This document shows, piece by piece, positions 1 through 64,000 of a DNA stretch of 64,000 nucleotides. A program made the translations under genes and the position numbers. The notes beneath the pieces were generated by a model, which did no database searches, was not told the DNA's origin, and saw nothing but the letters and a program-made list of their open reading frames with translations. Source of the DNA: Gammaproteobacteria bacterium (GTDB lineage: Bacteria; Pseudomonadota; Gammaproteobacteria; Pseudomonadales; JAUIET01); NCBI GenBank assembly GCA_030429735.1, contig JAUIET010000004.1, positions 372,001 to 436,000 on the forward strand, written 5' to 3'. Every line of letters begins with the position of its first letter. Positions within the stretch are counted from its first letter, which is position 1.

Positions 1-840
1 CTCAGTTAGGCTGAGAAAATACAACAACTCGTCTCGTTCACTGTCAGCCAGGCGTTGCGCCAGCTCGTCTTCCATATTGGCAAGAAATTGTCGGTACATT
101 CGGTCCAGCGCCGACAGCCAGCGGACTCGGGACGCGTTTAATTCCAACTTGCGATTTGCCAGTGTGGCAATCACGGCAGAGCTCAACACCCATCGCTCCG
201 AAGCAGCGGCGGTGCGCAGGCAACCATACATGCGTTCGCAAGCGCGTTGCATCAGCCCCAAATGCATGACTGGATCGCCCTCTCTCCGGATAATTGCAAT
301 TAACCCGGTTTGATACATTTGTCGTAAGCGACGAACTGTCAAGCCGAGCTTTTCCAGGTCGATAACCTGGCTGGCGTCCAGCTCGGGCAGCGAGATGTCG
401 CCGCTGGCCTGGAAGCGACTGAATCTGAATTCGGGAAGGCGTGATAAGCCGGCGAGCGATCGTACCTCAGTGATTGCGGGTGCAAGCAATACGGGTTTGC
501 CCTGCCCGGTTGCCCGAACAAATTCCAGATAGCGCGGCATAGCAGCCAAAATGTCACTGATTGACTGCAGCGCGGGTGCTGCAGGCGCCCTCTCGCTGCT
601 CAGTAATTGCTCAGCATAACGATGAAGATCTTCGCTGAGGGCGGCCAGCCCACGAAGTTCAATCATACGCAGGGCACCGTTTGCCTGAAGCAGACTTTGA
701 GCAGCAGACTTTAACGGGGTTTTATCGCTTGGATCCTGTACAAAGTTGTGCCAGGCACTGCCCGCAAGGCGCAGAGTTTCGTCAAGCTCACTACCGAGAA
801 TGCTGAGAGATGATAAGTTGACCGCGGATAAATCTGCCAT
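1..840 (-). CDS. chpA: ChpA/PilL-type hybrid sensor kinase, N-terminal part (cut by window edge)
   Basis: An open frame without a stop runs from an ATG at 840 off the left edge of the window, giving 280 residues. It is alpha-helical and Leu/Ala rich. The order of conserved stretches (a helix with SAAQSLLQANGALRMIELRG, then AALSEDLHRYAEQLL, then AAMPRYLEFV, then a KLGLTVRRLR segment) resembles the N-terminal Hpt-like region of ChpA, the CheA-family kinase that controls twitching motility and type IV pili in Pseudomonas. The kinase, CheW and receiver domains would lie outside the window and cannot be checked. It diverges from nhaB. The family call rests on overall resemblance rather than a catalytic motif; another Hpt-rich sensor remains possible. 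Confidence 0.6.
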   Translation of the reverse strand, partial: MADLSAVNLSSLSILGSELDETLRLAGSAWHNFVQDPSDKTPLKSAAQSLLQANGALRMIELRGLAALSEDLHRYAEQLLSSERAPAAPALQSISDILAAMPRYLEFVRATGQGKPVLLAPAITEVRSLAGLSRLPEFRFSRFQASGDISLPELDASQVIDLEKLGLTVRRLRQMYQTGLIAIIRREGDPVMHLGLMQRACERMYGCLRTAAASERWVLSSAVIATLANRKLELNASRVRWLSALDRMYRQFLANMEDELAQRLADSERDELLYFLSLTE

Positions 841-953
841 GTGGATAACACTATTAATCACTGATCTTTAAAGTATAACCAACCCGCGAAATTCTGCCGG
901 CGAAGCATTACACCCAGATATTTCAAAAACTGTTGATTAGATCACTCTACGTA

Positions 954-982
954 CTGTCAAAGCACGGCTGATGAATTACAAT
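954..982 (+). promoter_or_regulatory. Candidate sigma-70 promoter for nhaB
   Basis: CTGTCA (954-959) and TACAAT (977-982) are separated by 17 bases and lie about 85 bases before the nhaB ATG. It is the best -35/-10 pair in the divergent chpA/nhaB spacer (841-1066). No other element is evident in that spacer. Confidence 0.45.
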
Positions 983-1066
983 TAACTGTGTCTCAATAAA
1001 ACTGTGCACGACCCACGAACAAAAACAAACGCCGATTGCGCGGATACAAAACATCAAAGGACACCG

Positions 1067-2593
1067 ATGATCAAAACGTATAACGAGGCCCTGGCAAGGA
1101 ACTTTCTGGGCCAATCTCCACAGTGGTATAAAAACTCAATCATTTTTTTTCTGCTGTTTAACCCAATCGCACTCTGGCTGTTTGGACCGTTCGTCACCGG
1201 CTGGATATTACTGCTTGAGTTTATCTTTACGCTCGCACTTGCGCTCAAATGTTACCCGCTGCAGCCCGGCGGCCTGCTCGCTATTGAGGCTGTCTTACTG
1301 GGCATGACCAGCCCGGGCGCGGTTTACCAGGAAACCATTGGCGCCTTCGAGGTCATTTTGCTGTTGATCTTCATGGTAGCTGGCATCTACTTCATGAAAG
1401 ACCTTTTGCTGTTTGTATTTACCAAACTATTGCTTAAGGTTCGATCCAAACTGACCTTGTCTATTTTGTTTTCAATCGTAGCCGCTGTTCTCTCTGCATT
1501 TCTGGACGCTCTAACGGTAACCGCGGTATTGATCAGCGTCGGTGTCGGTTTCTACTCTGTGTACCACAAAGTAGCGTCCGGACATCACAGTGAGCACCAT
1601 CATGGGGATGACACTCACATACATCATTACCAGCGTGAACACCTGGAGCAATTCCGTGCCTTTCTAAGAAGCTTGCTTATGCATGGCGCAGTAGGTACTG
1701 CCCTGGGTGGCGTATGCACTCTGGTGGGTGAGCCACAGAACCTGTTAATTGCTGAACGCGCTGGCTGGACGTTCATAGAGTTCTTCCTGACCATGGCCCC
1801 GGTCACGATGCCGGTATTGATTGGTGGCCTGCTGACTTGTGCGTTTCTTGAACTAACGGGCTGGTTTGGTTACGGTGCCAAACTGCCTGAAGAAGTGCGC
1901 TGCATTCTCGAAGACTACGACAAGGAACAAAGTGACAAAAGGACGGCACGCGATGATGCGGCCCTTATTGTTCAGGCCCTGGTAGCGCTGGTTCTGGTAC
2001 TTTCGCTGGCCTTTCACGTTGCATCGGTAGGCCTGGTTGGCCTGATGATTATCGTGTTGCTCACAGCTTTCAATGGAATCATCGAAGAACATCAGATCGG
2101 GCACGCGTTCGAGGAGGCGCTGCCGTTCACGGCTTTACTGGTGGTTTTCTTCGCGATTGTGGCGGTCATCCACGATCAGCATCTTTTCCAGCCGGTGATC
2201 GATTATGTATTCAGCCTGGATGTAGGCGTGCAGCCTGCCATGTTCTTCGTGGCCAACGGGGTACTGTCAATGATCAGCGATAATGTGTTTGTCGCCACTG
2301 TTTATATAAATGAAGTGAGAGCCACTTTGGATGCCGGAAAGATCAGCAGAGAGCACTTTGACATGCTGGCGGTGGCAATTAACACTGGCACCAATCTGCC
2401 AAGCGTAGCAACACCCAATGGCCAGGCAGCCTTTTTGTTTCTGCTCACCTCGGCACTCGCCCCCCTAATTCGGTTGTCCTACGGAAAAATGGTGTTTATG
2501 GCGTTGCCCTACACACTGGTACTGGGCAGCCTGGGCCTGCTGTGCGTGCTCAATTACCACAGTATCTCTGCGGCGATGGGCTTATCGTCTTAA
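1067..2593 (+). CDS. nhaB: Na+/H+ antiporter NhaB
   Basis: An inner-membrane antiporter that exports sodium in exchange for protons. The 508-residue product is close to the usual NhaB length (about 510) and carries family-typical stretches along its whole length: [13 protein letters not shown] near the start, [63 protein letters not shown] and [19 protein letters not shown]. About a dozen hydrophobic segments are visible, with a His-rich hydrophilic loop around residues 175-190. The reading frame extends upstream to 1004, but the ATG at 1067 is chosen because AAAGG lies 6 bases before it and because NhaB similarity begins there. It stands alone, convergent with dnaQ. Confidence 0.95.
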
Positions 2594-2616
2594 GAGTTAG
2601 GTTAACGGGCTTAGGT

Positions 2617-3324
2617 TTAGTCGGGCCATACCAGGCGGCCGCCACTCATTTTCCTGATGGCCGCTAATCGAGCTTCATGGGCTTGCAATTCGGCGTCGGT
2701 AGCAGCAATAACGCGGCCAGGCCTACGCCCTTTAAGCTTAATGTGATCGCTACTTACCGCGGCGCCACGCTGCTCACTGTCACCTTCGGCGCTCAAGCTG
2801 AGCCGGGTTTGGCCACCTGTCATTACCAGATAAACGTCGGCCAGAATCTCGGCATCCAGCAGCGCACCGTGTAAGTCTCGTTGCGAATTATCGACGTCGT
2901 AGCGCTTGCACAAGGCGTCCAGGTTGTTCTTTTGGCCTGGGTGTTTCTGCCTGGCCAGCACCAACGAATCCACCACCGAGCAAATGTCGTTTATTCGCAC
3001 GCTGTGACCTAGCAAGGCAAGCTCGTTGTCAAGGAAACCAACGTCGAACGGTGCATTGTGTATCACCAGTTCAGCTCCTCTGACAAACTCTACGAATTCT
3101 TCCGCAATATCTGCAAACAGCGGTTTGTCTTGCAGGCTTTCCAGCGAGATACCGTGCACTTCCTGCGCACCTTCGTCAATCTCTCGCTCGGGGTTTATGT
3201 ACTGATGATAATGCCGCCCGGTCAGCCGCCGCTTTTCAATTTCGACAGCACCTATTTCGATGATTCTATGCCCGGCGCGGGGTTCCAGGCCCGTTGTCTC
3301 CGTATCCAGCACTATTTGCCGCAT
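2617..3324 (-). CDS. dnaQ: DNA polymerase III epsilon subunit (3'-5' proofreading exonuclease)
   Basis: A proofreading exonuclease that binds the alpha subunit of the replicative polymerase. The 235 residues hold all DEDDh motifs: LDTETTGLE (Exo I), NAPFDVGFLD (Exo II) and HGALLDAEI (Exo III with the catalytic His and Asp). The C-terminal tail after about residue 180 is the flexible part that contacts the polymerase and is poorly conserved. The start ATG overlaps the rnhA stop by one base (TAATG), so the two are translationally coupled. The rnhA-dnaQ pairing is conserved in gammaproteobacteria, though in E. coli the two genes diverge. Confidence 0.96.
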   Translation of the reverse strand: MRQIVLDTETTGLEPRAGHRIIEIGAVEIEKRRLTGRHYHQYINPEREIDEGAQEVHGISLESLQDKPLFADIAEEFVEFVRGAELVIHNAPFDVGFLDNELALLGHSVRINDICSVVDSLVLARQKHPGQKNNLDALCKRYDVDNSQRDLHGALLDAEILADVYLVMTGGQTRLSLSAEGDSEQRGAAVSSDHIKLKGRRPGRVIAATDAELQAHEARLAAIRKMSGGRLVWPD

Positions 3325-3773
3325 TACACACGCTCCAATTCATCAATCCCGCGGTTCGCTAACTGGTCGGCTATTTCGTTTTCCCGGTGCCCGCTGTGCC
3401 CCTTCACCCACAACCACTCAACCGTATGTCTTGCGCCCTGGGCATCCAGCTCCTTCCACAAATCCACGTTTTTAACAGGCTTTTTCCCAGCCGTTTTCCA
3501 GCCATTCTTCTTCCAATTGGCCAGCCAGTTCAGAATACCCTGGCGAACATACTGTGAATCGGTGGTGAGGCGTACATTGCACGGTTTCTTCAGCGCCTTC
3601 AAACCTTCAATCGCGGCCTGCAGCTCCATACGGTTATTTGTAGTGTCTTTCTCGCCACCGTATAGTTGCTTCTCGGTCGAGCCCGAGCGAAGCAGCACAC
3701 CCCAACCGCCCGGCCCAGGATTTCCGCGGCAAGCGCCGTCGGTAAACAATTCAACGCTGTGCGGCTCAGCCAT
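3324..3773 (-). CDS. rnhA: Ribonuclease HI
   Basis: Degrades the RNA strand of RNA-DNA hybrids. At 149 residues it has the standard length, and all four catalytic acidic residues can be seen: Asp in [15 protein letters not shown], Glu in [12 protein letters not shown], Asp in TTDSQYV and Asp in ENEIADQLA, with the conserved His in KGHSGH. The Trp-rich basic protrusion ([20 protein letters not shown]) is present. Its start overlaps the end of the upstream methyltransferase gene by 8 bases and its stop overlaps dnaQ, so yafS-rnhA-dnaQ forms one tight operon. Confidence 0.96.
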
Positions 3774-4524
3774 TCTTTACTGTCTCTCTGGCCGCTCGAG
3801 TGCTTGGTTTCATAATTGGTACCGCCAACCCTGGTGTCAGATCTGCCCATCGTCGCCGAACCGGGGTTAACGTGCTGCTTCGTTTCTTCGCGCAGATCAC
3901 CGCACTGGCTCCCAGTGGTCTGGTTAAACGGTGAAGAGGACGCTCAAATTTAATCACTTTTTCCGCCAGGCTTGAACGATGAATGATTGGTAAGTGCCAA
4001 CAGTAGTCCACGGACTCAACTGAAAAATCCAGCAGTCGCAACCAATCCTGCAATTTTGCACTACCCGGCGATGCCATGGTCCAGGTTCTCTTCTGCCATT
4101 TGCCAAGTAGTTTTTGTTGCAATCCGAGCATGCTCCATGGATTGAAAAGAACCACAATAATGAGCCCATCTGGACGGACTACTCTGGCCGCTTCGCGGAG
4201 TATTGCGTGTGGATCATCTGCAAATTCGAGCACGTGGTGAATTAGCAAACAATCAATGCTGTGTTGCTCCAACGGAAGTTCTGTGTAATCGCTCAGTGCC
4301 GCATAAACGCCGCCTGCTGTAGCGCGGGGCGCGAGGGCAAAACAGTGATTTATCTGGCTGGCCTGAAACAACTGGGTTTGCTGAAGTATTCCCAGCTGCA
4401 ACAGGTGAACGCCAAACACTGGGCGTAACAGCCGATCGATCACCCGCTGTTCAGCACGCATGAAAATCTGACCGGCTGATGAATATAGCCAGCGCACGGC
4501 TGATTGCTGTTCCTTCTGAAGCAT
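3766..4524 (-). CDS. YafS-like class I SAM-dependent methyltransferase
   Basis: A predicted methyltransferase with unknown substrate, in the position of E. coli yafS next to rnhA/dnaQ. The second half of the Rossmann fold is clear: [19 protein letters not shown] (motif around the acidic post-motif) followed by [21 protein letters not shown]. The N-terminal part carries an [10 protein letters not shown] segment typical of YafS proteins, but a classic glycine-rich SAM loop (GxGxG) is degenerate, as is common in this family. 252 residues; the basic C-terminus ([15 protein letters not shown]) is also a family trait. Opens the yafS-rnhA-dnaQ operon. Family membership is fairly secure; the substrate is not known. 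Confidence 0.8.
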
Positions 4525-4748
4525 ACGCGCGATGGTACCTCAAACGTTCTTGTGCTGCATTGCACAACGACTTTATATGACATTTAACCAACAGACGATT
4601 ACCATAGCGACCGCCGCTGCCCTGGCCCCCGGATAGTGATGCCGCACGAATTGTGCGCTAGCCATGTAAAAATAGCCTTTAGCCGAACGAAGCGCTTGCA
4701 ACTATACTTTTAAAAACCAAGTCGCATTAGAGCTTGATTAGATATATT

Positions 4749-6380
4749 ATGAATTATTTAAATAAAAACAAAAGCTTACGGGCAGCATCTCTATTTGCTC
4801 TAGCTCTACTGGCCTCTTGCAGCCTGCCCCCCTCTGCTCAGCGTAGCGACGAGCCAGCCATTCCCGAACCGATTCTGGAGCTCACGACAGCGTCTCAGCC
4901 ACCCCACTGCGAACCAGAAGACGCATTGGCCGATCGATGGTTGCAAGACCCGGCCACCGCCGAGCAATATCTCCCAGCGCCCAGACATGCTGACGTTTGG
5001 GCTCGTATTGAGGAAGGCTTTGAGCTTCCCAAACAGAGCAACAAAAGAATCGCAGCGCAAAAGCAATGGTTTCTTCGCAACACCGATTACATGGATCGCG
5101 TCAGCCGACGCGCCGCGCGCTATCTGCATTACGTAGTCACCGAGCTGGAAGACGCCGACATGCCAATGGAGCTGGCGCTGCTGCCAATTGTAGAGAGCGC
5201 GTTTGATCCGTTTGCCTACAGCCATGGTCGCGCCTCAGGAATGTGGCAATTCATCGGTGCCACCGGAAAACGCTATGGGATGAAGCAAAATTGGTGGTAT
5301 GACGGACGTCGGGATATTGTAGCGTCAACAGCCGGCGCTATCGCCTATTTAAAAGATCTGCACCAGGAGTTTGACGGCGATTGGTTGCTGGCGCTGGCTG
5401 CATACAACACAGGAGAGGGAAATGTTAGAAAAGCGATTCGGCGCAACAAACGCGCTGGCAAGCCGGCTGATTTTTGGAACTTGAGGCTTCCCCGCGAAAC
5501 ACGAATGTATGTGCCGCGTTTGCTTGCGGTGGCAGAGCTTCTGCAGCAAAGAACACAAAATGGGCAGGTGTTTAACCCGATAGCCGACGAAGCCTACTTC
5601 AGCATTGTGCAAACCGATTCGCAACTTGACCTGGCTCAGGCGGCCGCATTGGGTGACCTGGACATGGAAGAAATTTACTTGCTTAACCCTGGTCTTAATC
5701 GCTGGGCAACTCCACCAGATGGTCCGCACCGACTGCTTATACCGGCGAAAAACGCAGGCTTGTTTCAGGAATCACTTGCCGCGCTGCCAGTCAAAGAGAG
5801 AGTCAGCTGGCAACGCTACACTATTCGCTCTGGCGATACTTTGTCGACTATTGCACGAAAATTCAACACATCCGTTTCTGTTGTCAAATCAGCGAACAAG
5901 CTGCGCAGCAATCGAATTCGGGTAAACCGTTCCTTACTCATTCCTGCCGCCATGAAGAGTGAATCGCTGTATGCCTTGAGCGACCCACAGCGGCGCGCCA
6001 GAAAAGCGGCACGCGCCGCTGGAAATGGCAACAAGATTACATATCAGGTCCGTTCGGGCGATAGTTTGTGGAGTATTGCCAAGCGCTATCAGGTCTCTGT
6101 AAAGAAATTGGCCAGCTGGAACAGCATGGTCCCGCGCGATACTTTACGCGAGGGCCAGACCTTGCAAATCTGGACAACATCGGCACCGCAAGCCGCAACG
6201 GGGCAAATGATACGTAAAGTGGGCTACAGAGTCCGCCGAGGGGATTCTTTATCCCGTATCGCACAACGTTTTCGGGTGGGAACGGATGACATCAGCCGCT
6301 GGAATGGTATCAGGAAGAGCAGTATTCTGCGCCCGGGCCAATCGCTCACGCTCTACGTGGATGTGCGCAACGCGATCTGA
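4749..6380 (+). CDS. mltD: Membrane-bound lytic murein transglycosylase D
   Basis: A periplasmic lipoprotein that cleaves peptidoglycan glycan strands. From the ATG at 4749 the 543 residues begin with a lipoprotein signal ending in LLASC (lipobox Cys about residue 24). The SLT domain follows, with the catalytic Glu in LPIVESAFDPFAYS at about residue 149, then GMWQFIGATGKRYGM and the AAYNTGEGNV motif. Three LysM peptidoglycan-binding modules occupy the C-terminal 190 residues, starting near YTIRSGDTLSTIA, YQVRSGDSLWSIA and YRVRRGDSLSRIA. The frame also allows a TTG start at 4734; neither has a strong ribosome site, and the ATG gives the more usual signal peptide. In E. coli mltD is followed by gloB next to yafS; here gloB is absent and mltD diverges from yafS. 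Confidence 0.93.
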   Translation: MNYLNKNKSLRAASLFALALLASCSLPPSAQRSDEPAIPEPILELTTASQPPHCEPEDALADRWLQDPATAEQYLPAPRHADVWARIEEGFELPKQSNKRIAAQKQWFLRNTDYMDRVSRRAARYLHYVVTELEDADMPMELALLPIVESAFDPFAYSHGRASGMWQFIGATGKRYGMKQNWWYDGRRDIVASTAGAIAYLKDLHQEFDGDWLLALAAYNTGEGNVRKAIRRNKRAGKPADFWNLRLPRETRMYVPRLLAVAELLQQRTQNGQVFNPIADEAYFSIVQTDSQLDLAQAAALGDLDMEEIYLLNPGLNRWATPPDGPHRLLIPAKNAGLFQESLAALPVKERVSWQRYTIRSGDTLSTIARKFNTSVSVVKSANKLRSNRIRVNRSLLIPAAMKSESLYALSDPQRRARKAARAAGNGNKITYQVRSGDSLWSIAKRYQVSVKKLASWNSMVPRDTLREGQTLQIWTTSAPQAATGQMIRKVGYRVRRGDSLSRIAQRFRVGTDDISRWNGIRKSSILRPGQSLTLYVDVRNAI

Positions 6381-6424
6381 ACCCTTATAATCAGTGGCGT
6401 TAACCACAGAGAGGTCCAAACCGC

Positions 6425-7099
6425 TTGCTGTTTTCGCGCACACCACCTTACGCCGCCCTCGCCCTTTTGCTGGCGTGTTGCGTCATAACTTCCTGTGCGC
6501 ATAACGCCATTGTCGGGCCAGCTGTCCTCAGTCCGGGCCATGAAAATGCTCAGTTCGTGCAGGTCGATAACAAACGCCGACCGGTGTCACCAACCCCCCT
6601 CGCAGGCCAAGCTATTCAATTTTGGTTCCCCGCAGTGGCTGGCCACTTGTTTGGAACACCCAACATAGAATCAAGCTGGAGCGCGACGCCAGACGACGCT
6701 GGGGCATTCGTATTCCCGCTTGATGAAATAGCGCACGAAATGCAAAAAATGTCGCGCGCTTTTGACGCCAGCGAAACCGCTGTACTGCTTGAGCCCGAGA
6801 CTACTCGTTTTGCCCGGATCGGCAGCTACGCGCTGCGTGAATTCGATGGCGAGCCCCTTGGTTACACCAGCTGGATCGCCCCCAAAACTCGCGCAGAATT
6901 GATATTGGTCTATTTCGACCGTGGCTGCAGAATGCTGGGCTCTGTGTTTCATGGCAAGGATGAGATACGAGTCGATTTGCGCATTCCGGCAGCTGGGCTG
7001 TACTGGTTGCGAAAGCACCGCACGTTTTTTGGAACTACCCGCCTGGACCTGTCTGCGCAGCCAGACAGCCTAATACTTGCAGTGCAGCCCGACAGTTGA
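6425..7099 (+). CDS. Predicted lipoprotein of unknown function
   Basis: A 224-residue protein with a hydrophobic leader ending in CVITSC, a probable lipobox with acylated Cys near residue 24, followed by Ala at +2, which is compatible with outer-membrane sorting. The mature part has no motif I recognise; it is rich in aromatic residues and beta-type segments (AIQFWFPAVAGHLFGTP, AELILVYFDRGCRMLGSV, IPAAGLYWLRKHRTFFG). The start is TTG at 6425, supported by AGAGAGG ten bases upstream (6408-6414); no in-frame ATG precedes the signal peptide. It begins 45 bases after mltD and may be cotranscribed with it. Confidence 0.72.
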   Translation: MLFSRTPPYAALALLLACCVITSCAHNAIVGPAVLSPGHENAQFVQVDNKRRPVSPTPLAGQAIQFWFPAVAGHLFGTPNIESSWSATPDDAGAFVFPLDEIAHEMQKMSRAFDASETAVLLEPETTRFARIGSYALREFDGEPLGYTSWIAPKTRAELILVYFDRGCRMLGSVFHGKDEIRVDLRIPAAGLYWLRKHRTFFGTTRLDLSAQPDSLILAVQPDS

Positions 7100-7290
7100 A
7101 TACTGCCTAGCCCCGGACGTCGAATTTTCTTACAGGCGCGCTAAACCAATTTCCAGCTAAGGAAGCTAACCATCTGTTCTAGAAAGGGTTTTTCACATTG
7201 GCCTGATTCCTGCTATCAATAACTACAAAGAGCAACGAATAGTCGTACTACTCTTAAGAGTATGTCGTGAGCAGCAGGCAGGAGATCAAT

Positions 7291-7698
7291 ATGGTTCGCA
7301 GAGCAGGTGAAGAGAACCGTACTAGCAATTTTTTTCGCACCGACCGGTACATTCAAATCAACGAGCAGTGGTACTTCATGACCCGAGGAGGGTCGCAGGA
7401 AGGGCCGTTTCGAAATCGTCTGGAGGCTGAAGAGTCGCTCAAATTGTTTATAGCGGTGCGAAACAGCGGTCTTGATAAACAACAACTCAGCGCAAAAAAA
7501 CAGCTGCCGCAAAACAAGCCAACACTAGCCAGCAAGCGCAGTGAGGCCGGGTTTCCGTTTGGTCAGGTGGCAAAAGTGGAAACGCCCCCGTTTAATGTCC
7601 GCCGAATTGAGTTCACGCCTGTCGCCCATGACGTCCAGGAAGTAGACGGTGCCAGTGCCAGCAGCGCGAACGACGGCTTCCACTTTTGCTGTCTATAA
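7291..7698 (+). CDS. DUF6316 family protein
   Basis: A 135-residue protein whose first half matches the small DUF6316 family: MVRRAGEENRTSNFFRTDRY followed by QWYFMTRGG and GPFRNRLEAEESLKLFI. The family has no known biochemical role. The C-terminal half is unstructured-looking, Lys/Gln/Ser rich and family-variable. A GTG at 7267 is also in frame, but the ATG at 7291 is preferred because AGGAG (7280-7284) lies six bases before it and family similarity begins at MVRRAGEE. Codon use is like its neighbours. Confidence 0.75.
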   Translation: MVRRAGEENRTSNFFRTDRYIQINEQWYFMTRGGSQEGPFRNRLEAEESLKLFIAVRNSGLDKQQLSAKKQLPQNKPTLASKRSEAGFPFGQVAKVETPPFNVRRIEFTPVAHDVQEVDGASASSANDGFHFCCL

Positions 7699-7739
7699 GC
7701 ACAAGCTGAGATGACCGAATAGGCGCTGCCCGAGGAAAC

Positions 7740-8837
7740 TCAGAAACTCGACTCCCTGACCCGACGAATTCGGTCGTACACAACTTTTCGAATTCGATTT
7801 ACGGCACCCAACGGTTTATGAGCCAACAAGCCATGCCAAGGGTTAAACACCATCTCTTCGCAGCGCATAAGCTGCTCGGCAGAATCAAAGGTTTGTGCGC
7901 TGAAGTGGAGCTCTGCGACCGTCTCAAAGGGTGCACTGTTTTCAGGCCAACGCTCCACCACATTCTCTATTGAATAATCCGGGCCTGGTTTGCGCTGAAC
8001 CATAAATGCCATACAGGACGATGAGCTGGCCAGCGCAGCAGCCATCGCGGCCCTGAGAAAGTTGGGGTCGTCGGAATCTGTTTCGTTGTCAAAAGTACTG
8101 CCCTGGCATGGTTTCACCGAGTACTTCACAGCCTGCCTGGCCTCGCCTTCACCCAGTTGATAGGGCACCACCGACCAGTAACGCGCGGCCAAAGGATTGT
8201 CGATGTGACTGCGCAACATCTGAAATGCGTTGTAAGAACCCCGCAGCCCGAGCACAAATGGTAATTTCAACCAGCGCCGCCAATCGCCCGACGCACTGAT
8301 CGCAAAGAACTCTGCGTAATCCGCTGCGTCATTAACGAAGAATACCGGATGACTTATCAGTAGAAAATCCTGAGCATCCGCTTGCGCCTGTACATCGGTT
8401 AGCTTGCTTCCCTGCACGCCTCGGAGCTTGATTGCCATTCCACGCGTATCACCTTTCTCATCCGCTTGCTCCGCATCCGCACTGCCATTGGAGAACCGCA
8501 CCGTCGACTCATACACTGCCCCGGGTACAAACACACCACTTTGTAAATCGAGAGGTATGTCACGAGCAACTCGAAATTCAGCAACCGGACAGCCATGCGC
8601 CTTCGGATGTGCATCACGCTTAATCAAGCCGTCGCCGTAGCGTGCCCGAATCTGCTGTTCAACAATATCCCCAATGGCTTGCGCGTGCTGCTGTTCACCT
8701 TCATGCAGGTACTCGCCAATCGCAGTATCAACCGTCGGGTATGGCAGGCTAGCCCCAGCTAGGCTCCTGCTACCTGTCAGCAGCGTTAAGACTACGACTA
8801 TCAGCCGAATTAAATTGCTCACGTTAATAATGTCCAT
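7740..8837 (-). CDS. Secreted catalase-family heme protein
   Basis: A predicted exported heme protein of the small catalase-related class (365 residues against about 480 or more for true catalases). A signal peptide (LIRLIVVVLTLLTGSRSLA) is followed by catalase-type stretches: HPKAHGCPVAEFRV with the distal His, YESTVRFSNGSAD, DTRGMAIKLRGV and DFLLISHPVFFVND. The probable proximal heme-ligand motif RxxxY is seen as RKVVY near the C-terminus, after FNPWHGLLAHKPLGAVNRI. The distal Asn of catalases, which normally precedes the PVFF motif, appears to be replaced (SHPVFF), so peroxidase or another heme activity may be more likely than catalase activity. The ATG at 8837 follows a GGGG-containing ribosome site; a GTG two codons upstream is also possible. 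Confidence 0.82.
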   Translation of the reverse strand: MDIINVSNLIRLIVVVLTLLTGSRSLAGASLPYPTVDTAIGEYLHEGEQQHAQAIGDIVEQQIRARYGDGLIKRDAHPKAHGCPVAEFRVARDIPLDLQSGVFVPGAVYESTVRFSNGSADAEQADEKGDTRGMAIKLRGVQGSKLTDVQAQADAQDFLLISHPVFFVNDAADYAEFFAISASGDWRRWLKLPFVLGLRGSYNAFQMLRSHIDNPLAARYWSVVPYQLGEGEARQAVKYSVKPCQGSTFDNETDSDDPNFLRAAMAAALASSSSCMAFMVQRKPGPDYSIENVVERWPENSAPFETVAELHFSAQTFDSAEQLMRCEEMVFNPWHGLLAHKPLGAVNRIRKVVYDRIRRVRESSF

Positions 8838-8960
8838 ACACACCCCAAGTCATCAATACATACACCCTGGGCTTGCGCTTCCCATGCGTCAGTACTTTAC
8901 TTCTATACAAGAGCGACTGTTTGCAATCAGCACTGGACTGATCAAGGAAGACGGCTCAGC

Positions 8961-9194
8961 ATGAGCACAATACGCATTTATCTGGATATTCCCAAGCAGA
9001 CCTTACTGCAATATTACAAGGGAAACGCACAAAGTGTACTCGCCACTGCCAGCGACGGCCGGCGTATTCGTTTCCCAATAGCGTGCCTGAGACCTTTCGT
9101 TCGTAACGATGGAATCAAAGGCAGTTTCGAATTGAAAATAGATTCTCAATACCGCTTACACAGTATCGAACCCATTGGTTCAGCGATCAGATAA
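8961..9194 (+). CDS. DUF2835 family protein
   Basis: A 77-residue cytosolic protein matching the DUF2835 family from end to end: IYLDIPKQTLLQYYKGNAQS, then ASDGRRIRFPIACLRPFV and DGIKGSFELKIDSQYRL. The predicted fold is all beta. The function is not known. Its last 15 bases overlap the 3' end of the convergent YciI-like gene. Confidence 0.82.
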   Translation: MSTIRIYLDIPKQTLLQYYKGNAQSVLATASDGRRIRFPIACLRPFVRNDGIKGSFELKIDSQYRLHSIEPIGSAIR

Positions 9195-9548
9195 CAAGTG
9201 ATATAACGCCCCATCGCCGATCAAAAAAGGAACGACTGTATTTTTACGCAAACCTTTCTGTAACCACGGATCAGCTGCAGCAATACTCTGGGCCTGTTCG
9301 AGATCACGGGCGTTCAACAGCATTGCGTAATCGCCCTCGTGAAACTCACCGTCCAGGCTCAGTAAGGGGCCACTGGCAATCAGCTGGCCGTTAGACTCCA
9401 GCTTCGCAAGGTATGCGCTGAACTCAGCTCGATAGGGGTTTACGTCAGTCAAGTTTCCAACAGCATGGCTCAGCACCCAATAGATTGGTTGGCGCTTGAA
9501 GCGACTGGTTTTGGCCAGCAGTGTGTTCGCAGAAACTTTATTCGACAT
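9180..9548 (-). CDS. YciI-like protein
   Basis: A small protein of the dimeric ferredoxin-like YciI family. The conserved core is seen in YRAEFSAYLAKLESNGQLIA, GPLLSLDGEFHEGDYAMLL and QAQSIAAADPWLQKGL, including the Asp-Pro pair common to the family. YciI proteins are thought to be small hydrolase- or dehalogenase-like enzymes or accessory domains; the substrate is unknown. The start is uncertain: an ATG at 9548 gives 122 residues, an in-frame TTG at 9569 seven more, and neither has a clear ribosome site. It carries an unusual 25-30 residue N-terminal extension before the family core begins at QPIYWVLSHAV. Confidence 0.72.
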   Translation of the reverse strand: MSNKVSANTLLAKTSRFKRQPIYWVLSHAVGNLTDVNPYRAEFSAYLAKLESNGQLIASGPLLSLDGEFHEGDYAMLLNARDLEQAQSIAAADPWLQKGLRKNTVVPFLIGDGALYHLLSDR

Positions 9549-9866
9549 ACAACAACTATCGGCCGACAATGGATACGCTTAAGTTGCACTGCCCGCATGG
9601 GCACCACCCAAAAACAGATCAACTATTGTTCAACCGTGCTGTATCAGTTAGGCATCAGCCGCTCAGCGATTGAATTTCAGCCAGGCTGATCACTACGCGA
9701 TCAAAACATGCTCGTTCCCCCGGTAAAGATCGATCAATGCCTGTTTTCTGCAGCCTTTTTCTAACGTATTTTTTTGCGTTTATGCGAATTGGTTCTATTC
9801 TTTTATTGAAACCAGTTCACTTTCGAAGTGACGAGTAATTCACTTAAGTAACGAGCGAGACGAGCG

Positions 9867-10619
9867 ATGAACCCGAATAATTCTAAACCTGCATTGATGG
9901 AAGTCGAAGAAGTAGAAACCAAACAAGATGCCAAGCAAGAGAAAAATACAGAGAAAGGCAAGGCTGACACTCCCAACGCAAAAGCAGATGCTGAGGCCGT
10001 TGCTGCTGCTAAAGAAGTGAAGGAAGAAGCAAGTATTCCCACACCCGCAGCTGATGACGACATGGCAAAAGTGCAGGAACTTCTGTTCGGAAATCAACTG
10101 CGCGCAGTCAACCAGAAAATCATGCTGGTCCATAAGGACTTCAAACAGTCCATGAGTGATCTTGATCGTAAGATTGAGCAACAGCTCGCCGACCAGGAAA
10201 CCATGATCAAGAAAGAGCTGGCCAATGTTGTTGATCAGCTCCGTGCTGAAACTAAAGCCCGTGAAAATGCCGTGGAAAACGCCGGCATGGAACTGCGCAA
10301 GTCCAGCAATAATTTGCAGGACAGAATTAATGCGATGGAAAAAACCCACTCTGCGGCGAAAACATCCATGGACGAGCAACTTGCACAGTCGGTTCGTGAC
10401 CTGGAGCGACAAATGCAAGAAACGCGAAGCGAACTGCAACGTCAACTGGACGGCACTCGAAACACGCTGGACGACAATAAAGTGGATCGTGCCGCTTTGT
10501 CAGAGTTGCTGGGTGGTATTGCCCAGCAAATCAGTTCAATTGACAAGATCCCGACTGTCACGCAACGCAGCGATGCGGCAAACTCTTCCAGTGATGCGCC
10601 AAGGTCAGGTGCTGCCTGA
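9867..10619 (+). CDS. Acidic coiled-coil protein of unknown function
   Basis: A 250-residue cytosolic protein in three parts: a Lys/Glu/Ala-rich disordered N-terminus (about residues 1-65), a long heptad-patterned coiled coil (about 70-210) starting at ELLFGNQLRAVNQK, and a short terminal block KVDRAALSELLGGIAQQI followed by a Ser/Ala tail. The pairing of a LLFG block with a DRAALSELL block at the end of the coil recurs in uncharacterised proteobacterial and cyanobacterial proteins, to my recollection, and may be an interaction motif. No signal peptide or membrane segment. A scaffold or structural role is only an inference. Transcription ends at the terminator just downstream. Confidence 0.7.
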   Translation: MNPNNSKPALMEVEEVETKQDAKQEKNTEKGKADTPNAKADAEAVAAAKEVKEEASIPTPAADDDMAKVQELLFGNQLRAVNQKIMLVHKDFKQSMSDLDRKIEQQLADQETMIKKELANVVDQLRAETKARENAVENAGMELRKSSNNLQDRINAMEKTHSAAKTSMDEQLAQSVRDLERQMQETRSELQRQLDGTRNTLDDNKVDRAALSELLGGIAQQISSIDKIPTVTQRSDAANSSSDAPRSGAA

Positions 10620-10644
10620 CACGCAAATCGTTTAAGCGCTCGCT

Positions 10645-10680
10645 AAAAGGCCAATGCCCTCAGGGACTTTGGCCTTTTTT
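10645..10680 (+). terminator. Rho-independent terminator of the coiled-coil gene
   Basis: AAAAGGCCAA (10645-10654) pairs with TTGGCCTTTT (10669-10678) around a 14-base loop, and the stem runs into a T tract. Being A/T-flanked on both sides it could also stop transcription arriving from the minus-strand helicase gene. Confidence 0.9.
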
Positions 10681-10708
10681 ATTGGAAGCGTATTGGCTTT
10701 TTTATGGG

Positions 10709-13700
10709 TTAGTCTATCTCAATCAGAACTTGCTGCAGAACAAAATAAACAGCAAGCCGGCGTGGTGTTGTAAAAGCCCGCCGGTAGCGCTGCAGCTGCG
10801 GCAGATGACTATTCGCAAGTTGCTGTAAATCCTGTTCCGTGGCTGCCTCGTTCAGGTGGATCTTGTAATCGATAATCCATGCATGACCGGAGCTGTCTTC
10901 TACTTCCCGATCCAGCACAATGCTCGTTACTTCCTCTCCGTCGAAAAGGCGAAACTCTATTTCCGAGCGACCGCCATGAAAAACCCACTGGTGTCGGCGG
11001 TCTTGTCTGGCTGCATTGAGCGCTTTTTCGACCCACTCGGTCGCGTCATTCAGGTCGCTTCGTAAACCGTTAGCAAGCAGCTGGGTTTTGATTCTTACGC
11101 GCTGGTCCTTGTCCGATATTTGCCAATACTGATCCTGGTCATGCGCTAACTGCTGCAGGTTCCTGTGCACAACTACACCGATGCAACGCTCAAATAGGTG
11201 TCTGGCATCATCAGTGGACGGCAGAACCCAGTCTGTGGGTTTACTGAGGTTATTCGGTACCTCGGATGGTGCACCATCATGCACACCTCGCTCAGCGTTT
11301 TGTAAGGTTTTTAAGGCACCAAGGTCCAGACAGTGTTTCTTTGAGTTTGCCGATAATGGCCGCGGGCTGCCAGCCACACCGCTTTCAATGACATTCGGAC
11401 TTTCTATCCGAGTTGCGGGAACCGGCAGATGCTGCCATAACAATGCGGCCAACGAAGTGCTGGCGTTTTGATCCGGTTTAGAAGATTCAAAACCACGGTA
11501 CACATACAGTCTTTTTCGGGCGCGGGAACAGGCAACATACAGTAGACGCGCGGCTTCATGGCGAGCTTGAATACGATTTTGCTCTCGCACATAGTCGTAG
11601 GCACTGCGTGTGGCATACCTGTTTTTTTCCGGCACGCCAAGCAGTAAAGCGGACTCAGTAGGCGAAACAAATTGCTCAGTCCAGCTCAACAACTCAGCAC
11701 CCTCACTCTTAACACCCAGGTCCAATGCCGGCAAAAGTACACTGTCAAATTCAAGTCCCTTTGCCTTATGCATTGTCATTAACTCGACCGCGCCGCTGTC
11801 GGTGTTTACAGCAGCGCTCGTTCTAAGTTGCGCCATGTGCTCATCAATCTGCTCCCAGCAAACTGCACCTAACGCGCTGTTCAGAGTAAGAAGCTCAGCG
11901 TGATATCTCCGAATGGCCGTTTGATCCTGCCGGTCGGAATAAATCACATCACCTCCCAGGTATTTCCAAAGTCCGACCACATCGTTGACCAATGATTTTC
12001 GCTGCCGACGCTTGATCATCACTTCGTACGCAGCAAGAAAAACTGTTAGGCGTTGTTTCGATGCTTGCTCCAGGCTATCAGTCTGCTCAGCCAGCTTGAT
12101 CGACTTAAATACGTCATAACGACTGTAATGAGAGATTTGCAGCAAATCCGCCAGGGGCAGGTCCATAAGCGGAGAGCGTAAGAAAGCATACCAGGCAAGC
12201 TGATCAGCCGGGTTCAGCAGCAAGCGAGTGAGGTTTAGTAAATCGGCGACGACAGGTTTGTCAATAAAGCGGTCAAACTCTGTGAAGGCGACATCAACTC
12301 CGGCCGCGCGCAAGGCCGGCAGAAAATGATTCGCGTGGCGTCGATTTCGTACTAAAATCGCGATACTGTCATTCGGGTATGAAGACTGAAGCACCCGAAC
12401 TCTATTCGCCACATACGCAGCCTCAATGCGGCGATCAGGGTCCTGATCAATGGCAAACTCGTAAGCATGTACCTCGCTGTCTGGCTCTGCTGGCGACCTG
12501 GTACAGGATGTTGCCACATACGCAGGTGCATTGTGGCGTAAATCATCCTTGCCGGGGAAAACGTGCTTAAAACAATGATTCAACCACTCAATGATTGGCT
12601 CATGCGAGCGAAAGTTTGATTGCAAATCGAGGTTTTCGCAGCCTACTCCGGCAAGCCCAAATTGGCGCGCGTGCATGAATAGGGCCACACGCGCGTTGCG
12701 GAACGAGTAGATCGACTGCATGGCGTCGCCCACTAAAAATAGACTGCGCCCGGAATTATCTGTTTCCGACCACTCCTGGCAGATACGGTCCAGTAAATCG
12801 TATTGCAGCTGCGAAGTATCCTGAAATTCGTCCACTAAAATGTGCTGGATACTGTAGTCCAGCTTCATCGCCAGATCACTGTTGTCAGCTAAAGCCTCCA
12901 ACGCCTGCAGACTGGTCGCGACGAAATCAACTTGCTGATTTTTCTGGAATTCCAGTTCAAGGTAGGCCATGGCAAGGTGCAGTACGTTCATCAAACTGCC
13001 AAGCAATGGTTGATGGCGCCTGATGTCTTGAGGATCGGGGAGAATATGCAGTTCTGCCAGAATCGCGAAGGCGTCTTCATTTTCACCAATGTGCGCTACC
13101 AAGGCCTTGAAGTCGTCCACGGTGTATTGTGGTTTGTTTTTCTTTGCCGGAAAGCCCTGCCTGATATTGACCGTTGCTCTCAAGCTGCCCTGCTTCGTTA
13201 GCAGAAATTGCGCTACCACCCGCCATTTTGGCAGTTCTTTTACTGTAGGCTTGGGTAGTGCGCTCATGACTTCGTCGCATTCATTCAACAGCACATCGCC
13301 GCCAAGCTCATGCAACTGGCTGTTTGCAAAATTGATCAGGCTGCACAATTCGCTCTGAAATGGGTATAACAACTCATGAGCTTTGTGTAATGTGAATTCC
13401 ACTTGCTCGCAGAACCACTGGTGCAACACCTCAACGGCCTGCTCGGGGTTTCCTTGCATGCTCGCAAACAAGCCGCGCCACTGATCTCTTTTTGCCAGCA
13501 TTTCAGTCAACAGTGAGGCCACGTGACTCACTCGAACATTCATATGCAGTAGCAGGTGCTGCAGCGATTCGGAATGCTCCGAAGCAGAACCGAGATGGTC
13601 TAACACATGCTCTATTGCCTGTCGATAGAGTATGTCGGGGCGTTCAGCCGGACTGGCCGCGCCACCGAACCGACTCGCTATCGGCATCTGACGCACCAAC

Positions 13701-14077
13701 GACGCACTAAAGGCATCAAACGTGTACACCCGCAAACGGGCCGGATTGTCGAGCAAGCCCCATTGTCGTTCATTATCGGCTCGTAAAGCAGCCTGCGCTA
13801 GCTGCATCGTCTTTTGTCGATGGGCTGGCAAGTCATTCGGTGGCTTATCAATTGCTTTTGCCTCGGTCAAGGCGGTTAAAATGCGCGCTCGCATCTCCGC
13901 TACGGCTTTGCGCGTGAACGTGATCGCCAGAATGGCTTCGGGTTGCTCAACAACGGCCAGCAACGACAAATAGCGCTGCGTGAGCAGTTCTGTTTTTCCG
14001 CTGCCGGCCGGCGCGGTGACAGTAAATGAACTGCGCGGGTCGATTGCCCGTTCACGGGCCCGGGCGTCGATAATCAC
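10709..14077 (-). CDS. AddA-like UvrD/Rep helicase with C-terminal PD-(D/E)XK nuclease
   Basis: A 1122-residue superfamily 1A helicase-nuclease, the predicted motor subunit of a two-gene double-strand-break repair enzyme. Visible motifs: Walker A TAPAGSGKTELL (about residues 23-34), ITFTRKAVAEMRARI (Ia), ILVDEFQDTSQLQ (II), LVGDAMQSIYSFR (III), LMTMHKAKGLEFDSVLLP (V) and LLYVACSRARKRLYV (VI). The C-terminal RecB-type nuclease is present: a Glu in SEIEFRLF, VLDREVED, then WIIDYKI. Its start overlaps the stop of the upstream nuclease gene by four bases (ATGA). Both subunits thus look catalytically intact, as in AddAB. Confidence 0.9.
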   Translation of the reverse strand: MIIDARARERAIDPRSSFTVTAPAGSGKTELLTQRYLSLLAVVEQPEAILAITFTRKAVAEMRARILTALTEAKAIDKPPNDLPAHRQKTMQLAQAALRADNERQWGLLDNPARLRVYTFDAFSASLVRQMPIASRFGGAASPAERPDILYRQAIEHVLDHLGSASEHSESLQHLLLHMNVRVSHVASLLTEMLAKRDQWRGLFASMQGNPEQAVEVLHQWFCEQVEFTLHKAHELLYPFQSELCSLINFANSQLHELGGDVLLNECDEVMSALPKPTVKELPKWRVVAQFLLTKQGSLRATVNIRQGFPAKKNKPQYTVDDFKALVAHIGENEDAFAILAELHILPDPQDIRRHQPLLGSLMNVLHLAMAYLELEFQKNQQVDFVATSLQALEALADNSDLAMKLDYSIQHILVDEFQDTSQLQYDLLDRICQEWSETDNSGRSLFLVGDAMQSIYSFRNARVALFMHARQFGLAGVGCENLDLQSNFRSHEPIIEWLNHCFKHVFPGKDDLRHNAPAYVATSCTRSPAEPDSEVHAYEFAIDQDPDRRIEAAYVANRVRVLQSSYPNDSIAILVRNRRHANHFLPALRAAGVDVAFTEFDRFIDKPVVADLLNLTRLLLNPADQLAWYAFLRSPLMDLPLADLLQISHYSRYDVFKSIKLAEQTDSLEQASKQRLTVFLAAYEVMIKRRQRKSLVNDVVGLWKYLGGDVIYSDRQDQTAIRRYHAELLTLNSALGAVCWEQIDEHMAQLRTSAAVNTDSGAVELMTMHKAKGLEFDSVLLPALDLGVKSEGAELLSWTEQFVSPTESALLLGVPEKNRYATRSAYDYVREQNRIQARHEAARLLYVACSRARKRLYVYRGFESSKPDQNASTSLAALLWQHLPVPATRIESPNVIESGVAGSPRPLSANSKKHCLDLGALKTLQNAERGVHDGAPSEVPNNLSKPTDWVLPSTDDARHLFERCIGVVVHRNLQQLAHDQDQYWQISDKDQRVRIKTQLLANGLRSDLNDATEWVEKALNAARQDRRHQWVFHGGRSEIEFRLFDGEEVTSIVLDREVEDSSGHAWIIDYKIHLNEAATEQDLQQLANSHLPQLQRYRRAFTTPRRLAVYFVLQQVLIEID

Positions 14078-16839
14078 GCGCCAGCCCCATCTATCGAAAA
14101 GCGGCAGACGCTCGCATAATCACATTGCCTGCACGTTTGCAAACCTTTGGCCGGCTCGGTGTTCGCTTCGCCGGCAATGAAAGATTGGTCCAAGTAAGCA
14201 ATTTGTTCGCGCCACATCTCGATTTGTTCGGACCATTGTTGCGCCCTGCTTTCATCGTCCTGCTCCCACTTAAGCAGGCGTCTTTGCAACGGCATATCGG
14301 TGTACTTTGCCCGACCTGCACCAATCCATCCGCAGGCTTGGTCGTCGATACGGCAAATAGCACCACCACTAGCCTGTTCTCCACCGGCCGAACGGTAACG
14401 CAACAAATACAAAGCGAGCTGCGGCGCCAGCACGGGTGCCTGCATGGCATCTTTCTCACTGACGATGCCGCTTTTATACTCCAGCAATAACAGGCTGCCA
14501 TCATCCAGCACGTCGACACGGTCGATGCGTAAAATTGCGTCGCGCCCGGCTATTGTCGTTTCGACAGCACACTCCAAATCAAGCACAGTAAAGGGTTCAC
14601 GCTGCATTTCATACCGCAACCATTCAGCTATAATGGCGCGCAGACGATGCGACTCAACCCCGAGATACTTTAACGAATCACGGCCGCGAAGCCGTCGCCT
14701 GGCATTGCCCACAGCGGTATCAACGGATTGTTCAATAAGCGCCTCCAGCGCTTGCGAACCGATACTTTTCAGCGAACTCGAGCTCCTGGCTTCGCGCCAG
14801 AAAACTTCCATAGCGTCGTGCAATAGGATCCCGCGTTCTCGACCATCAAGACCCAAGCGCATCGGCTCAAAGGGGCGAACATGCAAGCGGTGACGTGCAA
14901 ACGCGCGGAATGGGCAGGCCGCCTGGTCGGTCAACACACTGCTTGTCGCGCGCAGGGCTTCATGCTCAGAGAGTGGCACCGCCTGTAACGAAACACTACG
15001 TGGTTTGCCATCGCGGCCCGGCGGGGATCGCGAGGGTTCTGCCAAGTCCGCAGCCGTATCGATTTGAGCAGACGTGATGAATTGGCCGCTGATTAACGTA
15101 CTTGGCAAAACATCCGACTGCCCGTCATGCGCGGCGACACTGCAGGTCAAAAATTGCGACTGCTGTCTGTAGCGCTGCAACAATCGTTGCGCGAACTCGG
15201 TCTCGCGCTGTGCGTCACAATGCGGCATTCGTAACTGGCGCTGGAGCGCATAGGGTATGTACGGGGATGGCTTGGGGTTGGCGGGCCACTGCCCCAGAGA
15301 AAAGTCGCACAGGTGCGCATGGCTGAACGGCAAACCGGCGCCCTCCAGCATGCCCAGAATCTGCACCCTGGAGTCACTGGTTTGTGCCTGAAAGACCTGT
15401 GCTCGAAGCACTTCCTGCAGCAGCTTTAGAGCTTGTACCGGGGTGATATTCTCACTCGGCAGGAATCGCAGTGCAGCGAGTGTCTGGCTATTGCGCAACG
15501 CCTCATTGAACCCACTCAATTGTTGATACTCTACCGAATCGATGCCTCTAACACCGGGCCAACCCGCAGCGATAAGCTGCTGCTGGAAGCATTGCAGATG
15601 ATCGTTAAAAGGCGCTGAGCCAAGTTCACGGCTCAGACGGCGCGCCTGGGTCAGGGCCTCACTCAAGGACAGAATGCAGCTGTCGTCCACAGGCTGCTTT
15701 GTCTGCTGTATCGAACAGATGCGTTCCGCTTCCCTGAGAATCGTGCCCAAAGCAAGCTCAGAGTCACCGTAGGCTCTCAAACGATGCTCCAGCTGGTACA
15801 AAGCGGCCATATCAAGACCATACGAATGCATGAGAAAAGGTGAATAGAGTAATTGCGGCAACGCCGTACTTGGCATGGGCCGCAATACCCAATTCAGCAA
15901 TGTGAGAGCCGCTTGTATCACCGGAGTACTCGCCAAAGAGACTCCCACCGATATATTAAACGGTGCGACCTGACGCCTGGCGAACGGGCTACTGATGTTT
16001 GGCGTGAACACCCGCTCGAAGCAGCTCTCCACATACGGCCGCCGTAACTCCAGTTGTGGCACTATTACCGCCACCCGGGCCTGTGCATCGTTACTGACAA
16101 TGCGGTGAGCCCAAGCGGCTGCAGCCTGCAGTTCGGTATCGAAGTCCGGGTAGCGCGTGACCTCCAATGGCTGCGCTTCGGCATTGCTGTCGATGTTAAG
16201 CTGAACTAGCTGCCACCTTGCTTGCCATTGTTGTAACAGGTGCGAATGAGCAGGTAAAACCTCTTCAAAGCCATACAGTAAAATCTGTCCTGACAGTGGC
16301 GACGCAAGCTCGCCCAACAACCCCGGTATCTGCGACGCGGAGATCGCACCTATTTGCTTACATTTGGCAAGCATGTGATCACACACCGATAGAAAGAAAG
16401 CGCCATTGTCGTTGAGTTGAAACGCTGAACGCTGTGAGGAACAGTTGAGATCAACACTCCACTGACAGATCACTTGCCAGGCCTGCATCAGTTGCTGAGC
16501 GGCCGATTCAGGCGCTATAAATTCTGTGTCCAGGCTGGCGAGCATGGCCTGACGCCACAGTTCGAGTTCTTCCGCAGGGCTCAGCACCCAATACTGCCGA
16601 CACGGGTCCACGCCTGCGGCGGTTGCATTTTCCCACAGCCGCAGCAACCAGGCGGAAACAGTCATTACAGGCGGTGCTAACCAGCTTTCTTGATCGCCCG
16701 TTAACTCAATAAGGTCTCGCTGTCGCTGAAGTTGCTGGGCGATCCGCTGGTTTGGGGTCAGAATAAGGCTGTGTTCCAGCGCAAACAGATCACTTAAACC
16801 ACTGACGAAGGCTATATTACTGGCGTCACTCACTGTCAA
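14074..16839 (-). CDS. AddB-like PD-(D/E)XK nuclease (probable DNA repair protein)
   Basis: The 921-residue partner of the downstream helicase. The N-terminal part is a degenerate helicase fold: LILTPNQRIAQQLQRQRDL stands where Walker A would be and lacks the GKT. The C-terminus carries a RecB-type nuclease (RIDRVDVLDDGSLLLLEYKSG) with an AddB-like four-cysteine cluster, one Cys before the domain (TDQAACPFRAFARH) and three after it (CRQCDYASVCRF, spacing C-x2-C-x5-C), expected to hold a [4Fe-4S] cluster. This is the protein class annotated as 'probable DNA repair protein' in Pseudomonas relatives. It is cotranscribed and translationally coupled with the AddA-like gene. Confidence 0.88.
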   Translation of the reverse strand: MTVSDASNIAFVSGLSDLFALEHSLILTPNQRIAQQLQRQRDLIELTGDQESWLAPPVMTVSAWLLRLWENATAAGVDPCRQYWVLSPAEELELWRQAMLASLDTEFIAPESAAQQLMQAWQVICQWSVDLNCSSQRSAFQLNDNGAFFLSVCDHMLAKCKQIGAISASQIPGLLGELASPLSGQILLYGFEEVLPAHSHLLQQWQARWQLVQLNIDSNAEAQPLEVTRYPDFDTELQAAAAWAHRIVSNDAQARVAVIVPQLELRRPYVESCFERVFTPNISSPFARRQVAPFNISVGVSLASTPVIQAALTLLNWVLRPMPSTALPQLLYSPFLMHSYGLDMAALYQLEHRLRAYGDSELALGTILREAERICSIQQTKQPVDDSCILSLSEALTQARRLSRELGSAPFNDHLQCFQQQLIAAGWPGVRGIDSVEYQQLSGFNEALRNSQTLAALRFLPSENITPVQALKLLQEVLRAQVFQAQTSDSRVQILGMLEGAGLPFSHAHLCDFSLGQWPANPKPSPYIPYALQRQLRMPHCDAQRETEFAQRLLQRYRQQSQFLTCSVAAHDGQSDVLPSTLISGQFITSAQIDTAADLAEPSRSPPGRDGKPRSVSLQAVPLSEHEALRATSSVLTDQAACPFRAFARHRLHVRPFEPMRLGLDGRERGILLHDAMEVFWREARSSSSLKSIGSQALEALIEQSVDTAVGNARRRLRGRDSLKYLGVESHRLRAIIAEWLRYEMQREPFTVLDLECAVETTIAGRDAILRIDRVDVLDDGSLLLLEYKSGIVSEKDAMQAPVLAPQLALYLLRYRSAGGEQASGGAICRIDDQACGWIGAGRAKYTDMPLQRRLLKWEQDDESRAQQWSEQIEMWREQIAYLDQSFIAGEANTEPAKGLQTCRQCDYASVCRFSIDGAGA

Positions 16840-16959
16840 TATCGCTTTTTAATAAGGGCGCTTATGGTTTACCATTCGCGACCTTAAATCACGGCGCACT
16901 GGTGTCAGCTAGAGGCCGTAGTGTAATACAGTCGCGCACCGCTGACCTATCGAGGAATC

Positions 16960-18045
16960 ATGAACAGCCCGGAATTTGATGCATCTTTGCACAATGTCAA
17001 TATCAGCTCGCAGGCCGTGTTACCTACACCGGCTGCGCTGAAACAAGCACTGCCAATCAGCGCACGCGCGGCACAGACAGTAGCGCAGGGGCGAACCACT
17101 ATTAAGCAGATACTGCAGCGCAAAGACCCGAGATTGTTCGTGGTGCTGGGCCCTTGTTCTATTCACGATGTCGACGCGGCAATGGAATATGCGAACAAGT
17201 TGAAGACGCTGGCCGATGAAGTGGCAGATACTCTGTACCTGGTAATGCGCGTTTATTTTGAGAAGCCGCGAACAACCACCGGTTGGAAGGGGCTAATCAA
17301 CGACCCGTACATGAATGATTCCTTCGAGATTGAAGACGGTCTGCGCATTGGACGTCGTTTGTTGCTGGATATCAGCGAACTCGGCCTGCCAACCTCCACC
17401 GAAGCGCTGGACCCCATTTCGCCGCAGTACCTGCAAGACCTTATTTGCTGGTCTGCCATTGGTGCGCGAACGACAGAGTCGCAAACCCATCGTGAGATGG
17501 CCAGCGGTTTATCCTCTGCCGTTGGCTTTAAAAATGGCACCGACGGCGGCCTCAAAGTGGCCATTAATGCACTCCAATCGGTGGCCAAACCTCACCGGTT
17601 TTTGGGCATCAATGAGCACGGCCAGGTGGCCGTAACCCACACGAGCGGCAATGAGCAGGCTCATATCGTGTTACGCGGGGGCAGCGATGGGCCCAACTAC
17701 GATTCTGTGCACGTGAGTTTGGCTGAGAAAGCGCTAAAAGAGGCCAATGTTGCACCAAATATTATGGTTGATTGTAGCCACGCCAACTCAAACAAAGACG
17801 CCAATCTGCAACCCCTGGTAATGGATAATGTTGCGAACCAGATTCTAGCTGGCAATCAGTCGATTGTTGGCTTGATGGTCGAAAGTAATTTGCAGTTCGG
17901 CAGACAGGACATACCTGCAGACCTGAAAGACTTGCAATACGGTGTATCTGTGACCGACGCATGCATCGATTGGGCAACAACGGAAACGTCTGTGCGATCA
18001 ATGCGTGACAAGCTGGCAGCGGCGCTTGCGCAGCGGGTTACTTGA
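16960..18045 (+). CDS. 3-deoxy-7-phosphoheptulonate (DAHP) synthase, class I
   Basis: Catalyses the first step of the shikimate pathway, joining phosphoenolpyruvate and erythrose 4-phosphate. At 361 residues it has the length of the AroF/AroG/AroH group. Diagnostic stretches: [10 protein letters not shown] with the metal Cys, [47 protein letters not shown], and [10 protein letters not shown] with the metal His. Which aromatic amino acid inhibits it cannot be settled by eye, so no isozyme letter is given. Start ATG 16960 follows GAGGAA. Its last 8 bases overlap the 3' end of the convergent nfuA. Confidence 0.93.
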
Positions 18046-18619
18046 AGTAAGCGTTGCTTCTGTCGGTGTGGTCGGTTACGTCACGCACTGAGTTCAAACC
18101 CACCACTTGCTCAAGCAGAGTTTTTTCGACACCGTCCTTCAGGGTGGCATCAACCATGCCGCAGCCCTGGCAACCACCACCAAACTGCAAGACCGCAACC
18201 CCCTCCTCGACCACTTCAATCAAGCTGACTTCGCCGCCATGAGCCGCCAGGGCCGGGTTCACTTCGTTGTACAGTACGTAGTTGATACGGTCTTCGATCG
18301 GGCTGTCGTCATTGACTCGAGGCATTTTCGAATTCGGTGCTTTAATGGTTAGCTGACCGCCCATTTTGTCTTGATCGTAGTCAACGACCGCGTCTTCAAG
18401 AAATGCTTCACTGCGTTTCTCGAAAAATGCATCAAATTTAACGAAGCCCACTTTGACATCGTCTTCACGAACGTCTTCTTCACGGCAATAAGCGATGCAG
18501 GTCTCTGCTCGTGGTGTACCGGGGTCGTTGATAAAAATGCGAATTCCCAGCACTTCGCCGTCTTGCTTGTCGAGCAAGCCCGCCAGATAGTCAATTGCCG
18601 GCTCAGTAATCGTAATCAT
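18038..18619 (-). CDS. nfuA: Fe-S cluster carrier protein NfuA
   Basis: Carries and delivers [4Fe-4S] clusters to apo-enzymes, especially under oxidative stress. The 193 residues have an A-type-like N-terminal domain (degenerate, without the usual metal cysteines; only the Cys of [12 protein letters not shown] is near) and a C-terminal Nfu domain with the cluster-binding CxxC in [12 protein letters not shown]. Length and architecture match E. coli NfuA. Its own promoter must lie in the short spacer shared with the divergent metH (18620-18755). Confidence 0.95.
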
Positions 18620-18755
18620 ACTAGTCTCTCCATCAACCCGTCATTCTACCGGATAGTACCAACGGTGTCCCGCTGCGCTACTATTCTTGTTAAAATACGG
18701 CGTTGATTTATCACTGTGCGCCTCCGCCGCACCTTAACAAACCGAAACCCTCCCT

Positions 18756-21700
18756 ATGACGCATCCCCCTTCCGGTGAACTGATCCGGTCTTTACTCAAG
18801 CAACGCATTCTGATTCTGGATGGTGCACTGGGCACCATGATCCAGCGCTATAAGCTCAACGAAGAGGATTTTCGCGGTCAGCGCTTTAAGGACGTTGACA
18901 TTCTGCAAAAGGGCAATAACGACTTGCTCAGCCTGACCAGGCCGGATGTCATCACAGAAATCCACAAGGCGTATTTGGATGCCGGCGCCGACATCATCAA
19001 TACCAACACGTTTACGTCTAATCGTGTTTCGCAGCAGGAATACGGCCTGGAGGAGATTACCTATGAACTGAACCTGACATCGGCCCAATTGGCACGGCAA
19101 GCAGCAGATGAAGCGAGCAGCGAGGCCAAACCGCGCTTTGTCTGCGGTGCTGTGGGCCCAACCAGCCGGACTGCGGGATTTTCCCAGGATGTCAGCGATC
19201 CGGGGGCCAGAAATGTAACCTTTGATGAGCTGCGAGATGATTATCAGCTGTCGATAAAAGGCCTGATTGATGGTGGTGTTGACCTGTTGTTGATTGAGAC
19301 CATTACCGACACGCTGAACGCCAAAGCCGCTATTTTTGCGGCTGAAAACGCCTTCGCTGAATCTGGCAAGCAGCTGCCGATAATCATATCGGGCACGATT
19401 ACCGATGCGAGCGGCCGCACCTTGTCGGGTCAAACGCCGAAAGCCTTCTGGCACTCAGTGGCTCACGCTGAACCACTGGCGGTGGGGCTGAACTGTGCGC
19501 TTGGCGCAAAAGAGCTGCGTCCGCACCTTGCCGAAATTGCCGCATCCGCTGATACCTTTGTCAGCGCGCATCCCAATGCCGGCTTGCCGAACGAGTTTGG
19601 TGAGTACGATCAAACGCCCGAAGAGATGGCCGAAATTGTCACCGAGTTTGCCAGAAGCGGCTTAGTCAATATCCTCGGCGGCTGTTGCGGCACAACGCCG
19701 GCCCACATTCGATTAATTGCCGAACAACTTGCCAAGCTGGAACCCAGACAGGTCCCGCGATTGGAACCCGCGTGCAGGCTGAGTGGGCTGGAGCCATTCG
19801 TTATTGATCAAAACTCCTTGTTTGTGAACGTTGGTGAACGAACCAATGTGACCGGCTCGGCCAAGTTTGCACGTCTGGTCCTGGAAGGCGACTACGCGAC
19901 TGCGTTGGACGTGGCTGCCGAACAGGTGCGAAATGGTGCACAGATCATCGACGTTAACATGGACGAAGGCATGCTTGATTCCGAGCAAGCCATGGTGACG
20001 TTCCTGAATCTGATTGCATCAGAGCCCGAGATAAGCCGGGTGCCTTTGATGATTGACTCATCGAAGTGGAACGTGATCGAAGCAGGCTTGAAGTGCGCCC
20101 AGGGCAAGTGTGTGGTCAACTCAATCAGCCTGAAAGAAGGTGAAGAGGCGTTCCTCGAACAAGCCCGTTTATGCAAACGCTATGGCGCAGCGGTCATTGT
20201 GATGGCCTTTGATACCGATGGTCAGGCCGACACATTCGAACGCAAGATCGAAATCTGTGAACGCTCGTATCGTATTCTGGTCGATGAAATTGACTTTAAC
20301 CCGGCCGACATTATTTTCGACCCCAATATTTTCGCTATTGCTACCGGCATCGAAGAGCACAACCCGTACGCCGTCAATTTCATTGAAGCCTGCGCATGGA
20401 TTAAAGAGAACCTGCCACACGCCCTAATCTCTGGCGGTGTCAGCAACGTGTCTTTCTCGTTCCGCGGCAACAATCCGATCAGAGAGGCCATTCACGCGGT
20501 ATTTTTGTTTCACGCGATCCGCGCCGGCTTAACGATGGGTATCGTCAATGCCGGCCAGCTGGCGATTTACGAAGACATACCTGCCGAACTGCGCGAGCGC
20601 GTGGAGGATGTGGTACTAAACCGTCGTCCAGACGCCACCGAGCGATTACTCGATATCGCCAATGATTATTCGGGCAGTGGCAAGCAACGTTCTGTGGAAG
20701 ATCTGAGCTGGCGAGAATCTGACGCCGCCAAGCGGCTGGAACACGCCCTGGTTAAGGGGATATCGCAGTACATTGAGGAAGACACCGAAGAAATGCGACT
20801 GCAAGTGGCGAGGCCTATTGAGGTCATTGAAGGGCCGCTGATGGATGGTATGAACGTGGTTGGTGATCTGTTCGGCGCTGGCAAAATGTTTCTTCCGCAA
20901 GTTGTAAAAAGCGCACGCGTAATGAAACAAGCGGTTGCCTACCTGCTGCCTTTTATTGAAGAGGAAAAGACAGCAAGCGGCATCGATTCGGCCAGTGACA
21001 CTAATGGCAAAATACTGATGGCCACTGTAAAAGGCGATGTACATGATATAGGTAAAAACATCGTTGGCGTTGTGCTGCAATGCAATAACTACGAAGTGAT
21101 AGACCTCGGCGTTATGGTTCCTTGCGAGAAAATTCTGGAAGTCGCCGAGCAGGAAGATGTTGATCTTATTGGTTTGAGTGGATTGATTACCCCTTCACTG
21201 GATGAAATGGTGCACGTGGCCAGCGAAATGCAGCGACTTGGTAAAACCTTGCCGTTGCTGATTGGTGGTGCGACAACGTCCAAGGCACACACGGCGGTGA
21301 AAATCGAGCCAAAGTATCAGAACAACATTGCTACCTATGTACCGGATGCGTCACGCAGCGTGTCGGTGGTATCACAACTGATGAATAGCGAGCAAAAGCC
21401 CAAATTTGTTGATGAGCGAAGAGAAGAGTACGCGGCTCTTAGAGAACGCAACGCCAACCGAAAACAAAAGAGCAAGCGTCTGAGTTATAGCAGCGCGCTT
21501 TCACGTCGCTTTAAGCCCGATTGGAGCAATTACACGCCGCCAAAACCAAGCTTCGTCGGCGTTCGAGTAATCGACGATATTCCTATCCAGACGCTGGTGG
21601 ATACAATCGACTGGACACCTTTTTTCATCACCTGGGAACTGGCGGGTAAGTACCCAAAAATTCTGAAAGATCCGGTAATCGGTGAAGCCGCCAGCAACCT

Positions 21701-22457
21701 GTTTGCCGATGCGCAGGCCTTGCTGAAAGACATTATCGATAATCGGCGCTTACAGGTAAAAGCAGTTCTTGGCTTTTGGCCTGCACAATCACGGGACGAT
21801 GACATAAGCCTGTTCGCCGACGAGCAGTGCGATGCATCGATTGCAACCCTCCATCATCTGCGTCAGCAAACCGACAAGGTGGACGGCAAGCCCAACTACA
21901 GCCTTGCAGATTTTGTTGCCCCTCACGATTCTGGCCAGAAGGATTACGTGGGCGGGTTTGTCGTTACGGCGGGACTGGGCTGCGATGAGATGGTCGCCAA
22001 GTTCGATAAGGAGTTGGATGACTACAACTCTATTCTGGTGAAAGCATTGGCTGACCGGCTGGCAGAGTCGTGTGCAGAGTACTTGCACAAACGCGTGCGA
22101 ACCGAGTTCTGGTCGTATGCACCCGACGAGTCACTAACTAATGAGGAGTTGATAAAAGAGAAATATCAGGGCATTCGCCCGGCACCGGGTTATCCATCCT
22201 GCCCGGATCACTCCGAGAAGCGGACTCTTTTCGATTTGCTTGAGGCGGAAAAACACATTGGCGTCGAGCTTACCGAACACTTTGCTATGACGCCGGCAGC
22301 CTCGGTGTCCGGTTTTTACTACTCTCATCCTGATGCCCGTTACTTCGCCATCGGTAAGATTGATAGAGACCAGGTAGACGATCTGGCAAAACGCAAAGGT
22401 GTAGCCGCGGAGCAGCTGGAGCGCTGGCTAAGACCAAATCTGAGTTATGATACCTGA
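18756..22457 (+). CDS. metH: Cobalamin-dependent methionine synthase
   Basis: Transfers a methyl group from 5-methyltetrahydrofolate to homocysteine through cobalamin. The 1233 residues carry all four modules: the homocysteine domain with zinc cysteines (GLNCALGA and [10 protein letters not shown]), the folate (pterin) domain ([11 protein letters not shown] and [10 protein letters not shown]), the B12 domain with the cobalt-ligand motif [10 protein letters not shown] (about residue 760), and the C-terminal SAM reactivation domain (about 900-1233) with [20 protein letters not shown]. Full length, no interruptions. No B12 or SAM-family riboswitch is evident in the 136-base leader. DUF2970 follows 26 bases downstream. 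Confidence 0.97.
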
Positions 22458-22483
22458 GGACACAGCAGCTGAGCGAAACCGCC

Positions 22484-22711
22484 ATGAGTGACGACACTGA
22501 TCGCGAACAATACCCGGCCGAAAAGCTTGGTTTTTTTCAAGTTGTTGGCAGCGTGCTGGCCGGCGCCTTGGGCGTGCAAAGCAGCAAGAACAGACAACGC
22601 GATTTCTCCCAGAACAGCGTAATGCCGTTCATTGTGGGCGGAATCATTTTCACTGTCTTGTTTGTTGGCACCATAGCCTTACTGGTTAAACTGGTTTTAT
22701 CCAGCGCCTGA
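22484..22711 (+). CDS. DUF2970 small membrane protein
   Basis: A 75-residue protein matching DUF2970: a conserved FFQVVGSVLAGALGVQSSKN segment followed by RQRDF and one C-terminal membrane helix (FIVGGIIFTVLFVGTIALLV). Function unknown; the family is widespread in gamma- and betaproteobacteria. It starts 26 bases after metH in the same direction and is probably cotranscribed. Confidence 0.82.
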   Translation: MSDDTDREQYPAEKLGFFQVVGSVLAGALGVQSSKNRQRDFSQNSVMPFIVGGIIFTVLFVGTIALLVKLVLSSA

Positions 22712-22726
22712 CCAACGGTTGTTTGC

Positions 22727-22849
22727 TTATTGTCCGGCAACCCAAAACGTTGCAGTGAGCACAAACAAGGCAATCAATGCCACTGCGGCCATTGCGTCTG
22801 CTGCGCTATCACTTGGGTCGGGGTCACGTTGGTGCTCTTGAGAATCCAT
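22727..22849 (-). CDS. 40-residue single-pass membrane protein
   Basis: A short frame from ATG 22849 to TAA 22727 encodes a hydrophilic, acidic head (MDSQEHQRDPDPSDSA) and one C-terminal hydrophobic helix (MAAVALIALFVLTATFWVAG). AGGAA stands seven bases before the ATG. The composition switch, clean ribosome site and position in an otherwise empty convergent gap after DUF2970 argue that it is real, but nothing beyond tail-anchored topology can be said about its role. Confidence 0.55.
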   Translation of the reverse strand: MDSQEHQRDPDPSDSAADAMAAVALIALFVLTATFWVAGQ

Positions 22850-23123
22850 AGGGTCATTCCTGTTGCAATGCTCGCCTGAGCCCTCCCATGGGTGGCCCAG
22901 ACTTACGGTTGTGTTTCGATTATTATAGCAACGTGGCTATGCAAGCATCCACCTGCATATTGCCTTTCGGCATTAAGCTTATAACCATTTACACTGACAA
23001 AAAACAATTAAACCACTGAATTCAATAGGCTTTTGTATCAGCATACGGTATTATTTCGGCGCCTGAGAATCGCGCTTGAATGCGATCCAGCCTACCTAAC
23101 CCGCACAGTAAGATCTCGCCAGC

Positions 23124-24779
23124 ATGTACGTCTACGACAACTACGACCACACACTCGTTTCCGAACGTGTAGAGCAATTCCGTGACCAAACGCAGCGCTA
23201 CCTCGCCGGAGAGATCAGTGAGTCTGAATTTTTGCCGCTTCGATTACAAAACGGCTTATACGTGCAAAGACTGGCGCCCATGCTTCGCATAGCGATTCCA
23301 TACGGCATGCTGTCGTCCACCCAACTGCATAAGTTAGCGGATATCAGCAGCAAGTACGATAAAGGCTATGGTCACTTTAGTACACGACAAAACATGCAAC
23401 TCAACTGGCCAAGGCTGGAAGAAGTACCGGATATTCTCGCCGAACTGGCGACGGTTGAAATGCACGCTATTCAAACCAGCGGCAACTGCATACGCAACAC
23501 CACCACGGACCAGTTTGCGGGCATTGCCGCCGATGAGTTGGAAGACCCAAGACCATATTGTGAGTTGATTCGGCAGTGGTCCACCCTGCACCCTGAATTT
23601 GCATACTTGCCACGCAAATTCAAAATTGCGGTGTGTGCCTCCGAGCAAGACCGAGCGGCCGTGCATGTGCATGACATCGGGCTGCGCTTAAAGCACAACG
23701 ACGCGGGAGACACTGGCTTTGAAGTACTGGTTGGCGGTGGGCTTGGGCGAACCCCGGTGATTGGTCCCACCCTGTGCGATTTTCTGCCGCGTAAACACTT
23801 GCTCGCCTACCTTGACAGCATTTTGCGAGTCTATAACCAACTCGGTCGCCGCGACAACAAGTACAAGGCACGAATAAAAATTCTGGTTCGGGCGCTTGGG
23901 GTAGACACGTTTAGAGAAAAAGTGGAACGCGAATTTGATCTATTGAAAGACGGCAACATGACCGTGCCTGACTCAGAATTTGAACGCATGAAGCGCTTTT
24001 TTAGCCTGCCGGATTACGCAGAAATTGATGCGAACGAGGCCTCCGGGCTATTGCGCCAACAAGCGAGCGAAGACAAGGCGTTTGCCAACTGGCTAAAGCG
24101 AAACACTCACCCACACAAACAAGCTGGTTACGCAGCAGTGACACTGTCTTTGAAGCCAACCGGAATTGCGCCGGGTGATGCAACCGACAAACAAATGCAC
24201 GCTGTTGCCGATCTGGCAGAACAGTTTTCTTTTGGCGAGCTCCGCGTGAGTCATGAGCAAAACCTGATACTTGCCGACGTCAGACAAACTGACTTGTTCG
24301 AAGTGTGGCAAGCTGCACGAGCCATTGGTATGGCAACACCCAATATTGGCCTGATGACAGATATGATCTGTTGTCCAGGTGGGGATTTTTGCTCACTCGC
24401 CAATGCGAAGTCCATTCCGATTGCTGAGTTGATCCAACGGCGCTTTGACGACCTCGATTATTTGCATGATATTGGCGAACTTGATCTGAATATATCGGGC
24501 TGCATGAACGCTTGCGGCCACCACCATGTTGGCCATATAGGAATTCTTGGTGTTGATAAAAAAGGGAAAGAGTTTTACCAGGTGCAGTTAGGCGGCAACT
24601 CGGACCTGGATGCATCACTTGGCAATGTGTTGGGGCCGTCGTTTTCACAAGAGCAGTTGCCAGATGTTATCGAAACCATAATTGATACCTACGTGAATTT
24701 GCGTAGTGACGAAGAGCTGTTTATCGATACGTATCGCCGTGTCGGCCTGGCGCCGTTCAAGGAGCGTGTTTATGCCTGA
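23124..24779 (+). CDS. Siroheme nitrite/sulfite reductase
   Basis: A 551-residue ferredoxin-type nitrite/sulfite reductase, probably serving assimilatory sulfite reduction (CysI role). Two ferredoxin-like repeats are visible (YGMLSSTQLHKLADISSKY, and FGELRVSHEQNLILADV in the second half). The siroheme/[4Fe-4S] cysteines are in CCPGGDFCSLANAKS (C-x5-C) and SGCMNACGHHHVGHIG (C-x3-C). The next gene overlaps its stop by 8 bases and encodes the DUF934 partner that accompanies this class of sulfite reductase, which favours sulfite over nitrite as substrate. No cysH lies alongside in this window. Confidence 0.9.
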   Translation: MYVYDNYDHTLVSERVEQFRDQTQRYLAGEISESEFLPLRLQNGLYVQRLAPMLRIAIPYGMLSSTQLHKLADISSKYDKGYGHFSTRQNMQLNWPRLEEVPDILAELATVEMHAIQTSGNCIRNTTTDQFAGIAADELEDPRPYCELIRQWSTLHPEFAYLPRKFKIAVCASEQDRAAVHVHDIGLRLKHNDAGDTGFEVLVGGGLGRTPVIGPTLCDFLPRKHLLAYLDSILRVYNQLGRRDNKYKARIKILVRALGVDTFREKVEREFDLLKDGNMTVPDSEFERMKRFFSLPDYAEIDANEASGLLRQQASEDKAFANWLKRNTHPHKQAGYAAVTLSLKPTGIAPGDATDKQMHAVADLAEQFSFGELRVSHEQNLILADVRQTDLFEVWQAARAIGMATPNIGLMTDMICCPGGDFCSLANAKSIPIAELIQRRFDDLDYLHDIGELDLNISGCMNACGHHHVGHIGILGVDKKGKEFYQVQLGGNSDLDASLGNVLGPSFSQEQLPDVIETIIDTYVNLRSDEELFIDTYRRVGLAPFKERVYA

Positions 24780-25278
24780 CGACACTCAATCATTTCTGAT
24801 AAAAAACGATCGGGTCGTTGACGCCGACGCCTGGCTCTTTCTTGACAAAGAAGCAAGCAGTTACCCACCGACTGGCGCGGTCGTGGTACCTTTGTCACTG
24901 TGGCTCGATCACCGCGTTGACTTGCTGCAGCGAGAGCAATGCGCGGTCTGGCTGGACAGTGAACAGGAACCAGAGCCATTACGTCAAGATTTAGATACCC
25001 TGTCGATGGTGGCGATCAACTTCCCGGTGTTTTCGGACGGCAGGGGCTACAGCTACGCGAGACGGCTCAGACAACTTGGTTTCCTCGGCGAGGTGCGGGC
25101 CATCGGTGATGTCTTGCCCGATCAATTACACTATATGTCGCGCTGCGGTTTTGATGCGTTTGAACTGCGAGGCGATAAAAGCGTGGAATCGGCACTTGCT
25201 CAAAAGTCGTCAATCAGCGTTACCTACCAGGCGGGGCAGGACCAGCCGAAACCATTATTCGCACGCCGCCAACCGTAA
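24772..25278 (+). CDS. DUF934 protein, sulfite reductase partner
   Basis: A 168-residue DUF934 protein. Conserved stretches: VVVPLSLWLDHRVDLL, INFPVFSDGRGYSYARRLR and GEVRAIGDVLPDQLHYMSRCGFDAFEL. DUF934 genes nearly always follow the NirA/CysI-like reductase and are often followed by cysH; the protein's biochemical role is unsettled, though it is expected to support sulfite reduction. The ATG at 24772 has AAGGAG seven bases upstream and overlaps the reductase stop, so translation is coupled. A longer frame upstream (from 24706) is rejected because it lies inside the reductase. Confidence 0.85.
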   Translation: MPDDTQSFLIKNDRVVDADAWLFLDKEASSYPPTGAVVVPLSLWLDHRVDLLQREQCAVWLDSEQEPEPLRQDLDTLSMVAINFPVFSDGRGYSYARRLRQLGFLGEVRAIGDVLPDQLHYMSRCGFDAFELRGDKSVESALAQKSSISVTYQAGQDQPKPLFARRQP

Positions 25279-25289
25279 AGGTTAATGGC

Positions 25290-26459
25290 TTGGAACACGA
25301 AACGCTCACCTACTCGTTCTTTCTTATCTTTACAGGCGCTGCCGTTCTGGCAACGCTGGCGCTGGCTACCCGACAACCGATCATCATTGCTTACATAGTG
25401 TTGGGTGCCCTGCTGGGACCGTCCGGCTTTCAGCTCATTAACGATGTGAACCTGATTGCGGAAGTGTCCAAGATTGGCATCGTCTTCCTTCTGTTTCTAT
25501 TGGGTCTGGATATGCAGCCACAGAGTCTGCTGCATATTCTTCGCAAAGCCACCGTGGTCGCAATCGTCAGCTGCGCGGTGTTTGCGCTGGCGGGTTTTAC
25601 CGTTGCGATCAGCTTTGGTTACTCCACGATGGAAAGCGCCATCATTGGCATCGCCATGATGTTTTCAAGCACGATCATCGGCATTAAACTGCTGCCCACC
25701 ACTGTGCTGCACCACAAACCTGTCGGCGAGATGATGATCGGTTTGTTACTGCTACAAGATTTGCTGGCCATTGTGGTACTGATCATATTATTGAGTGGTG
25801 AATCGGGGCAAATCGATTATTTCGCCTTAGGCAAGGCGGCTCTGGCTACACCGCTGCTTGTCGCTGTTGCCTACGCGTTTGTGCGCTTCGCACTGCTGCC
25901 CATTATCAAACGCTTTGACCGCATTCACGAGTTTATCTTTTTGATCGCACTTGGCTGGTGCCTGGGCTTGGCAGAGCTTGCGAAACTGGTTGGGTTGTCG
26001 CACGAGATTGGCGCATTTGTTGGTGGCGTTTCATTGGCAACCAGCCCAATCGCACTCTATATAGCAGATCAACTGCGTCCGCTGCGCGACTTTTTCCTGA
26101 TCCTGTTCTTCTTTAGTCTGGGTGCTGGCTTCAATCTTGATATGCTGGCGGAGGTGGCACTTCCAGCACTGGTGTTAGGTGCGTTAATGCTTGGTTTGAA
26201 ACCCCTGGTATTCAGAGTTTTGCTTGGCCAGCTCAGTGAGCAGAAAGCACTATCGTGGGATGTAGGGCTGCGTCTGGGTCAGAACAGCGAGTTTTCATTG
26301 TTGATCGCTCAGGTCGCTATTGCGGCCTCTTTGATAGGCTCAGAGGCTTCCCACCTTATTCAGGCAACCGCCATCTACACCTTCGTCGTGTCGTCCTATA
26401 TTGTGATCTTTAACGTGCCAAACCCGATCGCTGTTTCCGATCGCTTGCGTCGAGACTAA
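25290..26459 (+). CDS. Monovalent cation:proton antiporter, KefB/CPA2 type
   Basis: A 389-residue integral membrane antiporter of the CPA2 family with about 12 hydrophobic helices. Typical stretches: QPIIIAYIVLGALLGPSG, SKIGIVFLLFLLGLDM, MMFSSTIIGIKLLP, LLLQDLLAIVVLIIL, and GLSHEIGAFVGGVSLATS. It has the membrane part only: the C-terminal RCK/TrkA-N domain of KefB/KefC is missing and the protein stops just after the last helix. The start is TTG at 25290 with AAAGG eight bases before it. It follows DUF934 after 11 bases. Whether potassium or sodium is exchanged cannot be told. Confidence 0.85.
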   Translation: MEHETLTYSFFLIFTGAAVLATLALATRQPIIIAYIVLGALLGPSGFQLINDVNLIAEVSKIGIVFLLFLLGLDMQPQSLLHILRKATVVAIVSCAVFALAGFTVAISFGYSTMESAIIGIAMMFSSTIIGIKLLPTTVLHHKPVGEMMIGLLLLQDLLAIVVLIILLSGESGQIDYFALGKAALATPLLVAVAYAFVRFALLPIIKRFDRIHEFIFLIALGWCLGLAELAKLVGLSHEIGAFVGGVSLATSPIALYIADQLRPLRDFFLILFFFSLGAGFNLDMLAEVALPALVLGALMLGLKPLVFRVLLGQLSEQKALSWDVGLRLGQNSEFSLLIAQVAIAASLIGSEASHLIQATAIYTFVVSSYIVIFNVPNPIAVSDRLRRD

Positions 26460-26461
26460 TT

Positions 26462-26754
26462 CTAGGGCAGCTCTGAAAAATACCCGATGCCTCTGGCTTA
26501 CAGGCGAATCCAGCATTGAGGCGCGAGTTTGCAGGCATACTGGCCGTACGCCAAAAACTCGCAACGGAAAGGCTGGATTCGCCTGTAAGCCCCGGAGGGC
26601 GCGGCCTGTAGCGCACCGTGACTTCGTTGCGCTCCTCGCCAGGGACACCAACAGTAGGCGCTTTAGGCGACCAGCACTGGCCTTCGGAACGCGCCTCATC
26701 ACGGCACGCTACAGGCCGCGCAGAGGCATTGGGTATTTTTCAGAGCTGCCCTAG
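26462..26754 (+). mobile_element. Nested-palindrome MITE-like element
   Basis: The 293-base block is bounded by 34-base inverted arms (26462-26495 and 26721-26754) that differ at one base; each begins CTAGGGCAGCTCTG read inward. Inside lie two more long hairpins side by side: 26495-26514 pairs perfectly with 26572-26591 (20 bp), and 26599-26613 pairs with 26707-26721 (15 bp). Together they form a three-way junction. CTAG at each outer edge may be a 4-base target duplication, leaving a 285-base element with 30-base terminal repeats. No open frame fits it. It fills the gap between the convergent antiporter and YceI genes, and the right CTAG contains the YceI stop codon. The strand is arbitrary. 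A non-autonomous insertion element is the best reading. Confidence 0.8.
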
Positions 26755-27356
26755 GCCGGTTCAAACCGCAAGGAAAAAGATACTGGCACCACACGACCAA
26801 TCGATGTGAGACCAGCAAGCTCTCGCAACTTGTCCACACCTGCGTTCATATCAAAGCTGGCTGGATTCAAGGTAACCGGTGCCAAGGATTGAACCAACAG
26901 CCCACCATCAGCCAAGCGAGTCACGTTCACCCGGGCGGACAATGTCTGTGTCTCGCCGTGTAAATCCAGAGTGAGCGAGATGTCCCGGCTGAGAGCCTGG
27001 CCTTTCCTTAATTGCTGTGTGCGGTGATCACCCAATGGAACGGCGATATTCGCGGTTGCGAATTGTGCAATCTTAAACAAATGCTCTCGCATGCGCTCAT
27101 TACGTATGGGTATGCCAGTGTCTACCGACGCCAGATTAATTTGAACTTGGGCCTGCTCACCTTCAGCAACAAACCCGGACAGACTGGTAAACCGGTGTGT
27201 TTCACCAATCGTATTGTTCTTTACACTCATGAAACTCAATTCGCTGAGCTCATTGTTGAGCACATGAGAGCGTTGACTACCGGAAGTACTGACGCCGTTG
27301 TTGCTGCAAGCACCTACGATAAGCAATGAGAGGGCAACAATAATCAGATGACGCAT
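26751..27356 (-). CDS. YceI-family lipoprotein
   Basis: A 201-residue YceI-like protein, a lipocalin-type beta barrel that binds isoprenoid-like or other amphiphilic ligands in the periplasm. The leader MRHLIIVALSLLIVGAC ends in a lipobox Cys at residue 17. Family features: LSFMSVKNNTIGETHRF, AQVQINLASVDTGIPIRNER and MREHLFKIAQFATANI, then LSRDISLTLDLHGETQTL. The stop codon lies within the CTAG at the right edge of the palindromic element; an identical stop would exist without the insertion, so the protein is probably not truncated by it. Confidence 0.85.
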   Translation of the reverse strand: MRHLIIVALSLLIVGACSNNGVSTSGSQRSHVLNNELSELSFMSVKNNTIGETHRFTSLSGFVAEGEQAQVQINLASVDTGIPIRNERMREHLFKIAQFATANIAVPLGDHRTQQLRKGQALSRDISLTLDLHGETQTLSARVNVTRLADGGLLVQSLAPVTLNPASFDMNAGVDKLRELAGLTSIGRVVPVSFSLRFEPA

Positions 27357-27410
27357 GCGGATAACTCTAGTAAAAGCTGAACATGGAGGCTACAACAAAC
27401 GCGGAATAAG

Positions 27411-27438
27411 AAAAACCCCGGCGATAGCCAGGGTTTTT
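27411..27438 (-). terminator. Terminator of the etfBA operon
   Basis: On the minus strand the stem AAAAACCC (27431-27438) and GGGTTTTT (27411-27418) encloses a second small stem (GGC/GCC with a four-base loop) and ends in a T tract. It lies 26 bases past the etfA stop. Confidence 0.85.
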
Positions 27439-27463
27439 CAGTAACTCGCCAAAGACAGTGAGC

Positions 27464-28393
27464 TTACAACGCCTCTGCCAGTTCTGGCAGCGCCTGGAAC
27501 AGATCGGCAACCAGACCATAATCGGCGACCTGGAAGATCGGCGCGTCCTCATCCTTGTTGATAGCGACAATCACCTTACTGTCCTTCATGCCGGCCAGAT
27601 GTTGAATCGCGCCAGATATGCCTACTGCAATATACAAATCAGGCGCGACGATCTTACCGGTCTGCCCCACCTGCATGTCATTAGGCACAAAGCCGGCATC
27701 TACTGCGGCTCGGGAAGCCCCCATCGCCGCACCCAACTTGTCGGCCACGGCTTCGATCAGCTTGAAGTTCTCACCGTTTTGCATGCCACGGCCGCCAGAA
27801 ACAACGACCTTCGCAGAGGTAAGCTCAGGTCTGTCTGAAACAGCCACTTCCTCACCAACAAAAGTGGATACGCCCGCGTCATGCGCTGCATCAACACTTT
27901 CCACGGCAGCCGACCCACCTTCAGCAGCAACGCCATCAAAGCCTGTAGTTCGCACTGTTACCACTTTGATTGCGTCTTCTGATTGTTCAGTGGCGATAAT
28001 GTTGCCTGCGTAAATCGGTCGCTCGAACGTATCAGCGCTGACAACAGCTGTGATGTCGGAAATTTGAGCGACGTCCAGCAAGGCAGCCACTCGCGGCATC
28101 GTATTTTTGCCACTGGTGGTCGCTGGCGCCAGTATATGGGAATAGCTTTTACCCAGGTCTGCGATCAGCAGTGCCACGTTTTCCGCCAGCTGGTGTTCAT
28201 ACGCGGCATTGTCCGCACACAGCACTTTGCTCACGCCGGCAACCTGAGCTGCTTCACTGGCCGCTGCGGAACAGTCTTTGCCGGCAACCAGTACATCGAT
28301 ATCACCACCAATCTCAGCGGCAGCAGCTACTGTGTTTAATGTTGCCGTTTTAAGGCTGGCATTATCATGCTCTGCAATAACTAAAATACTCAT
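27464..28393 (-). CDS. etfA: Electron transfer flavoprotein alpha subunit
   Basis: Alpha subunit of the soluble ETF heterodimer that collects electrons from acyl-CoA and other dehydrogenases. The 309 residues include the C-terminal FAD-binding half: [54 protein letters not shown] and [18 protein letters not shown], the standard ETF-alpha signature region. Its ATG overlaps the etfB stop by one base (TGATG). Together with etfB and the divergent etfD it makes the full route to ubiquinone. Confidence 0.97.
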
Positions 28394-29142
28394 CAGATAA
28401 CCTTCGCCTCATTCTTTAGTTTATCAACCAGTTCGGCCACACTCTCAACCTTGATTCCCGCCTGGCGCTCGGGTGGTGGCGCCACCTTCACCAGCTTGAC
28501 GCTTTGCGTTATGTTCACGCCAAGATCGTCAGGTGTTTTGACATCAAGCGGTTTTTTCTTTGCCTTCATAATGTTTGGCAGCGACGCGTAACGAGGCTCG
28601 TTGAGGCGAAGGTCACTGGTCACAACCGCTGGCAAACTCAAGCTGATTGTCTGTAAGCCACCATCAACTTCGCGAGTCACCTGCGCCTTGCCGTCTTCGA
28701 TCTTAAGTTCAGAGGCGAATGTGCCCTGGCCCATATTGCCCAATGCTGCAAGCATCTGGCCGGTCTGATTATTGTCGCCGTCAATACTCTGTTTGCCCAG
28801 AATAATGATTTGAGCCTCTTCCTGTTTGGCGATCTCATTCAGTATCTTTGCCACGCCCAGAGGTTGCACGTCTTCGTCGGTCTCCACCAGGATGCCGCGA
28901 TCCACACCCAGCGCAAGCGCGGTACGAATCTGTTCCTGCGCTGTTTTGGGTCCGATGGAAACAGCAATTATTTCAGTGGCTGTGCCCGCTTCTTTGAGAC
29001 GAACAGCCTCTTCAACCGCAATTTCGCAGAATGGATTGATCGACATTTTTACGTTGTTCAGGTCTGGCCCACTGCCATCACCTTTGGGACGTACTTTTAC
29101 GTTGTAGTCAGCAACGCGTTTAACTGCTACCAATACTTTCAT
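28393..29142 (-). CDS. etfB: Electron transfer flavoprotein beta subunit
   Basis: Beta subunit of ETF, which carries AMP and completes the FAD site. 249 residues with the family signature: [71 protein letters not shown] and the recognition loop [20 protein letters not shown], which docks with dehydrogenase partners. First gene of the etfBA operon; diverges from etfD across a 245-base spacer. Confidence 0.97.
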
Positions 29143-29325
29143 GTATATCTCGTCTTAGTCTGGAAGTGATTTTTGTCGCCACTCTGCAGAGTAGGCAAAA
29201 AACCGCGCTGTATGTTGCAGCTAAAGGCTGCACAGGTCAAGGCCAGGTACGCCAATATTTTACCGCGAACGGACAGGCGGGTTGCATAAAACCTTAGGTA
29301 TCAGATAGATAGCTTTCGTACAAGC

Positions 29326-29355
29326 TTGTGCATCGAATTCATGGATCTGTATAAT
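29326..29355 (+). promoter_or_regulatory. Candidate promoter of etfD
   Basis: TTGTGC (29326-29331) and a perfect TATAAT (29350-29355) are 18 bases apart, about 33 bases before the etfD start. It leaves a leader of roughly 25 bases. Confidence 0.55.
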
Positions 29356-29387
29356 ACCGCCGCCTTTAATCCCCCCTGGAGAATACC

Positions 29388-31046
29388 GTGGAACACGCTG
29401 TGGAAAGAGAAGCGATGGAATTCGATGTGGTCATCGTTGGAGCGGGCCCGGCAGGCCTGGCTGCGGCGTGCAAACTGGCCACGATGGCGCAGGAAGCCGA
29501 ACAGGAAATCACGGTCTGCGTGGTGGAGAAAGGGTCTGAAGTAGGCGCGCATATCTTGTCGGGCGCAGTCATGGATCCCAAGGCCATGAATGAGTTGTTT
29601 CCGGACTGGAAAGAGCGTGGCGCACCGCTGAATACTGAAGTCAGCAAAGATCGTGTTTTGTTCAACCTGAATCAGAATACATCCATACCTGTTCCTACCC
29701 TGTTTGCGCCAGGCATGGCGAACCACGGCAATTATGTGATCAGTCTTGGTAATGTGTGTCGGTGGCTTGCCGAACAAGCCGAAGCGCTTGCGGTCGAAGT
29801 GTATCCCGGCTTTGCAGCCGCTGAGGTGTTGTATCACGACGATGGCAGTGTGAAAGGCGTTGCCACCGGTGACATGGGCGTTAGCGAAGCTGGAGAGCCC
29901 AAAGACAGCTTCATGGCAGGTATGGAGCTGCATGCCAAGTACACGGTGTTCGCTGAAGGTTGCCGCGGCCATCTTGGTAAGCAAATCATAAGCAAATTCA
30001 ATCTGGACGACGGCAAGGAACCGCAGCATTACGGCATTGGCTTCAAGGAGTTGTGGGAAATTGACCCAGCCAAACACGAACCTGGACTGGTAGTACATAC
30101 CATGGGGTGGCCATGCGCCAAAAAAACCGTCTCGGGCAGTTATCTCTATCACGCTGAAGACAATCAGGTCGCACTGGGCTACGTTGTACCACTCAGTTAC
30201 GAAAACCCCCACCTGTCGCCTTTCGACGAGTTTCAGCAGTGGAAGCAACAGGCCCAGATTAAGGCCTACCTTGAGGGTGGAAAGCGCCTTACCTACGGCG
30301 CGCGGGCGCTGATCAAAGGTGGCCCGCAATCCAGGCCTAAAATGAGCTTTCCTGGAGGCTTGTTGATCGGTGATGACGCAGGTACTCTGAATTTCGCGCG
30401 CATAAAGGGCACTCATACCGCCATGAAATCCGGCATGTTAGCGGCGGAAACTCTGTTTGAAGCGCTGACAGGAGGGGCTGAAGGTCACACTGAGCTTAAC
30501 GACTACGCGAATCGATTCGAAAAATCCTGGCTCCATGATGAGCTGCAAAAATGGCGTAATTTTGGCCCGTTGGTACACAAGTTTGGCGCAATCGTCGGCG
30601 GCGGGCTGTCTTTCATCGATCAGGGCATATTCCAGGGTAAATTGCCATTCACTGTAAGTGATACCACGCCAGACCACGCCACTTTAAAGCCTGCGGCATC
30701 GATGCCGAAGATAGACTATCCGAGACCGGATGGCGTTTTAAGCTTCGACAAATTGTCATCGGTGTTTTTATCAAACACCAATCATGAAGAGGACCAGCCC
30801 TGCCATCTGACCCTTAAAGATCCCACGGTGCCGATTGAAAAGAACTTACCGATGTATGATGAACCGGCGCAGCGCTACTGCCCTGCTGGCGTGTACGAAG
30901 TGGTTGAGAAAGACGGCGAGCAACTGTTCCAGATCAACGGGCAAAACTGCGTGCACTGTAAAACCTGCGATATCAAAGACCCGAGTCAGAATATCGTTTG
31001 GGTTACACCAGAAGGCGGTGGCGGGCCCAATTATCCGAATATGTAA
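29388..31046 (+). CDS. etfD: Electron transfer flavoprotein-ubiquinone oxidoreductase
   Basis: Inner-membrane-associated enzyme that passes electrons from reduced ETF to the ubiquinone pool. The 552 residues include the N-terminal FAD motif DVVIVGAGPAGLAAACKLA, the central GVATGDMGV and GCRGHLGKQ segments, and the C-terminal 4Fe-4S domain (CPAGVYEV and CVHCKTCDIKDPSQNI). The natural end GPNYPNM is intact. Start is GTG at 29388 with GGAG seven bases upstream; an ATG at codon 9 is an alternative. A group II intron begins at the base after its TAA stop. Its last six bases (ATGTAA) are the target (IBS1) recognised by that intron. Confidence 0.96.
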   Translation: MEHAVEREAMEFDVVIVGAGPAGLAAACKLATMAQEAEQEITVCVVEKGSEVGAHILSGAVMDPKAMNELFPDWKERGAPLNTEVSKDRVLFNLNQNTSIPVPTLFAPGMANHGNYVISLGNVCRWLAEQAEALAVEVYPGFAAAEVLYHDDGSVKGVATGDMGVSEAGEPKDSFMAGMELHAKYTVFAEGCRGHLGKQIISKFNLDDGKEPQHYGIGFKELWEIDPAKHEPGLVVHTMGWPCAKKTVSGSYLYHAEDNQVALGYVVPLSYENPHLSPFDEFQQWKQQAQIKAYLEGGKRLTYGARALIKGGPQSRPKMSFPGGLLIGDDAGTLNFARIKGTHTAMKSGMLAAETLFEALTGGAEGHTELNDYANRFEKSWLHDELQKWRNFGPLVHKFGAIVGGGLSFIDQGIFQGKLPFTVSDTTPDHATLKPAASMPKIDYPRPDGVLSFDKLSSVFLSNTNHEEDQPCHLTLKDPTVPIEKNLPMYDEPAQRYCPAGVYEVVEKDGEQLFQINGQNCVHCKTCDIKDPSQNIVWVTPEGGGGPNYPNM

Positions 31047-31681
31047 GTGCGACGAGAGTCGCGCTTGCTAAGTCTAAGTGATTGTTTTTCATAACAATTC
31101 ACTTAGACTAACACCCAAGCATAGCTGTGTAGCTAGGCTTGGTAATCGAAAATACAACGTCTTTTGGATGTTGTATTTTTGTCTCTCAAGAGGAAGGTTT
31201 ACCTCCCTTTTGGGAGTAAGAAATCGGCAACGATTTCTTGTTTTGTCGTTCACTGTTACGGTGAACATATCCTCAATTTCTTTTTAGATAACGAGGGTAG
31301 GCTTTTTAGCCAATCAGAAGGAACCAGTGGGAATGCACCTGTGAAGGCCCAAACCCATGAAACTCTTGAGAAGCAAGCGCTGTGAAGCTGCTTGAACTAT
31401 TGTCTCGTAACGGTAACGTTAAGTGAGACCGGTTATGCAACTAGCTGTAACCTAGGGGCAGTGCACTTCTGGTAACGGAGGTGTGCGAAGCGCCCTGACA
31501 ATGTACCCCCACTTCGGTGGCGTTAGGATCGTGAGTGACTAACTGGATACTGCCAGCTACAAGGCGGTTGAGGGGCTAGGTTAACTGGCAAGGAGAACGT
31601 AAGTGAATGACTGATAAACGTCGTTATAGAGGACGAAGCCGAAGTAGCTTTTAGGCTTTAACCAAAAGGTATGTGGTTAGC

Positions 31682-31704
31682 TATCTCTCTTTACATTGGA
31701 GATA
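31682..31704 (+). other. EBS1 hairpin of the group II intron
   Basis: TATCTC (31682-31687) pairs with GAGATA (31699-31704), leaving an 11-base loop that holds TTACAT (31691-31696). This is the exact complement of ATGTAA (31041-31046), the last six bases of the 5' exon. The position about 645 bases into the intron and the loop display fit the exon-binding site 1 of domain I. A matching EBS2 could not be assigned with confidence. Confidence 0.8.
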
Positions 31705-32096
31705 CGTTGCTATTAGTACCACCGGCGGATAGGTCACTCCTAACCCAGTTGTGTAGTTCAAGTGGAACTCGGTAAGCCCATTGCTGCGCCCTTCGGGGCA
31801 AGAGAGCCGTAAGGCAATCTGATGCGGTAGCGGGTAAAGGAGGAGAGAGTAAGCGAAGGATCGACTGTAATGGTCGGTATATCGGGATGAAACATGCCCG
31901 ACAGTGAAAACTGTGCCCACTTCTCTCTGGTCTTTCATCGCGAGATGGCAGGCTAACCCTCGGCAGAAAGAAAAAACCCGCAAGGCGCGAGCCAAACGGG
32001 TTCTTCTTTACTGCCACAACCTCAAGGAAGGCGGAATGTTATCCCGCCTTCTTCAGAGGCGGGTTCCGTTTTCCTTGTCTTTGCAAGGAGAACAGC

Positions 32097-33815
32097 ATGA
32101 AAGAGTGTAGCACATCGATAGATGCGCGTGATACATCTGCGTTCTCCGAACGACCGGATGACTGGCACCAGATTAACTGGCCGCACGTCTACCGAAACGT
32201 TCGAGGGATGCAGGTTCGTATTGCGAAGGCGGCACGGGAACAGAACTGGCGCAAAGTGAGAGCTTTGCAACGGAAACTGACCCGTTCGTTTTGCGGCAAA
32301 GCGTTGGCCGTAAGACGGGTAACCGAAAATCAGGGCAAACGTTCACCTGGTGTGGACGGGCGACTCTGGACAACGCCGAAGGCTAAGCGTGAAGCGATAG
32401 ACCAGTTGAACCGAAAAGGATACAAGCCTCTGCCCTTGCGGCGAGTCTATATCCCAAAGGCCAACGGTAAAAAGCGAGCGCTGGGTATACCCACTATGCG
32501 GGACAGGGCAATGCAGGCATTACACCTGCTGGCACTGGCTCCGGTGGCTGAAAGTAAGGCTGACCTTAACTCTTACGGGTTCAGGATTGGCCGCTCTACC
32601 GCTGATGCGATTTGCCAATGTCATCAGACATTTAGCAAACCCGGATCGGCGCAATGGGTACTGGAAGCTGACATAGAAGGTTGCTTTGATCATATCGATC
32701 ATAGCTGGTTAATCGACCATATCCCTATGGATAAGGTCGTGTTGCGTAAATGGCTTAAAGCGGGTGTCGTGGACTTAGGCACGCTTAAAGCCACCGAAGC
32801 CGGTACGCCACAGGGTGGGATCATATCCCCAACTTTGGCAAATCTGGCTTTGGATGGTTTGGAACCGCTCCTTGCTGATCACTTCGGTGGCAAAGGGAGC
32901 AAGAAAAATAGGAAGCACAAAGTGTATATGGTGCGATATGCTGATGATTTTGTGATTTCAGGCAGTTCGAAAGAGCTGTTGGAGAGCAAAGTCAGACCCA
33001 TGGTAGAACAGTTCCTTGCGGAACGGGGGCTTAAACTCTCCCCTGCCAAGACGCATGTCACATCCATACACGATGGTTTTGATTTCTTAGGCTGGAATGC
33101 CCGTAAATACGGCGGAAAGCTACTGATCAAACCTTCAAAAGATAACGTGAAAGCGTTTATGGAGAAGGTTCGAACGGTGATTAAAACCAACCCATCAGCT
33201 AATCAATCCAGCTTGATTTGGCAGCTTAATCCCATCATTCGTGGTTGGGTTAACTACCATAAACATCAAGTGGCGAGTGACGCTTTTGGGCGTGCGGACG
33301 CGCAGCTGTTCAACGCCTTATGGCGATGGGCTAAACGGCGACACCCCAAGAAAGGGAGACGATGGATTGCCAAGAAGTATTGGCAACACATCGACAACCG
33401 GAATTGGACGTTCGCTGAAACGTTGAGAACTGAGGCGGATGAGGCAAAGGTAGTGAAACTGATTTATTTGTCAGACACTCCCATCAAAAGGCATGTGAAG
33501 GTGAAGGCGGATTTCAATCCGTTCGATCCTGAATACGAGTCTTATGGTGAGCAGCGACTGCAAGCGAGAATGAGCGATAAGCTCCACTATCGCAAGCAAG
33601 TCAATGCGCTGTTTCAGTCACAGAATGGTAAATGCATGCTCTGCCATGCGGCAATTACCTGGGATACTGGATGGCACGACCATCACATTATTCACCGTGT
33701 TCACGGCGGAAATAATGCACTCAGTAACCGGGTCTTATTGCATCCCACCTGTCACAATCAACTCCACTCTCAAAACCTTATGGTTACTAAACCGGCCTCT
33801 CAAGAGGTTTCGTGA
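32097..33815 (+). CDS. ltrA: Group II intron reverse transcriptase/maturase with HNH endonuclease
   Basis: The 572-residue intron-encoded protein helps splicing and copies the intron into new sites. Reverse transcriptase blocks are seen in order: VYIPKANGKKRALGIPTMRD, VLEADIEGCFDHIDH, AGTPQGGIISPTLANLALD and the catalytic MVRYADDFVISG (YADD at residues 281-284). Domain X follows (LIWQLNPIIRGWVNYH), then a C-terminal HNH nuclease at about 513-557 with CMLCH, WHDHHIIHRVHGGNNALSN and LLHPTCHNQLH, whose four cysteines/histidines are intact. AAGGAG lies six bases before the ATG. Full length, no frameshift. Confidence 0.96.
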   Translation: MKECSTSIDARDTSAFSERPDDWHQINWPHVYRNVRGMQVRIAKAAREQNWRKVRALQRKLTRSFCGKALAVRRVTENQGKRSPGVDGRLWTTPKAKREAIDQLNRKGYKPLPLRRVYIPKANGKKRALGIPTMRDRAMQALHLLALAPVAESKADLNSYGFRIGRSTADAICQCHQTFSKPGSAQWVLEADIEGCFDHIDHSWLIDHIPMDKVVLRKWLKAGVVDLGTLKATEAGTPQGGIISPTLANLALDGLEPLLADHFGGKGSKKNRKHKVYMVRYADDFVISGSSKELLESKVRPMVEQFLAERGLKLSPAKTHVTSIHDGFDFLGWNARKYGGKLLIKPSKDNVKAFMEKVRTVIKTNPSANQSSLIWQLNPIIRGWVNYHKHQVASDAFGRADAQLFNALWRWAKRRHPKKGRRWIAKKYWQHIDNRNWTFAETLRTEADEAKVVKLIYLSDTPIKRHVKVKADFNPFDPEYESYGEQRLQARMSDKLHYRKQVNALFQSQNGKCMLCHAAITWDTGWHDHHIIHRVHGGNNALSNRVLLHPTCHNQLHSQNLMVTKPASQEVS

Positions 33816-33821
33816 AGGCTT

Positions 33822-33896
33822 GAGCCGTATGCGGGGAAACTCGCACGTACGGTTCTTAGGGGAGGGACAGCCAGTAATGGCTGTCTCTTACCCGAC
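33822..33896 (+). ncRNA. Group II intron domains V and VI
   Basis: Domain V is the 34-base hairpin 33822-33855, starting GAGCCGTATGCGG and closing with GTACGGTTC, with the catalytic AGC at 33823-33825 and a GAAA tetraloop. Domain VI (about 33859-33896) has the stem GACAGCCA/TGGCTGTC around a GTAA loop and a single unpaired A at 33890, the expected lariat branch point. The final bases CCCGAC mark the 3' splice site. Confidence 0.92.
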
Positions 33897-33905
33897 GCTC
33901 TGGCC

Positions 33906-34448
33906 TTACAAATTGCCCAGTGAAAATTCGGCGTTGCCAGACTTCAGCGCCAAATAAGGCGGGGTGGCATCGAGCTGCTGCTCGCCCCACTCCACCCATT
34001 CATAGAACACGCTACGGCTGACCTTGGCCCACAGACCGCGTCGAACATAAACGTAGGGAATGTCCGCCCGCAACTCAACAGCATGTTCTGCGCCCAACAG
34101 CAGCGAATCATCCATATTAGTGCGCACTGCAATCTGAGAAACACTACTGTCGTCAATGAACCGAGTTGACTCTACGATCGTCAGCGGCGCATCCTCAACA
34201 CGGATCCTTAATTTCTCAACCGGTGTAACAAGATAGTATTCTTGATCTTGCTCACGCCGAAGAATCGACGCAAATAGCTTGCGCAATTCCTTGCGCACAA
34301 TCTCCGAGCCCTCATGCCACCAGCTGCCGTCTGAGCGTATTTCAATATCAATCTCGGCGGACCGCTCTGGCTGCCAATTCTCAATGGGTGGCAGGTCGCG
34401 GAATTCCAGATCTGCGATTGAATCAAACAGCGATTGAAGCTGCGTCAT
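33906..34448 (-). CDS. DUF1285 family protein
   Basis: A 180-residue cytosolic protein of the DUF1285 family. Conserved core: DLPPIENWQPERSAEIDIEI, SDGSWWHEGSEIVRKELRKL, FASILRREQDQEYYLVTPVE and KLRIRVEDAPLTIVE. Crystal structures exist for the family but no function is established. Its ATG at 34448 lies just past the serA stop (34456-34458); a TTG at 34472 would lengthen it by eight residues and overlap serA. Its 3' end was convergent with etfD at about 9 bases before the intron entered. Confidence 0.82.
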   Translation of the reverse strand: MTQLQSLFDSIADLEFRDLPPIENWQPERSAEIDIEIRSDGSWWHEGSEIVRKELRKLFASILRREQDQEYYLVTPVEKLRIRVEDAPLTIVESTRFIDDSSVSQIAVRTNMDDSLLLGAEHAVELRADIPYVYVRRGLWAKVSRSVFYEWVEWGEQQLDATPPYLALKSGNAEFSLGNL

Positions 34449-34455
34449 GCTGGGC

Positions 34456-35652
34456 TTACTCGGGCTGCTCAATCAAGCGGACATTGATAACACCGTCAAT
34501 GCCGCGAATCTCTTCCAACAAGGCATTGTCTGGCGCGTCTGCTATATCAATCAAGGTATACGCCACATCATCCCGGCTCTTGTTCAGCATATCGATCACA
34601 TTGATGTCGTGATCAGCGATGATGGCCAGAATGCTACCCAGCATTTTAGGAACATTTTTATTGCTGATTGCCAGACGAAACCCCTCGCTGGGTTCCAGGT
34701 ACAAGGTAGGGAAATTAACCGAATTCTTGATATTCCCATACTCGAGGAAGTTGCGTACCTGCACCGCGGCCATCACCGCGCAGTTTTCTTCAGCTTCAAC
34801 GGTGCTTGCACCGATATGCGGCATCAACATGGCTTTCGGTTCACGAATCAATTCCGGTGACGGAAAATCCGTAATGTAGTGGCCTAGCTTGTCGTTTCGT
34901 AACGCCTCTGCGACTGCATGCGTATCAACCACTTCGGAACGCGCGAAATTCATGAGTTTTGCGGTGCTCTTAAAATGCTTTAACAGCTCCGCATTGATCA
35001 GGCCTCGCGTGCTGTCGAGTACTGGTAAATGTAAGCTAATGAAATCAGCCTTTGAAACCAGTGACGGCAAGTTCTCCATACTCTGCACGTCACTTGGTAA
35101 ACGCCACGCGGCAGCCACCGAAATAGCAGGGTCATAACCCATGACTTTCATGCCCAGCATCAACCCTACCTCCGCAACCAGCGAACCGATCGCACCAAGA
35201 CCAACAACGCCAAGAGTTTTACCCACCAACTCCTCACCCTTGAAGCGCTTCTTCTCTTTCTCCAACAGAACGTTCAGTTCACGCTCGTCTGTAATCTCTT
35301 TTAAGCTGCGAACATATTCCATGCCGCCGGCAATATCGCGAGAACCAAGTAACAAGCCAGCCAACACCAACTCCTTCACGGCATTGGCGTTGGCGCCCGG
35401 TGTGTTGAATACAACAATACCGCGATCGGTACACGGCTGCAGCGGAATATTGTTCACGCCAGCCCCGGCGCGCGCAATAGCTTTTACTTCAGGTGTAATT
35501 TCGGCTTCGGTGAGTTTGTGGCTTCTGAGAACAATTGCGTCGGGGTTACCTATCTCGCTGGCAACTTCGTAGTGTGTACGTGGAAACTGCTCCAGGCCTT
35601 TGAGTGCAATTGCGTTAAGGGTCAAAATTTTGTGCAAGATGATCTCCGTCAA
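34456..35652 (-). CDS. serA: D-3-phosphoglycerate dehydrogenase
   Basis: First enzyme of serine synthesis, oxidising 3-phosphoglycerate with NAD. The 398 residues begin with ILTLNAIALKGLEQFPRTHY and hold the NAD-binding loop TLGVVGLGAIGSLVAEVGL, the substrate-side RSEVVDTHAVAEAL and the catalytic His region MLMPHIGASTVEAEENCA. A C-terminal ACT domain (LAIIADHDINVIDMLNKSR) marks feedback control by serine. Length matches the ACT-containing short form. DUF1285 is 8 bases downstream in the same direction. Confidence 0.95.
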   Translation of the reverse strand: MTEIILHKILTLNAIALKGLEQFPRTHYEVASEIGNPDAIVLRSHKLTEAEITPEVKAIARAGAGVNNIPLQPCTDRGIVVFNTPGANANAVKELVLAGLLLGSRDIAGGMEYVRSLKEITDERELNVLLEKEKKRFKGEELVGKTLGVVGLGAIGSLVAEVGLMLGMKVMGYDPAISVAAAWRLPSDVQSMENLPSLVSKADFISLHLPVLDSTRGLINAELLKHFKSTAKLMNFARSEVVDTHAVAEALRNDKLGHYITDFPSPELIREPKAMLMPHIGASTVEAEENCAVMAAVQVRNFLEYGNIKNSVNFPTLYLEPSEGFRLAISNKNVPKMLGSILAIIADHDINVIDMLNKSRDDVAYTLIDIADAPDNALLEEIRGIDGVINVRLIEQPE

Positions 35653-35756
35653 AAACTATTTCTGCGCCCCGTGCGACGGGCGCCGCAGTTTATCAGAATG
35701 CGCCACATAATTCTCTTCCCGCGACGCAAGCAGGGAAACAAAATTGGTGATTTAAA

Positions 35757-36509
35757 TTAGCGGAACGAGATGCGTGATTCTTCGAATGATTGCAGAGGAA
35801 TCGCCGAGAACGATTTCACGCTGGACAACGCTTGAGGAGACGCAATAGCGGCCGCGTGATCCACACCAACCTCGAGTAGTTCGAAGTGCCATTGGGATGT
35901 GTCATCCTCAAGAGCGGCGTCAGCCGTAAAAGTGATGGGGCGAGAACGCAAATCAAATGAAAAGTCGCCAAGGGGAATGGCCAACCCTTTGCCTTTGGCT
36001 TTGATGTAACTTTCTTTCAGGGACCAATAGTCAAAAAACCGAAAATGCTGACATTGCTCATCGTTAGAAAGCAGTTCGTCCACTTCACTTTCGGAAAAAA
36101 ACCGATGGGCAATATCCGCCGCGCGAACGTTGTTGCGACGCCTCTCAACATCGCAGCCAATTTCATAATCTGCAGATATCAACAACGCAACATAGCCCTC
36201 AGTGTGCGACAAGCTGAAGTTCAAATACTCCAGGCCAGGATTAACAATATAGGGTTTACCATGCCTGTTCTTTCTGAAACGCCAGTCTGCTGGCGTCAAA
36301 TCTGCGTATTGGCTGAGCGCATAACGCACCAGTGCGTGGCTAAGCAGAAACACTTGCCGATGTCGCTCAAATTTGAATCGCTGGCGGCGCCGGCGCTCAT
36401 CGGCGTCCAGCACGGAATCAACTCTGCGCAGATACTCTGCGTTGTCAGAGAGCAGCTGTTCGGGACGGCAGTGCCAAAAGTGGACTTCCTGGGCAGACAG
36501 GGAAAGCAT
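35757..36509 (-). CDS. 4'-phosphopantetheinyl transferase (Sfp type)
   Basis: Transfers the phosphopantetheine arm of coenzyme A to a carrier-protein serine. 250 residues, the usual Sfp length. Landmarks: FRKNRHGKPYI, YLNFSLSHTEGYVALLI, the metal Asp pair in IGCDVERRRNN, and WSLKESYIKAKGKGLAIPLGDFSF, which contains the catalytic Glu and the family-defining KESYIKA. It starts three bases after ppiD in the same direction. An acpS-type gene is not in the window, so whether this serves AcpP or secondary metabolism is open. Confidence 0.92.
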   Translation of the reverse strand: MLSLSAQEVHFWHCRPEQLLSDNAEYLRRVDSVLDADERRRRQRFKFERHRQVFLLSHALVRYALSQYADLTPADWRFRKNRHGKPYIVNPGLEYLNFSLSHTEGYVALLISADYEIGCDVERRRNNVRAADIAHRFFSESEVDELLSNDEQCQHFRFFDYWSLKESYIKAKGKGLAIPLGDFSFDLRSRPITFTADAALEDDTSQWHFELLEVGVDHAAAIASPQALSSVKSFSAIPLQSFEESRISFR

Positions 36510-36512
36510 TCG

Positions 36513-38387
36513 CTAGGGAATATTAACGTCCGCTGTTGCTCGCACCTCTTTGAAATACTCGTCAAAAGCGCGGTTACCAGACATCTGGGCGATGCTTTGA
36601 CGTAAGGCTTGACGCTGTCGTGCAGGTATCCGGTTGGCACTTCCCGCCTGAACGTTACTGACTTCCACCACGGCATTATCACCATTCGGCAGCTGCGCCA
36701 GCACCAGTGCTCGTCCATTCGAAAATTCATCGGCAGTGAATGCCGCATCGACAATTGCGCGATCCAGGGAAAGCGAGTTTCGCTCCGCCTGCAGTTCTAC
36801 TTGCCAGTCGACACCAATCGCCTTTGCGGTATCTTCGACAGTTCCACCTTTCTGCAATTGGTCCAGAATACTTTGCGCTTTCTGCCGGGTGGCGGCGCGA
36901 CGACTCTCTGCAGTTAACTCCGCACGAATAGTGTCGCTGACTTCAATCAGTGGGCGAGGTGTGGCCTCACGAAACTCTTTGAGGCGAACGATCACAACAG
37001 ACTCCTCGCCCAGCTCAATCGCCTCGCTGTTCTGCCCAGCAGATAAAAACTCGTCACTAAAGGCCAGGTTTCGCACTGCAGGCTGTGCAGCAATGCCAGT
37101 ACCGGTGTTGCGGTCGAAGAACTCGGTAGTTTGCAGTGGCAGCTCAAACTCATCAGCCGCCAGGCTCAAGTCATCGGCACCAAACGTCGCGTCTTCCAGC
37201 TCTTCCCGACGCGCAATATAATCCGGGGTTGCCGTGGCCGCCTTCAGGTCATTTTCAATGCGTTCTCGGCTGACCTCAAAGCTGGGAAATTCGCTTGTAG
37301 TTTGTTCGAGCAGTTTGATCAAATGAAGGCCTGAGTCAGTTTCAACAACAGGGCTGACTTCACCGACCGACATGTTAGCTAGCGCCTCGTCAAATTCGGG
37401 AAAAACGCCAACGCCGACCAGGCCAAGCAAGCCACCCGAGTCAGCGCTGCCGCCATCATCGGAATACTCACTTGCCAGGGTGGAAAAATCCTCACCGGCC
37501 GCTAGCTTGGTTTGCACCTCGGAAATCTTTTGTTCCGCAGCGGCTCGCTCATCCGGGTCGTCTATCGCGACCAGAATATGCGCTATTGAGCGCTCTTTCT
37601 CAGGCTCAAAAGCAGCTTTCTCACGTTCGTAAACTTCTCGCACCTCGCTTTCGCTTACGTCTGCGTGAAAATCGCTAATACTCAATTGCAGATATTCCAG
37701 CTGCACCTGATCAGGTCGCATGAATCTCTGTTGATTCGCATCGTAAAAAGCCTTTATGGCGGCATCATCTACGGTCGGCAAATCAGCAGCTGCCACCGCC
37801 GGTACTCTAATAAAGCGTATATCTCGGCGCTGGTCAGTTATTTTGGCCGTAATAGCGACGTCAGCATTGGTTGCGAAATCAGATTCCGCCAGGCCACTGA
37901 GCAGGTGACTGGCTGTAATCTGGGTTCGCAATTGATCTCTGTGGCCTGATGGCAACAATCCATTTGAGCGCAGTAGACTTTCATAGCGCAGTTTGGAGAA
38001 CTGGCCGTTTTCCTGAAACTCCGGCGACTCGACAATTTGCTGGTCCAGCAAAGCATCTGACGCAACGATACCAAGGTCTTCTGCCTCGCTTTTGAACAAC
38101 TCGCGCTGCACCAGCGATTCAAGCACCTGCGGTTTCAGCATTGCATCACTGATCATATTGGGATCGTACGATTCCCCTAACTGAGCTTGCAGCTGCCGCT
38201 TTCGCGTGTCAATGCCAAACAAAAGTTCCCGCTCAGTGATTTCAGTTCCGTTCACTTCGGCAACGTTTTTGTCGCCACCACCCTGGAAGAAGGAATCAAT
38301 GCCAAAGAAAACAAAGGGCACGATCATCAAAGCGACAATGCCTTTGGCAATTGTACTCTGTGATTTATCGCGAATGCGTTGCAGCAT
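36513..38387 (-). CDS. ppiD: Periplasmic folding chaperone PpiD
   Basis: An inner-membrane-anchored periplasmic chaperone of the SurA/parvulin group that helps newly exported proteins. The 624 residues have one N-terminal anchor (GIVALMIVPFVFFGIDSFF), a SurA-like chaperone region, and one parvulin domain near 265-365 (RSIAHILVAIDDPDERAA to VVETDSGLHLIKLLE), then a long C-terminal region. Follows hupB in the tig-clpP-clpX-lon-hupB-ppiD order known from E. coli. Confidence 0.94.
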   Translation of the reverse strand: MLQRIRDKSQSTIAKGIVALMIVPFVFFGIDSFFQGGGDKNVAEVNGTEITERELLFGIDTRKRQLQAQLGESYDPNMISDAMLKPQVLESLVQRELFKSEAEDLGIVASDALLDQQIVESPEFQENGQFSKLRYESLLRSNGLLPSGHRDQLRTQITASHLLSGLAESDFATNADVAITAKITDQRRDIRFIRVPAVAAADLPTVDDAAIKAFYDANQQRFMRPDQVQLEYLQLSISDFHADVSESEVREVYEREKAAFEPEKERSIAHILVAIDDPDERAAAEQKISEVQTKLAAGEDFSTLASEYSDDGGSADSGGLLGLVGVGVFPEFDEALANMSVGEVSPVVETDSGLHLIKLLEQTTSEFPSFEVSRERIENDLKAATATPDYIARREELEDATFGADDLSLAADEFELPLQTTEFFDRNTGTGIAAQPAVRNLAFSDEFLSAGQNSEAIELGEESVVIVRLKEFREATPRPLIEVSDTIRAELTAESRRAATRQKAQSILDQLQKGGTVEDTAKAIGVDWQVELQAERNSLSLDRAIVDAAFTADEFSNGRALVLAQLPNGDNAVVEVSNVQAGSANRIPARQRQALRQSIAQMSGNRAFDEYFKEVRATADVNIP

Positions 38388-38438
38388 GAGCGCCCACCCC
38401 TTGTTCTTCGGTCAGTTGTTGAGAGTTATACGCCTAAC

Positions 38439-38711
38439 TTAGTTCAGCGCGTCTTTGAGTGCCTTACCCGCTTTGAAAGAAGGTACTTTAGCCGCTGGAA
38501 TTTCCATTGCTTCACCAGTCTGCGGGTTGCGACCCGTTCTGGCTGCTCTGTCTTTGGCCTGAAAAGTTCCAAAACCTACCAATGCTACCGAGTCACCCTT
38601 TTGCAGCGCCCCAGTGATAGCGTCTAGTGTGGCTTCTAAAGTGCGAGCCGCACTTGCCTTGGAAAGATCCGCTGATTCGGCAATTGCATCAATTAGTTCA
38701 GTTTTGTTCAC
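38439..38711 (-). CDS. hupB: DNA-binding protein HU-beta
   Basis: Nucleoid-associated protein that bends and compacts DNA. From a GTG at 38711 the product is 90 residues, the exact family length, starting [18 protein letters not shown] and including [20 protein letters not shown] (arm region) and ETGEAM-like [12 protein letters not shown]. The longer frame from 38732 adds seven unconserved residues and is rejected: AAGGGG stands six bases before the GTG. Placed between lon and ppiD as in E. coli. Confidence 0.96.
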
Positions 38712-38809
38712 GAAGTACCCCTTATGGTCCAATTAAATTAGTATCGACCCAAAAAATCGACGCGCGAGTGTATACAGGGCATCGAACTCGGGTCAAGCTC
38801 AGTGTGTGT

Positions 38810-41227
38810 TCAGTGCGCTTTAGGCCTGATTTTTCCGCGTCTTTCGCCTTCAACTGACGTTTTCTTCTCAGTCGCCGGATAAAAATCTTCATCTGACAGC
38901 GGTTCAGGCATGTGCTCCAGTGCAAGTTCCAACACTTGATCAATCCATTTTACCGGTTGAATTTCAAGATCTTGCTTGATGTTATCCGGTATTTCTTTCA
39001 AATCACGTTCGTTCTCTTCAGGAATGACAACGCAACGAATCCCGCCCCGATGCGCGGCCAACAGCTTTTCCTTCAAACCACCAATCTTCAATACCTGACC
39101 GCGCAGAGTAATCTCGCCGGTCATCGCAATGTCTGAACGCACAGGAATGTTAGTCAGCGCCGATACCAACGCGGTACACATTCCAATACCAGCACTCGGA
39201 CCATCTTTTGGTGTGGCGCCTTCCGGTACGTGAACATGAATGTCGAATTTTTCATGGAAGTCCGATTTAATACCTAACACCTGCGCTCTGCTACGAACAA
39301 CAGTCATGGCCGCCTGTATGGACTCCAGCATGACATCGCCAAGCGAGCCAGTTTTCACCTGCACCCCTTTGCCGCTGACGCAGGCAGCCTCAATAGTAAG
39401 TAGCTCGCCACCTACTTGCGTCCAGGCGAGCCCGGTCACCTGGCCAACCTTATTCAGTTTTTCGGCCACGCCGTAGCTGAATTTGTGCACGCCACAGTAG
39501 TCTTCGAGTGTGTCTTTATTAACATGCACTGGCGTCTTGCTCTTGCCTAACGTCAGCTCTTTGACCACCTTGCGACATACTTTGGCTATTTCACGCTCTA
39601 GCCCTCGTACACCGGCTTCTCGAGTGTAGTAGCGAATCAAGTCGATAACTGCGGATTCCTCGATATCGATTTCATCGCTCTTTAAGCCATTCTGACGAAC
39701 TTGCTTTGGCTCAAGATAGCGATGCGCAATATTCAGTTTTTCGTCTTCGGTATAACCCGGCAAGCGAATCACTTCCATGCGATCCAGCAAGGGTGCGGGA
39801 ATATTCATTGAGTTAGACGTGCATATGAACATAACGTCTGACAGGTCGTAATCAACTTCAAGGTAATGATCGTTAAAACTATGATTTTGCTCAGGGTCAA
39901 GCACCTCAAGCAACGCAGAAGCCGGATCACCGCGATGATCCATACCCATCTTGTCGATTTCATCCAGCAAAAACAGAGGGTTTCTGACCCCCGCTTTGGA
40001 CATCTTCTGCAGCACTTTGCCAGGCAGTGAACCAATGTAGGTGCGACGATGGCCACGAATTTCAGCCTCATCTCGTACGCCGCCCAGTGCCATACGAACA
40101 AATTTTCTATTGGTCGCCCGTGCGATTGACTCGCCGAGAGAGGTTTTACCTACGCCCGGAGGGCCCACCAGACACAACACTGGACCTTTTAATTTCTTGA
40201 CCCGTTTCTGAACGGCGAGATACTCGAGAATGCGATCTTTAACTTCTTCCAAGCCATAATGATCTTCATCAAGGATTTTTTCCGCACGCGTCAGGTCAAG
40301 CTGCACTCTGCTGCGCTTTTTCCACGGGATATTGACCATCCAGTCGATGTAGCTTCTGACCACAGAGGCTTCCGCAGACATGGGTGACATCATCTTTAAT
40401 TTGGCGAGTTCCGCGTCGGTTTTCTCCCGGGCTTCTTTCGACATGCCTGATTCTTCGACACGTTTCTGTAATGCGTCTACTTCATTGGGCACGTCATCCA
40501 TGTCCCCTATTTCTTTTTGAATGGCTTTCATCTGCTCATTCAAATAGTACTCGCGCTGGCTTTTCTCCATCTGTTTCTTGACCCGTCCTCGCACTCGTTT
40601 TTCAACGTGTATCAAGTCCAGCTCAGATTCCATTAATGCCAGTAATTGCTCGATCCGCAATTCAATATTGGCGACCTCGAGCAATTCCTGCTTTTGGTCT
40701 ACGGTGAGCGCCATATGGGAGGCCACCGTGTCAGACAGTCGACCCGGGTCGTCGATGCCCGTTAAAGAAGACAGCACTTCCTTTGGTACTTTCTTGGTCA
40801 GTTTTACGTACTGCTCGAAGTCTTTCTGCAAAGTAGTGACATAAGCGTCGGCCTCGGCCTTCTCAACCTTGCCCTCATCCAACTCAATTGCATGAGCCTG
40901 AAAATACACACCATCGCTGTCAATACTCTGAATAGCGCAGCGGCTAATGCCTTCGACCAGCACTTTTACCGTACCATCCGGCAGCTTCAGTAACTGCAAA
41001 ATATTAGCAACAGTGCCGATTTCGTAGAGGTCCTCGACAACCGGGTCATCCAGCCCTGCATCGCGCTGCGCCACCAGCAGAATATGCTTGTCGTTGGCCA
41101 TAGCCGCTTCCAGCGCTTCAATGGATTTTTCGCGACCGACAAACAGCGGTATAACCATGTGCGGGTACACCACAACATCACGAAGAGGCAGCAAAGGAAG
41201 ATCAATAACTGTTTCTGAATCAGACAT
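38810..41227 (-). CDS. lon: ATP-dependent protease Lon
   Basis: Cytosolic AAA+ serine protease that removes damaged and regulatory proteins. 805 residues from the ATG at 41227 ([20 protein letters not shown]). Visible: the N-terminal substrate domain, Walker [14 protein letters not shown] (about residue 350), Walker [11 protein letters not shown], and the C-terminal protease with the catalytic Ser in [10 protein letters not shown] and Lys in [14 protein letters not shown] frame extension to 41263 is unconserved. No certain heat-shock promoter was found in the clpX-lon gap (41228-41372). Confidence 0.97.
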
Positions 41228-41372
41228 ATACAATGCACATGGACGAACGGTCGAAGCGGCCAATATACAGGATGCGCAGCGGCATTGCTTGTGAAAATGG
41301 CGCTAATAATTCCGGCTTACCGCCGATTTTAGCTGTTGCTGCGGGGCCTTGCAGGTGTTCCCGCCCGGGAAA

Positions 41373-42701
41373 CTATTCCTTGGGTCCGGCCTTGCCGTTT
41401 TGTGCCGTTTTGGGTGCCGGAGCCGCCTCTTCCTCTGTCTTGCTCGGCTCTGTCTCATACACCAGCAATGGCTCAGAATCACCGGTGATTACCGAGGCAT
41501 CTATTACAACCTTGCTGACATTGTCTTGCGAAGGAATGTTGTACATTGTGTCGAGCAACACCGATTCGAGGATAGAGCGCAAGCCTCTGGCCCCGGTCTT
41601 GCGCTGCATGGCCTTCTCGGCAATGGCGCGAAGCCCGTCTTCGCGAAAATCGACTTCCACATTTTCCATTTCGAACAGCTTTCCATACTGCTTGGTCAGG
41701 GAATTGCGTGGTTCGGTAAGAATCCGTACCAGAGCTTGTGCATCCAGCTCTTCCAACGTGGCAATGACGGGCAGACGACCGACAAATTCCGGGATCAATC
41801 CGTAGCGAACCAAATCTTCGGGTTCCAGATCTTTCAATACCGTACCAAAGCTCTTGGCATCTTTTCGCTTCACTTCGGCGCTAAAGCCGATACCGCTCTT
41901 CTCGGAACGATCACGAATCACTTTGTCCAAGCCAGCAAACGCACCGCCGCAGATAAACAGGATATTCGACGTATCCACCTGCAGGAATTCTTGCTGCGGG
42001 TGCTTGCGGCCGCCTTGCGGTGGCACTGATGCAACAGTGCCCTCAATGAGTTTCAACAAGGCTTGTTGTACACCTTCCCCGGATACATCGCGGGTTATTG
42101 AAGGGTTGTCGGATTTGCGGGAAATCTTGTCAATTTCATCAATGTACACAATGCCCATCTGAGCCTTGTCTACGTCATAGTCGCATTTTTGCAGCAATTT
42201 CTGGATGATGTTTTCAACATCTTCACCCACGTAGCCTGCTTCAGTCAGGGTTGTTGCATCAGCAATAGTGAAAGGTACATCCAATAACCTGGCCAGGGTT
42301 TCAGCCAACAGCGTTTTTCCGCTGCCGGTCGGCCCAACCAGCAGGATATTACTTTTGCCTAACTCAACATCATCCTTCTTGGCATCACCGTGCTTGAGCC
42401 GTTTGTAATGGTTGTATACCGCGACAGCCAGCACTTTCTTGGCGCGGCTCTGGCCAATAACATATTCATCCAGAATGACGTTAATCTCGGTTGGCGTCGG
42501 CAGTTTGTCCTGCTGGGCGTCACCGCTGCCTTCCTGCACTTCTTCGCGAATAATGTCATTGCAAAGATCCACGCACTCGTCACAGATAAAGACCGACGGC
42601 CCGGCGATCAGCTTTCGCACTTCATGTTGGCTTTTACCGCAGAAGGAGCAATAAAGCAGTTTGCCCGAATCGTCGTTGTTGCCTGTATTGTCTTCTGCCA
42701 T
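41373..42701 (-). CDS. clpX: ATP-dependent unfoldase ClpX
   Basis: Hexameric AAA+ unfoldase that feeds substrates into ClpP. The 442 residues start with a four-Cys zinc domain ([13 protein letters not shown] and [10 protein letters not shown]), followed by Walker [17 protein letters not shown], Walker [13 protein letters not shown], the pore loop GYVGEDVEN and the ClpP-binding IGF-type loop, seen as SGIGFSAEV. The C-terminus has an extra Ala/Pro/Lys-rich tail of about 20 residues. Same direction as clpP, 156 bases downstream. Confidence 0.97.
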
Positions 42702-42857
42702 TTACTCAAATACCTGTTGGTTTTTAGGCTCCGGGCGGGTGCCGACCGCCAGCCACGCGAAAACTTTGCCCGAAGTGGTAAAGATGCGACGTTTTCGGTC
42801 GCTTTTCAAGCCCCTAATAGACAAAGCGCTCGGTTTTTTACCCCGCCGGTCGACTTA

Positions 42858-43493
42858 TCAACCCTCTCCCACGGACTCGCGCTTCTGAAGCACAGAATCG
42901 ACTAATCCGTACTCAGCTGATTCCGCTGCATTCATAAAGTTGTCACGTTCAGTATCACGCTCGATGGTTTCAATATCTTGGCCCGTATGTTCGGCCATAA
43001 TTTCATTCAAACGGCGTCTAAGTACCAGAATTTCCCTGGCATGAATGTCAATATCGGTCGCCTGTCCTTGAACGCCGCTGCTGGGCTGATGAATCATGAC
43101 GCGAGAATTCGGCAAGCAATACCGTTTACCCTTGGCACCGCCGCTGAGCAAGAATGCCCCCATGCTGGCAGCCAAACCCATGCAAGTGGTACTCACTTCA
43201 CTACGAATAAACTGCATGGTGTCGTAAATCGCCAAACCGGCGGAGACCGAGCCGCCTGGCGAATTAATGTACATATTTATATCTTTGTCCGGGTTTTCTG
43301 ATTCGAGAAACAACAACTGAGCAACTATAAGGTTGGCCATATTGTCTTCGATCGGCCCAACCACGAAGATCAGCCGCTCTTTCAGCAGCCGGGAATAGAT
43401 ATCGTAAGAGCGTTCACCTCGGGCCGACTGCTCGACGACCATTGGTACAAGGCCCAGATTATTCACTTGATGATCGGTTATATGTCTAGTCAT
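42858..43493 (-). CDS. clpP: ATP-dependent Clp protease proteolytic subunit
   Basis: The tetradecameric serine protease that works with ClpX and ClpA. 211 residues; the catalytic triad is visible as Ser in [16 protein letters not shown], His in [10 protein letters not shown] and Asp in [13 protein letters not shown]. The N-terminal region [21 protein letters not shown] shows where the propeptide is cleaved. It lies between tig and clpX in conserved order. Confidence 0.98.
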
Positions 43494-43634
43494 CGACGGC
43501 TCGCTGGCAATAAATGGAAAGAATCGCGTGTTATTGACTGCAATTGTGCTTTGTCGTCACGCACCTTAAGTGTAGTACTTTCCAGCTTTGCCTGGCCCCG
43601 TTGGTCAGCCGAAAGCGGTCAAATTGCCAATCAA

Positions 43635-44939
43635 TTAACCTTCTGGCTGAACGGCTTCCTTGTAACTCATCGGCTTGTCAATCAGGTTCATGTCAGCCAA
43701 TAGCTGATCCACAACTTGCTGCTCCAGTGTCGCCCCTTCCACGGAAGCCAACTGTTGCTCGTTCTGGTAATACCACTCGACCACCTCTTCCGGGTTTTCG
43801 TACGATGACGCCATGTCCTCCAGCGTAGAGCGTACTTTATCCGGGTCCGGCTTCAGGTCTTGCTGGCGAATAATCTCACCCATAATCAGGCCAAGTTTGA
43901 CCCGCCGTTCCGCTTGCTCACTGAACAGCTCATCCGGCAGCATGGAGGCGTCGAACTGGCCCACGTCACCACCAAATTGTTGTACGGATTGCTGACGCAA
44001 TGCATTGATCTCGTTCTTGATCAATACCTGTGGAATCTGAATATCGTGACTCTCGATCAGCGCCTCCATGACCTGATTCTTGATCTTTGCCTGAATACCG
44101 TTTTTCAGTTCGCGTTCCATATTGTCCCGCAACTCATTGCGAAAGCCCTCTTCTCCTCCTTCCTTCACACCAAGTTTTTCAAAAAACTCCTCGTTCAGCT
44201 CGGCCAGTTCCATTCGGCTTACTTTATTGACAGTCACTTTGAACTCTACTGCCGCACCTTGCAGATCTTCGCTGTGGTAATCATCGGGGAAGCTCAAGTT
44301 GAGGGTGCGTTCGTCGCCTGCTCTAGCACCTAATAAGCCACTTTCAAATCCTTCGATCATTCGGCCGGACCCCAAAATAAGGTCGCTGCCTTCCGCACTG
44401 CCGCCGTCGAATGTCTCGCCGTCACGTGTACCCACGTAATCGATGTTAACTCGGTCACCGTCTATCGCAGCATCGTCAACATCCGGCCAGGTACCTTGTT
44501 GCTTACGCAGCGTTTCGACCATCTCGTCAACGTCAGCGTCGGTCACTTCGGCTTTTATTGCCTCAATGTCCTTGCCTTTGAGATCCGCAATTTCAAACTC
44601 CGGAAACACTTCAAAGGTAGCAATGTACTGAAAATCACGTCCTTCCTGCAGGTTCTTTGGCTCAATGCTGGGGGCACCCGCCGGGCGCAGGTTTTCCTGC
44701 TCAACCGCTTCGTAAAAGGTCTGGCTCATTACCTCACCGGCAACTTCCTGACGTACGCCAGCACCGTAGCGCTGCTTAACGACCCGCATTGGCACCTTAC
44801 CGGGCCGGAAACCATCAATACGAACATTCGGTAGCGCTTTTTGTAACCGTGCCGTCACTTCTTTCTCGATTCGTTCCGCTGGAACGCCCACAGTCAGGCG
44901 CCGCTCCAGGCCTCCGGTTGTCTCAATGGATACCTGCAT
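43635..44939 (-). CDS. tig: Trigger factor
   Basis: Ribosome-associated chaperone and peptidyl-prolyl isomerase that meets nascent chains. 434 residues: the N-terminal ribosome-binding domain has the signature IDGFRPGKVPMRVVKQRYG (FRxGKxP), the FKBP-type domain spans about 160-245 (DGDRVNIDYVGTRDGETFDG to FKVTVNKVSRMEL), and the C-terminal part is a long helical cradle. It leads the tig-clpP-clpX-lon set and lies downstream of tRNA-Leu. Confidence 0.97.
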   Translation of the reverse strand: MQVSIETTGGLERRLTVGVPAERIEKEVTARLQKALPNVRIDGFRPGKVPMRVVKQRYGAGVRQEVAGEVMSQTFYEAVEQENLRPAGAPSIEPKNLQEGRDFQYIATFEVFPEFEIADLKGKDIEAIKAEVTDADVDEMVETLRKQQGTWPDVDDAAIDGDRVNIDYVGTRDGETFDGGSAEGSDLILGSGRMIEGFESGLLGARAGDERTLNLSFPDDYHSEDLQGAAVEFKVTVNKVSRMELAELNEEFFEKLGVKEGGEEGFRNELRDNMERELKNGIQAKIKNQVMEALIESHDIQIPQVLIKNEINALRQQSVQQFGGDVGQFDASMLPDELFSEQAERRVKLGLIMGEIIRQQDLKPDPDKVRSTLEDMASSYENPEEVVEWYYQNEQQLASVEGATLEQQVVDQLLADMNLIDKPMSYKEAVQPEG

Positions 44940-45069
44940 GCCAATTCCTCTCTAAATCGTGTTGCTATCGCCTGCTCAGCAAATAGCTTCGGTAGGTACC
45001 TACCGCTGTATACTGTGGGACTGCATCGCCAAAATTCGCGGTTCAGGCAACACAGTAAGAATATAAAGG

Positions 45070-45155
<86 letters not shown>

Positions 45156-45277
45156 AAGTAACCTACACCAGGCCGCATGTGCAGCGAGGCCGTCGTAAAC
45201 CAAGGGTCACTCGATTTTAACCGGCGCGAATTGTGCCACAGTTGCCCGCCGTCAGCAACGCCGACGCTTGTTGTACG

Positions 45278-46606
45278 TTAGTTTGGCGCAGCAATCAACA
45301 CGATCGCCGTTTCGGCGGACTCATTCAGCACCTCTGTCGGCAATAATGAGGCTGGGATCAATGCCGCTTGTTCACTCACACAGCGACAATTGGCGAACGT
45401 CACCTCACCGACCAGCGTCATCAGCAACAGATAACGCGCGCTGCTCTCGCCTATACGGACACATTCAGCGGCCGGGATGGTGTATCGCCACACAGTGAAG
45501 CCCTCAAAATCGACAATTTTCTCCCTGCTGCCATTTCCGCATGCTTCTTTACCGAAAACTGCCGCCCGGTAGTCGCGCATGTCTGTGACCTGCATGGCCT
45601 CATCCGTATCCCAATGCGCCTGAGTCAATACCCGCTGCGCAAACGACACTATTTTCCGTTCATACACTGGGGTTTGGAATTCAACCGCGCGCACGCCGTG
45701 TTGCAAGCTGTGTGGCAGGTTTCTGGGAATAACCACAACATCGCCGACCCTGATCGGGTGCAGCTGAGTGAATGCTTCCATTGTCTCTCGCCGCTGCTGC
45801 TCTAAGCGCTGAAGTGAATCTGGCACCTGCTCGAGTGCGCGTTTAACACTGCCGATATCACAGGGGTCGGCAGCCTGCAGATCGTTGTCGAGCAACCAGT
45901 CATCAATCTCAAAACGAACCTGCCGATAGGCGTTAACCGATTCGGTGTAAGCGCGCTTAAACTCATTGTCGCTGGCATACTCTGCTCGCTTTTTCTCGTG
46001 AAACCCTATTCTGATCGCGCCCTCGCCATTCGGCCATGCAGCTTCGCTGATGGCTGAAATCACATACACTTCCTGCTTGATTTCGTGTAACTCGAAATAT
46101 AAATCACCAAGTACCGGTTCGTCATGAGGCGCGAGAATTTTCAACAAGACAGGTGCTTCGCCTGACGCCAGCCCGCTGCGTTCAGCGGGCATTGTTGCCA
46201 GCCACCAGGTCAGTGGGCAGCCGACGCTCTGAGTGACTACCTCACTAACCCCGCGCGCTTCAATACCGGTATACCACACCTCCTTTCCCCACGGTTTGGC
46301 GATGTCCACCGTTGACAGTTGGGCGGGCTGTCTGGAATCGATCACAGGTAAACCCTGCGAGCAGGCCACATCGAGCATACTGACCCGGCTGGACTGCAGC
46401 TCAGATGCTGCCTTGGTGATATCAATTTCTGACGGGCACACAATGACCTGAAAGTCACTATCCAGGCAGTGATAAATCGCCCACAGCGTCTGCTCCGAAT
46501 CTGCGACTGCACTGTTCGGCAACACAAGCGGAATTCTTCGCAGCTGGTACTCGGAACCACCCGAGGCGACAAATGCGCGCACATGCTCCCCAGGCAAGGA
46601 AGCCAT
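45278..46606 (-). CDS. Cupin-type, phosphomannose isomerase-like protein
   Basis: A 442-residue protein related to type I mannose-6-phosphate isomerases (ManA). Similar parts: STVDIAKPWGKEVWYTG, VLLKILAPHDEPVLGDLYFE, DVVVIPRNLPHSLQHGVRAV and EFQTPVYERKI, the latter two forming a cupin barrel. The canonical QxH zinc pair of ManA is not in its usual place; His/Glu in YFELHEIKQEVY and His in LPHSLQHG are the likely metal ligands. The substrate is therefore uncertain; it may be a sugar phosphate isomerase or a related sugar-binding cupin. Its ATG overlaps the stop of the GH84 gene by one base (TGATG), so both are coupled. Confidence 0.7.
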   Translation of the reverse strand: MASLPGEHVRAFVASGGSEYQLRRIPLVLPNSAVADSEQTLWAIYHCLDSDFQVIVCPSEIDITKAASELQSSRVSMLDVACSQGLPVIDSRQPAQLSTVDIAKPWGKEVWYTGIEARGVSEVVTQSVGCPLTWWLATMPAERSGLASGEAPVLLKILAPHDEPVLGDLYFELHEIKQEVYVISAISEAAWPNGEGAIRIGFHEKKRAEYASDNEFKRAYTESVNAYRQVRFEIDDWLLDNDLQAADPCDIGSVKRALEQVPDSLQRLEQQRRETMEAFTQLHPIRVGDVVVIPRNLPHSLQHGVRAVEFQTPVYERKIVSFAQRVLTQAHWDTDEAMQVTDMRDYRAAVFGKEACGNGSREKIVDFEGFTVWRYTIPAAECVRIGESSARYLLLMTLVGEVTFANCRCVSEQAALIPASLLPTEVLNESAETAIVLIAAPN

Positions 46607-47670
46607 CAGTGTTCCGTCTCCGTCAGGCAGGCTGGATCAAACACGTACCCACCGCGAAGCCAATCCAGCAACTCGTTTGCAGCAGGGTGTTTGTCGTGAC
46701 GATATCTATCTTCAAGATAGGTTTTCTGCGACTCAGACATATTGTTCAAACCAACCTTGGTGAGCAGATCAGTGTCTTCCAGTAATCGTTGTGCAAGCGA
46801 ATCCCCCAGTTCGCGACTCCAAATGGATTTCAGCTCGGCGGACGGCTGCGCACTGTACACGGCCGGTAACGTTGCCAGTGGTAATTTGGAAAGCGCGCAT
46901 TGATTCATTGGATTACTGTAGTGCGCGCTTAGAAACGCTGCCGCTGCGCTGTCGCGATCGCGAAAGGGTTCAAGATTCAGAAAGTTGCTGGCGCGCTCAC
47001 CATCGTTCACCGGGTAATTGTCCCAAAGCGCCAATGGTCGTTTGAGTAGATCGCAGATTGGCTCAAGATCCGCCCCTGTAATTGCCTTTGAACACACTTC
47101 ATTGCCCGTCCAGAACATATCTATTTCCGGATCCACATGAGCACCCAGTGATTCCCAATAGCCGGCCGGTCGAGCACCGAACACACGTTCCAACACCGGG
47201 TCGTACGAATAATAGCTCGGGCACACCAACAAACGCTCAACGTGCACGCGCTGGGCAATAAAATCCACAATTTCGCTTTGGCGGACAGCGAGATCCGCAT
47301 GCGCACAATGCATATCATCAAACAGAATTGCCAGCACGCTTGGCGCCAGCTCATTCAACTGGGCCAACTTTGAGGCCAGCGCTGTCCGCTGAGCTACCCC
47401 GAACTCATGCACTGCGCCCAATGGCGAAAGCCCTATTCCCCATCGTAGGTGCGCCTTGCTGGCCGCTGTGGCTATTCGGTGAAGGCGCGAGCTGTCCGCA
47501 TCACTGAATGGCTGTTGCCACTTCGCACGCAATACCCCATCACCTTTCGGTGCGTAAATATACTCATGGAAACCGCGGGCACCCAGCCACTCGATCATAT
47601 CGAGCCGGGCTTGTTGCGCCCAATCTCGCCCGTAGAAGCCTTCAATCAAACCGAATTGTGGTGATGTCAT
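46606..47670 (-). CDS. GH84-type beta-N-acetylglucosaminidase (O-GlcNAcase-like)
   Basis: A 354-residue glycosidase with the GH84 TIM-barrel landmarks: FGLIEGFYGRDWAQQARLDM at the N-terminus, EYIYAPKGDGVLRAKW, GIGLSPLG, and the catalytic Asp pair in VLAILFDDMHCAHADL. WTGNEVCSKAI and ALWDNYPVND follow as in O-GlcNAcases and bacterial NagJ-type enzymes. It has no signal peptide and no carbohydrate-binding or C-terminal domains, so it appears to be a minimal cytosolic enzyme, unlike the large secreted members. Couples to the ManA-like gene. Removal of N-acetylglucosamine from an internal glycan or glycoside is the inference; the natural substrate is unknown. Confidence 0.82.
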   Translation of the reverse strand: MTSPQFGLIEGFYGRDWAQQARLDMIEWLGARGFHEYIYAPKGDGVLRAKWQQPFSDADSSRLHRIATAASKAHLRWGIGLSPLGAVHEFGVAQRTALASKLAQLNELAPSVLAILFDDMHCAHADLAVRQSEIVDFIAQRVHVERLLVCPSYYSYDPVLERVFGARPAGYWESLGAHVDPEIDMFWTGNEVCSKAITGADLEPICDLLKRPLALWDNYPVNDGERASNFLNLEPFRDRDSAAAAFLSAHYSNPMNQCALSKLPLATLPAVYSAQPSAELKSIWSRELGDSLAQRLLEDTDLLTKVGLNNMSESQKTYLEDRYRHDKHPAANELLDWLRGGYVFDPACLTETEH

Positions 47671-47795
47671 GGTATTGCGTTGTTAAAAACCGCCTGCATG
47701 GTACACAAGGGCTGTTTCATGCAGCAAGGTAATTGCCAACGGTTCCACAGTTTCGCGCGTGACTGGATAAAATCCAATAGAAATTGCTTAATTAT

Positions 47796-47823
47796 TAGAC
47801 AATGTATAAATTTTGACCATACT
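47796..47823 (+). promoter_or_regulatory. Candidate promoter of an intergenic small RNA
   Basis: TAGACA (47796-47801) and CATACT (47818-47823) with a 16-base spacer, in an AT-rich patch that stands out from the surrounding sequence. Each box differs from consensus at one position. Confidence 0.35.
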
Positions 47824-47829
47824 TGGATT

Positions 47830-47953
47830 ATGCCATTGACTTGTCTGGCAACAAGGCACGGCTGCGGAAGTGAAGGCTTCCAGAGGACTAACCCTCGTAG
47901 TTTTACCCCATTGGTCTTGACCCGAAATCCCCCCAGGTTTCGGGTTCTTTTTT
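47830..47953 (+). ncRNA. Candidate small RNA with intrinsic terminator
   Basis: The gap 47671-48295 has no convincing protein gene. Its left part holds a possible promoter at 47796-47823 and a strong plus-strand terminator (CCCGAAA 47921-47927, TTTCGGG 47938-47944, then TTCTTTTTT to 47953), with no upstream plus-strand gene to terminate: both neighbours are on the minus strand. Between them are two more small hairpins (GGAAG...CTTCC and GAGG...CCTC). A transcript of about 124 bases is inferred. I do not recognise the family. Confidence 0.45.
47921..47953 (+). terminator. Rho-independent terminator in the GH84-pilZ gap
   Basis: Seven-base perfect stem CCCGAAA/TTTCGGG with a 10-base C-rich loop, followed by TTCTTTTTT. 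It faces the plus strand, on which no annotated gene lies nearby. Confidence 0.8.
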
Positions 47954-47972
47954 ATGTACAGGATGTACGGTA

Positions 47973-48267
47973 TGCCCCGAGAGGCAGGAGCCGACAGGGG
48001 CGTCGCACCCGCAGTCTCATCTGAAACCCAAACAGAATCAAGAACTTCCAGATACTACCAATTTGCCCCGAGAGGCAGGAGCCGACAGGGGCGTCGCACC
48101 CGCAGTCCCATCTGAATCCCAAACAGAAACAAGAACTTCCAGATACTACCAGTATGCCCCGAGAGGCAGGAGCCGACAGGGGCGTCGCACCAGCAGTCTC
48201 ATCTGAAACCCAAACAGAAACAAGAACTTCCAGATACTACCAGTATGCCCCGAGAGGCAGGAGCCGC
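47973..48267 (+). repeat. 91-bp tandem repeat, three full copies and a partial fourth
   Basis: Units start at 47973, 48064 and 48155, each exactly 91 bases long and differing at only a few positions; a fourth copy from 48246 matches for 21 bases and then diverges. The period is not a multiple of three and frames are not conserved, so the array is non-coding. Each unit contains a nested hairpin: in unit 1, GCCCC (47974-47978) pairs with GGGGC (47997-48001), and inside it GGC/GCC close an AGGA loop (47986-47989). The array lies between the convergent-facing ends of the candidate small RNA and the 3' end of pilZ. Confidence 0.93.
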
Positions 48268-48295
48268 ACTCACAACACCTTGGGCACTCAAACGC

Positions 48296-48646
48296 TTACA
48301 TAGTATGGGTAGGACGATCAGAATCCAACGAGCCCGCCAGATAGGTTTCAATTTTCTTACTGGCGGTATCGTCCATATTGCTGAATTGCACGCCGATACC
48401 GGCCGCGCGGTTTCCCTGCGCGCCTTTCGGCGTTAGCCAGACCACTTTTCCTGCAACCGGTATTTTTTCCAGCTCTTCCATTAAGTTCAACAGCATGAAT
48501 ACTTCATCGCCCAGCGAGTAGGTTTTACCAGTTGGGATAAACAAGCCGCCATTGGCCAGAAATGGCATATAAGCCGCATACAAAACCGCTTTATCTTTTA
48601 TTGTCAGTGACAAAATTCCGTTACTGGCTCCGGGTCTGGCACTCAT
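48296..48646 (-). CDS. pilZ: PilZ domain protein
   Basis: A 116-residue PilZ protein of the type IV pilus assembly class, found next to holB in Pseudomonas and relatives. Features: GILSLTIKDKAVLYAAYMPF, NGGLFIPTGKTYSLGDEVFM and GKVVWLTPKGAQGNRAAGIG, VQFSNMD. The RxxxR motif needed for cyclic-di-GMP binding is absent, as in P. aeruginosa PilZ itself, so it probably acts by protein contacts (PilB/FimX type) rather than as a direct sensor. The ATG at 48646 gives the family start MSARPGASNG. Confidence 0.9.
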   Translation of the reverse strand: MSARPGASNGILSLTIKDKAVLYAAYMPFLANGGLFIPTGKTYSLGDEVFMLLNLMEELEKIPVAGKVVWLTPKGAQGNRAAGIGVQFSNMDDTASKKIETYLAGSLDSDRPTHTM

Positions 48647-48748
48647 TATCAATCTCAATAAGGTGAAGTGAAAAATCCATGCGCCGCTTGCCTTGCCTTT
48701 CGCGCCTGCAGGGTTGGCGGCTTATCTGCAAAGAATAGCTCAAAGTCC

Positions 48749-50435
<1,687 letters not shown>

Positions 50436-51470
50436 TCATGGTGACGATCTATAATCCTGCCGCCGCTTCAGCTGATACTCTCGCACGGCATTCTCATGTT
50501 CTTCAAGCGTTTTCGAAAAGTAGTGGCTGCCATCGCCCTTGGCCACAAAGAACAGAGTGTCGCCGTCAGCGGGGTGCAGGGCAGCGTGTATCGCAGCTCG
50601 GCCCGGTAAGGCGATCGGCGACGGTGGCAAGCCGAAACGCGTATACGTATTGTAAGGAGTATCCTCGCGTAGATGGCGGCGGCGGATATTGCCATCAAAT
50701 TCAGGCCCAAGGCCATAAATAACGGTTGGGTCGGTTTGCAGGCGCATGCGCTTATGTAAACGACGCACAAATACTCCCGCAATTTCAGCTCGCTCACTGG
50801 CGCGGCCGGTTTCTTTTTCAACGATCGAGGCCATGATCAATGCCTCGTAAGCGGTTTCGTAGGGAAGGCCCTCAGCCCTATTCTGCCATTCACTGGCCAA
50901 AACATCCTTCATTTTTTGATAGCCAGACTTTAACAGACTGATATCCTTTGTCCCTTCAGCGAACAGAATCGTATCCGGGTAAAACCATCCCTCAAGCGCC
51001 ATGTCGGGCGCAATGCCCAAGGCATTTTTTAATGCATCTTCTGACCAACCGTCCACCGTCTGTTTGATGGCAGAGTGCTCCCGCAGAATGCCCAGCATAT
51101 CGGAATATCGCGAGCCTTCGATGACCCGAAGTTGCTGCAACTCGACATCACCATCCACCAGTTTGTCTAGCAATTGCGCCGGTGTGAGTTCCGCCTGCAA
51201 CCGGTATTGTCCGGCCTGAATCTGCGTTGCCAGACCTTCGTAGCGAGCATACGCCAGCCACACTGTTGGATAGCGCAGCCATTGTTTGTCGGACAGTCCG
51301 GTGGCAACGCTGCCCAGTGTCTGGCCACTTCGAACTGTAAGCTGCATAGTCTGTTGTGGGCCTTTATGCAGTGGCGTTTCGTGTAACCATTGGTACGCGA
51401 AAAAAACGGCAGAACAAAGCAGCAAAGCGGCGCACAGCGCGCCAACCAGACAGGCCTTCAGCCATTTCAT
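50436..51470 (-). CDS. mltG: Endolytic murein transglycosylase MltG
   Basis: Inner-membrane enzyme that cuts nascent peptidoglycan and may end glycan strands. From the ATG at 51470 the 344 residues have one N-terminal membrane helix (CLVGALCAALLLCSAVFFAY), a LysM-like part, and the catalytic YceG domain with the key Glu in MASIVEKETGRASERAEIAG, plus DPTVIYGLG and YNTYTRFGLPPSPIALPGR. The start overlaps the pabC stop in ATGA fashion; the longer frame from 51548 lies within pabC. Confidence 0.95.
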   Translation of the reverse strand: MKWLKACLVGALCAALLLCSAVFFAYQWLHETPLHKGPQQTMQLTVRSGQTLGSVATGLSDKQWLRYPTVWLAYARYEGLATQIQAGQYRLQAELTPAQLLDKLVDGDVELQQLRVIEGSRYSDMLGILREHSAIKQTVDGWSEDALKNALGIAPDMALEGWFYPDTILFAEGTKDISLLKSGYQKMKDVLASEWQNRAEGLPYETAYEALIMASIVEKETGRASERAEIAGVFVRRLHKRMRLQTDPTVIYGLGPEFDGNIRRRHLREDTPYNTYTRFGLPPSPIALPGRAAIHAALHPADGDTLFFVAKGDGSHYFSKTLEEHENAVREYQLKRRQDYRSSP

Positions 51471-52321
51471 TGCAGATGTCGCGCGCTGCGCGCCCGGTAA
51501 TGATCGATGGCATTTTGAATACGCAGCCGCATCGGACCAACAGCCCAATGCAAGTCCTCACATTGCCTGCAAGACAAACTGCCAATCAAACTGTTGGTGA
51601 TAAACACTTCATCTGCTGCGCGCAAATCATGCCTCGTGAGCCGCCCCACTTCTGTATCAATGCCTAACTCTGGCGCAATGCGATCGAGAATTTCTCTGCG
51701 CATTACGCCGCTCACGCCACAGCGATCAATAGCGGGCGTTCTAAGAACATCATTAACAACAAGGAACAGGTTGCTCATAGTGCCTTCAACCAGGTTATCG
51801 TCTGTATCAAACATCAAACCTTCAAAAATGCGGTCGTCCTGCCACTCTGCACGCGCAAGCACTTGCTCCAGACGATTGAGATGTTTGATGCCAGCAAGCA
51901 CTGGATTTAAACTTAAGCGCATGGCGCAGAATCGAAGTTGAATGCCTTTTTTCTGTAACTCTTCAGTCACATCTTCATATGGGCTGCAGCCGATCGCAAT
52001 ATGTGCCGGGGCTGACGTTGCACATGAATAACCCCTGGCAGCCCCTCCGCGACTAACGATTATTTTTAGCCTGGCCACAGTTGGCAGTTGTAACTGATGC
52101 ATGTACTTTTGTACTTGCGACTCTATAAGCTCCAGGTTCGCTGCGATTCCCAGCGTTCGCAGTCCAGAGTGCATTCTTTGTATATGCATAGGCAGGTTGA
52201 GTGCAACCTGATCTTGCACTCTAATAGTTTCGAACAAGCCATCCCCATAATGATAGCCACGGCTATCCGCAGAGATAAATTGCTGGTACTCGCCGTTGAT
52301 CATCCAAGGCAAAGTATCCAT
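51467..52321 (-). CDS. pabC: Aminodeoxychorismate lyase
   Basis: Pyridoxal-phosphate class IV enzyme that releases p-aminobenzoate for folate synthesis. 284 residues with the family pattern: GYHYGDGLFETIRVQD near the N-terminus, the PLP lysine in AGIKHLNRLEQVLARAEW, and LVEGTMSNLFLVVNDVLRTP, GVSGVMRREIL. Located between fabF and mltG, as in E. coli. Confidence 0.94.
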   Translation of the reverse strand: MDTLPWMINGEYQQFISADSRGYHYGDGLFETIRVQDQVALNLPMHIQRMHSGLRTLGIAANLELIESQVQKYMHQLQLPTVARLKIIVSRGGAARGYSCATSAPAHIAIGCSPYEDVTEELQKKGIQLRFCAMRLSLNPVLAGIKHLNRLEQVLARAEWQDDRIFEGLMFDTDDNLVEGTMSNLFLVVNDVLRTPAIDRCGVSGVMRREILDRIAPELGIDTEVGRLTRHDLRAADEVFITNSLIGSLSCRQCEDLHWAVGPMRLRIQNAIDHYRARSARHLQ

Positions 52322-52356
52322 GGGCTTACGCTCGGCTTGACAACATTCTCAACCGA

Positions 52357-53598
52357 TCAAGGCGCTTTTCGAAACACCAGACTGCCATTGGTTCCGCCGA
52401 ATCCAAACGAATTCGAAATCGCAACGTCTATATTCTTATCGCGCGCGGTCAGTGGTACGAAGTCCAGGTCGCATTGTTCATCAGGCTCATCAAGATTAAT
52501 GGTTGGCGGCAAAATTGAATCGCGCAATGCCAACACTGAGAAAATCGCCTCAACCGAACCGGCAGCGCCCAGAAGATGGCCGATCATTGATTTGGTAGAG
52601 CTGACCGCCACGTTTTTGGCTGCATCGCCCAGCACCGACTTAACGGCCAGGCATTCAGCCACATCTCCGGCGGGTGTAGAGGTACCGTGCGCATTGATGT
52701 ATCCGACGTCCTCGGGATTGATTCCGGCGTCGTTGATCGCATTGCGCATGGATGCCGCGGCGCCCGCGCCATCTTCCGGCGGCGAGGTCATATGATATGC
52801 ATCACCGCTCATGCCGAACCCTATCAGTTCCGCATATATAGTAGCCCCACGGCTTTTGGCGTGTTCATACTCTTCAAGCAGCATTACCCCAGCGCCATCA
52901 CCCAATACGAAGCCATCCCGATCTTTATCCCACGGCCGGCTGGCCTGCTCGGGCGCATCGTTTCGCGTTGACAAGGCTCGCGCGGCTGCAAAGCCCCCCA
53001 GACCGACGGGGGTTGTTGCCATTTCTGCGCCACCAACCAGCATCGCGTCAACTTCACCCCACTGAATAAGTCTGGCACCCAGGCCAATATTGTGGGTGCC
53101 CGTAGTGCAAGCCGTTACGACGGCAAGGTTTGGCCCGGTAAACCCATAGCGAATCGACAAGTTACCCGCAATCATGTTGGTAATCGAGCCTGGCACAAAG
53201 AACGGCGATATCTTGCGAGGCCCTGCACCGTGGACTATGCCATGGGTCTTTTCAATCGAAGTGACCCCGCCAATTCCGCTGCCAATCGCCGAGCCCACTC
53301 GATGGGCGTTGGCAGCTGAAACTTCCAGCCCGGAATCGTCCATTGCTTGAATGCCAGCAACCATTCCGTATTGTATAAAAGGGTCCATTTTTCGCGCTTC
53401 TTTAGGCGTTATGTACCCTTCTATATCGAAGTCTTTGACCGAGGCGCTAAAGCGCGTGGTGAACGCTGACGTATCGAAAAAATCAATCGGCGCCACGCCG
53501 CTTCGACCTTCAACAATGCCCTGCCAGGATTCCGCTACAGTATTTGCCAGTGGCGACACCATGCCAAGGCCAGTCACTACTACACGCTTTCTTTCCAC
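52357..53598 (-). CDS. fabF: 3-oxoacyl-ACP synthase II (FabF)
   Basis: Condensing enzyme for fatty acid elongation. 413 residues from the GTG at 53598 ([20 protein letters not shown]), the usual FabF length. Catalytic residues: Cys in [13 protein letters not shown], His in [14 protein letters not shown] and His in [20 protein letters not shown] lies nine bases before the GTG; the longer frame to 53655 runs through the acpP-fabF hairpin and is rejected. Follows acpP. Confidence 0.96.
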
Positions 53599-53620
53599 TT
53601 GTCGTTTCCCCTTAAACACA

Positions 53621-53650
53621 AGAGCCGCTGCCCCAAAGGACAGCGGCTCT
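53621..53650 (-). promoter_or_regulatory. Strong hairpin between acpP and fabF
   Basis: AGAGCCGCTG (53621-53630) and CAGCGGCTCT (53641-53650) form a perfect 10-bp stem with a 10-base loop in the acpP-fabF spacer. No T run follows, only a weak T-rich stretch, so it is more likely a partial attenuator or a 3' stabiliser for acpP mRNA than a full terminator. Confidence 0.7.
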
Positions 53651-53667
53651 ATCAAGTCAACGTAGAC

Positions 53668-53901
53668 TTACGTGTGTGAACTGATGTAGTCCACTGCCAG
53701 TTGAACGGTGGTAATGGTTTCCGCCTCTTCGTCTGGAATCTCTGTCTCAAATTCCTCTTCAAGCGCCATCACCAGCTCCACAGTGTCCAGTGAATCGGCA
53801 CCCAGATCTTCAACGAAAGACGCCGAGTTTTGGATTTCTTCTTCTTTTACGCCCAGCTGTTCGCTAACTATCTTTTTGACGCGTTGTTCAATGCTGCTCA
53901 T
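53668..53901 (-). CDS. acpP: Acyl carrier protein
   Basis: Carries growing acyl chains on a phosphopantetheine arm. 77 residues, acidic, with the attachment site Ser in [20 protein letters not shown]. Begins [18 protein letters not shown]. Located between fabG and fabF in the conserved order; a 10-bp hairpin downstream separates it from fabF and may raise its level above the neighbours. Confidence 0.98.
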
Positions 53902-54109
53902 GTTTTCAAAGGCTCCTGTGCCTGCTGCGTTGTGTTAAGTGAATTAACATTTTCTCAGTCTCGCCACTTCGTTTACTGATGTTGCGTAGCGCAAATCATC
54001 CAGACCCAGGGCACTGCTGATGGGCGCATTTTACAACAAAAAGAGGGACTTGAAAGTAATGTCAGAATGATAAATGCGCAAATTCACTAAATTTAATAAA
54101 ATCAATGGC

Positions 54110-54850
54110 TTAAGCCATGTACATTCCACCATTGACATGCAGGGTTTCACCACTTATGTACGCACCACCTGCACTCGCAAGGAAAGCAACCACCGCGGCA
54201 ACCTCCTCTGCGGAGCCCAATCGCGCCAGCGGAATCTGCGCCAACAGCGCCTCTCGCTGCGCCTCTGGCAGCTCGCGCGTCATGTCTGTATCGATAAATC
54301 CTGGCGCCACTGTGTTGACCGTAATGTTGCGCGACCCAACTTCGCGAGCGAGTGATCTGGCAAACCCGGCAACAGCAGCCTTGCTTGCGGCATAGTTACT
54401 TTGCCCTGCATTTCCCATCGCGCCCACCACTGATGAAATGTTAATAATGCGGCCGCTGCGCGCTTTGGTCATGCCTTTAAGAAACGCTTTGCTGAGCTTG
54501 AAAACAGCGTTCAGATTGGTCGTCATCACCTGATCCCACTCATCCTGCTTCATGCGCAGCAGAATGTTGTCTCGGGTAATGCCGGCATTGTTCACCAGCA
54601 CCGCTGGTGTGCCAATATCGGCCACGGCTTTCAGAAATTCCGACATGGACTGTTCATCTGCCACATCGAGCTGAAGCCCCTTGCCCTCACAACCCTGTTG
54701 CTCAAGATAGTCGCTAATAGAGTCAGCACCAGCGGTTGATGTCGCTGTACCAATAACGAAGTACTGCTCGCCAAGGGCCAAAGCAATGGCCTTGCCGATA
54801 CCGCGGCTGGCACCGGTTACAACAGCAAGAGGTTTGTCACTCATAGTCAT
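54110..54850 (-). CDS. fabG: 3-oxoacyl-ACP reductase (FabG)
   Basis: NADPH-dependent reductase of fatty acid synthesis, a short-chain dehydrogenase. 246 residues with the nucleotide loop VTGASRGIGKAIA, NNAGITRDN, and the catalytic Ser and Tyr-Lys in INISSVVGAMGNAGQSNYAA and the following SKAA. The C-terminus HVNGGMYMA is typical of FabG. A second ATG two codons in (54844) is also possible as the start. Confidence 0.97.
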   Translation of the reverse strand: MTMSDKPLAVVTGASRGIGKAIALALGEQYFVIGTATSTAGADSISDYLEQQGCEGKGLQLDVADEQSMSEFLKAVADIGTPAVLVNNAGITRDNILLRMKQDEWDQVMTTNLNAVFKLSKAFLKGMTKARSGRIINISSVVGAMGNAGQSNYAASKAAVAGFARSLAREVGSRNITVNTVAPGFIDTDMTRELPEAQREALLAQIPLARLGSAEEVAAVVAFLASAGGAYISGETLHVNGGMYMA

Positions 54851-54868
54851 GTCTCGTTTGAAGTAGGT

Positions 54869-55813
54869 TTAGGTGCTCAAGGCCGCATTTAAGCTGTCAA
54901 TGTTGTCCAGCGTCTGTAAGCTTGAACCCTGAAGGCTCTTATTGATTCGTCGAGTGAGACCTGTCAGGACTTTGCCTGGGCCGCATTCTACCAGGTGCTC
55001 TGCCCCGTTTCTCGACAGCGCTTCCACACAGCCAACCCATGGTACCGGGCTGCTGATTTGTTGCACCAGCAGTTCCCGGATTTTCTCAGGCACTGATTCC
55101 GCTTTCGCATGCACGTTGTGAATAACCGGGACAGAGGGAGTCTGTACGCGAATATCTTTTAATACTTCCGCCAGCTGCTCGCCCGCGGGCCGCATTAACG
55201 CGGTGTGGAAAGGCGCGCTGACTGGCAGTGGCATGGCGCGTTTAGCGCCAAACTCCTTGCACAAATCGCCAGCCCGTTGCACCGCCGCCGCGTGTCCGGC
55301 GATCACAACCTGGCCCGGTGAGTTGTAGTTCACTGCCGCGACCACTTCGTTACCAGCGGCTTGTTCGCAAGCATTATTTATCTGCTCATCATCCAGGCCA
55401 ATAATGGCTGCCATCGCACCCACTCCAACCGGCACCGCCGACTGCATAAACCGCCCACGTTGTCGCACCAGATTGACAGTGTCAGCGAATGGCAGCGCAT
55501 CAGCGCACACCAGTGCAGAAAACTCGCCCAGACTGTGGCCGGCCATTTGTGCCGGACGAACCTCGCTGCGCCGACACCACAGCCGCCACAAGGCCACGCT
55601 GGCGGTTAGAATCAATGGCTGGGTATTTTCAGTCAGGTTTTGCTGCTCTTCAGGCCCATTCTGGGCAAGCGCCCATAGATCATAGCCAAGCGCATCTGAT
55701 GCCTCAGCGAAAGTATCTATAATTAACGATTCCGTTGCTGCTACATCAGCCAGCATGCCAATCGATTGCGAGCCTTGACCGGGGAAAACAAACGCCACTG
55801 TTTCTGCTGTCAT
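54869..55813 (-). CDS. fabD: Malonyl-CoA:ACP transacylase
   Basis: Loads malonyl groups onto ACP. 314 residues from ATG 55813 (MTAETVAFVFPGQGSQSIGM). The catalytic Ser is in MAGHSLGEFSALVCA, the active-site Arg in VRQRGRFMQ, and the His in VSAPFHTALMRPA. The frame to 55867 adds an unconserved extension overlapping plsX. Between plsX and fabG; fabH, often found between plsX and fabD, is not here. Confidence 0.96.
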   Translation of the reverse strand: MTAETVAFVFPGQGSQSIGMLADVAATESLIIDTFAEASDALGYDLWALAQNGPEEQQNLTENTQPLILTASVALWRLWCRRSEVRPAQMAGHSLGEFSALVCADALPFADTVNLVRQRGRFMQSAVPVGVGAMAAIIGLDDEQINNACEQAAGNEVVAAVNYNSPGQVVIAGHAAAVQRAGDLCKEFGAKRAMPLPVSAPFHTALMRPAGEQLAEVLKDIRVQTPSVPVIHNVHAKAESVPEKIRELLVQQISSPVPWVGCVEALSRNGAEHLVECGPGKVLTGLTRRINKSLQGSSLQTLDNIDSLNAALST

Positions 55814-55827
55814 AGTGTCTATAACCT

Positions 55828-56802
55828 TTAGCTTCCTTGAAATGTATCTTTGTGTTGTGCAAGCCAATCATCGCGCACCAGGTCGCATGCGCTTCGTAAG
55901 CTGTTTACCGTAGCATCGATGTCGGCGCTACCGTGACTTTTAATGATAACGCCATTCAAACCGAGAAAAAACGCACCATTGTGATGAGCCGGTGCGAATT
56001 GCGCCAGGCGCGCGCAGATCATCGCTTCGAGTTCTGCCCCTACCCTACCCGATAAGACAGAGTTTATTTCCTGCAGGATGTGTTTCGCTGCCGACTCAGA
56101 CGACTTTAGTGCCACATTGCCGACAAAACCATCGCACACAACAATGTCGGCGGTCGCGTTAAACAATGCCTCGGGTTCAACAAAACCGACATACTCCAGC
56201 TGTTCTGCGCTACCAAGCAGACGTGCGGCTTCTCGCAATGTACGAGTGCCTTTGCCAGGCTCTGTGCCATTGCTCAGCAAAGCAACTGTCGGTCTGTCCA
56301 AACCTTTTTGCAGAGTAGCTAACAGGGCAGCAAGTTGACCAAATTCAAGCAAATTGCGCGCGGAACATTCCGAATTCGCCCCAAGATCCAACAGATAGCT
56401 GTCACCGCGTTTACTTTCAAACACTTTGCAAATCGCCGGTCGATGGATGCCACTGAGTGTACCCATCAGGCGCAGGCCTGACACCATCAGCGCGGCTGTG
56501 CTGCCGGCGCTGATGGCGGCATCGGCGCGCCCATTGGCAGCAGCTTGCACAGATTGGAATAAGGAGCTTTGCCGGCCATTGAGCAATACCTGCTTACCGT
56601 CGCACACTTGCGGGTCCAGCGCCAAGGCCGCTTCAACGCGAACGCGAGAGCGAATGTCGGCTGGTAGCGCAGCCTGGAGAGTATCGTGATGGCCAAAAAG
56701 AATGGCGTTTACATCTGGGCGGTCTCGCACCAGTTCGGCCACCGCCGGCACAATCACATCTGCCCCATAGTCTCCGCCCATGGCATCGATCGCGAGGCGC
56801 AT
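55828..56802 (-). CDS. plsX: Phosphate acyltransferase PlsX
   Basis: Makes acyl-phosphate from acyl-ACP, the entry to phospholipid synthesis. 324 residues with MRLAIDAMGGDYGADVIVPA at the start, AAISAGSTAALMVSG, LDLGANSECSARNLLEFGQL and VVCDGFVGNVALKSSE. Located between rpmF and fabD, as in most gammaproteobacteria. Confidence 0.96.
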   Translation of the reverse strand: MRLAIDAMGGDYGADVIVPAVAELVRDRPDVNAILFGHHDTLQAALPADIRSRVRVEAALALDPQVCDGKQVLLNGRQSSLFQSVQAAANGRADAAISAGSTAALMVSGLRLMGTLSGIHRPAICKVFESKRGDSYLLDLGANSECSARNLLEFGQLAALLATLQKGLDRPTVALLSNGTEPGKGTRTLREAARLLGSAEQLEYVGFVEPEALFNATADIVVCDGFVGNVALKSSESAAKHILQEINSVLSGRVGAELEAMICARLAQFAPAHHNGAFFLGLNGVIIKSHGSADIDATVNSLRSACDLVRDDWLAQHKDTFQGS

Positions 56803-56854
56803 GAGCCGTAATTAGAGGTGCGGCAGGAAGCCTAAAACAGGCCTGGGAATCGGA

Positions 56855-57037
56855 CTATTCGTCGTCACCGATATTCAGCACCTTTTTGCCGCGGTAAAAA
56901 CCGTCAGCTGTCACGTGGTGCCTGCGGTGACGCTCACCGGTCGTTTGATCCACGCTCAAAGCAGCTGTATTCAAGCTGTCATGCGAGCGTCTTTGGCCGC
57001 GTCGCGAACGTGTTACTTTACTCTTTTGTACAGCCAT
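56855..57037 (-). CDS. rpmF: 50S ribosomal protein L32
   Basis: Large-subunit ribosomal protein. 60 residues starting [20 protein letters not shown] with [16 protein letters not shown] near the end; this is the cysteine-less form (no CxxC zinc pair). Follows yceD by 12 bases. Confidence 0.97.
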
Positions 57038-57049
57038 GCTCGTACTCCA

Positions 57050-57586
57050 TTAATGCTTGCCCAGCATTTCTGCCAAGTCTTCAAAAGGTTTCTGTCGAGA
57101 TTCCTGCTCGGGTTCCTCAACATTTATAGGCCGCTGGCCACCACATTCCTGCTCATGCAGGCTAACGATGGGCAACGCCAACAATAACTCGTCCTCAACC
57201 AAGGCGTGCACATTAAGCACGTCGTCGGTGACTATCACCGGTTCGAGTTCGTTCGGCAATTGCTTCGCGATGTCCTCGCCAGCGACCACTGCCAGTGCAA
57301 ATGCTTGTTGCACGTTTAATGTCATCGGCTCAAGGCAGCGCTGACAAAAAACAGCCACCTCAGCGCTTACGCTGCCGTTTATCACCCTGCGGCCCTCGTC
57401 ATCACGGGCAAACCGCATTTCTACATCAACCCACCCTTCATCGCCCGCCAACAAATCCAGCAAACGCGTGAGTTGATGTATACCCATACGCCCGCTAAGC
57501 ATTGCTTCCGCGGCGACCAAACGAGCGACGGATACTTCGCTAGGCAGGTCTTTGTGTAACTGCATGTCCAAGCCGGTAGGCGTCAT
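57050..57586 (-). CDS. yceD: YceD (DUF177) protein
   Basis: A DUF177 protein upstream of rpmF; in E. coli and plants the family is linked to 23S rRNA accumulation. 178 residues with the conserved CQRCLEPMTLNVQQAFAL segment and a closing LPIVSLHEQECG, but the family's typical paired Cys at the end is reduced to one (ECGGQRPINVEEPE). The start is ATG 57586 or, seven codons later, ATG 57565; neither has a clear ribosome site. Confidence 0.88.
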   Translation of the reverse strand: MTPTGLDMQLHKDLPSEVSVARLVAAEAMLSGRMGIHQLTRLLDLLAGDEGWVDVEMRFARDDEGRRVINGSVSAEVAVFCQRCLEPMTLNVQQAFALAVVAGEDIAKQLPNELEPVIVTDDVLNVHALVEDELLLALPIVSLHEQECGGQRPINVEEPEQESRQKPFEDLAEMLGKH

Positions 57587-57657
57587 GGGCGCGCCATCAT
57601 AGGGAGTCGCTCAGAAACTGTCAAACAGAATGGAAAAAATCCTCAAGTCTCAAGCAA

Positions 57658-58638
57658 TTAGCGCAATTCGGGCATGCTCACTTCCAGTCGTTGACCAACA
57701 ATACCCTCACCAATTGCCACCCCCAAACGACTGAGCGCCTGCTCTATTGGATCCAGCTTCATCGTATAGTCGACAATATTGTCTTGACCAAAGAGCTCCC
57801 TGGCAACATAACCTGCGCTACCCAATCCATCAATAAGCCCAAGCTCCAGCGCCTGCTCACCAGACCATATAAGGCCAGAAAAGAGATCTGGATGGTCGCC
57901 CAACCGATCGCCACGACCTTCCTTCACCACGCCAACAAACTGCTCGTGAGTGACTTGCAGTACACTTTGCCAAAATTCTTTCTCTTCTTCATTTTCTGGC
58001 AAAAATGGATCAAGAAATCCTTTATGGTCTCCTGCCGTGTATTGGCGACGTTCTACACCGAGTTTCTCCATGGTCTCAACAAAGCCGAATCCGGAGCCTA
58101 CGACGCCAATTGAGCCAACAAGGCTGGCTTTGTCTGCGTATATTTCATCAGCAGCTGCCGCGATATAGTACGCACCAGATGCGCCCAGCTCGGCAATTGC
58201 AGCATACACTTTCTTTTCCGGATGCAAGGCGCGCAGGCGTTTTATCTCGTCGTAAATCTGCCCGCTTTGCACGGGGCTGCCACCCGGGCTGTTAATGGCC
58301 AGAATCACGCCCTCACACGCGTCGTTTTCAAAGGCTCGCCGCAAACTACCGGCCACCGCATTGGCATTAGCCATCTCTTCGGCGGCAATCACGCCTTTGA
58401 TCTCAATCACGCCAATGTGTGAATCAGCGACGTCCGCACCTGCCCCTCGATAAAGGAACACGCCGAGCAGTACGGCCAGATACGCAAAAGTCAGCAGCTT
58501 AAAAAATATACCCCAACGCCGCGCTTTTCGCTGCTCACTGAGCGAGTTTTGCACTACGTTTTCCAGCACATCCAATGCGCCTTTTTCGGAGACGCCGCTG
58601 CGAGGTTCAGAAGTGCCGTCGCGTGATTCCATATTCAT
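57658..58638 (-). CDS. S49 family (SppA/SohB-like) inner-membrane peptidase
   Basis: A 326-residue signal-peptide-peptidase-type serine protease. One membrane helix near 45-65 (IFFKLLTFAYLAVLLGVFLY) is followed by the protease domain: VILAINSPGGSPVQSGQIYD, the nucleophile Ser in AIAELGASGAYYIAAAADEI and the catalytic Lys in DKASLVGSIGVVGSGFGF. Single-domain length, closer to SppA36K than to the large E. coli SppA. Faces the same way as the HAD and rluC genes upstream; role expected to be clearing cleaved signal peptides or membrane proteins. Confidence 0.9.
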   Translation of the reverse strand: MNMESRDGTSEPRSGVSEKGALDVLENVVQNSLSEQRKARRWGIFFKLLTFAYLAVLLGVFLYRGAGADVADSHIGVIEIKGVIAAEEMANANAVAGSLRRAFENDACEGVILAINSPGGSPVQSGQIYDEIKRLRALHPEKKVYAAIAELGASGAYYIAAAADEIYADKASLVGSIGVVGSGFGFVETMEKLGVERRQYTAGDHKGFLDPFLPENEEEKEFWQSVLQVTHEQFVGVVKEGRGDRLGDHPDLFSGLIWSGEQALELGLIDGLGSAGYVARELFGQDNIVDYTMKLDPIEQALSRLGVAIGEGIVGQRLEVSMPELR

Positions 58639-58707
58639 CGTTGTTCAGTTCTTTTGTGGTCATATCATCACTTAGTCTACAACAGATCGCGTCGTTCGAA
58701 TCGCCGT

Positions 58708-59361
58708 TCAGCGCCCTGACACGTGTTGCGCAAACCATTCGGATAGCTCGGCATAGGAATTGGCGATAAATCGCGCACCAGCACCCTGCAAACGCGCGAC
58801 AGAGTGAACCCCAAAGCTCACACCTACCGCAGTGATTCCCGCGCTTACTGCCATAGCCACATCATATTCTGTATCCCCCACCATCACGGCCTCAGTCGCC
58901 GGTGTACCCGCTTCCGCCAGCAGCTCCATTAGCATCTGCGGGTGCGGTTTGGAGCGGGTTTCATCAGCGCAGCGACTGCTGTCAAACAAACACCCCTTCC
59001 CGGTCGCATTGAACACCCGGTCAAGCCCGCGCCGGCTCTTGCCGGTTGCCACCGCGGTTCGATGGCCGCGTTGGCGCAGTTCGCTGACAAACTCCATGCT
59101 ACCGGGAAAAAATGAGCAGGGTATAGAATCGCGCTCTACAAAATGCCGGGCATAGTGTTGCTGCAATCGGGTCTTTTCCGCGGTGCTTGCCTGTGGATAC
59201 AACTCAGCCGTGGCTTCATGCATTCCCAACCCAATGATCTGGCGTATGTCGTGGGCACTGCGAAGCGCCAAATTCGCATCAGTCATCGCCGCTTGCATAG
59301 ACGCCACAATCTTGTCTGCGGAGTCTATCAGCGTACCGTCCCAGTCAAATATTACTAGCAT
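58708..59361 (-). CDS. HAD-family phosphatase (phosphoglycolate phosphatase-like)
   Basis: A 217-residue HAD hydrolase with motif I VIFDWDGTLIDSADKIV, motif II TAVATGKS, the Lys of motif III in SKPHPQML and motif IV MVGDTEYDVAMA. The helical cap between residues 15 and 80 fits the Gph/PGP group. It follows rluC by 6 bases, a pairing widespread in Pseudomonas-like genomes; substrate specificity cannot be told. Confidence 0.9.
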   Translation of the reverse strand: MLVIFDWDGTLIDSADKIVASMQAAMTDANLALRSAHDIRQIIGLGMHEATAELYPQASTAEKTRLQQHYARHFVERDSIPCSFFPGSMEFVSELRQRGHRTAVATGKSRRGLDRVFNATGKGCLFDSSRCADETRSKPHPQMLMELLAEAGTPATEAVMVGDTEYDVAMAVSAGITAVGVSFGVHSVARLQGAGARFIANSYAELSEWFAQHVSGR

Positions 59362-59367
59362 AAATAA

Positions 59368-60309
59368 CTACTTACGAATTTTTTCTAGAAATTGAGTTAA
59401 CTCTTGATCCAGGTCGGCACGGATACTGATTGGCTCACCGGCCACACTCAAGCGCAATTCGCTCGCATGCAGGAACAAACGCCGCAAGCCTTTCTTTCTG
59501 GCTTCCTTATTTGACTGGTCTTGCGCGTATTTCACATCACCCGCTATTGGATGCCCCTTAAATGCGGCGTGCACCCTTATCTGGTGCGTTCTGCCAGTCA
59601 CCGGGCTGGCCTCAACCAGGCTGGTGTCGTCGAAGCTCTCAAGAAGCCGGAACAGCGTTGTGGCTGCCTTGCCGTCCTGACTCACTCTCACCATACGCTC
59701 GCCCGAGCTTAATTCGTTTTTGCGTAATGGGGCATCAACCCGCTTGAGCGTTTTTGGCCAGCGCCCGAACACCAGCGCGAGATAGGTTTTATTCATTGTT
59801 TTGGCCTGCAATTGCTGATGCAGGTCTACCAGCGTTTTTCGGTTTTTGGCGATCATCAAACAACCAGACGTATCACGGTCCAGCCGGTGAACCAGCTCCA
59901 TGCGCCGACACTCCGGTCGCAACAGTCGCAATGCTTCAATCAGGCCCAGAGAAATGCCACTGCCGCCGTGCACCGCCACCCCGGCGGGCTTGTTGATCAC
60001 CAGCAAATCGTCCGTTTCATACAACACCGAGGTCTGCAGGCTTCTTGCCAGCGAGTCACTGACGAACAGCGGCTGTTTTTGTTCGTGACCGACAGCGACT
60101 CGTACTGGAGGAATTCGAACACGGTCACCCGCCAGCAAGCGATAGGTTTGCTTTGCTCTTCGTTTGTTCACGCGCACCTCGCCGGAGCGCAACATTCGGT
60201 ATACACGCGACTTGGGTATGGATTTAAGCTCAGTGAAAAGAAAGTTGTCCAGTCGTTGGCCTGCTTGCGATTCATCTATGGTGACGTATCGCGCTTGTTT
60301 ATTTTCCAA
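59368..60309 (-). CDS. rluC: 23S rRNA pseudouridine synthase RluC
   Basis: Makes pseudouridines in 23S rRNA. 313 residues: an N-terminal S4 RNA-binding domain (QRLDNFLFTELKSIPKSRVY, VRVNKRRAKQTYRL) and a RluA-type catalytic domain with the active-site Asp in LVHRLDRDTSGCLMIAKN, plus VTGRTHQIRVHAAFKGHPI. It diverges from rne, the same arrangement as in E. coli and Pseudomonas. Confidence 0.94.
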   Translation of the reverse strand: MENKQARYVTIDESQAGQRLDNFLFTELKSIPKSRVYRMLRSGEVRVNKRRAKQTYRLLAGDRVRIPPVRVAVGHEQKQPLFVSDSLARSLQTSVLYETDDLLVINKPAGVAVHGGSGISLGLIEALRLLRPECRRMELVHRLDRDTSGCLMIAKNRKTLVDLHQQLQAKTMNKTYLALVFGRWPKTLKRVDAPLRKNELSSGERMVRVSQDGKAATTLFRLLESFDDTSLVEASPVTGRTHQIRVHAAFKGHPIAGDVKYAQDQSNKEARKKGLRRLFLHASELRLSVAGEPISIRADLDQELTQFLEKIRK

Positions 60310-60424
60310 TCAGCTGCTCACTTTCGATTCGTTTCACGGTTGCGCCCACGCTGGCCGCGCTAAAAAGGGCGCTGCATACTGCCCCAACACGCCAAAATTA
60401 CCAGCAACGTGGCCACAGCTGCGA

Positions 60425-60453
60425 TTGAGGGGCATCTCGTTAACTGCTATAGT
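60425..60453 (+). promoter_or_regulatory. Candidate promoter ahead of rne
   Basis: TTGAGG (60425-60430) and TATAGT (60448-60453) with a 17-base spacer, facing rne. It would give a leader of about 560 bases. Long leaders are known for rne, whose mRNA is controlled by its own product. Confidence 0.45.
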
Positions 60454-60551
60454 GCAGATTAGACCCATGAGGTATAGACCTATTATCTCTCGAAGGGTTG
60501 AAAGAAGCGAGCAAGACTCGCAAGGCGCCGAGACAACAGCGGCAGATCATA

Positions 60552-60710
60552 ATGAGCCTTGCGACAATCACGCCGCTATTTGTAACCGCCGACCAGCCTG
60601 TGCCCGCCCTTAACGAAGATCTTTTGGGGCGCGATAAGAGTGAAAGCCACTCACGCACAAGCCGGGGCAGTAGTGATGAGACTCACGACAAACGATTAAA
60701 CGTATATTAG
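60552..60710 (+). CDS. Possible small ORF in the rne leader
   Basis: ATG 60552 to TAG 60710 encodes 52 residues: MSLATITPLFVTADQPVPAL at the start, then a hydrophilic Ser/Arg/Asp-rich tail. An in-frame TTG lies at 60498. There is no clear ribosome site and no family that I recognise, so it may not be translated. It lies between the candidate promoter at 60425 and rne in the 711-base rluC-rne gap (60310-61020). Confidence 0.2.
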   Translation: MSLATITPLFVTADQPVPALNEDLLGRDKSESHSRTSRGSSDETHDKRLNVY

Positions 60711-60830
60711 CCCGCGAGCATGCACGCAATGAACCTGCCTATAAAATGACTGGCAGGCGCTGCTCCAGGCCCACCAGAAAGCTTATCAGTTTTATTAAGA
60801 ACATACTGTAAGCCTCTGAAACAAAAGAAC

Positions 60831-60901
60831 TATCTTGTAACAATTACAAGATAGAGTATATGAACTGCAAGCAGCAAGTACTGAGAAGGTACAAGTTGCT
60901 T
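60831..60901 (+). promoter_or_regulatory. Hairpins in the rne 5' leader
   Basis: TATCTTGTAA (60831-60840) is followed after three bases by its exact reverse complement TTACAAGATA (60844-60853). A second imperfect stem joins AAGCAGCAAGTAC (60869-60881) with GTACAAGTTGCTT (60889-60901). They lie 120-190 bases before the rne ATG. In E. coli, hairpins in the rne leader let RNase E bind and degrade its own mRNA; a similar role here is inferred from position only. Confidence 0.5.
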
Positions 60902-61020
60902 CAATGGTGGTGAACGGTACCTGTGGTATCGCTCAATCACTGTTCGGTTTCAGTCTTTGCATTCAGTCTCACCCTGCTTCCCACCGCTGATGTTGGCCCA
61001 CACATCATGGAAGCAAACCT

Positions 61021-63759
61021 ATGAAACGCATGTTAATAAACGCAACCCAACCTGAAGAGTTGCGTGTTGCAATGGTCGACGGTCAAAAATTGTTCGACCT
61101 GGATATTGAAAACCGCACCAGGGTTCAAAAGAAATCCAACATCTACAAAGGCAAAATTACCCGCGTAGAACCCAGTCTGGAGGCTGCGTTTGTTGATTTC
61201 GGCGCAGAAAAGCACGGTTTCCTTCCCCTCAAGGAAATTTCCAAGGAGTATTTTTATCGCAAACCGTCCGATGTTGAAGGCCGCTTTACGATAAAGGATG
61301 TCGTCAAAGAGGGCACCGAAGTCATTGTTCAAGTCGATAAAGAAGAGCGCGGCAACAAGGGCGCGGCGCTCACCACCTTTATCAGCCTGGCTGGCAGATA
61401 CATGGTTTTAATGCCGAACAACCCTCGTGCTGGCGGCATTTCCCGTCGTGTTGAAGGCGATGAACGCTCTGAATTGAAATCGGTGCTCGATGCGCTGGAT
61501 ACACCCAAAGGTATGGGCGTGATCGTGCGAACCGCAGGCGTTGGTCGTAATACTGACGAATTAAAGTGGGATCAGGACTACCTGTGCGCCGTATGGGAGG
61601 CAATAACCGAAGTTGCTGAACAACGCGCAGCCCCCTTCCTGATCTATCCGGAAGGCAATGTCATTATCCGTGCCATACGAGATTACCTTCGCCCGGACAT
61701 AGGTGAAATTCTGATCGACTCTCAAGATGCCTTTGACGAAGCCACTGAGTTTGTCAGTCAAATCATGCCGCACAATGAGTCCAAGCTGAAGCTGTATCAA
61801 GACAGCGTACCGCTATTTAACCGCTATCAGATCGAGAGCCAGATTCAGTCTGCGTATGAGCGCGAAGTGAGCCTGCCTTCTGGCGGATCCATTGTCATCG
61901 ACCCAACCGAAGCTATGGTCGCCATTGACATCAACTCAGCCAGAGCAACCAAAGGCAAAAACATCGAAGATACGGCCACGCGCACTAATTTAGAGGCCGC
62001 TGACGAAATTGGCCGCCAACTCCGTCTGCGTGATATCGGTGGCCTGGTGGTTATCGACTTCATCGACATGAACGAGAACCGCAATCAACGCGCTGTTGAA
62101 AATCGCATGCGTGAGGCGCTGGAGATGGACCGTGCCCGTGTTCAAGTTGGAAAAATCTCCCGTTTTGGGTTACTGGAAATGTCGCGCCAACGCTTGCGCC
62201 CTTCTCTTGGCGAGACCAGCTCAATTGTTTGCCCACGCTGCAAGGGTCAGGGCCACATTCTCGACACCAAATCAACGGCGCTCACCGCGCTTCGGGTTAT
62301 AGAGGAAGAGGCTTTAAAGGAACGCAGCGCAGAGATCAGAGCGATTGTGCCAGTGGAAGTTGCCACGTATCTTCTCAACGAAAAACGCCAAGCCATTCTG
62401 GATATCGAAAAGCGCAATGGCCTACACGTTCTGGTTGTGCCAAATCTGAATCTGGAGACCCCTCATTTCGACGTTCAAAGATTGCGTGACGATCAACAGC
62501 AAGTGCATGACATTCCCAGCTATGACCTTGAAACAGACACATCAGTGCTCGATGAAACCGAAGCCGACCTGCAAACTGTGCTGGCGGTTCAGGAAGAGCC
62601 GGCGCTGAAGCGAGTCAGTGTGGCACCCCAGGAACCCGCTCCCAAGCGCAGCGAACCCGTTGCCGCGGCGGCAGCGCCAATAGCGCCAGCACCGGCTCCT
62701 GTTCCAGCTGCACAGTCCCAGAGCGAGGGGCTGATCACACGCATGTGGAATGCAATGTTCGGTAGCGCTCCTGTTGTAGCTACCCCTCCAGCTGCGCCGG
62801 CCACAGCCGCACCTGCAACTGAGAGCAGAGAAAAAGCCGAATCAGCCAATAAGCGTCGCAGCAACAAACGTGGCGGCAACCGCAAACCACGTCAGCCATC
62901 GCGTTCACGCCAGGAAGGTGCAGAAGCGCCAGCGCAAGAAAATAACGCAGCGGAAGCCAGCCAAGCGGAAGGCAATCGCCGTGGCGGGCAACGGCGTAGA
63001 AATGGTAACGGCCAACGCCAGGATAAAGCAGCTCACCAGCGCGACGATGCGCAGACTGCTGAACAAAGCAACGACAGCGAGCGACCCAAGCGTCGACCCA
63101 GCAATAGCAAGCCCAAGGCCGCTAGCCCGAAGAAGCGCCAGAACCGTCGCGAGCGCCCGATTGATGCGCTGCTGGCTGCCAACTCTGACGTGACATCGGA
63201 GTCGGTAAGCACGGACGAAGATGCAGCTGCCGTGGAATCGGTTGATTTGCCGACGCAACCTAATGATGGCGTTGCACAAGAAACAAATGGCTCAAGCATC
63301 GAGATGGCGACCGTTGGCGATACCAATGCGCAACCCTTGATTGATACGCCGGCTGCGGAGCCGTTGGCGGATACGATGGACATTGCCGAAACAAGCGAGT
63401 TGTCGAGCGAAGCGAAAGAACCTGCAGAAGTGTCTGCTGAGTCGCCGGTTGCGACGACTGCATCTGTCGCTGAACAAGCAGCTGCTGAGGTGCAAGACAC
63501 CCCGCCAGTGCGCAGCAATGGTGCTGCCGCTGCGTCTGCCGCCATCGATTTTGCAGCACTTGGCCGCGCCGGTAACGACCCGCGCGATAATCCACAGCCG
63601 CGCGCCGATTTTCAGATTAGAAGCCGCACCATAGAGCTTATTGACCTGCAGGCACCACCGCTGCAAGCGGAATCACTTGGCGAGGACGAAATAATAGCGA
63701 TGCGCGCTATAAATGATCCCAGACAGCGACCCAGCGACCAGCCAAACGCGGAATCGTAA
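61021..63759 (+). CDS. rne: Ribonuclease E
   Basis: Essential endoribonuclease and scaffold of the RNA degradosome. The 912 residues have the conserved catalytic half: an S1 domain ([20 protein letters not shown]), the DNase I-like domain with catalytic Asp residues in [12 protein letters not shown] and [13 protein letters not shown], and the Zn-link CPRCKGQGH. After about residue 520 the sequence is low complexity: a likely membrane-binding amphipathic helix [13 protein letters not shown] near 570, Arg-rich RNA-binding stretches ([25 protein letters not shown]) and an acidic Ala/Glu-rich tail. The half is shorter than in E. coli (1061). Start ATG 61021 after GGAAG. Confidence 0.97.
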
Positions 63760-63795
63760 GCGGTAAATCTGCCACGGATTAATTGTCATGGGTTC

Positions 63796-63823
63796 TTGTC
63801 AGGCGCAACAATACGGATATAAT
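63796..63823 (+). promoter_or_regulatory. Promoter of tRNA-Ser
   Basis: TTGTCA (63796-63801) and a perfect TATAAT (63818-63823) with a 16-base spacer, ending 14 bases before the mature tRNA. A GC-rich GCGCCTCC discriminator follows, common at stringently controlled stable-RNA promoters. Confidence 0.7.
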
Positions 63824-63837
63824 TGCGCCTCCTTTGC

Positions 63838-63927
63838 GGAGGGGTGGCAGAGCGGTTGAATGCACTGGTCTTGAAAACCAGCGAAGGTGAAAGCCTTCCG
63901 AGAGTTCGAATCTCTCCTCCTCCGCCA
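63838..63927 (+). tRNA. tRNA-Ser (anticodon UGA)
   Basis: 90 bases beginning GGAGGGGTGGCAGAGCGG and ending CTCCTCCGCCA. Acceptor stem GGAGGGG pairs with CTCCTCC (one G-U), the anticodon arm is CTGGT-CTTGAAA-ACCAG (anticodon TGA), the variable arm is long (GCGAAGGTGAAAGCCTTCC), and the T arm is GAGAGTTCGAATCTCTC. CCA is encoded. It reads UCN serine codons. Confidence 0.97.
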
Positions 63928-64000
63928 ACTTATTTCCACCCCTGTTTTCAGGGCTCTACCCCATTAACGGGGGATGGGCACTCATTAAACCCGATTGATC

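Follow-up and report, generated by a model that had tools for sequence, protein, structure and literature searches.

Bacterial MITEs are usually treated family by family, their bodies being regarded as leftovers, and several described systems resemble the locus reported here. With the MITEs of the IS5 family (NF033581 group, 4-bp YTAR duplications) it shares the type of end, a YTAR-like target duplication, the lack of coding capacity and the occurrence of many dispersed copies, while it differs by an inverted pair of covarying hairpin modules that is also found with other transposon ends. MITEs of the IS630/Tc1-mariner group are represented by elements such as L220, L221 and L229, which possess this same core within CTAGTACA... 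ends like those of the IS630-type insertion sequence L247, whereas the ends of the element described here are IS5-type. Integron attC sites resemble the module in that a single strand folds into a hairpin whose two stems are separated by an unpaired spacer; compared by description only, the module differs by the AAC in its unpaired loop and by its occurrence as inverted pairs inside DDE-type elements.

REP, BIME and REPIN sequences (PMC2817692, PMC2718517) are likewise palindromic units that are dispersed, intergenic and arranged in inverted pairs. The elements analysed here differ from these in being about 260 bp long, with terminal repeats, DDE-type duplications and a module of about 80–100 nt that contains two internal loops. 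The MITE-like repeats R0, R2, R6, R178 and R200 of P. fluorescens are flanked by inverted repeats and form hairpins, some of them sharing the ends of a resident insertion sequence, and R6 (177 bp, with 34-bp inverted repeats) has the size of the one-module forms described below; in the available part of that report they are described without a shared structural core, a comparison that is by description and not by sequence (PMC2718517). R6 and R200 could be relatives of the core-bearing elements. The QMITEs of Coxiella burnetii resemble our element in having terminal repeats around a core with a very stable predicted transcript fold (PMC5896051, PMC10969869), while QMITE2, as summarised in PMC10969869, differs in its 7–9 bp duplications and 23–29 bp terminal repeats. 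We regard IS5- and IS630-family MITEs as a known kind of element, whereas the core that they share is apparently undescribed in the open-access literature, in which searches by sequence strings and by concept found no paper describing it, and in Rfam. When compared to 4227 Rfam families, the element had no match at gathering score, matches to RF03976 and RF04149 (eukaryotic/archaeal microRNA hairpin models) were discarded as they scored far below it, and two sets of related loci (11 and 20) matched only through their unrelated neighbours 6S and t44.

The element is located in a 64-kb stretch of the host genome G000 (5.03 Mb, 97% complete assembly; G000:C17:372001-436000), which we call the window. 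Its outer arms (26462–26495 and 26721–26754) are 34 nt long with a single mismatch (97%), and they enclose two hairpins that lie side by side, one at 26495–26517/26569–26591 (23 nt, 96%, including a perfect 20-bp run) and one at 26599–26621/26699–26721 (23 nt, 91%, including a perfect 15-bp run), in agreement with the initial annotation. The same annotation had proposed a cloverleaf-like three-way junction, and its two hairpins are indeed there, but a third small hairpin (26589–26600) lies between them, so that a cloverleaf describes the fold better than a plain three-way junction does. The predicted DNA fold of the block is very stable (-112.8 kcal/mol, compared to -56.7 +/- 3.7 for shuffled sequences; z = -15) and was equalled by none of 100 shuffles. 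The window contains the terminal 21-mer at both ends of the block and nowhere else (chance expectation 0).

The previously assigned 285-base body, 30-base repeats and flanking CTAG were all recovered, with the border of the element moved by one base. Comparison with copies having CTTG, TTAA and CAAG duplications revealed that the 4-bp duplication takes the first G of "GGG", which places the element proper at 26466–26750 (285 bp, starting GGCAGCTCTGAAAAATACCC). It is enclosed by CTAG target-site duplications at 26462–26465 and 26751–26754, and its 30-bp terminal inverted repeats, which differ by one mismatch, are the IS5-type end GGCAGCTCTGAAAAATACCCGATGCCTCTG at 26466–26495 (plus strand) and its match at 26721–26750 (minus strand). 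On the left, a Na+/H+ exchanger-family transporter gene (PF00999; 25290–26459, plus strand) has its stop 2 bp before the CTAG; on the right, a convergent gene for a YceI-like protein (PF04264; 26751–27356, minus strand) uses the TAG of the duplication as its stop codon. The element itself is non-coding, as the small ORFs crossing it rely on flanking sequence into which they read, and a 22-bp indel shifts their frame.

There are about two dozen copies of the element in the host genome, among which BLASTN and pattern searches identified 18 of full length (285 or 263 bp), several short forms, truncated copies and solo ends. The full-length copies fall into two subfamilies, with GGCAGC and GGAAGC ends, respectively. 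In 16 of the 18 the 4-bp flanks are identical (14 CTAG, one CTTG, one TTAA), the remaining two being flanked by TTAG/CTAG, and the duplicated sequences overall are mostly CTAG, TTAG or TTAA (YTAR), with CTTG and CAAG as exceptions. The stop codon TAG of an adjacent gene often lies within the 4-bp target, as is the case for YceI, and the elements are often positioned at gene 3' ends; an apparent bias in gene orientation was seen by eye on a few copies. Two pairs of full copies are identical although they occupy different loci, and only 2 of 285 bases distinguish the window copy from L002, which indicates that the spread was recent. The sister species (G001) likewise has the antiporter and YceI genes next to each other in convergent orientation, but no element lies between them; the intergenic bases do not align, so that absence of the element is established for this gene pair but not a base-exact empty site with a single CTAG. 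With multiple copies, 4-bp duplications and a sister species that has no element at this site, the block is neither confined to one locus nor conserved in place, and its earlier interpretation as a transposed, non-autonomous element (MITE) is well supported.

Insertion sequences with ends of this type, which had been suggested as a further place to look, were not found in the host genome but are present in related ones (L151, L167, L265, L272). The end consensus GGNASCTCTGAWNAATWC is found in 32 of 390 genomes of the order, compared to one match in total for a reversed control pattern among the genomes listed. Complete insertion sequences were identified in L151 (753–1910, 1158 bp, TTAG on both sides) and L167 (667–1812, 1146 bp, TTAG duplication). 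Each encodes a 313-aa IS5-family transposase (NF033581; DDE_Tnp_1 and DUF772; PF01609, PF05598), scoring 321 and 338 bits against transpos_IS5_4 (NF033581; cut-off 140 bits; 6e-96 and 4e-101). L265 is a complete IS5-family insertion sequence with matching ends and a CTAG duplication, an insertion sequence with a CTAG duplication is present in G371, and the end of one in Bacterioplanes sanyensis is the same as the first bases of our element at 19 of 20 positions. The connection to IS5, which had initially been drawn from the fit of CTAG to YTAR, is thereby carried beyond inference.

Transposase searches found no matching enzyme in the host, in its sister G001 or in G002, and a closer query (P0001) had no match in the host genome. 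The only two DDE_Tnp_1 matches of the host were rejected as mobilisers, as one belongs to an element with unrelated ends (CACTGCTGTCCCACATTT) and the other is a fragment. The former is an insertion sequence (L075, 462–1734) that has these ends as 18-bp repeats and encodes a 383-aa DDE_Tnp_1 transposase. With no complete matching insertion sequence found in the host genome, the copies there are orphans, and with an assembly that is 97% complete the mobilising enzyme has to be deduced from relatives. We infer that an IS5-family transposase would cut and paste the 30-bp IS5-family-type ends in trans, and that insertion into YTAR sites would duplicate 4 bp.

We also considered whether the block might be of REP/BIME type, with a REP-associated tyrosine (Y1) transposase as its mobilising enzyme instead of a DDE transposase, as its inverted pairs of palindromic units resemble BIMEs (PMC2817692). 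This is extremely improbable in view of the long terminal repeats, the 4-bp target duplications and the DDE insertion sequences that share its ends, and the target duplications together with the matching insertion sequences exclude it as the main explanation.

Shorter forms of the element also occur. A 178-bp form that retains only hairpin 1 has the same junction at each of its three loci, and at two of these the duplications are perfect (CAAG and CTTG), and a 159-bp form with only hairpin 2 is present in both species of the genus, the copy in the sister species lying between two CTAG. One-module forms thus apparently move too, and a pair of modules is not strictly needed. The two lengths of the full copies are due to a 22-bp segment, CCAACAGTAGGCGCTTTAGGCG (26648–26669, plus strand), which lies in the apical loop of module 2 in 285-bp copies and is missing from 263-bp copies, independently of the two subfamilies. 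It is part of a string of about 25 bp (CACCAACAGTAGGCGCTTTTAGGCGA) for which several genomes have further occurrences in unrelated contexts (L080, L086, L089, L079, L081, L205), the one in L205 being at another place within the core; a micro-insertion by some mechanism is possible. At two host loci (L018, left flank, and L069, near 2847), IS5-type copies or ends abut TAGTGTCCCTTAACATAAGTTCGT-type ends, which resemble those of other core-bearing elements (L219), and this suggests a nested insertion at their CTAG. IS5-type elements of several genera share another internal piece, approximately GCGAACGACTGCATGGATGCAGGAGGTAGAGCAACGCAGGAGCAGTTGCCGAG, which either takes the place of one module or invades it (L157 1254–1616, L161 828–1085, L164 926–1183, L186 1198–1530).

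What had been annotated as a palindromic body is a conserved paired module, far wider in occurrence than the family itself and not bound to IS5-type ends. In other genera, the bodies of elements with the same ends are difficult to align, yet their folds are alike: a terminal stem and two long hairpins with a mini-hairpin between them, the elements being close to 263 bp in total. From either end inward, the module is composed of an outer stem, RAGGC, a 6-bp inner stem, an apical hairpin, the other side of the inner stem, AACRNN and the other side of the outer stem. Module 1 (26495–26591, plus strand) has GAGGC at 26518–26522 and AACGGA at 26563–26568 as the two sides of its internal loop. Module 2 (26599–26721) is its inverted copy with the sense on the minus strand, where the corresponding loop sides read GAGGC (26693–26697) and AACGAA (26623–26628). 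Both were assigned from the fold and from a covariance model of the module (R1), which matched module 1 at 26504–26582 on the plus strand (65.4 bits, E 5.7e-15) and module 2, including both of its loop sides, at 26711–26609 on the minus strand (56.4 bits, E 1.5e-12). These two were the only matches in the window up to E = 1.

Evidence for selection on the fold was obtained from an alignment of 24 modules that was made by sequence alone. All 20 stem pairs tested in it have two-sided changes across genera; 90.8% of the paired cells are complementary, compared to 52.5% after shuffling and at most 40% after sliding, and the covariation score is 1.01, compared to 0.25 and at most 0.22, respectively. 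RNAalifold recovered the same stems from this alignment, with 26 of 27 pairs covarying, and covariation at independent loci, which were themselves found with the model, was 0.96 vs 0.22. Stem mismatches, read in the sense of the module, are strongly asymmetric: G.T outnumbers A.C by 40 to 3 in the 24 modules and by 71 to 8 in 55 modules from other genomes, related sequences being counted in both sets (for the latter, binomial p = 1e-13 if cells are independent). A palindrome that is needed only as a double strand would not produce such an asymmetry, which therefore points to selection on one strand to fold. We conclude that selection acts on the module in its folded, single-stranded form, be it RNA or single-stranded DNA.

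It might be argued that the hairpins are an incidental feature of an ordinary IS5-derived MITE and that the body beyond the ends is not under selection, as palindromes tend to survive in MITEs. MITE transcripts commonly fold into stable stem-loops (review PMC10969869), and IS5-type ends do occur with other bodies. The IS5-type end has about 150 matches in G167, where the two elements that were inspected (L165 1382–1594 and L166 1139–1351, both 213 bp) possess a quite different single hairpin and no module, so that such ends can carry other cargo. However, the upkeep of a palindrome predicts neither the near-invariance of the unpaired internal-loop bases (RAGGC and AAC) in the 24 aligned modules while the stems change completely, nor the presence of the same module with unrelated ends across the class, nor a strand-specific mismatch asymmetry, and we consider incidental hairpins improbable. 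The block is very probably an IS5-type-ended MITE, the body of which is a conserved and selected core of paired hairpins. Far from being filler, this body would consist of a structured hairpin module in two inverted copies around a central UNCG/GNA mini-hairpin, each copy facing inward from its own end at a fixed distance.

The model R1 matched 88 of 274 genomes of Gammaproteobacteria (E <= 1e-3, with values down to 3e-18), often with 15 or more copies. In a sample of the whole phylum it matched 69 of 299 genomes, some of which belong to another class. At the loci inspected, the modules nearly always form an inverted pair with about 26 nt between the model ends. The terminal repeats around this core are of several kinds, namely IS5-type (L207, L211, L225 and others), CTAGT.., TTAACCCGG.. 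and AAGACAA.., and they finish inward in NCAG or CTCTG, usually 8–9 nt before the module. An insertion sequence of 1248 bp (L247, 1367–2614; terminal repeat CTAGTACATCGACCAGTTTATATTG) has HTH and DDE_3 frames as in the IS630/Tc1-mariner group (DDE_3 E 3.9e-28) and carries the same end as one CTAGT-type class of core-bearing elements; L251 is a decayed IS630-type copy, and by direct sequence comparison the terminal repeat of L220 matches that of L251 at 29 of 30 bases. As insertion sequences of IS5 type and of IS630 type (L247, L251) both share their ends with core-bearing elements, the core travels with at least two transposase families. Its occurrence with IS5-type, IS630-type and unassigned ends suggests that its contribution would be independent of any particular transposase. 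A 271-bp relative (CTAGs included) with GGCCTGTTGACGTTTC ends is present at L263 (1352–1622), and similar unannotated stretches were found on plasmids of Azotobacter chroococcum, Pseudomonas aeruginosa and Halomonas (NZ_CP010421.1, NZ_CP017294.1, NZ_CP040452.1). Searches for phage matches with the window element and the L263 element found none.

As the modules face inward, one copy folds correctly whichever DNA strand is considered and whichever way a transcript runs, a symmetry that suits an orientation-independent role in RNA as well as a subterminal role in DNA. The central mini-hairpin (26589–26600) reads GCCC-UCCG-GGGC on the minus strand and GCCC-CGGA-GGGC on the plus strand. A C(UNCG)G hairpin (N being T, G, C or A) is found at this position in 34 of 44 elements, compared to a mean of 1.1 after shuffling, and its opposite strand reads C(GNA)G. 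Stable loops are known to be formed by UNCG in RNA and by GNA in DNA alike, so that the central loop does not discriminate between the two.

One explanation sees the core as a structured RNA, or as an element for RNA processing, that would have a cellular or selfish function of its own and merely be carried by the ends of several transposon families. The UNCG loops, the tolerance of G.U, the covarying stems and conserved loops, the several end types around the core and its frequent location at gene 3' ends would all agree with this. On the other hand, the module is present on both strands, so that one of the two copies is antisense in any transcript, the element contains no internal promoter pattern and the block no intrinsic-terminator pattern, and Rfam has no matching family; we see this as a serious but minority possibility. 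For the lack of the terminator pattern, a role of the block as a terminator was also rejected.

Slightly less probable still is an action in DNA, where the subterminal hairpins would extrude (as a cruciform or from lagging-strand ssDNA) and be bound by the transposase or a host protein, raising the frequency of transposition. The same module at both ends, facing inward and separated by 8–9 nt from the inner edge of the terminal repeat, has a symmetry that suits transposition, and the GNA loops on the other strand and the very stable fold fit as well. This explanation has to contend with the apparent mobility of one-module forms and with a core that is shared by at least two transposase families, which makes a transposase-specific contact unlikely.

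Of these possibilities we favour, as inference, a folded-strand element that is recognised by a host factor, with RNA somewhat ahead of DNA. Such a factor would most likely bind the core in RNA or in exposed single-stranded DNA, and its binding may raise the spread of the element or lower its cost to neighbouring genes. A role at the level of the transcript is predicted tentatively, at a little short of even chances, while one at the level of DNA is rather unlikely.

One covarying, folded core is shared by elements that belong to at least two transposase families, and about one third of the sampled Gammaproteobacteria possess it. It is conceivable, if not quite probable, that the phylum-wide module is itself a functional element, selfish or serving the host, and not a by-product of MITE decay, and that unrelated DDE families (IS5, IS630 and others) have captured it repeatedly and are spreading it through the Pseudomonadota. 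If the core is functional, it represents an abundant and unexplained structured element. If it has no function, then transposon traffic alone is able to maintain an elaborate fold, which would matter for the discovery of structured RNAs by covariation.
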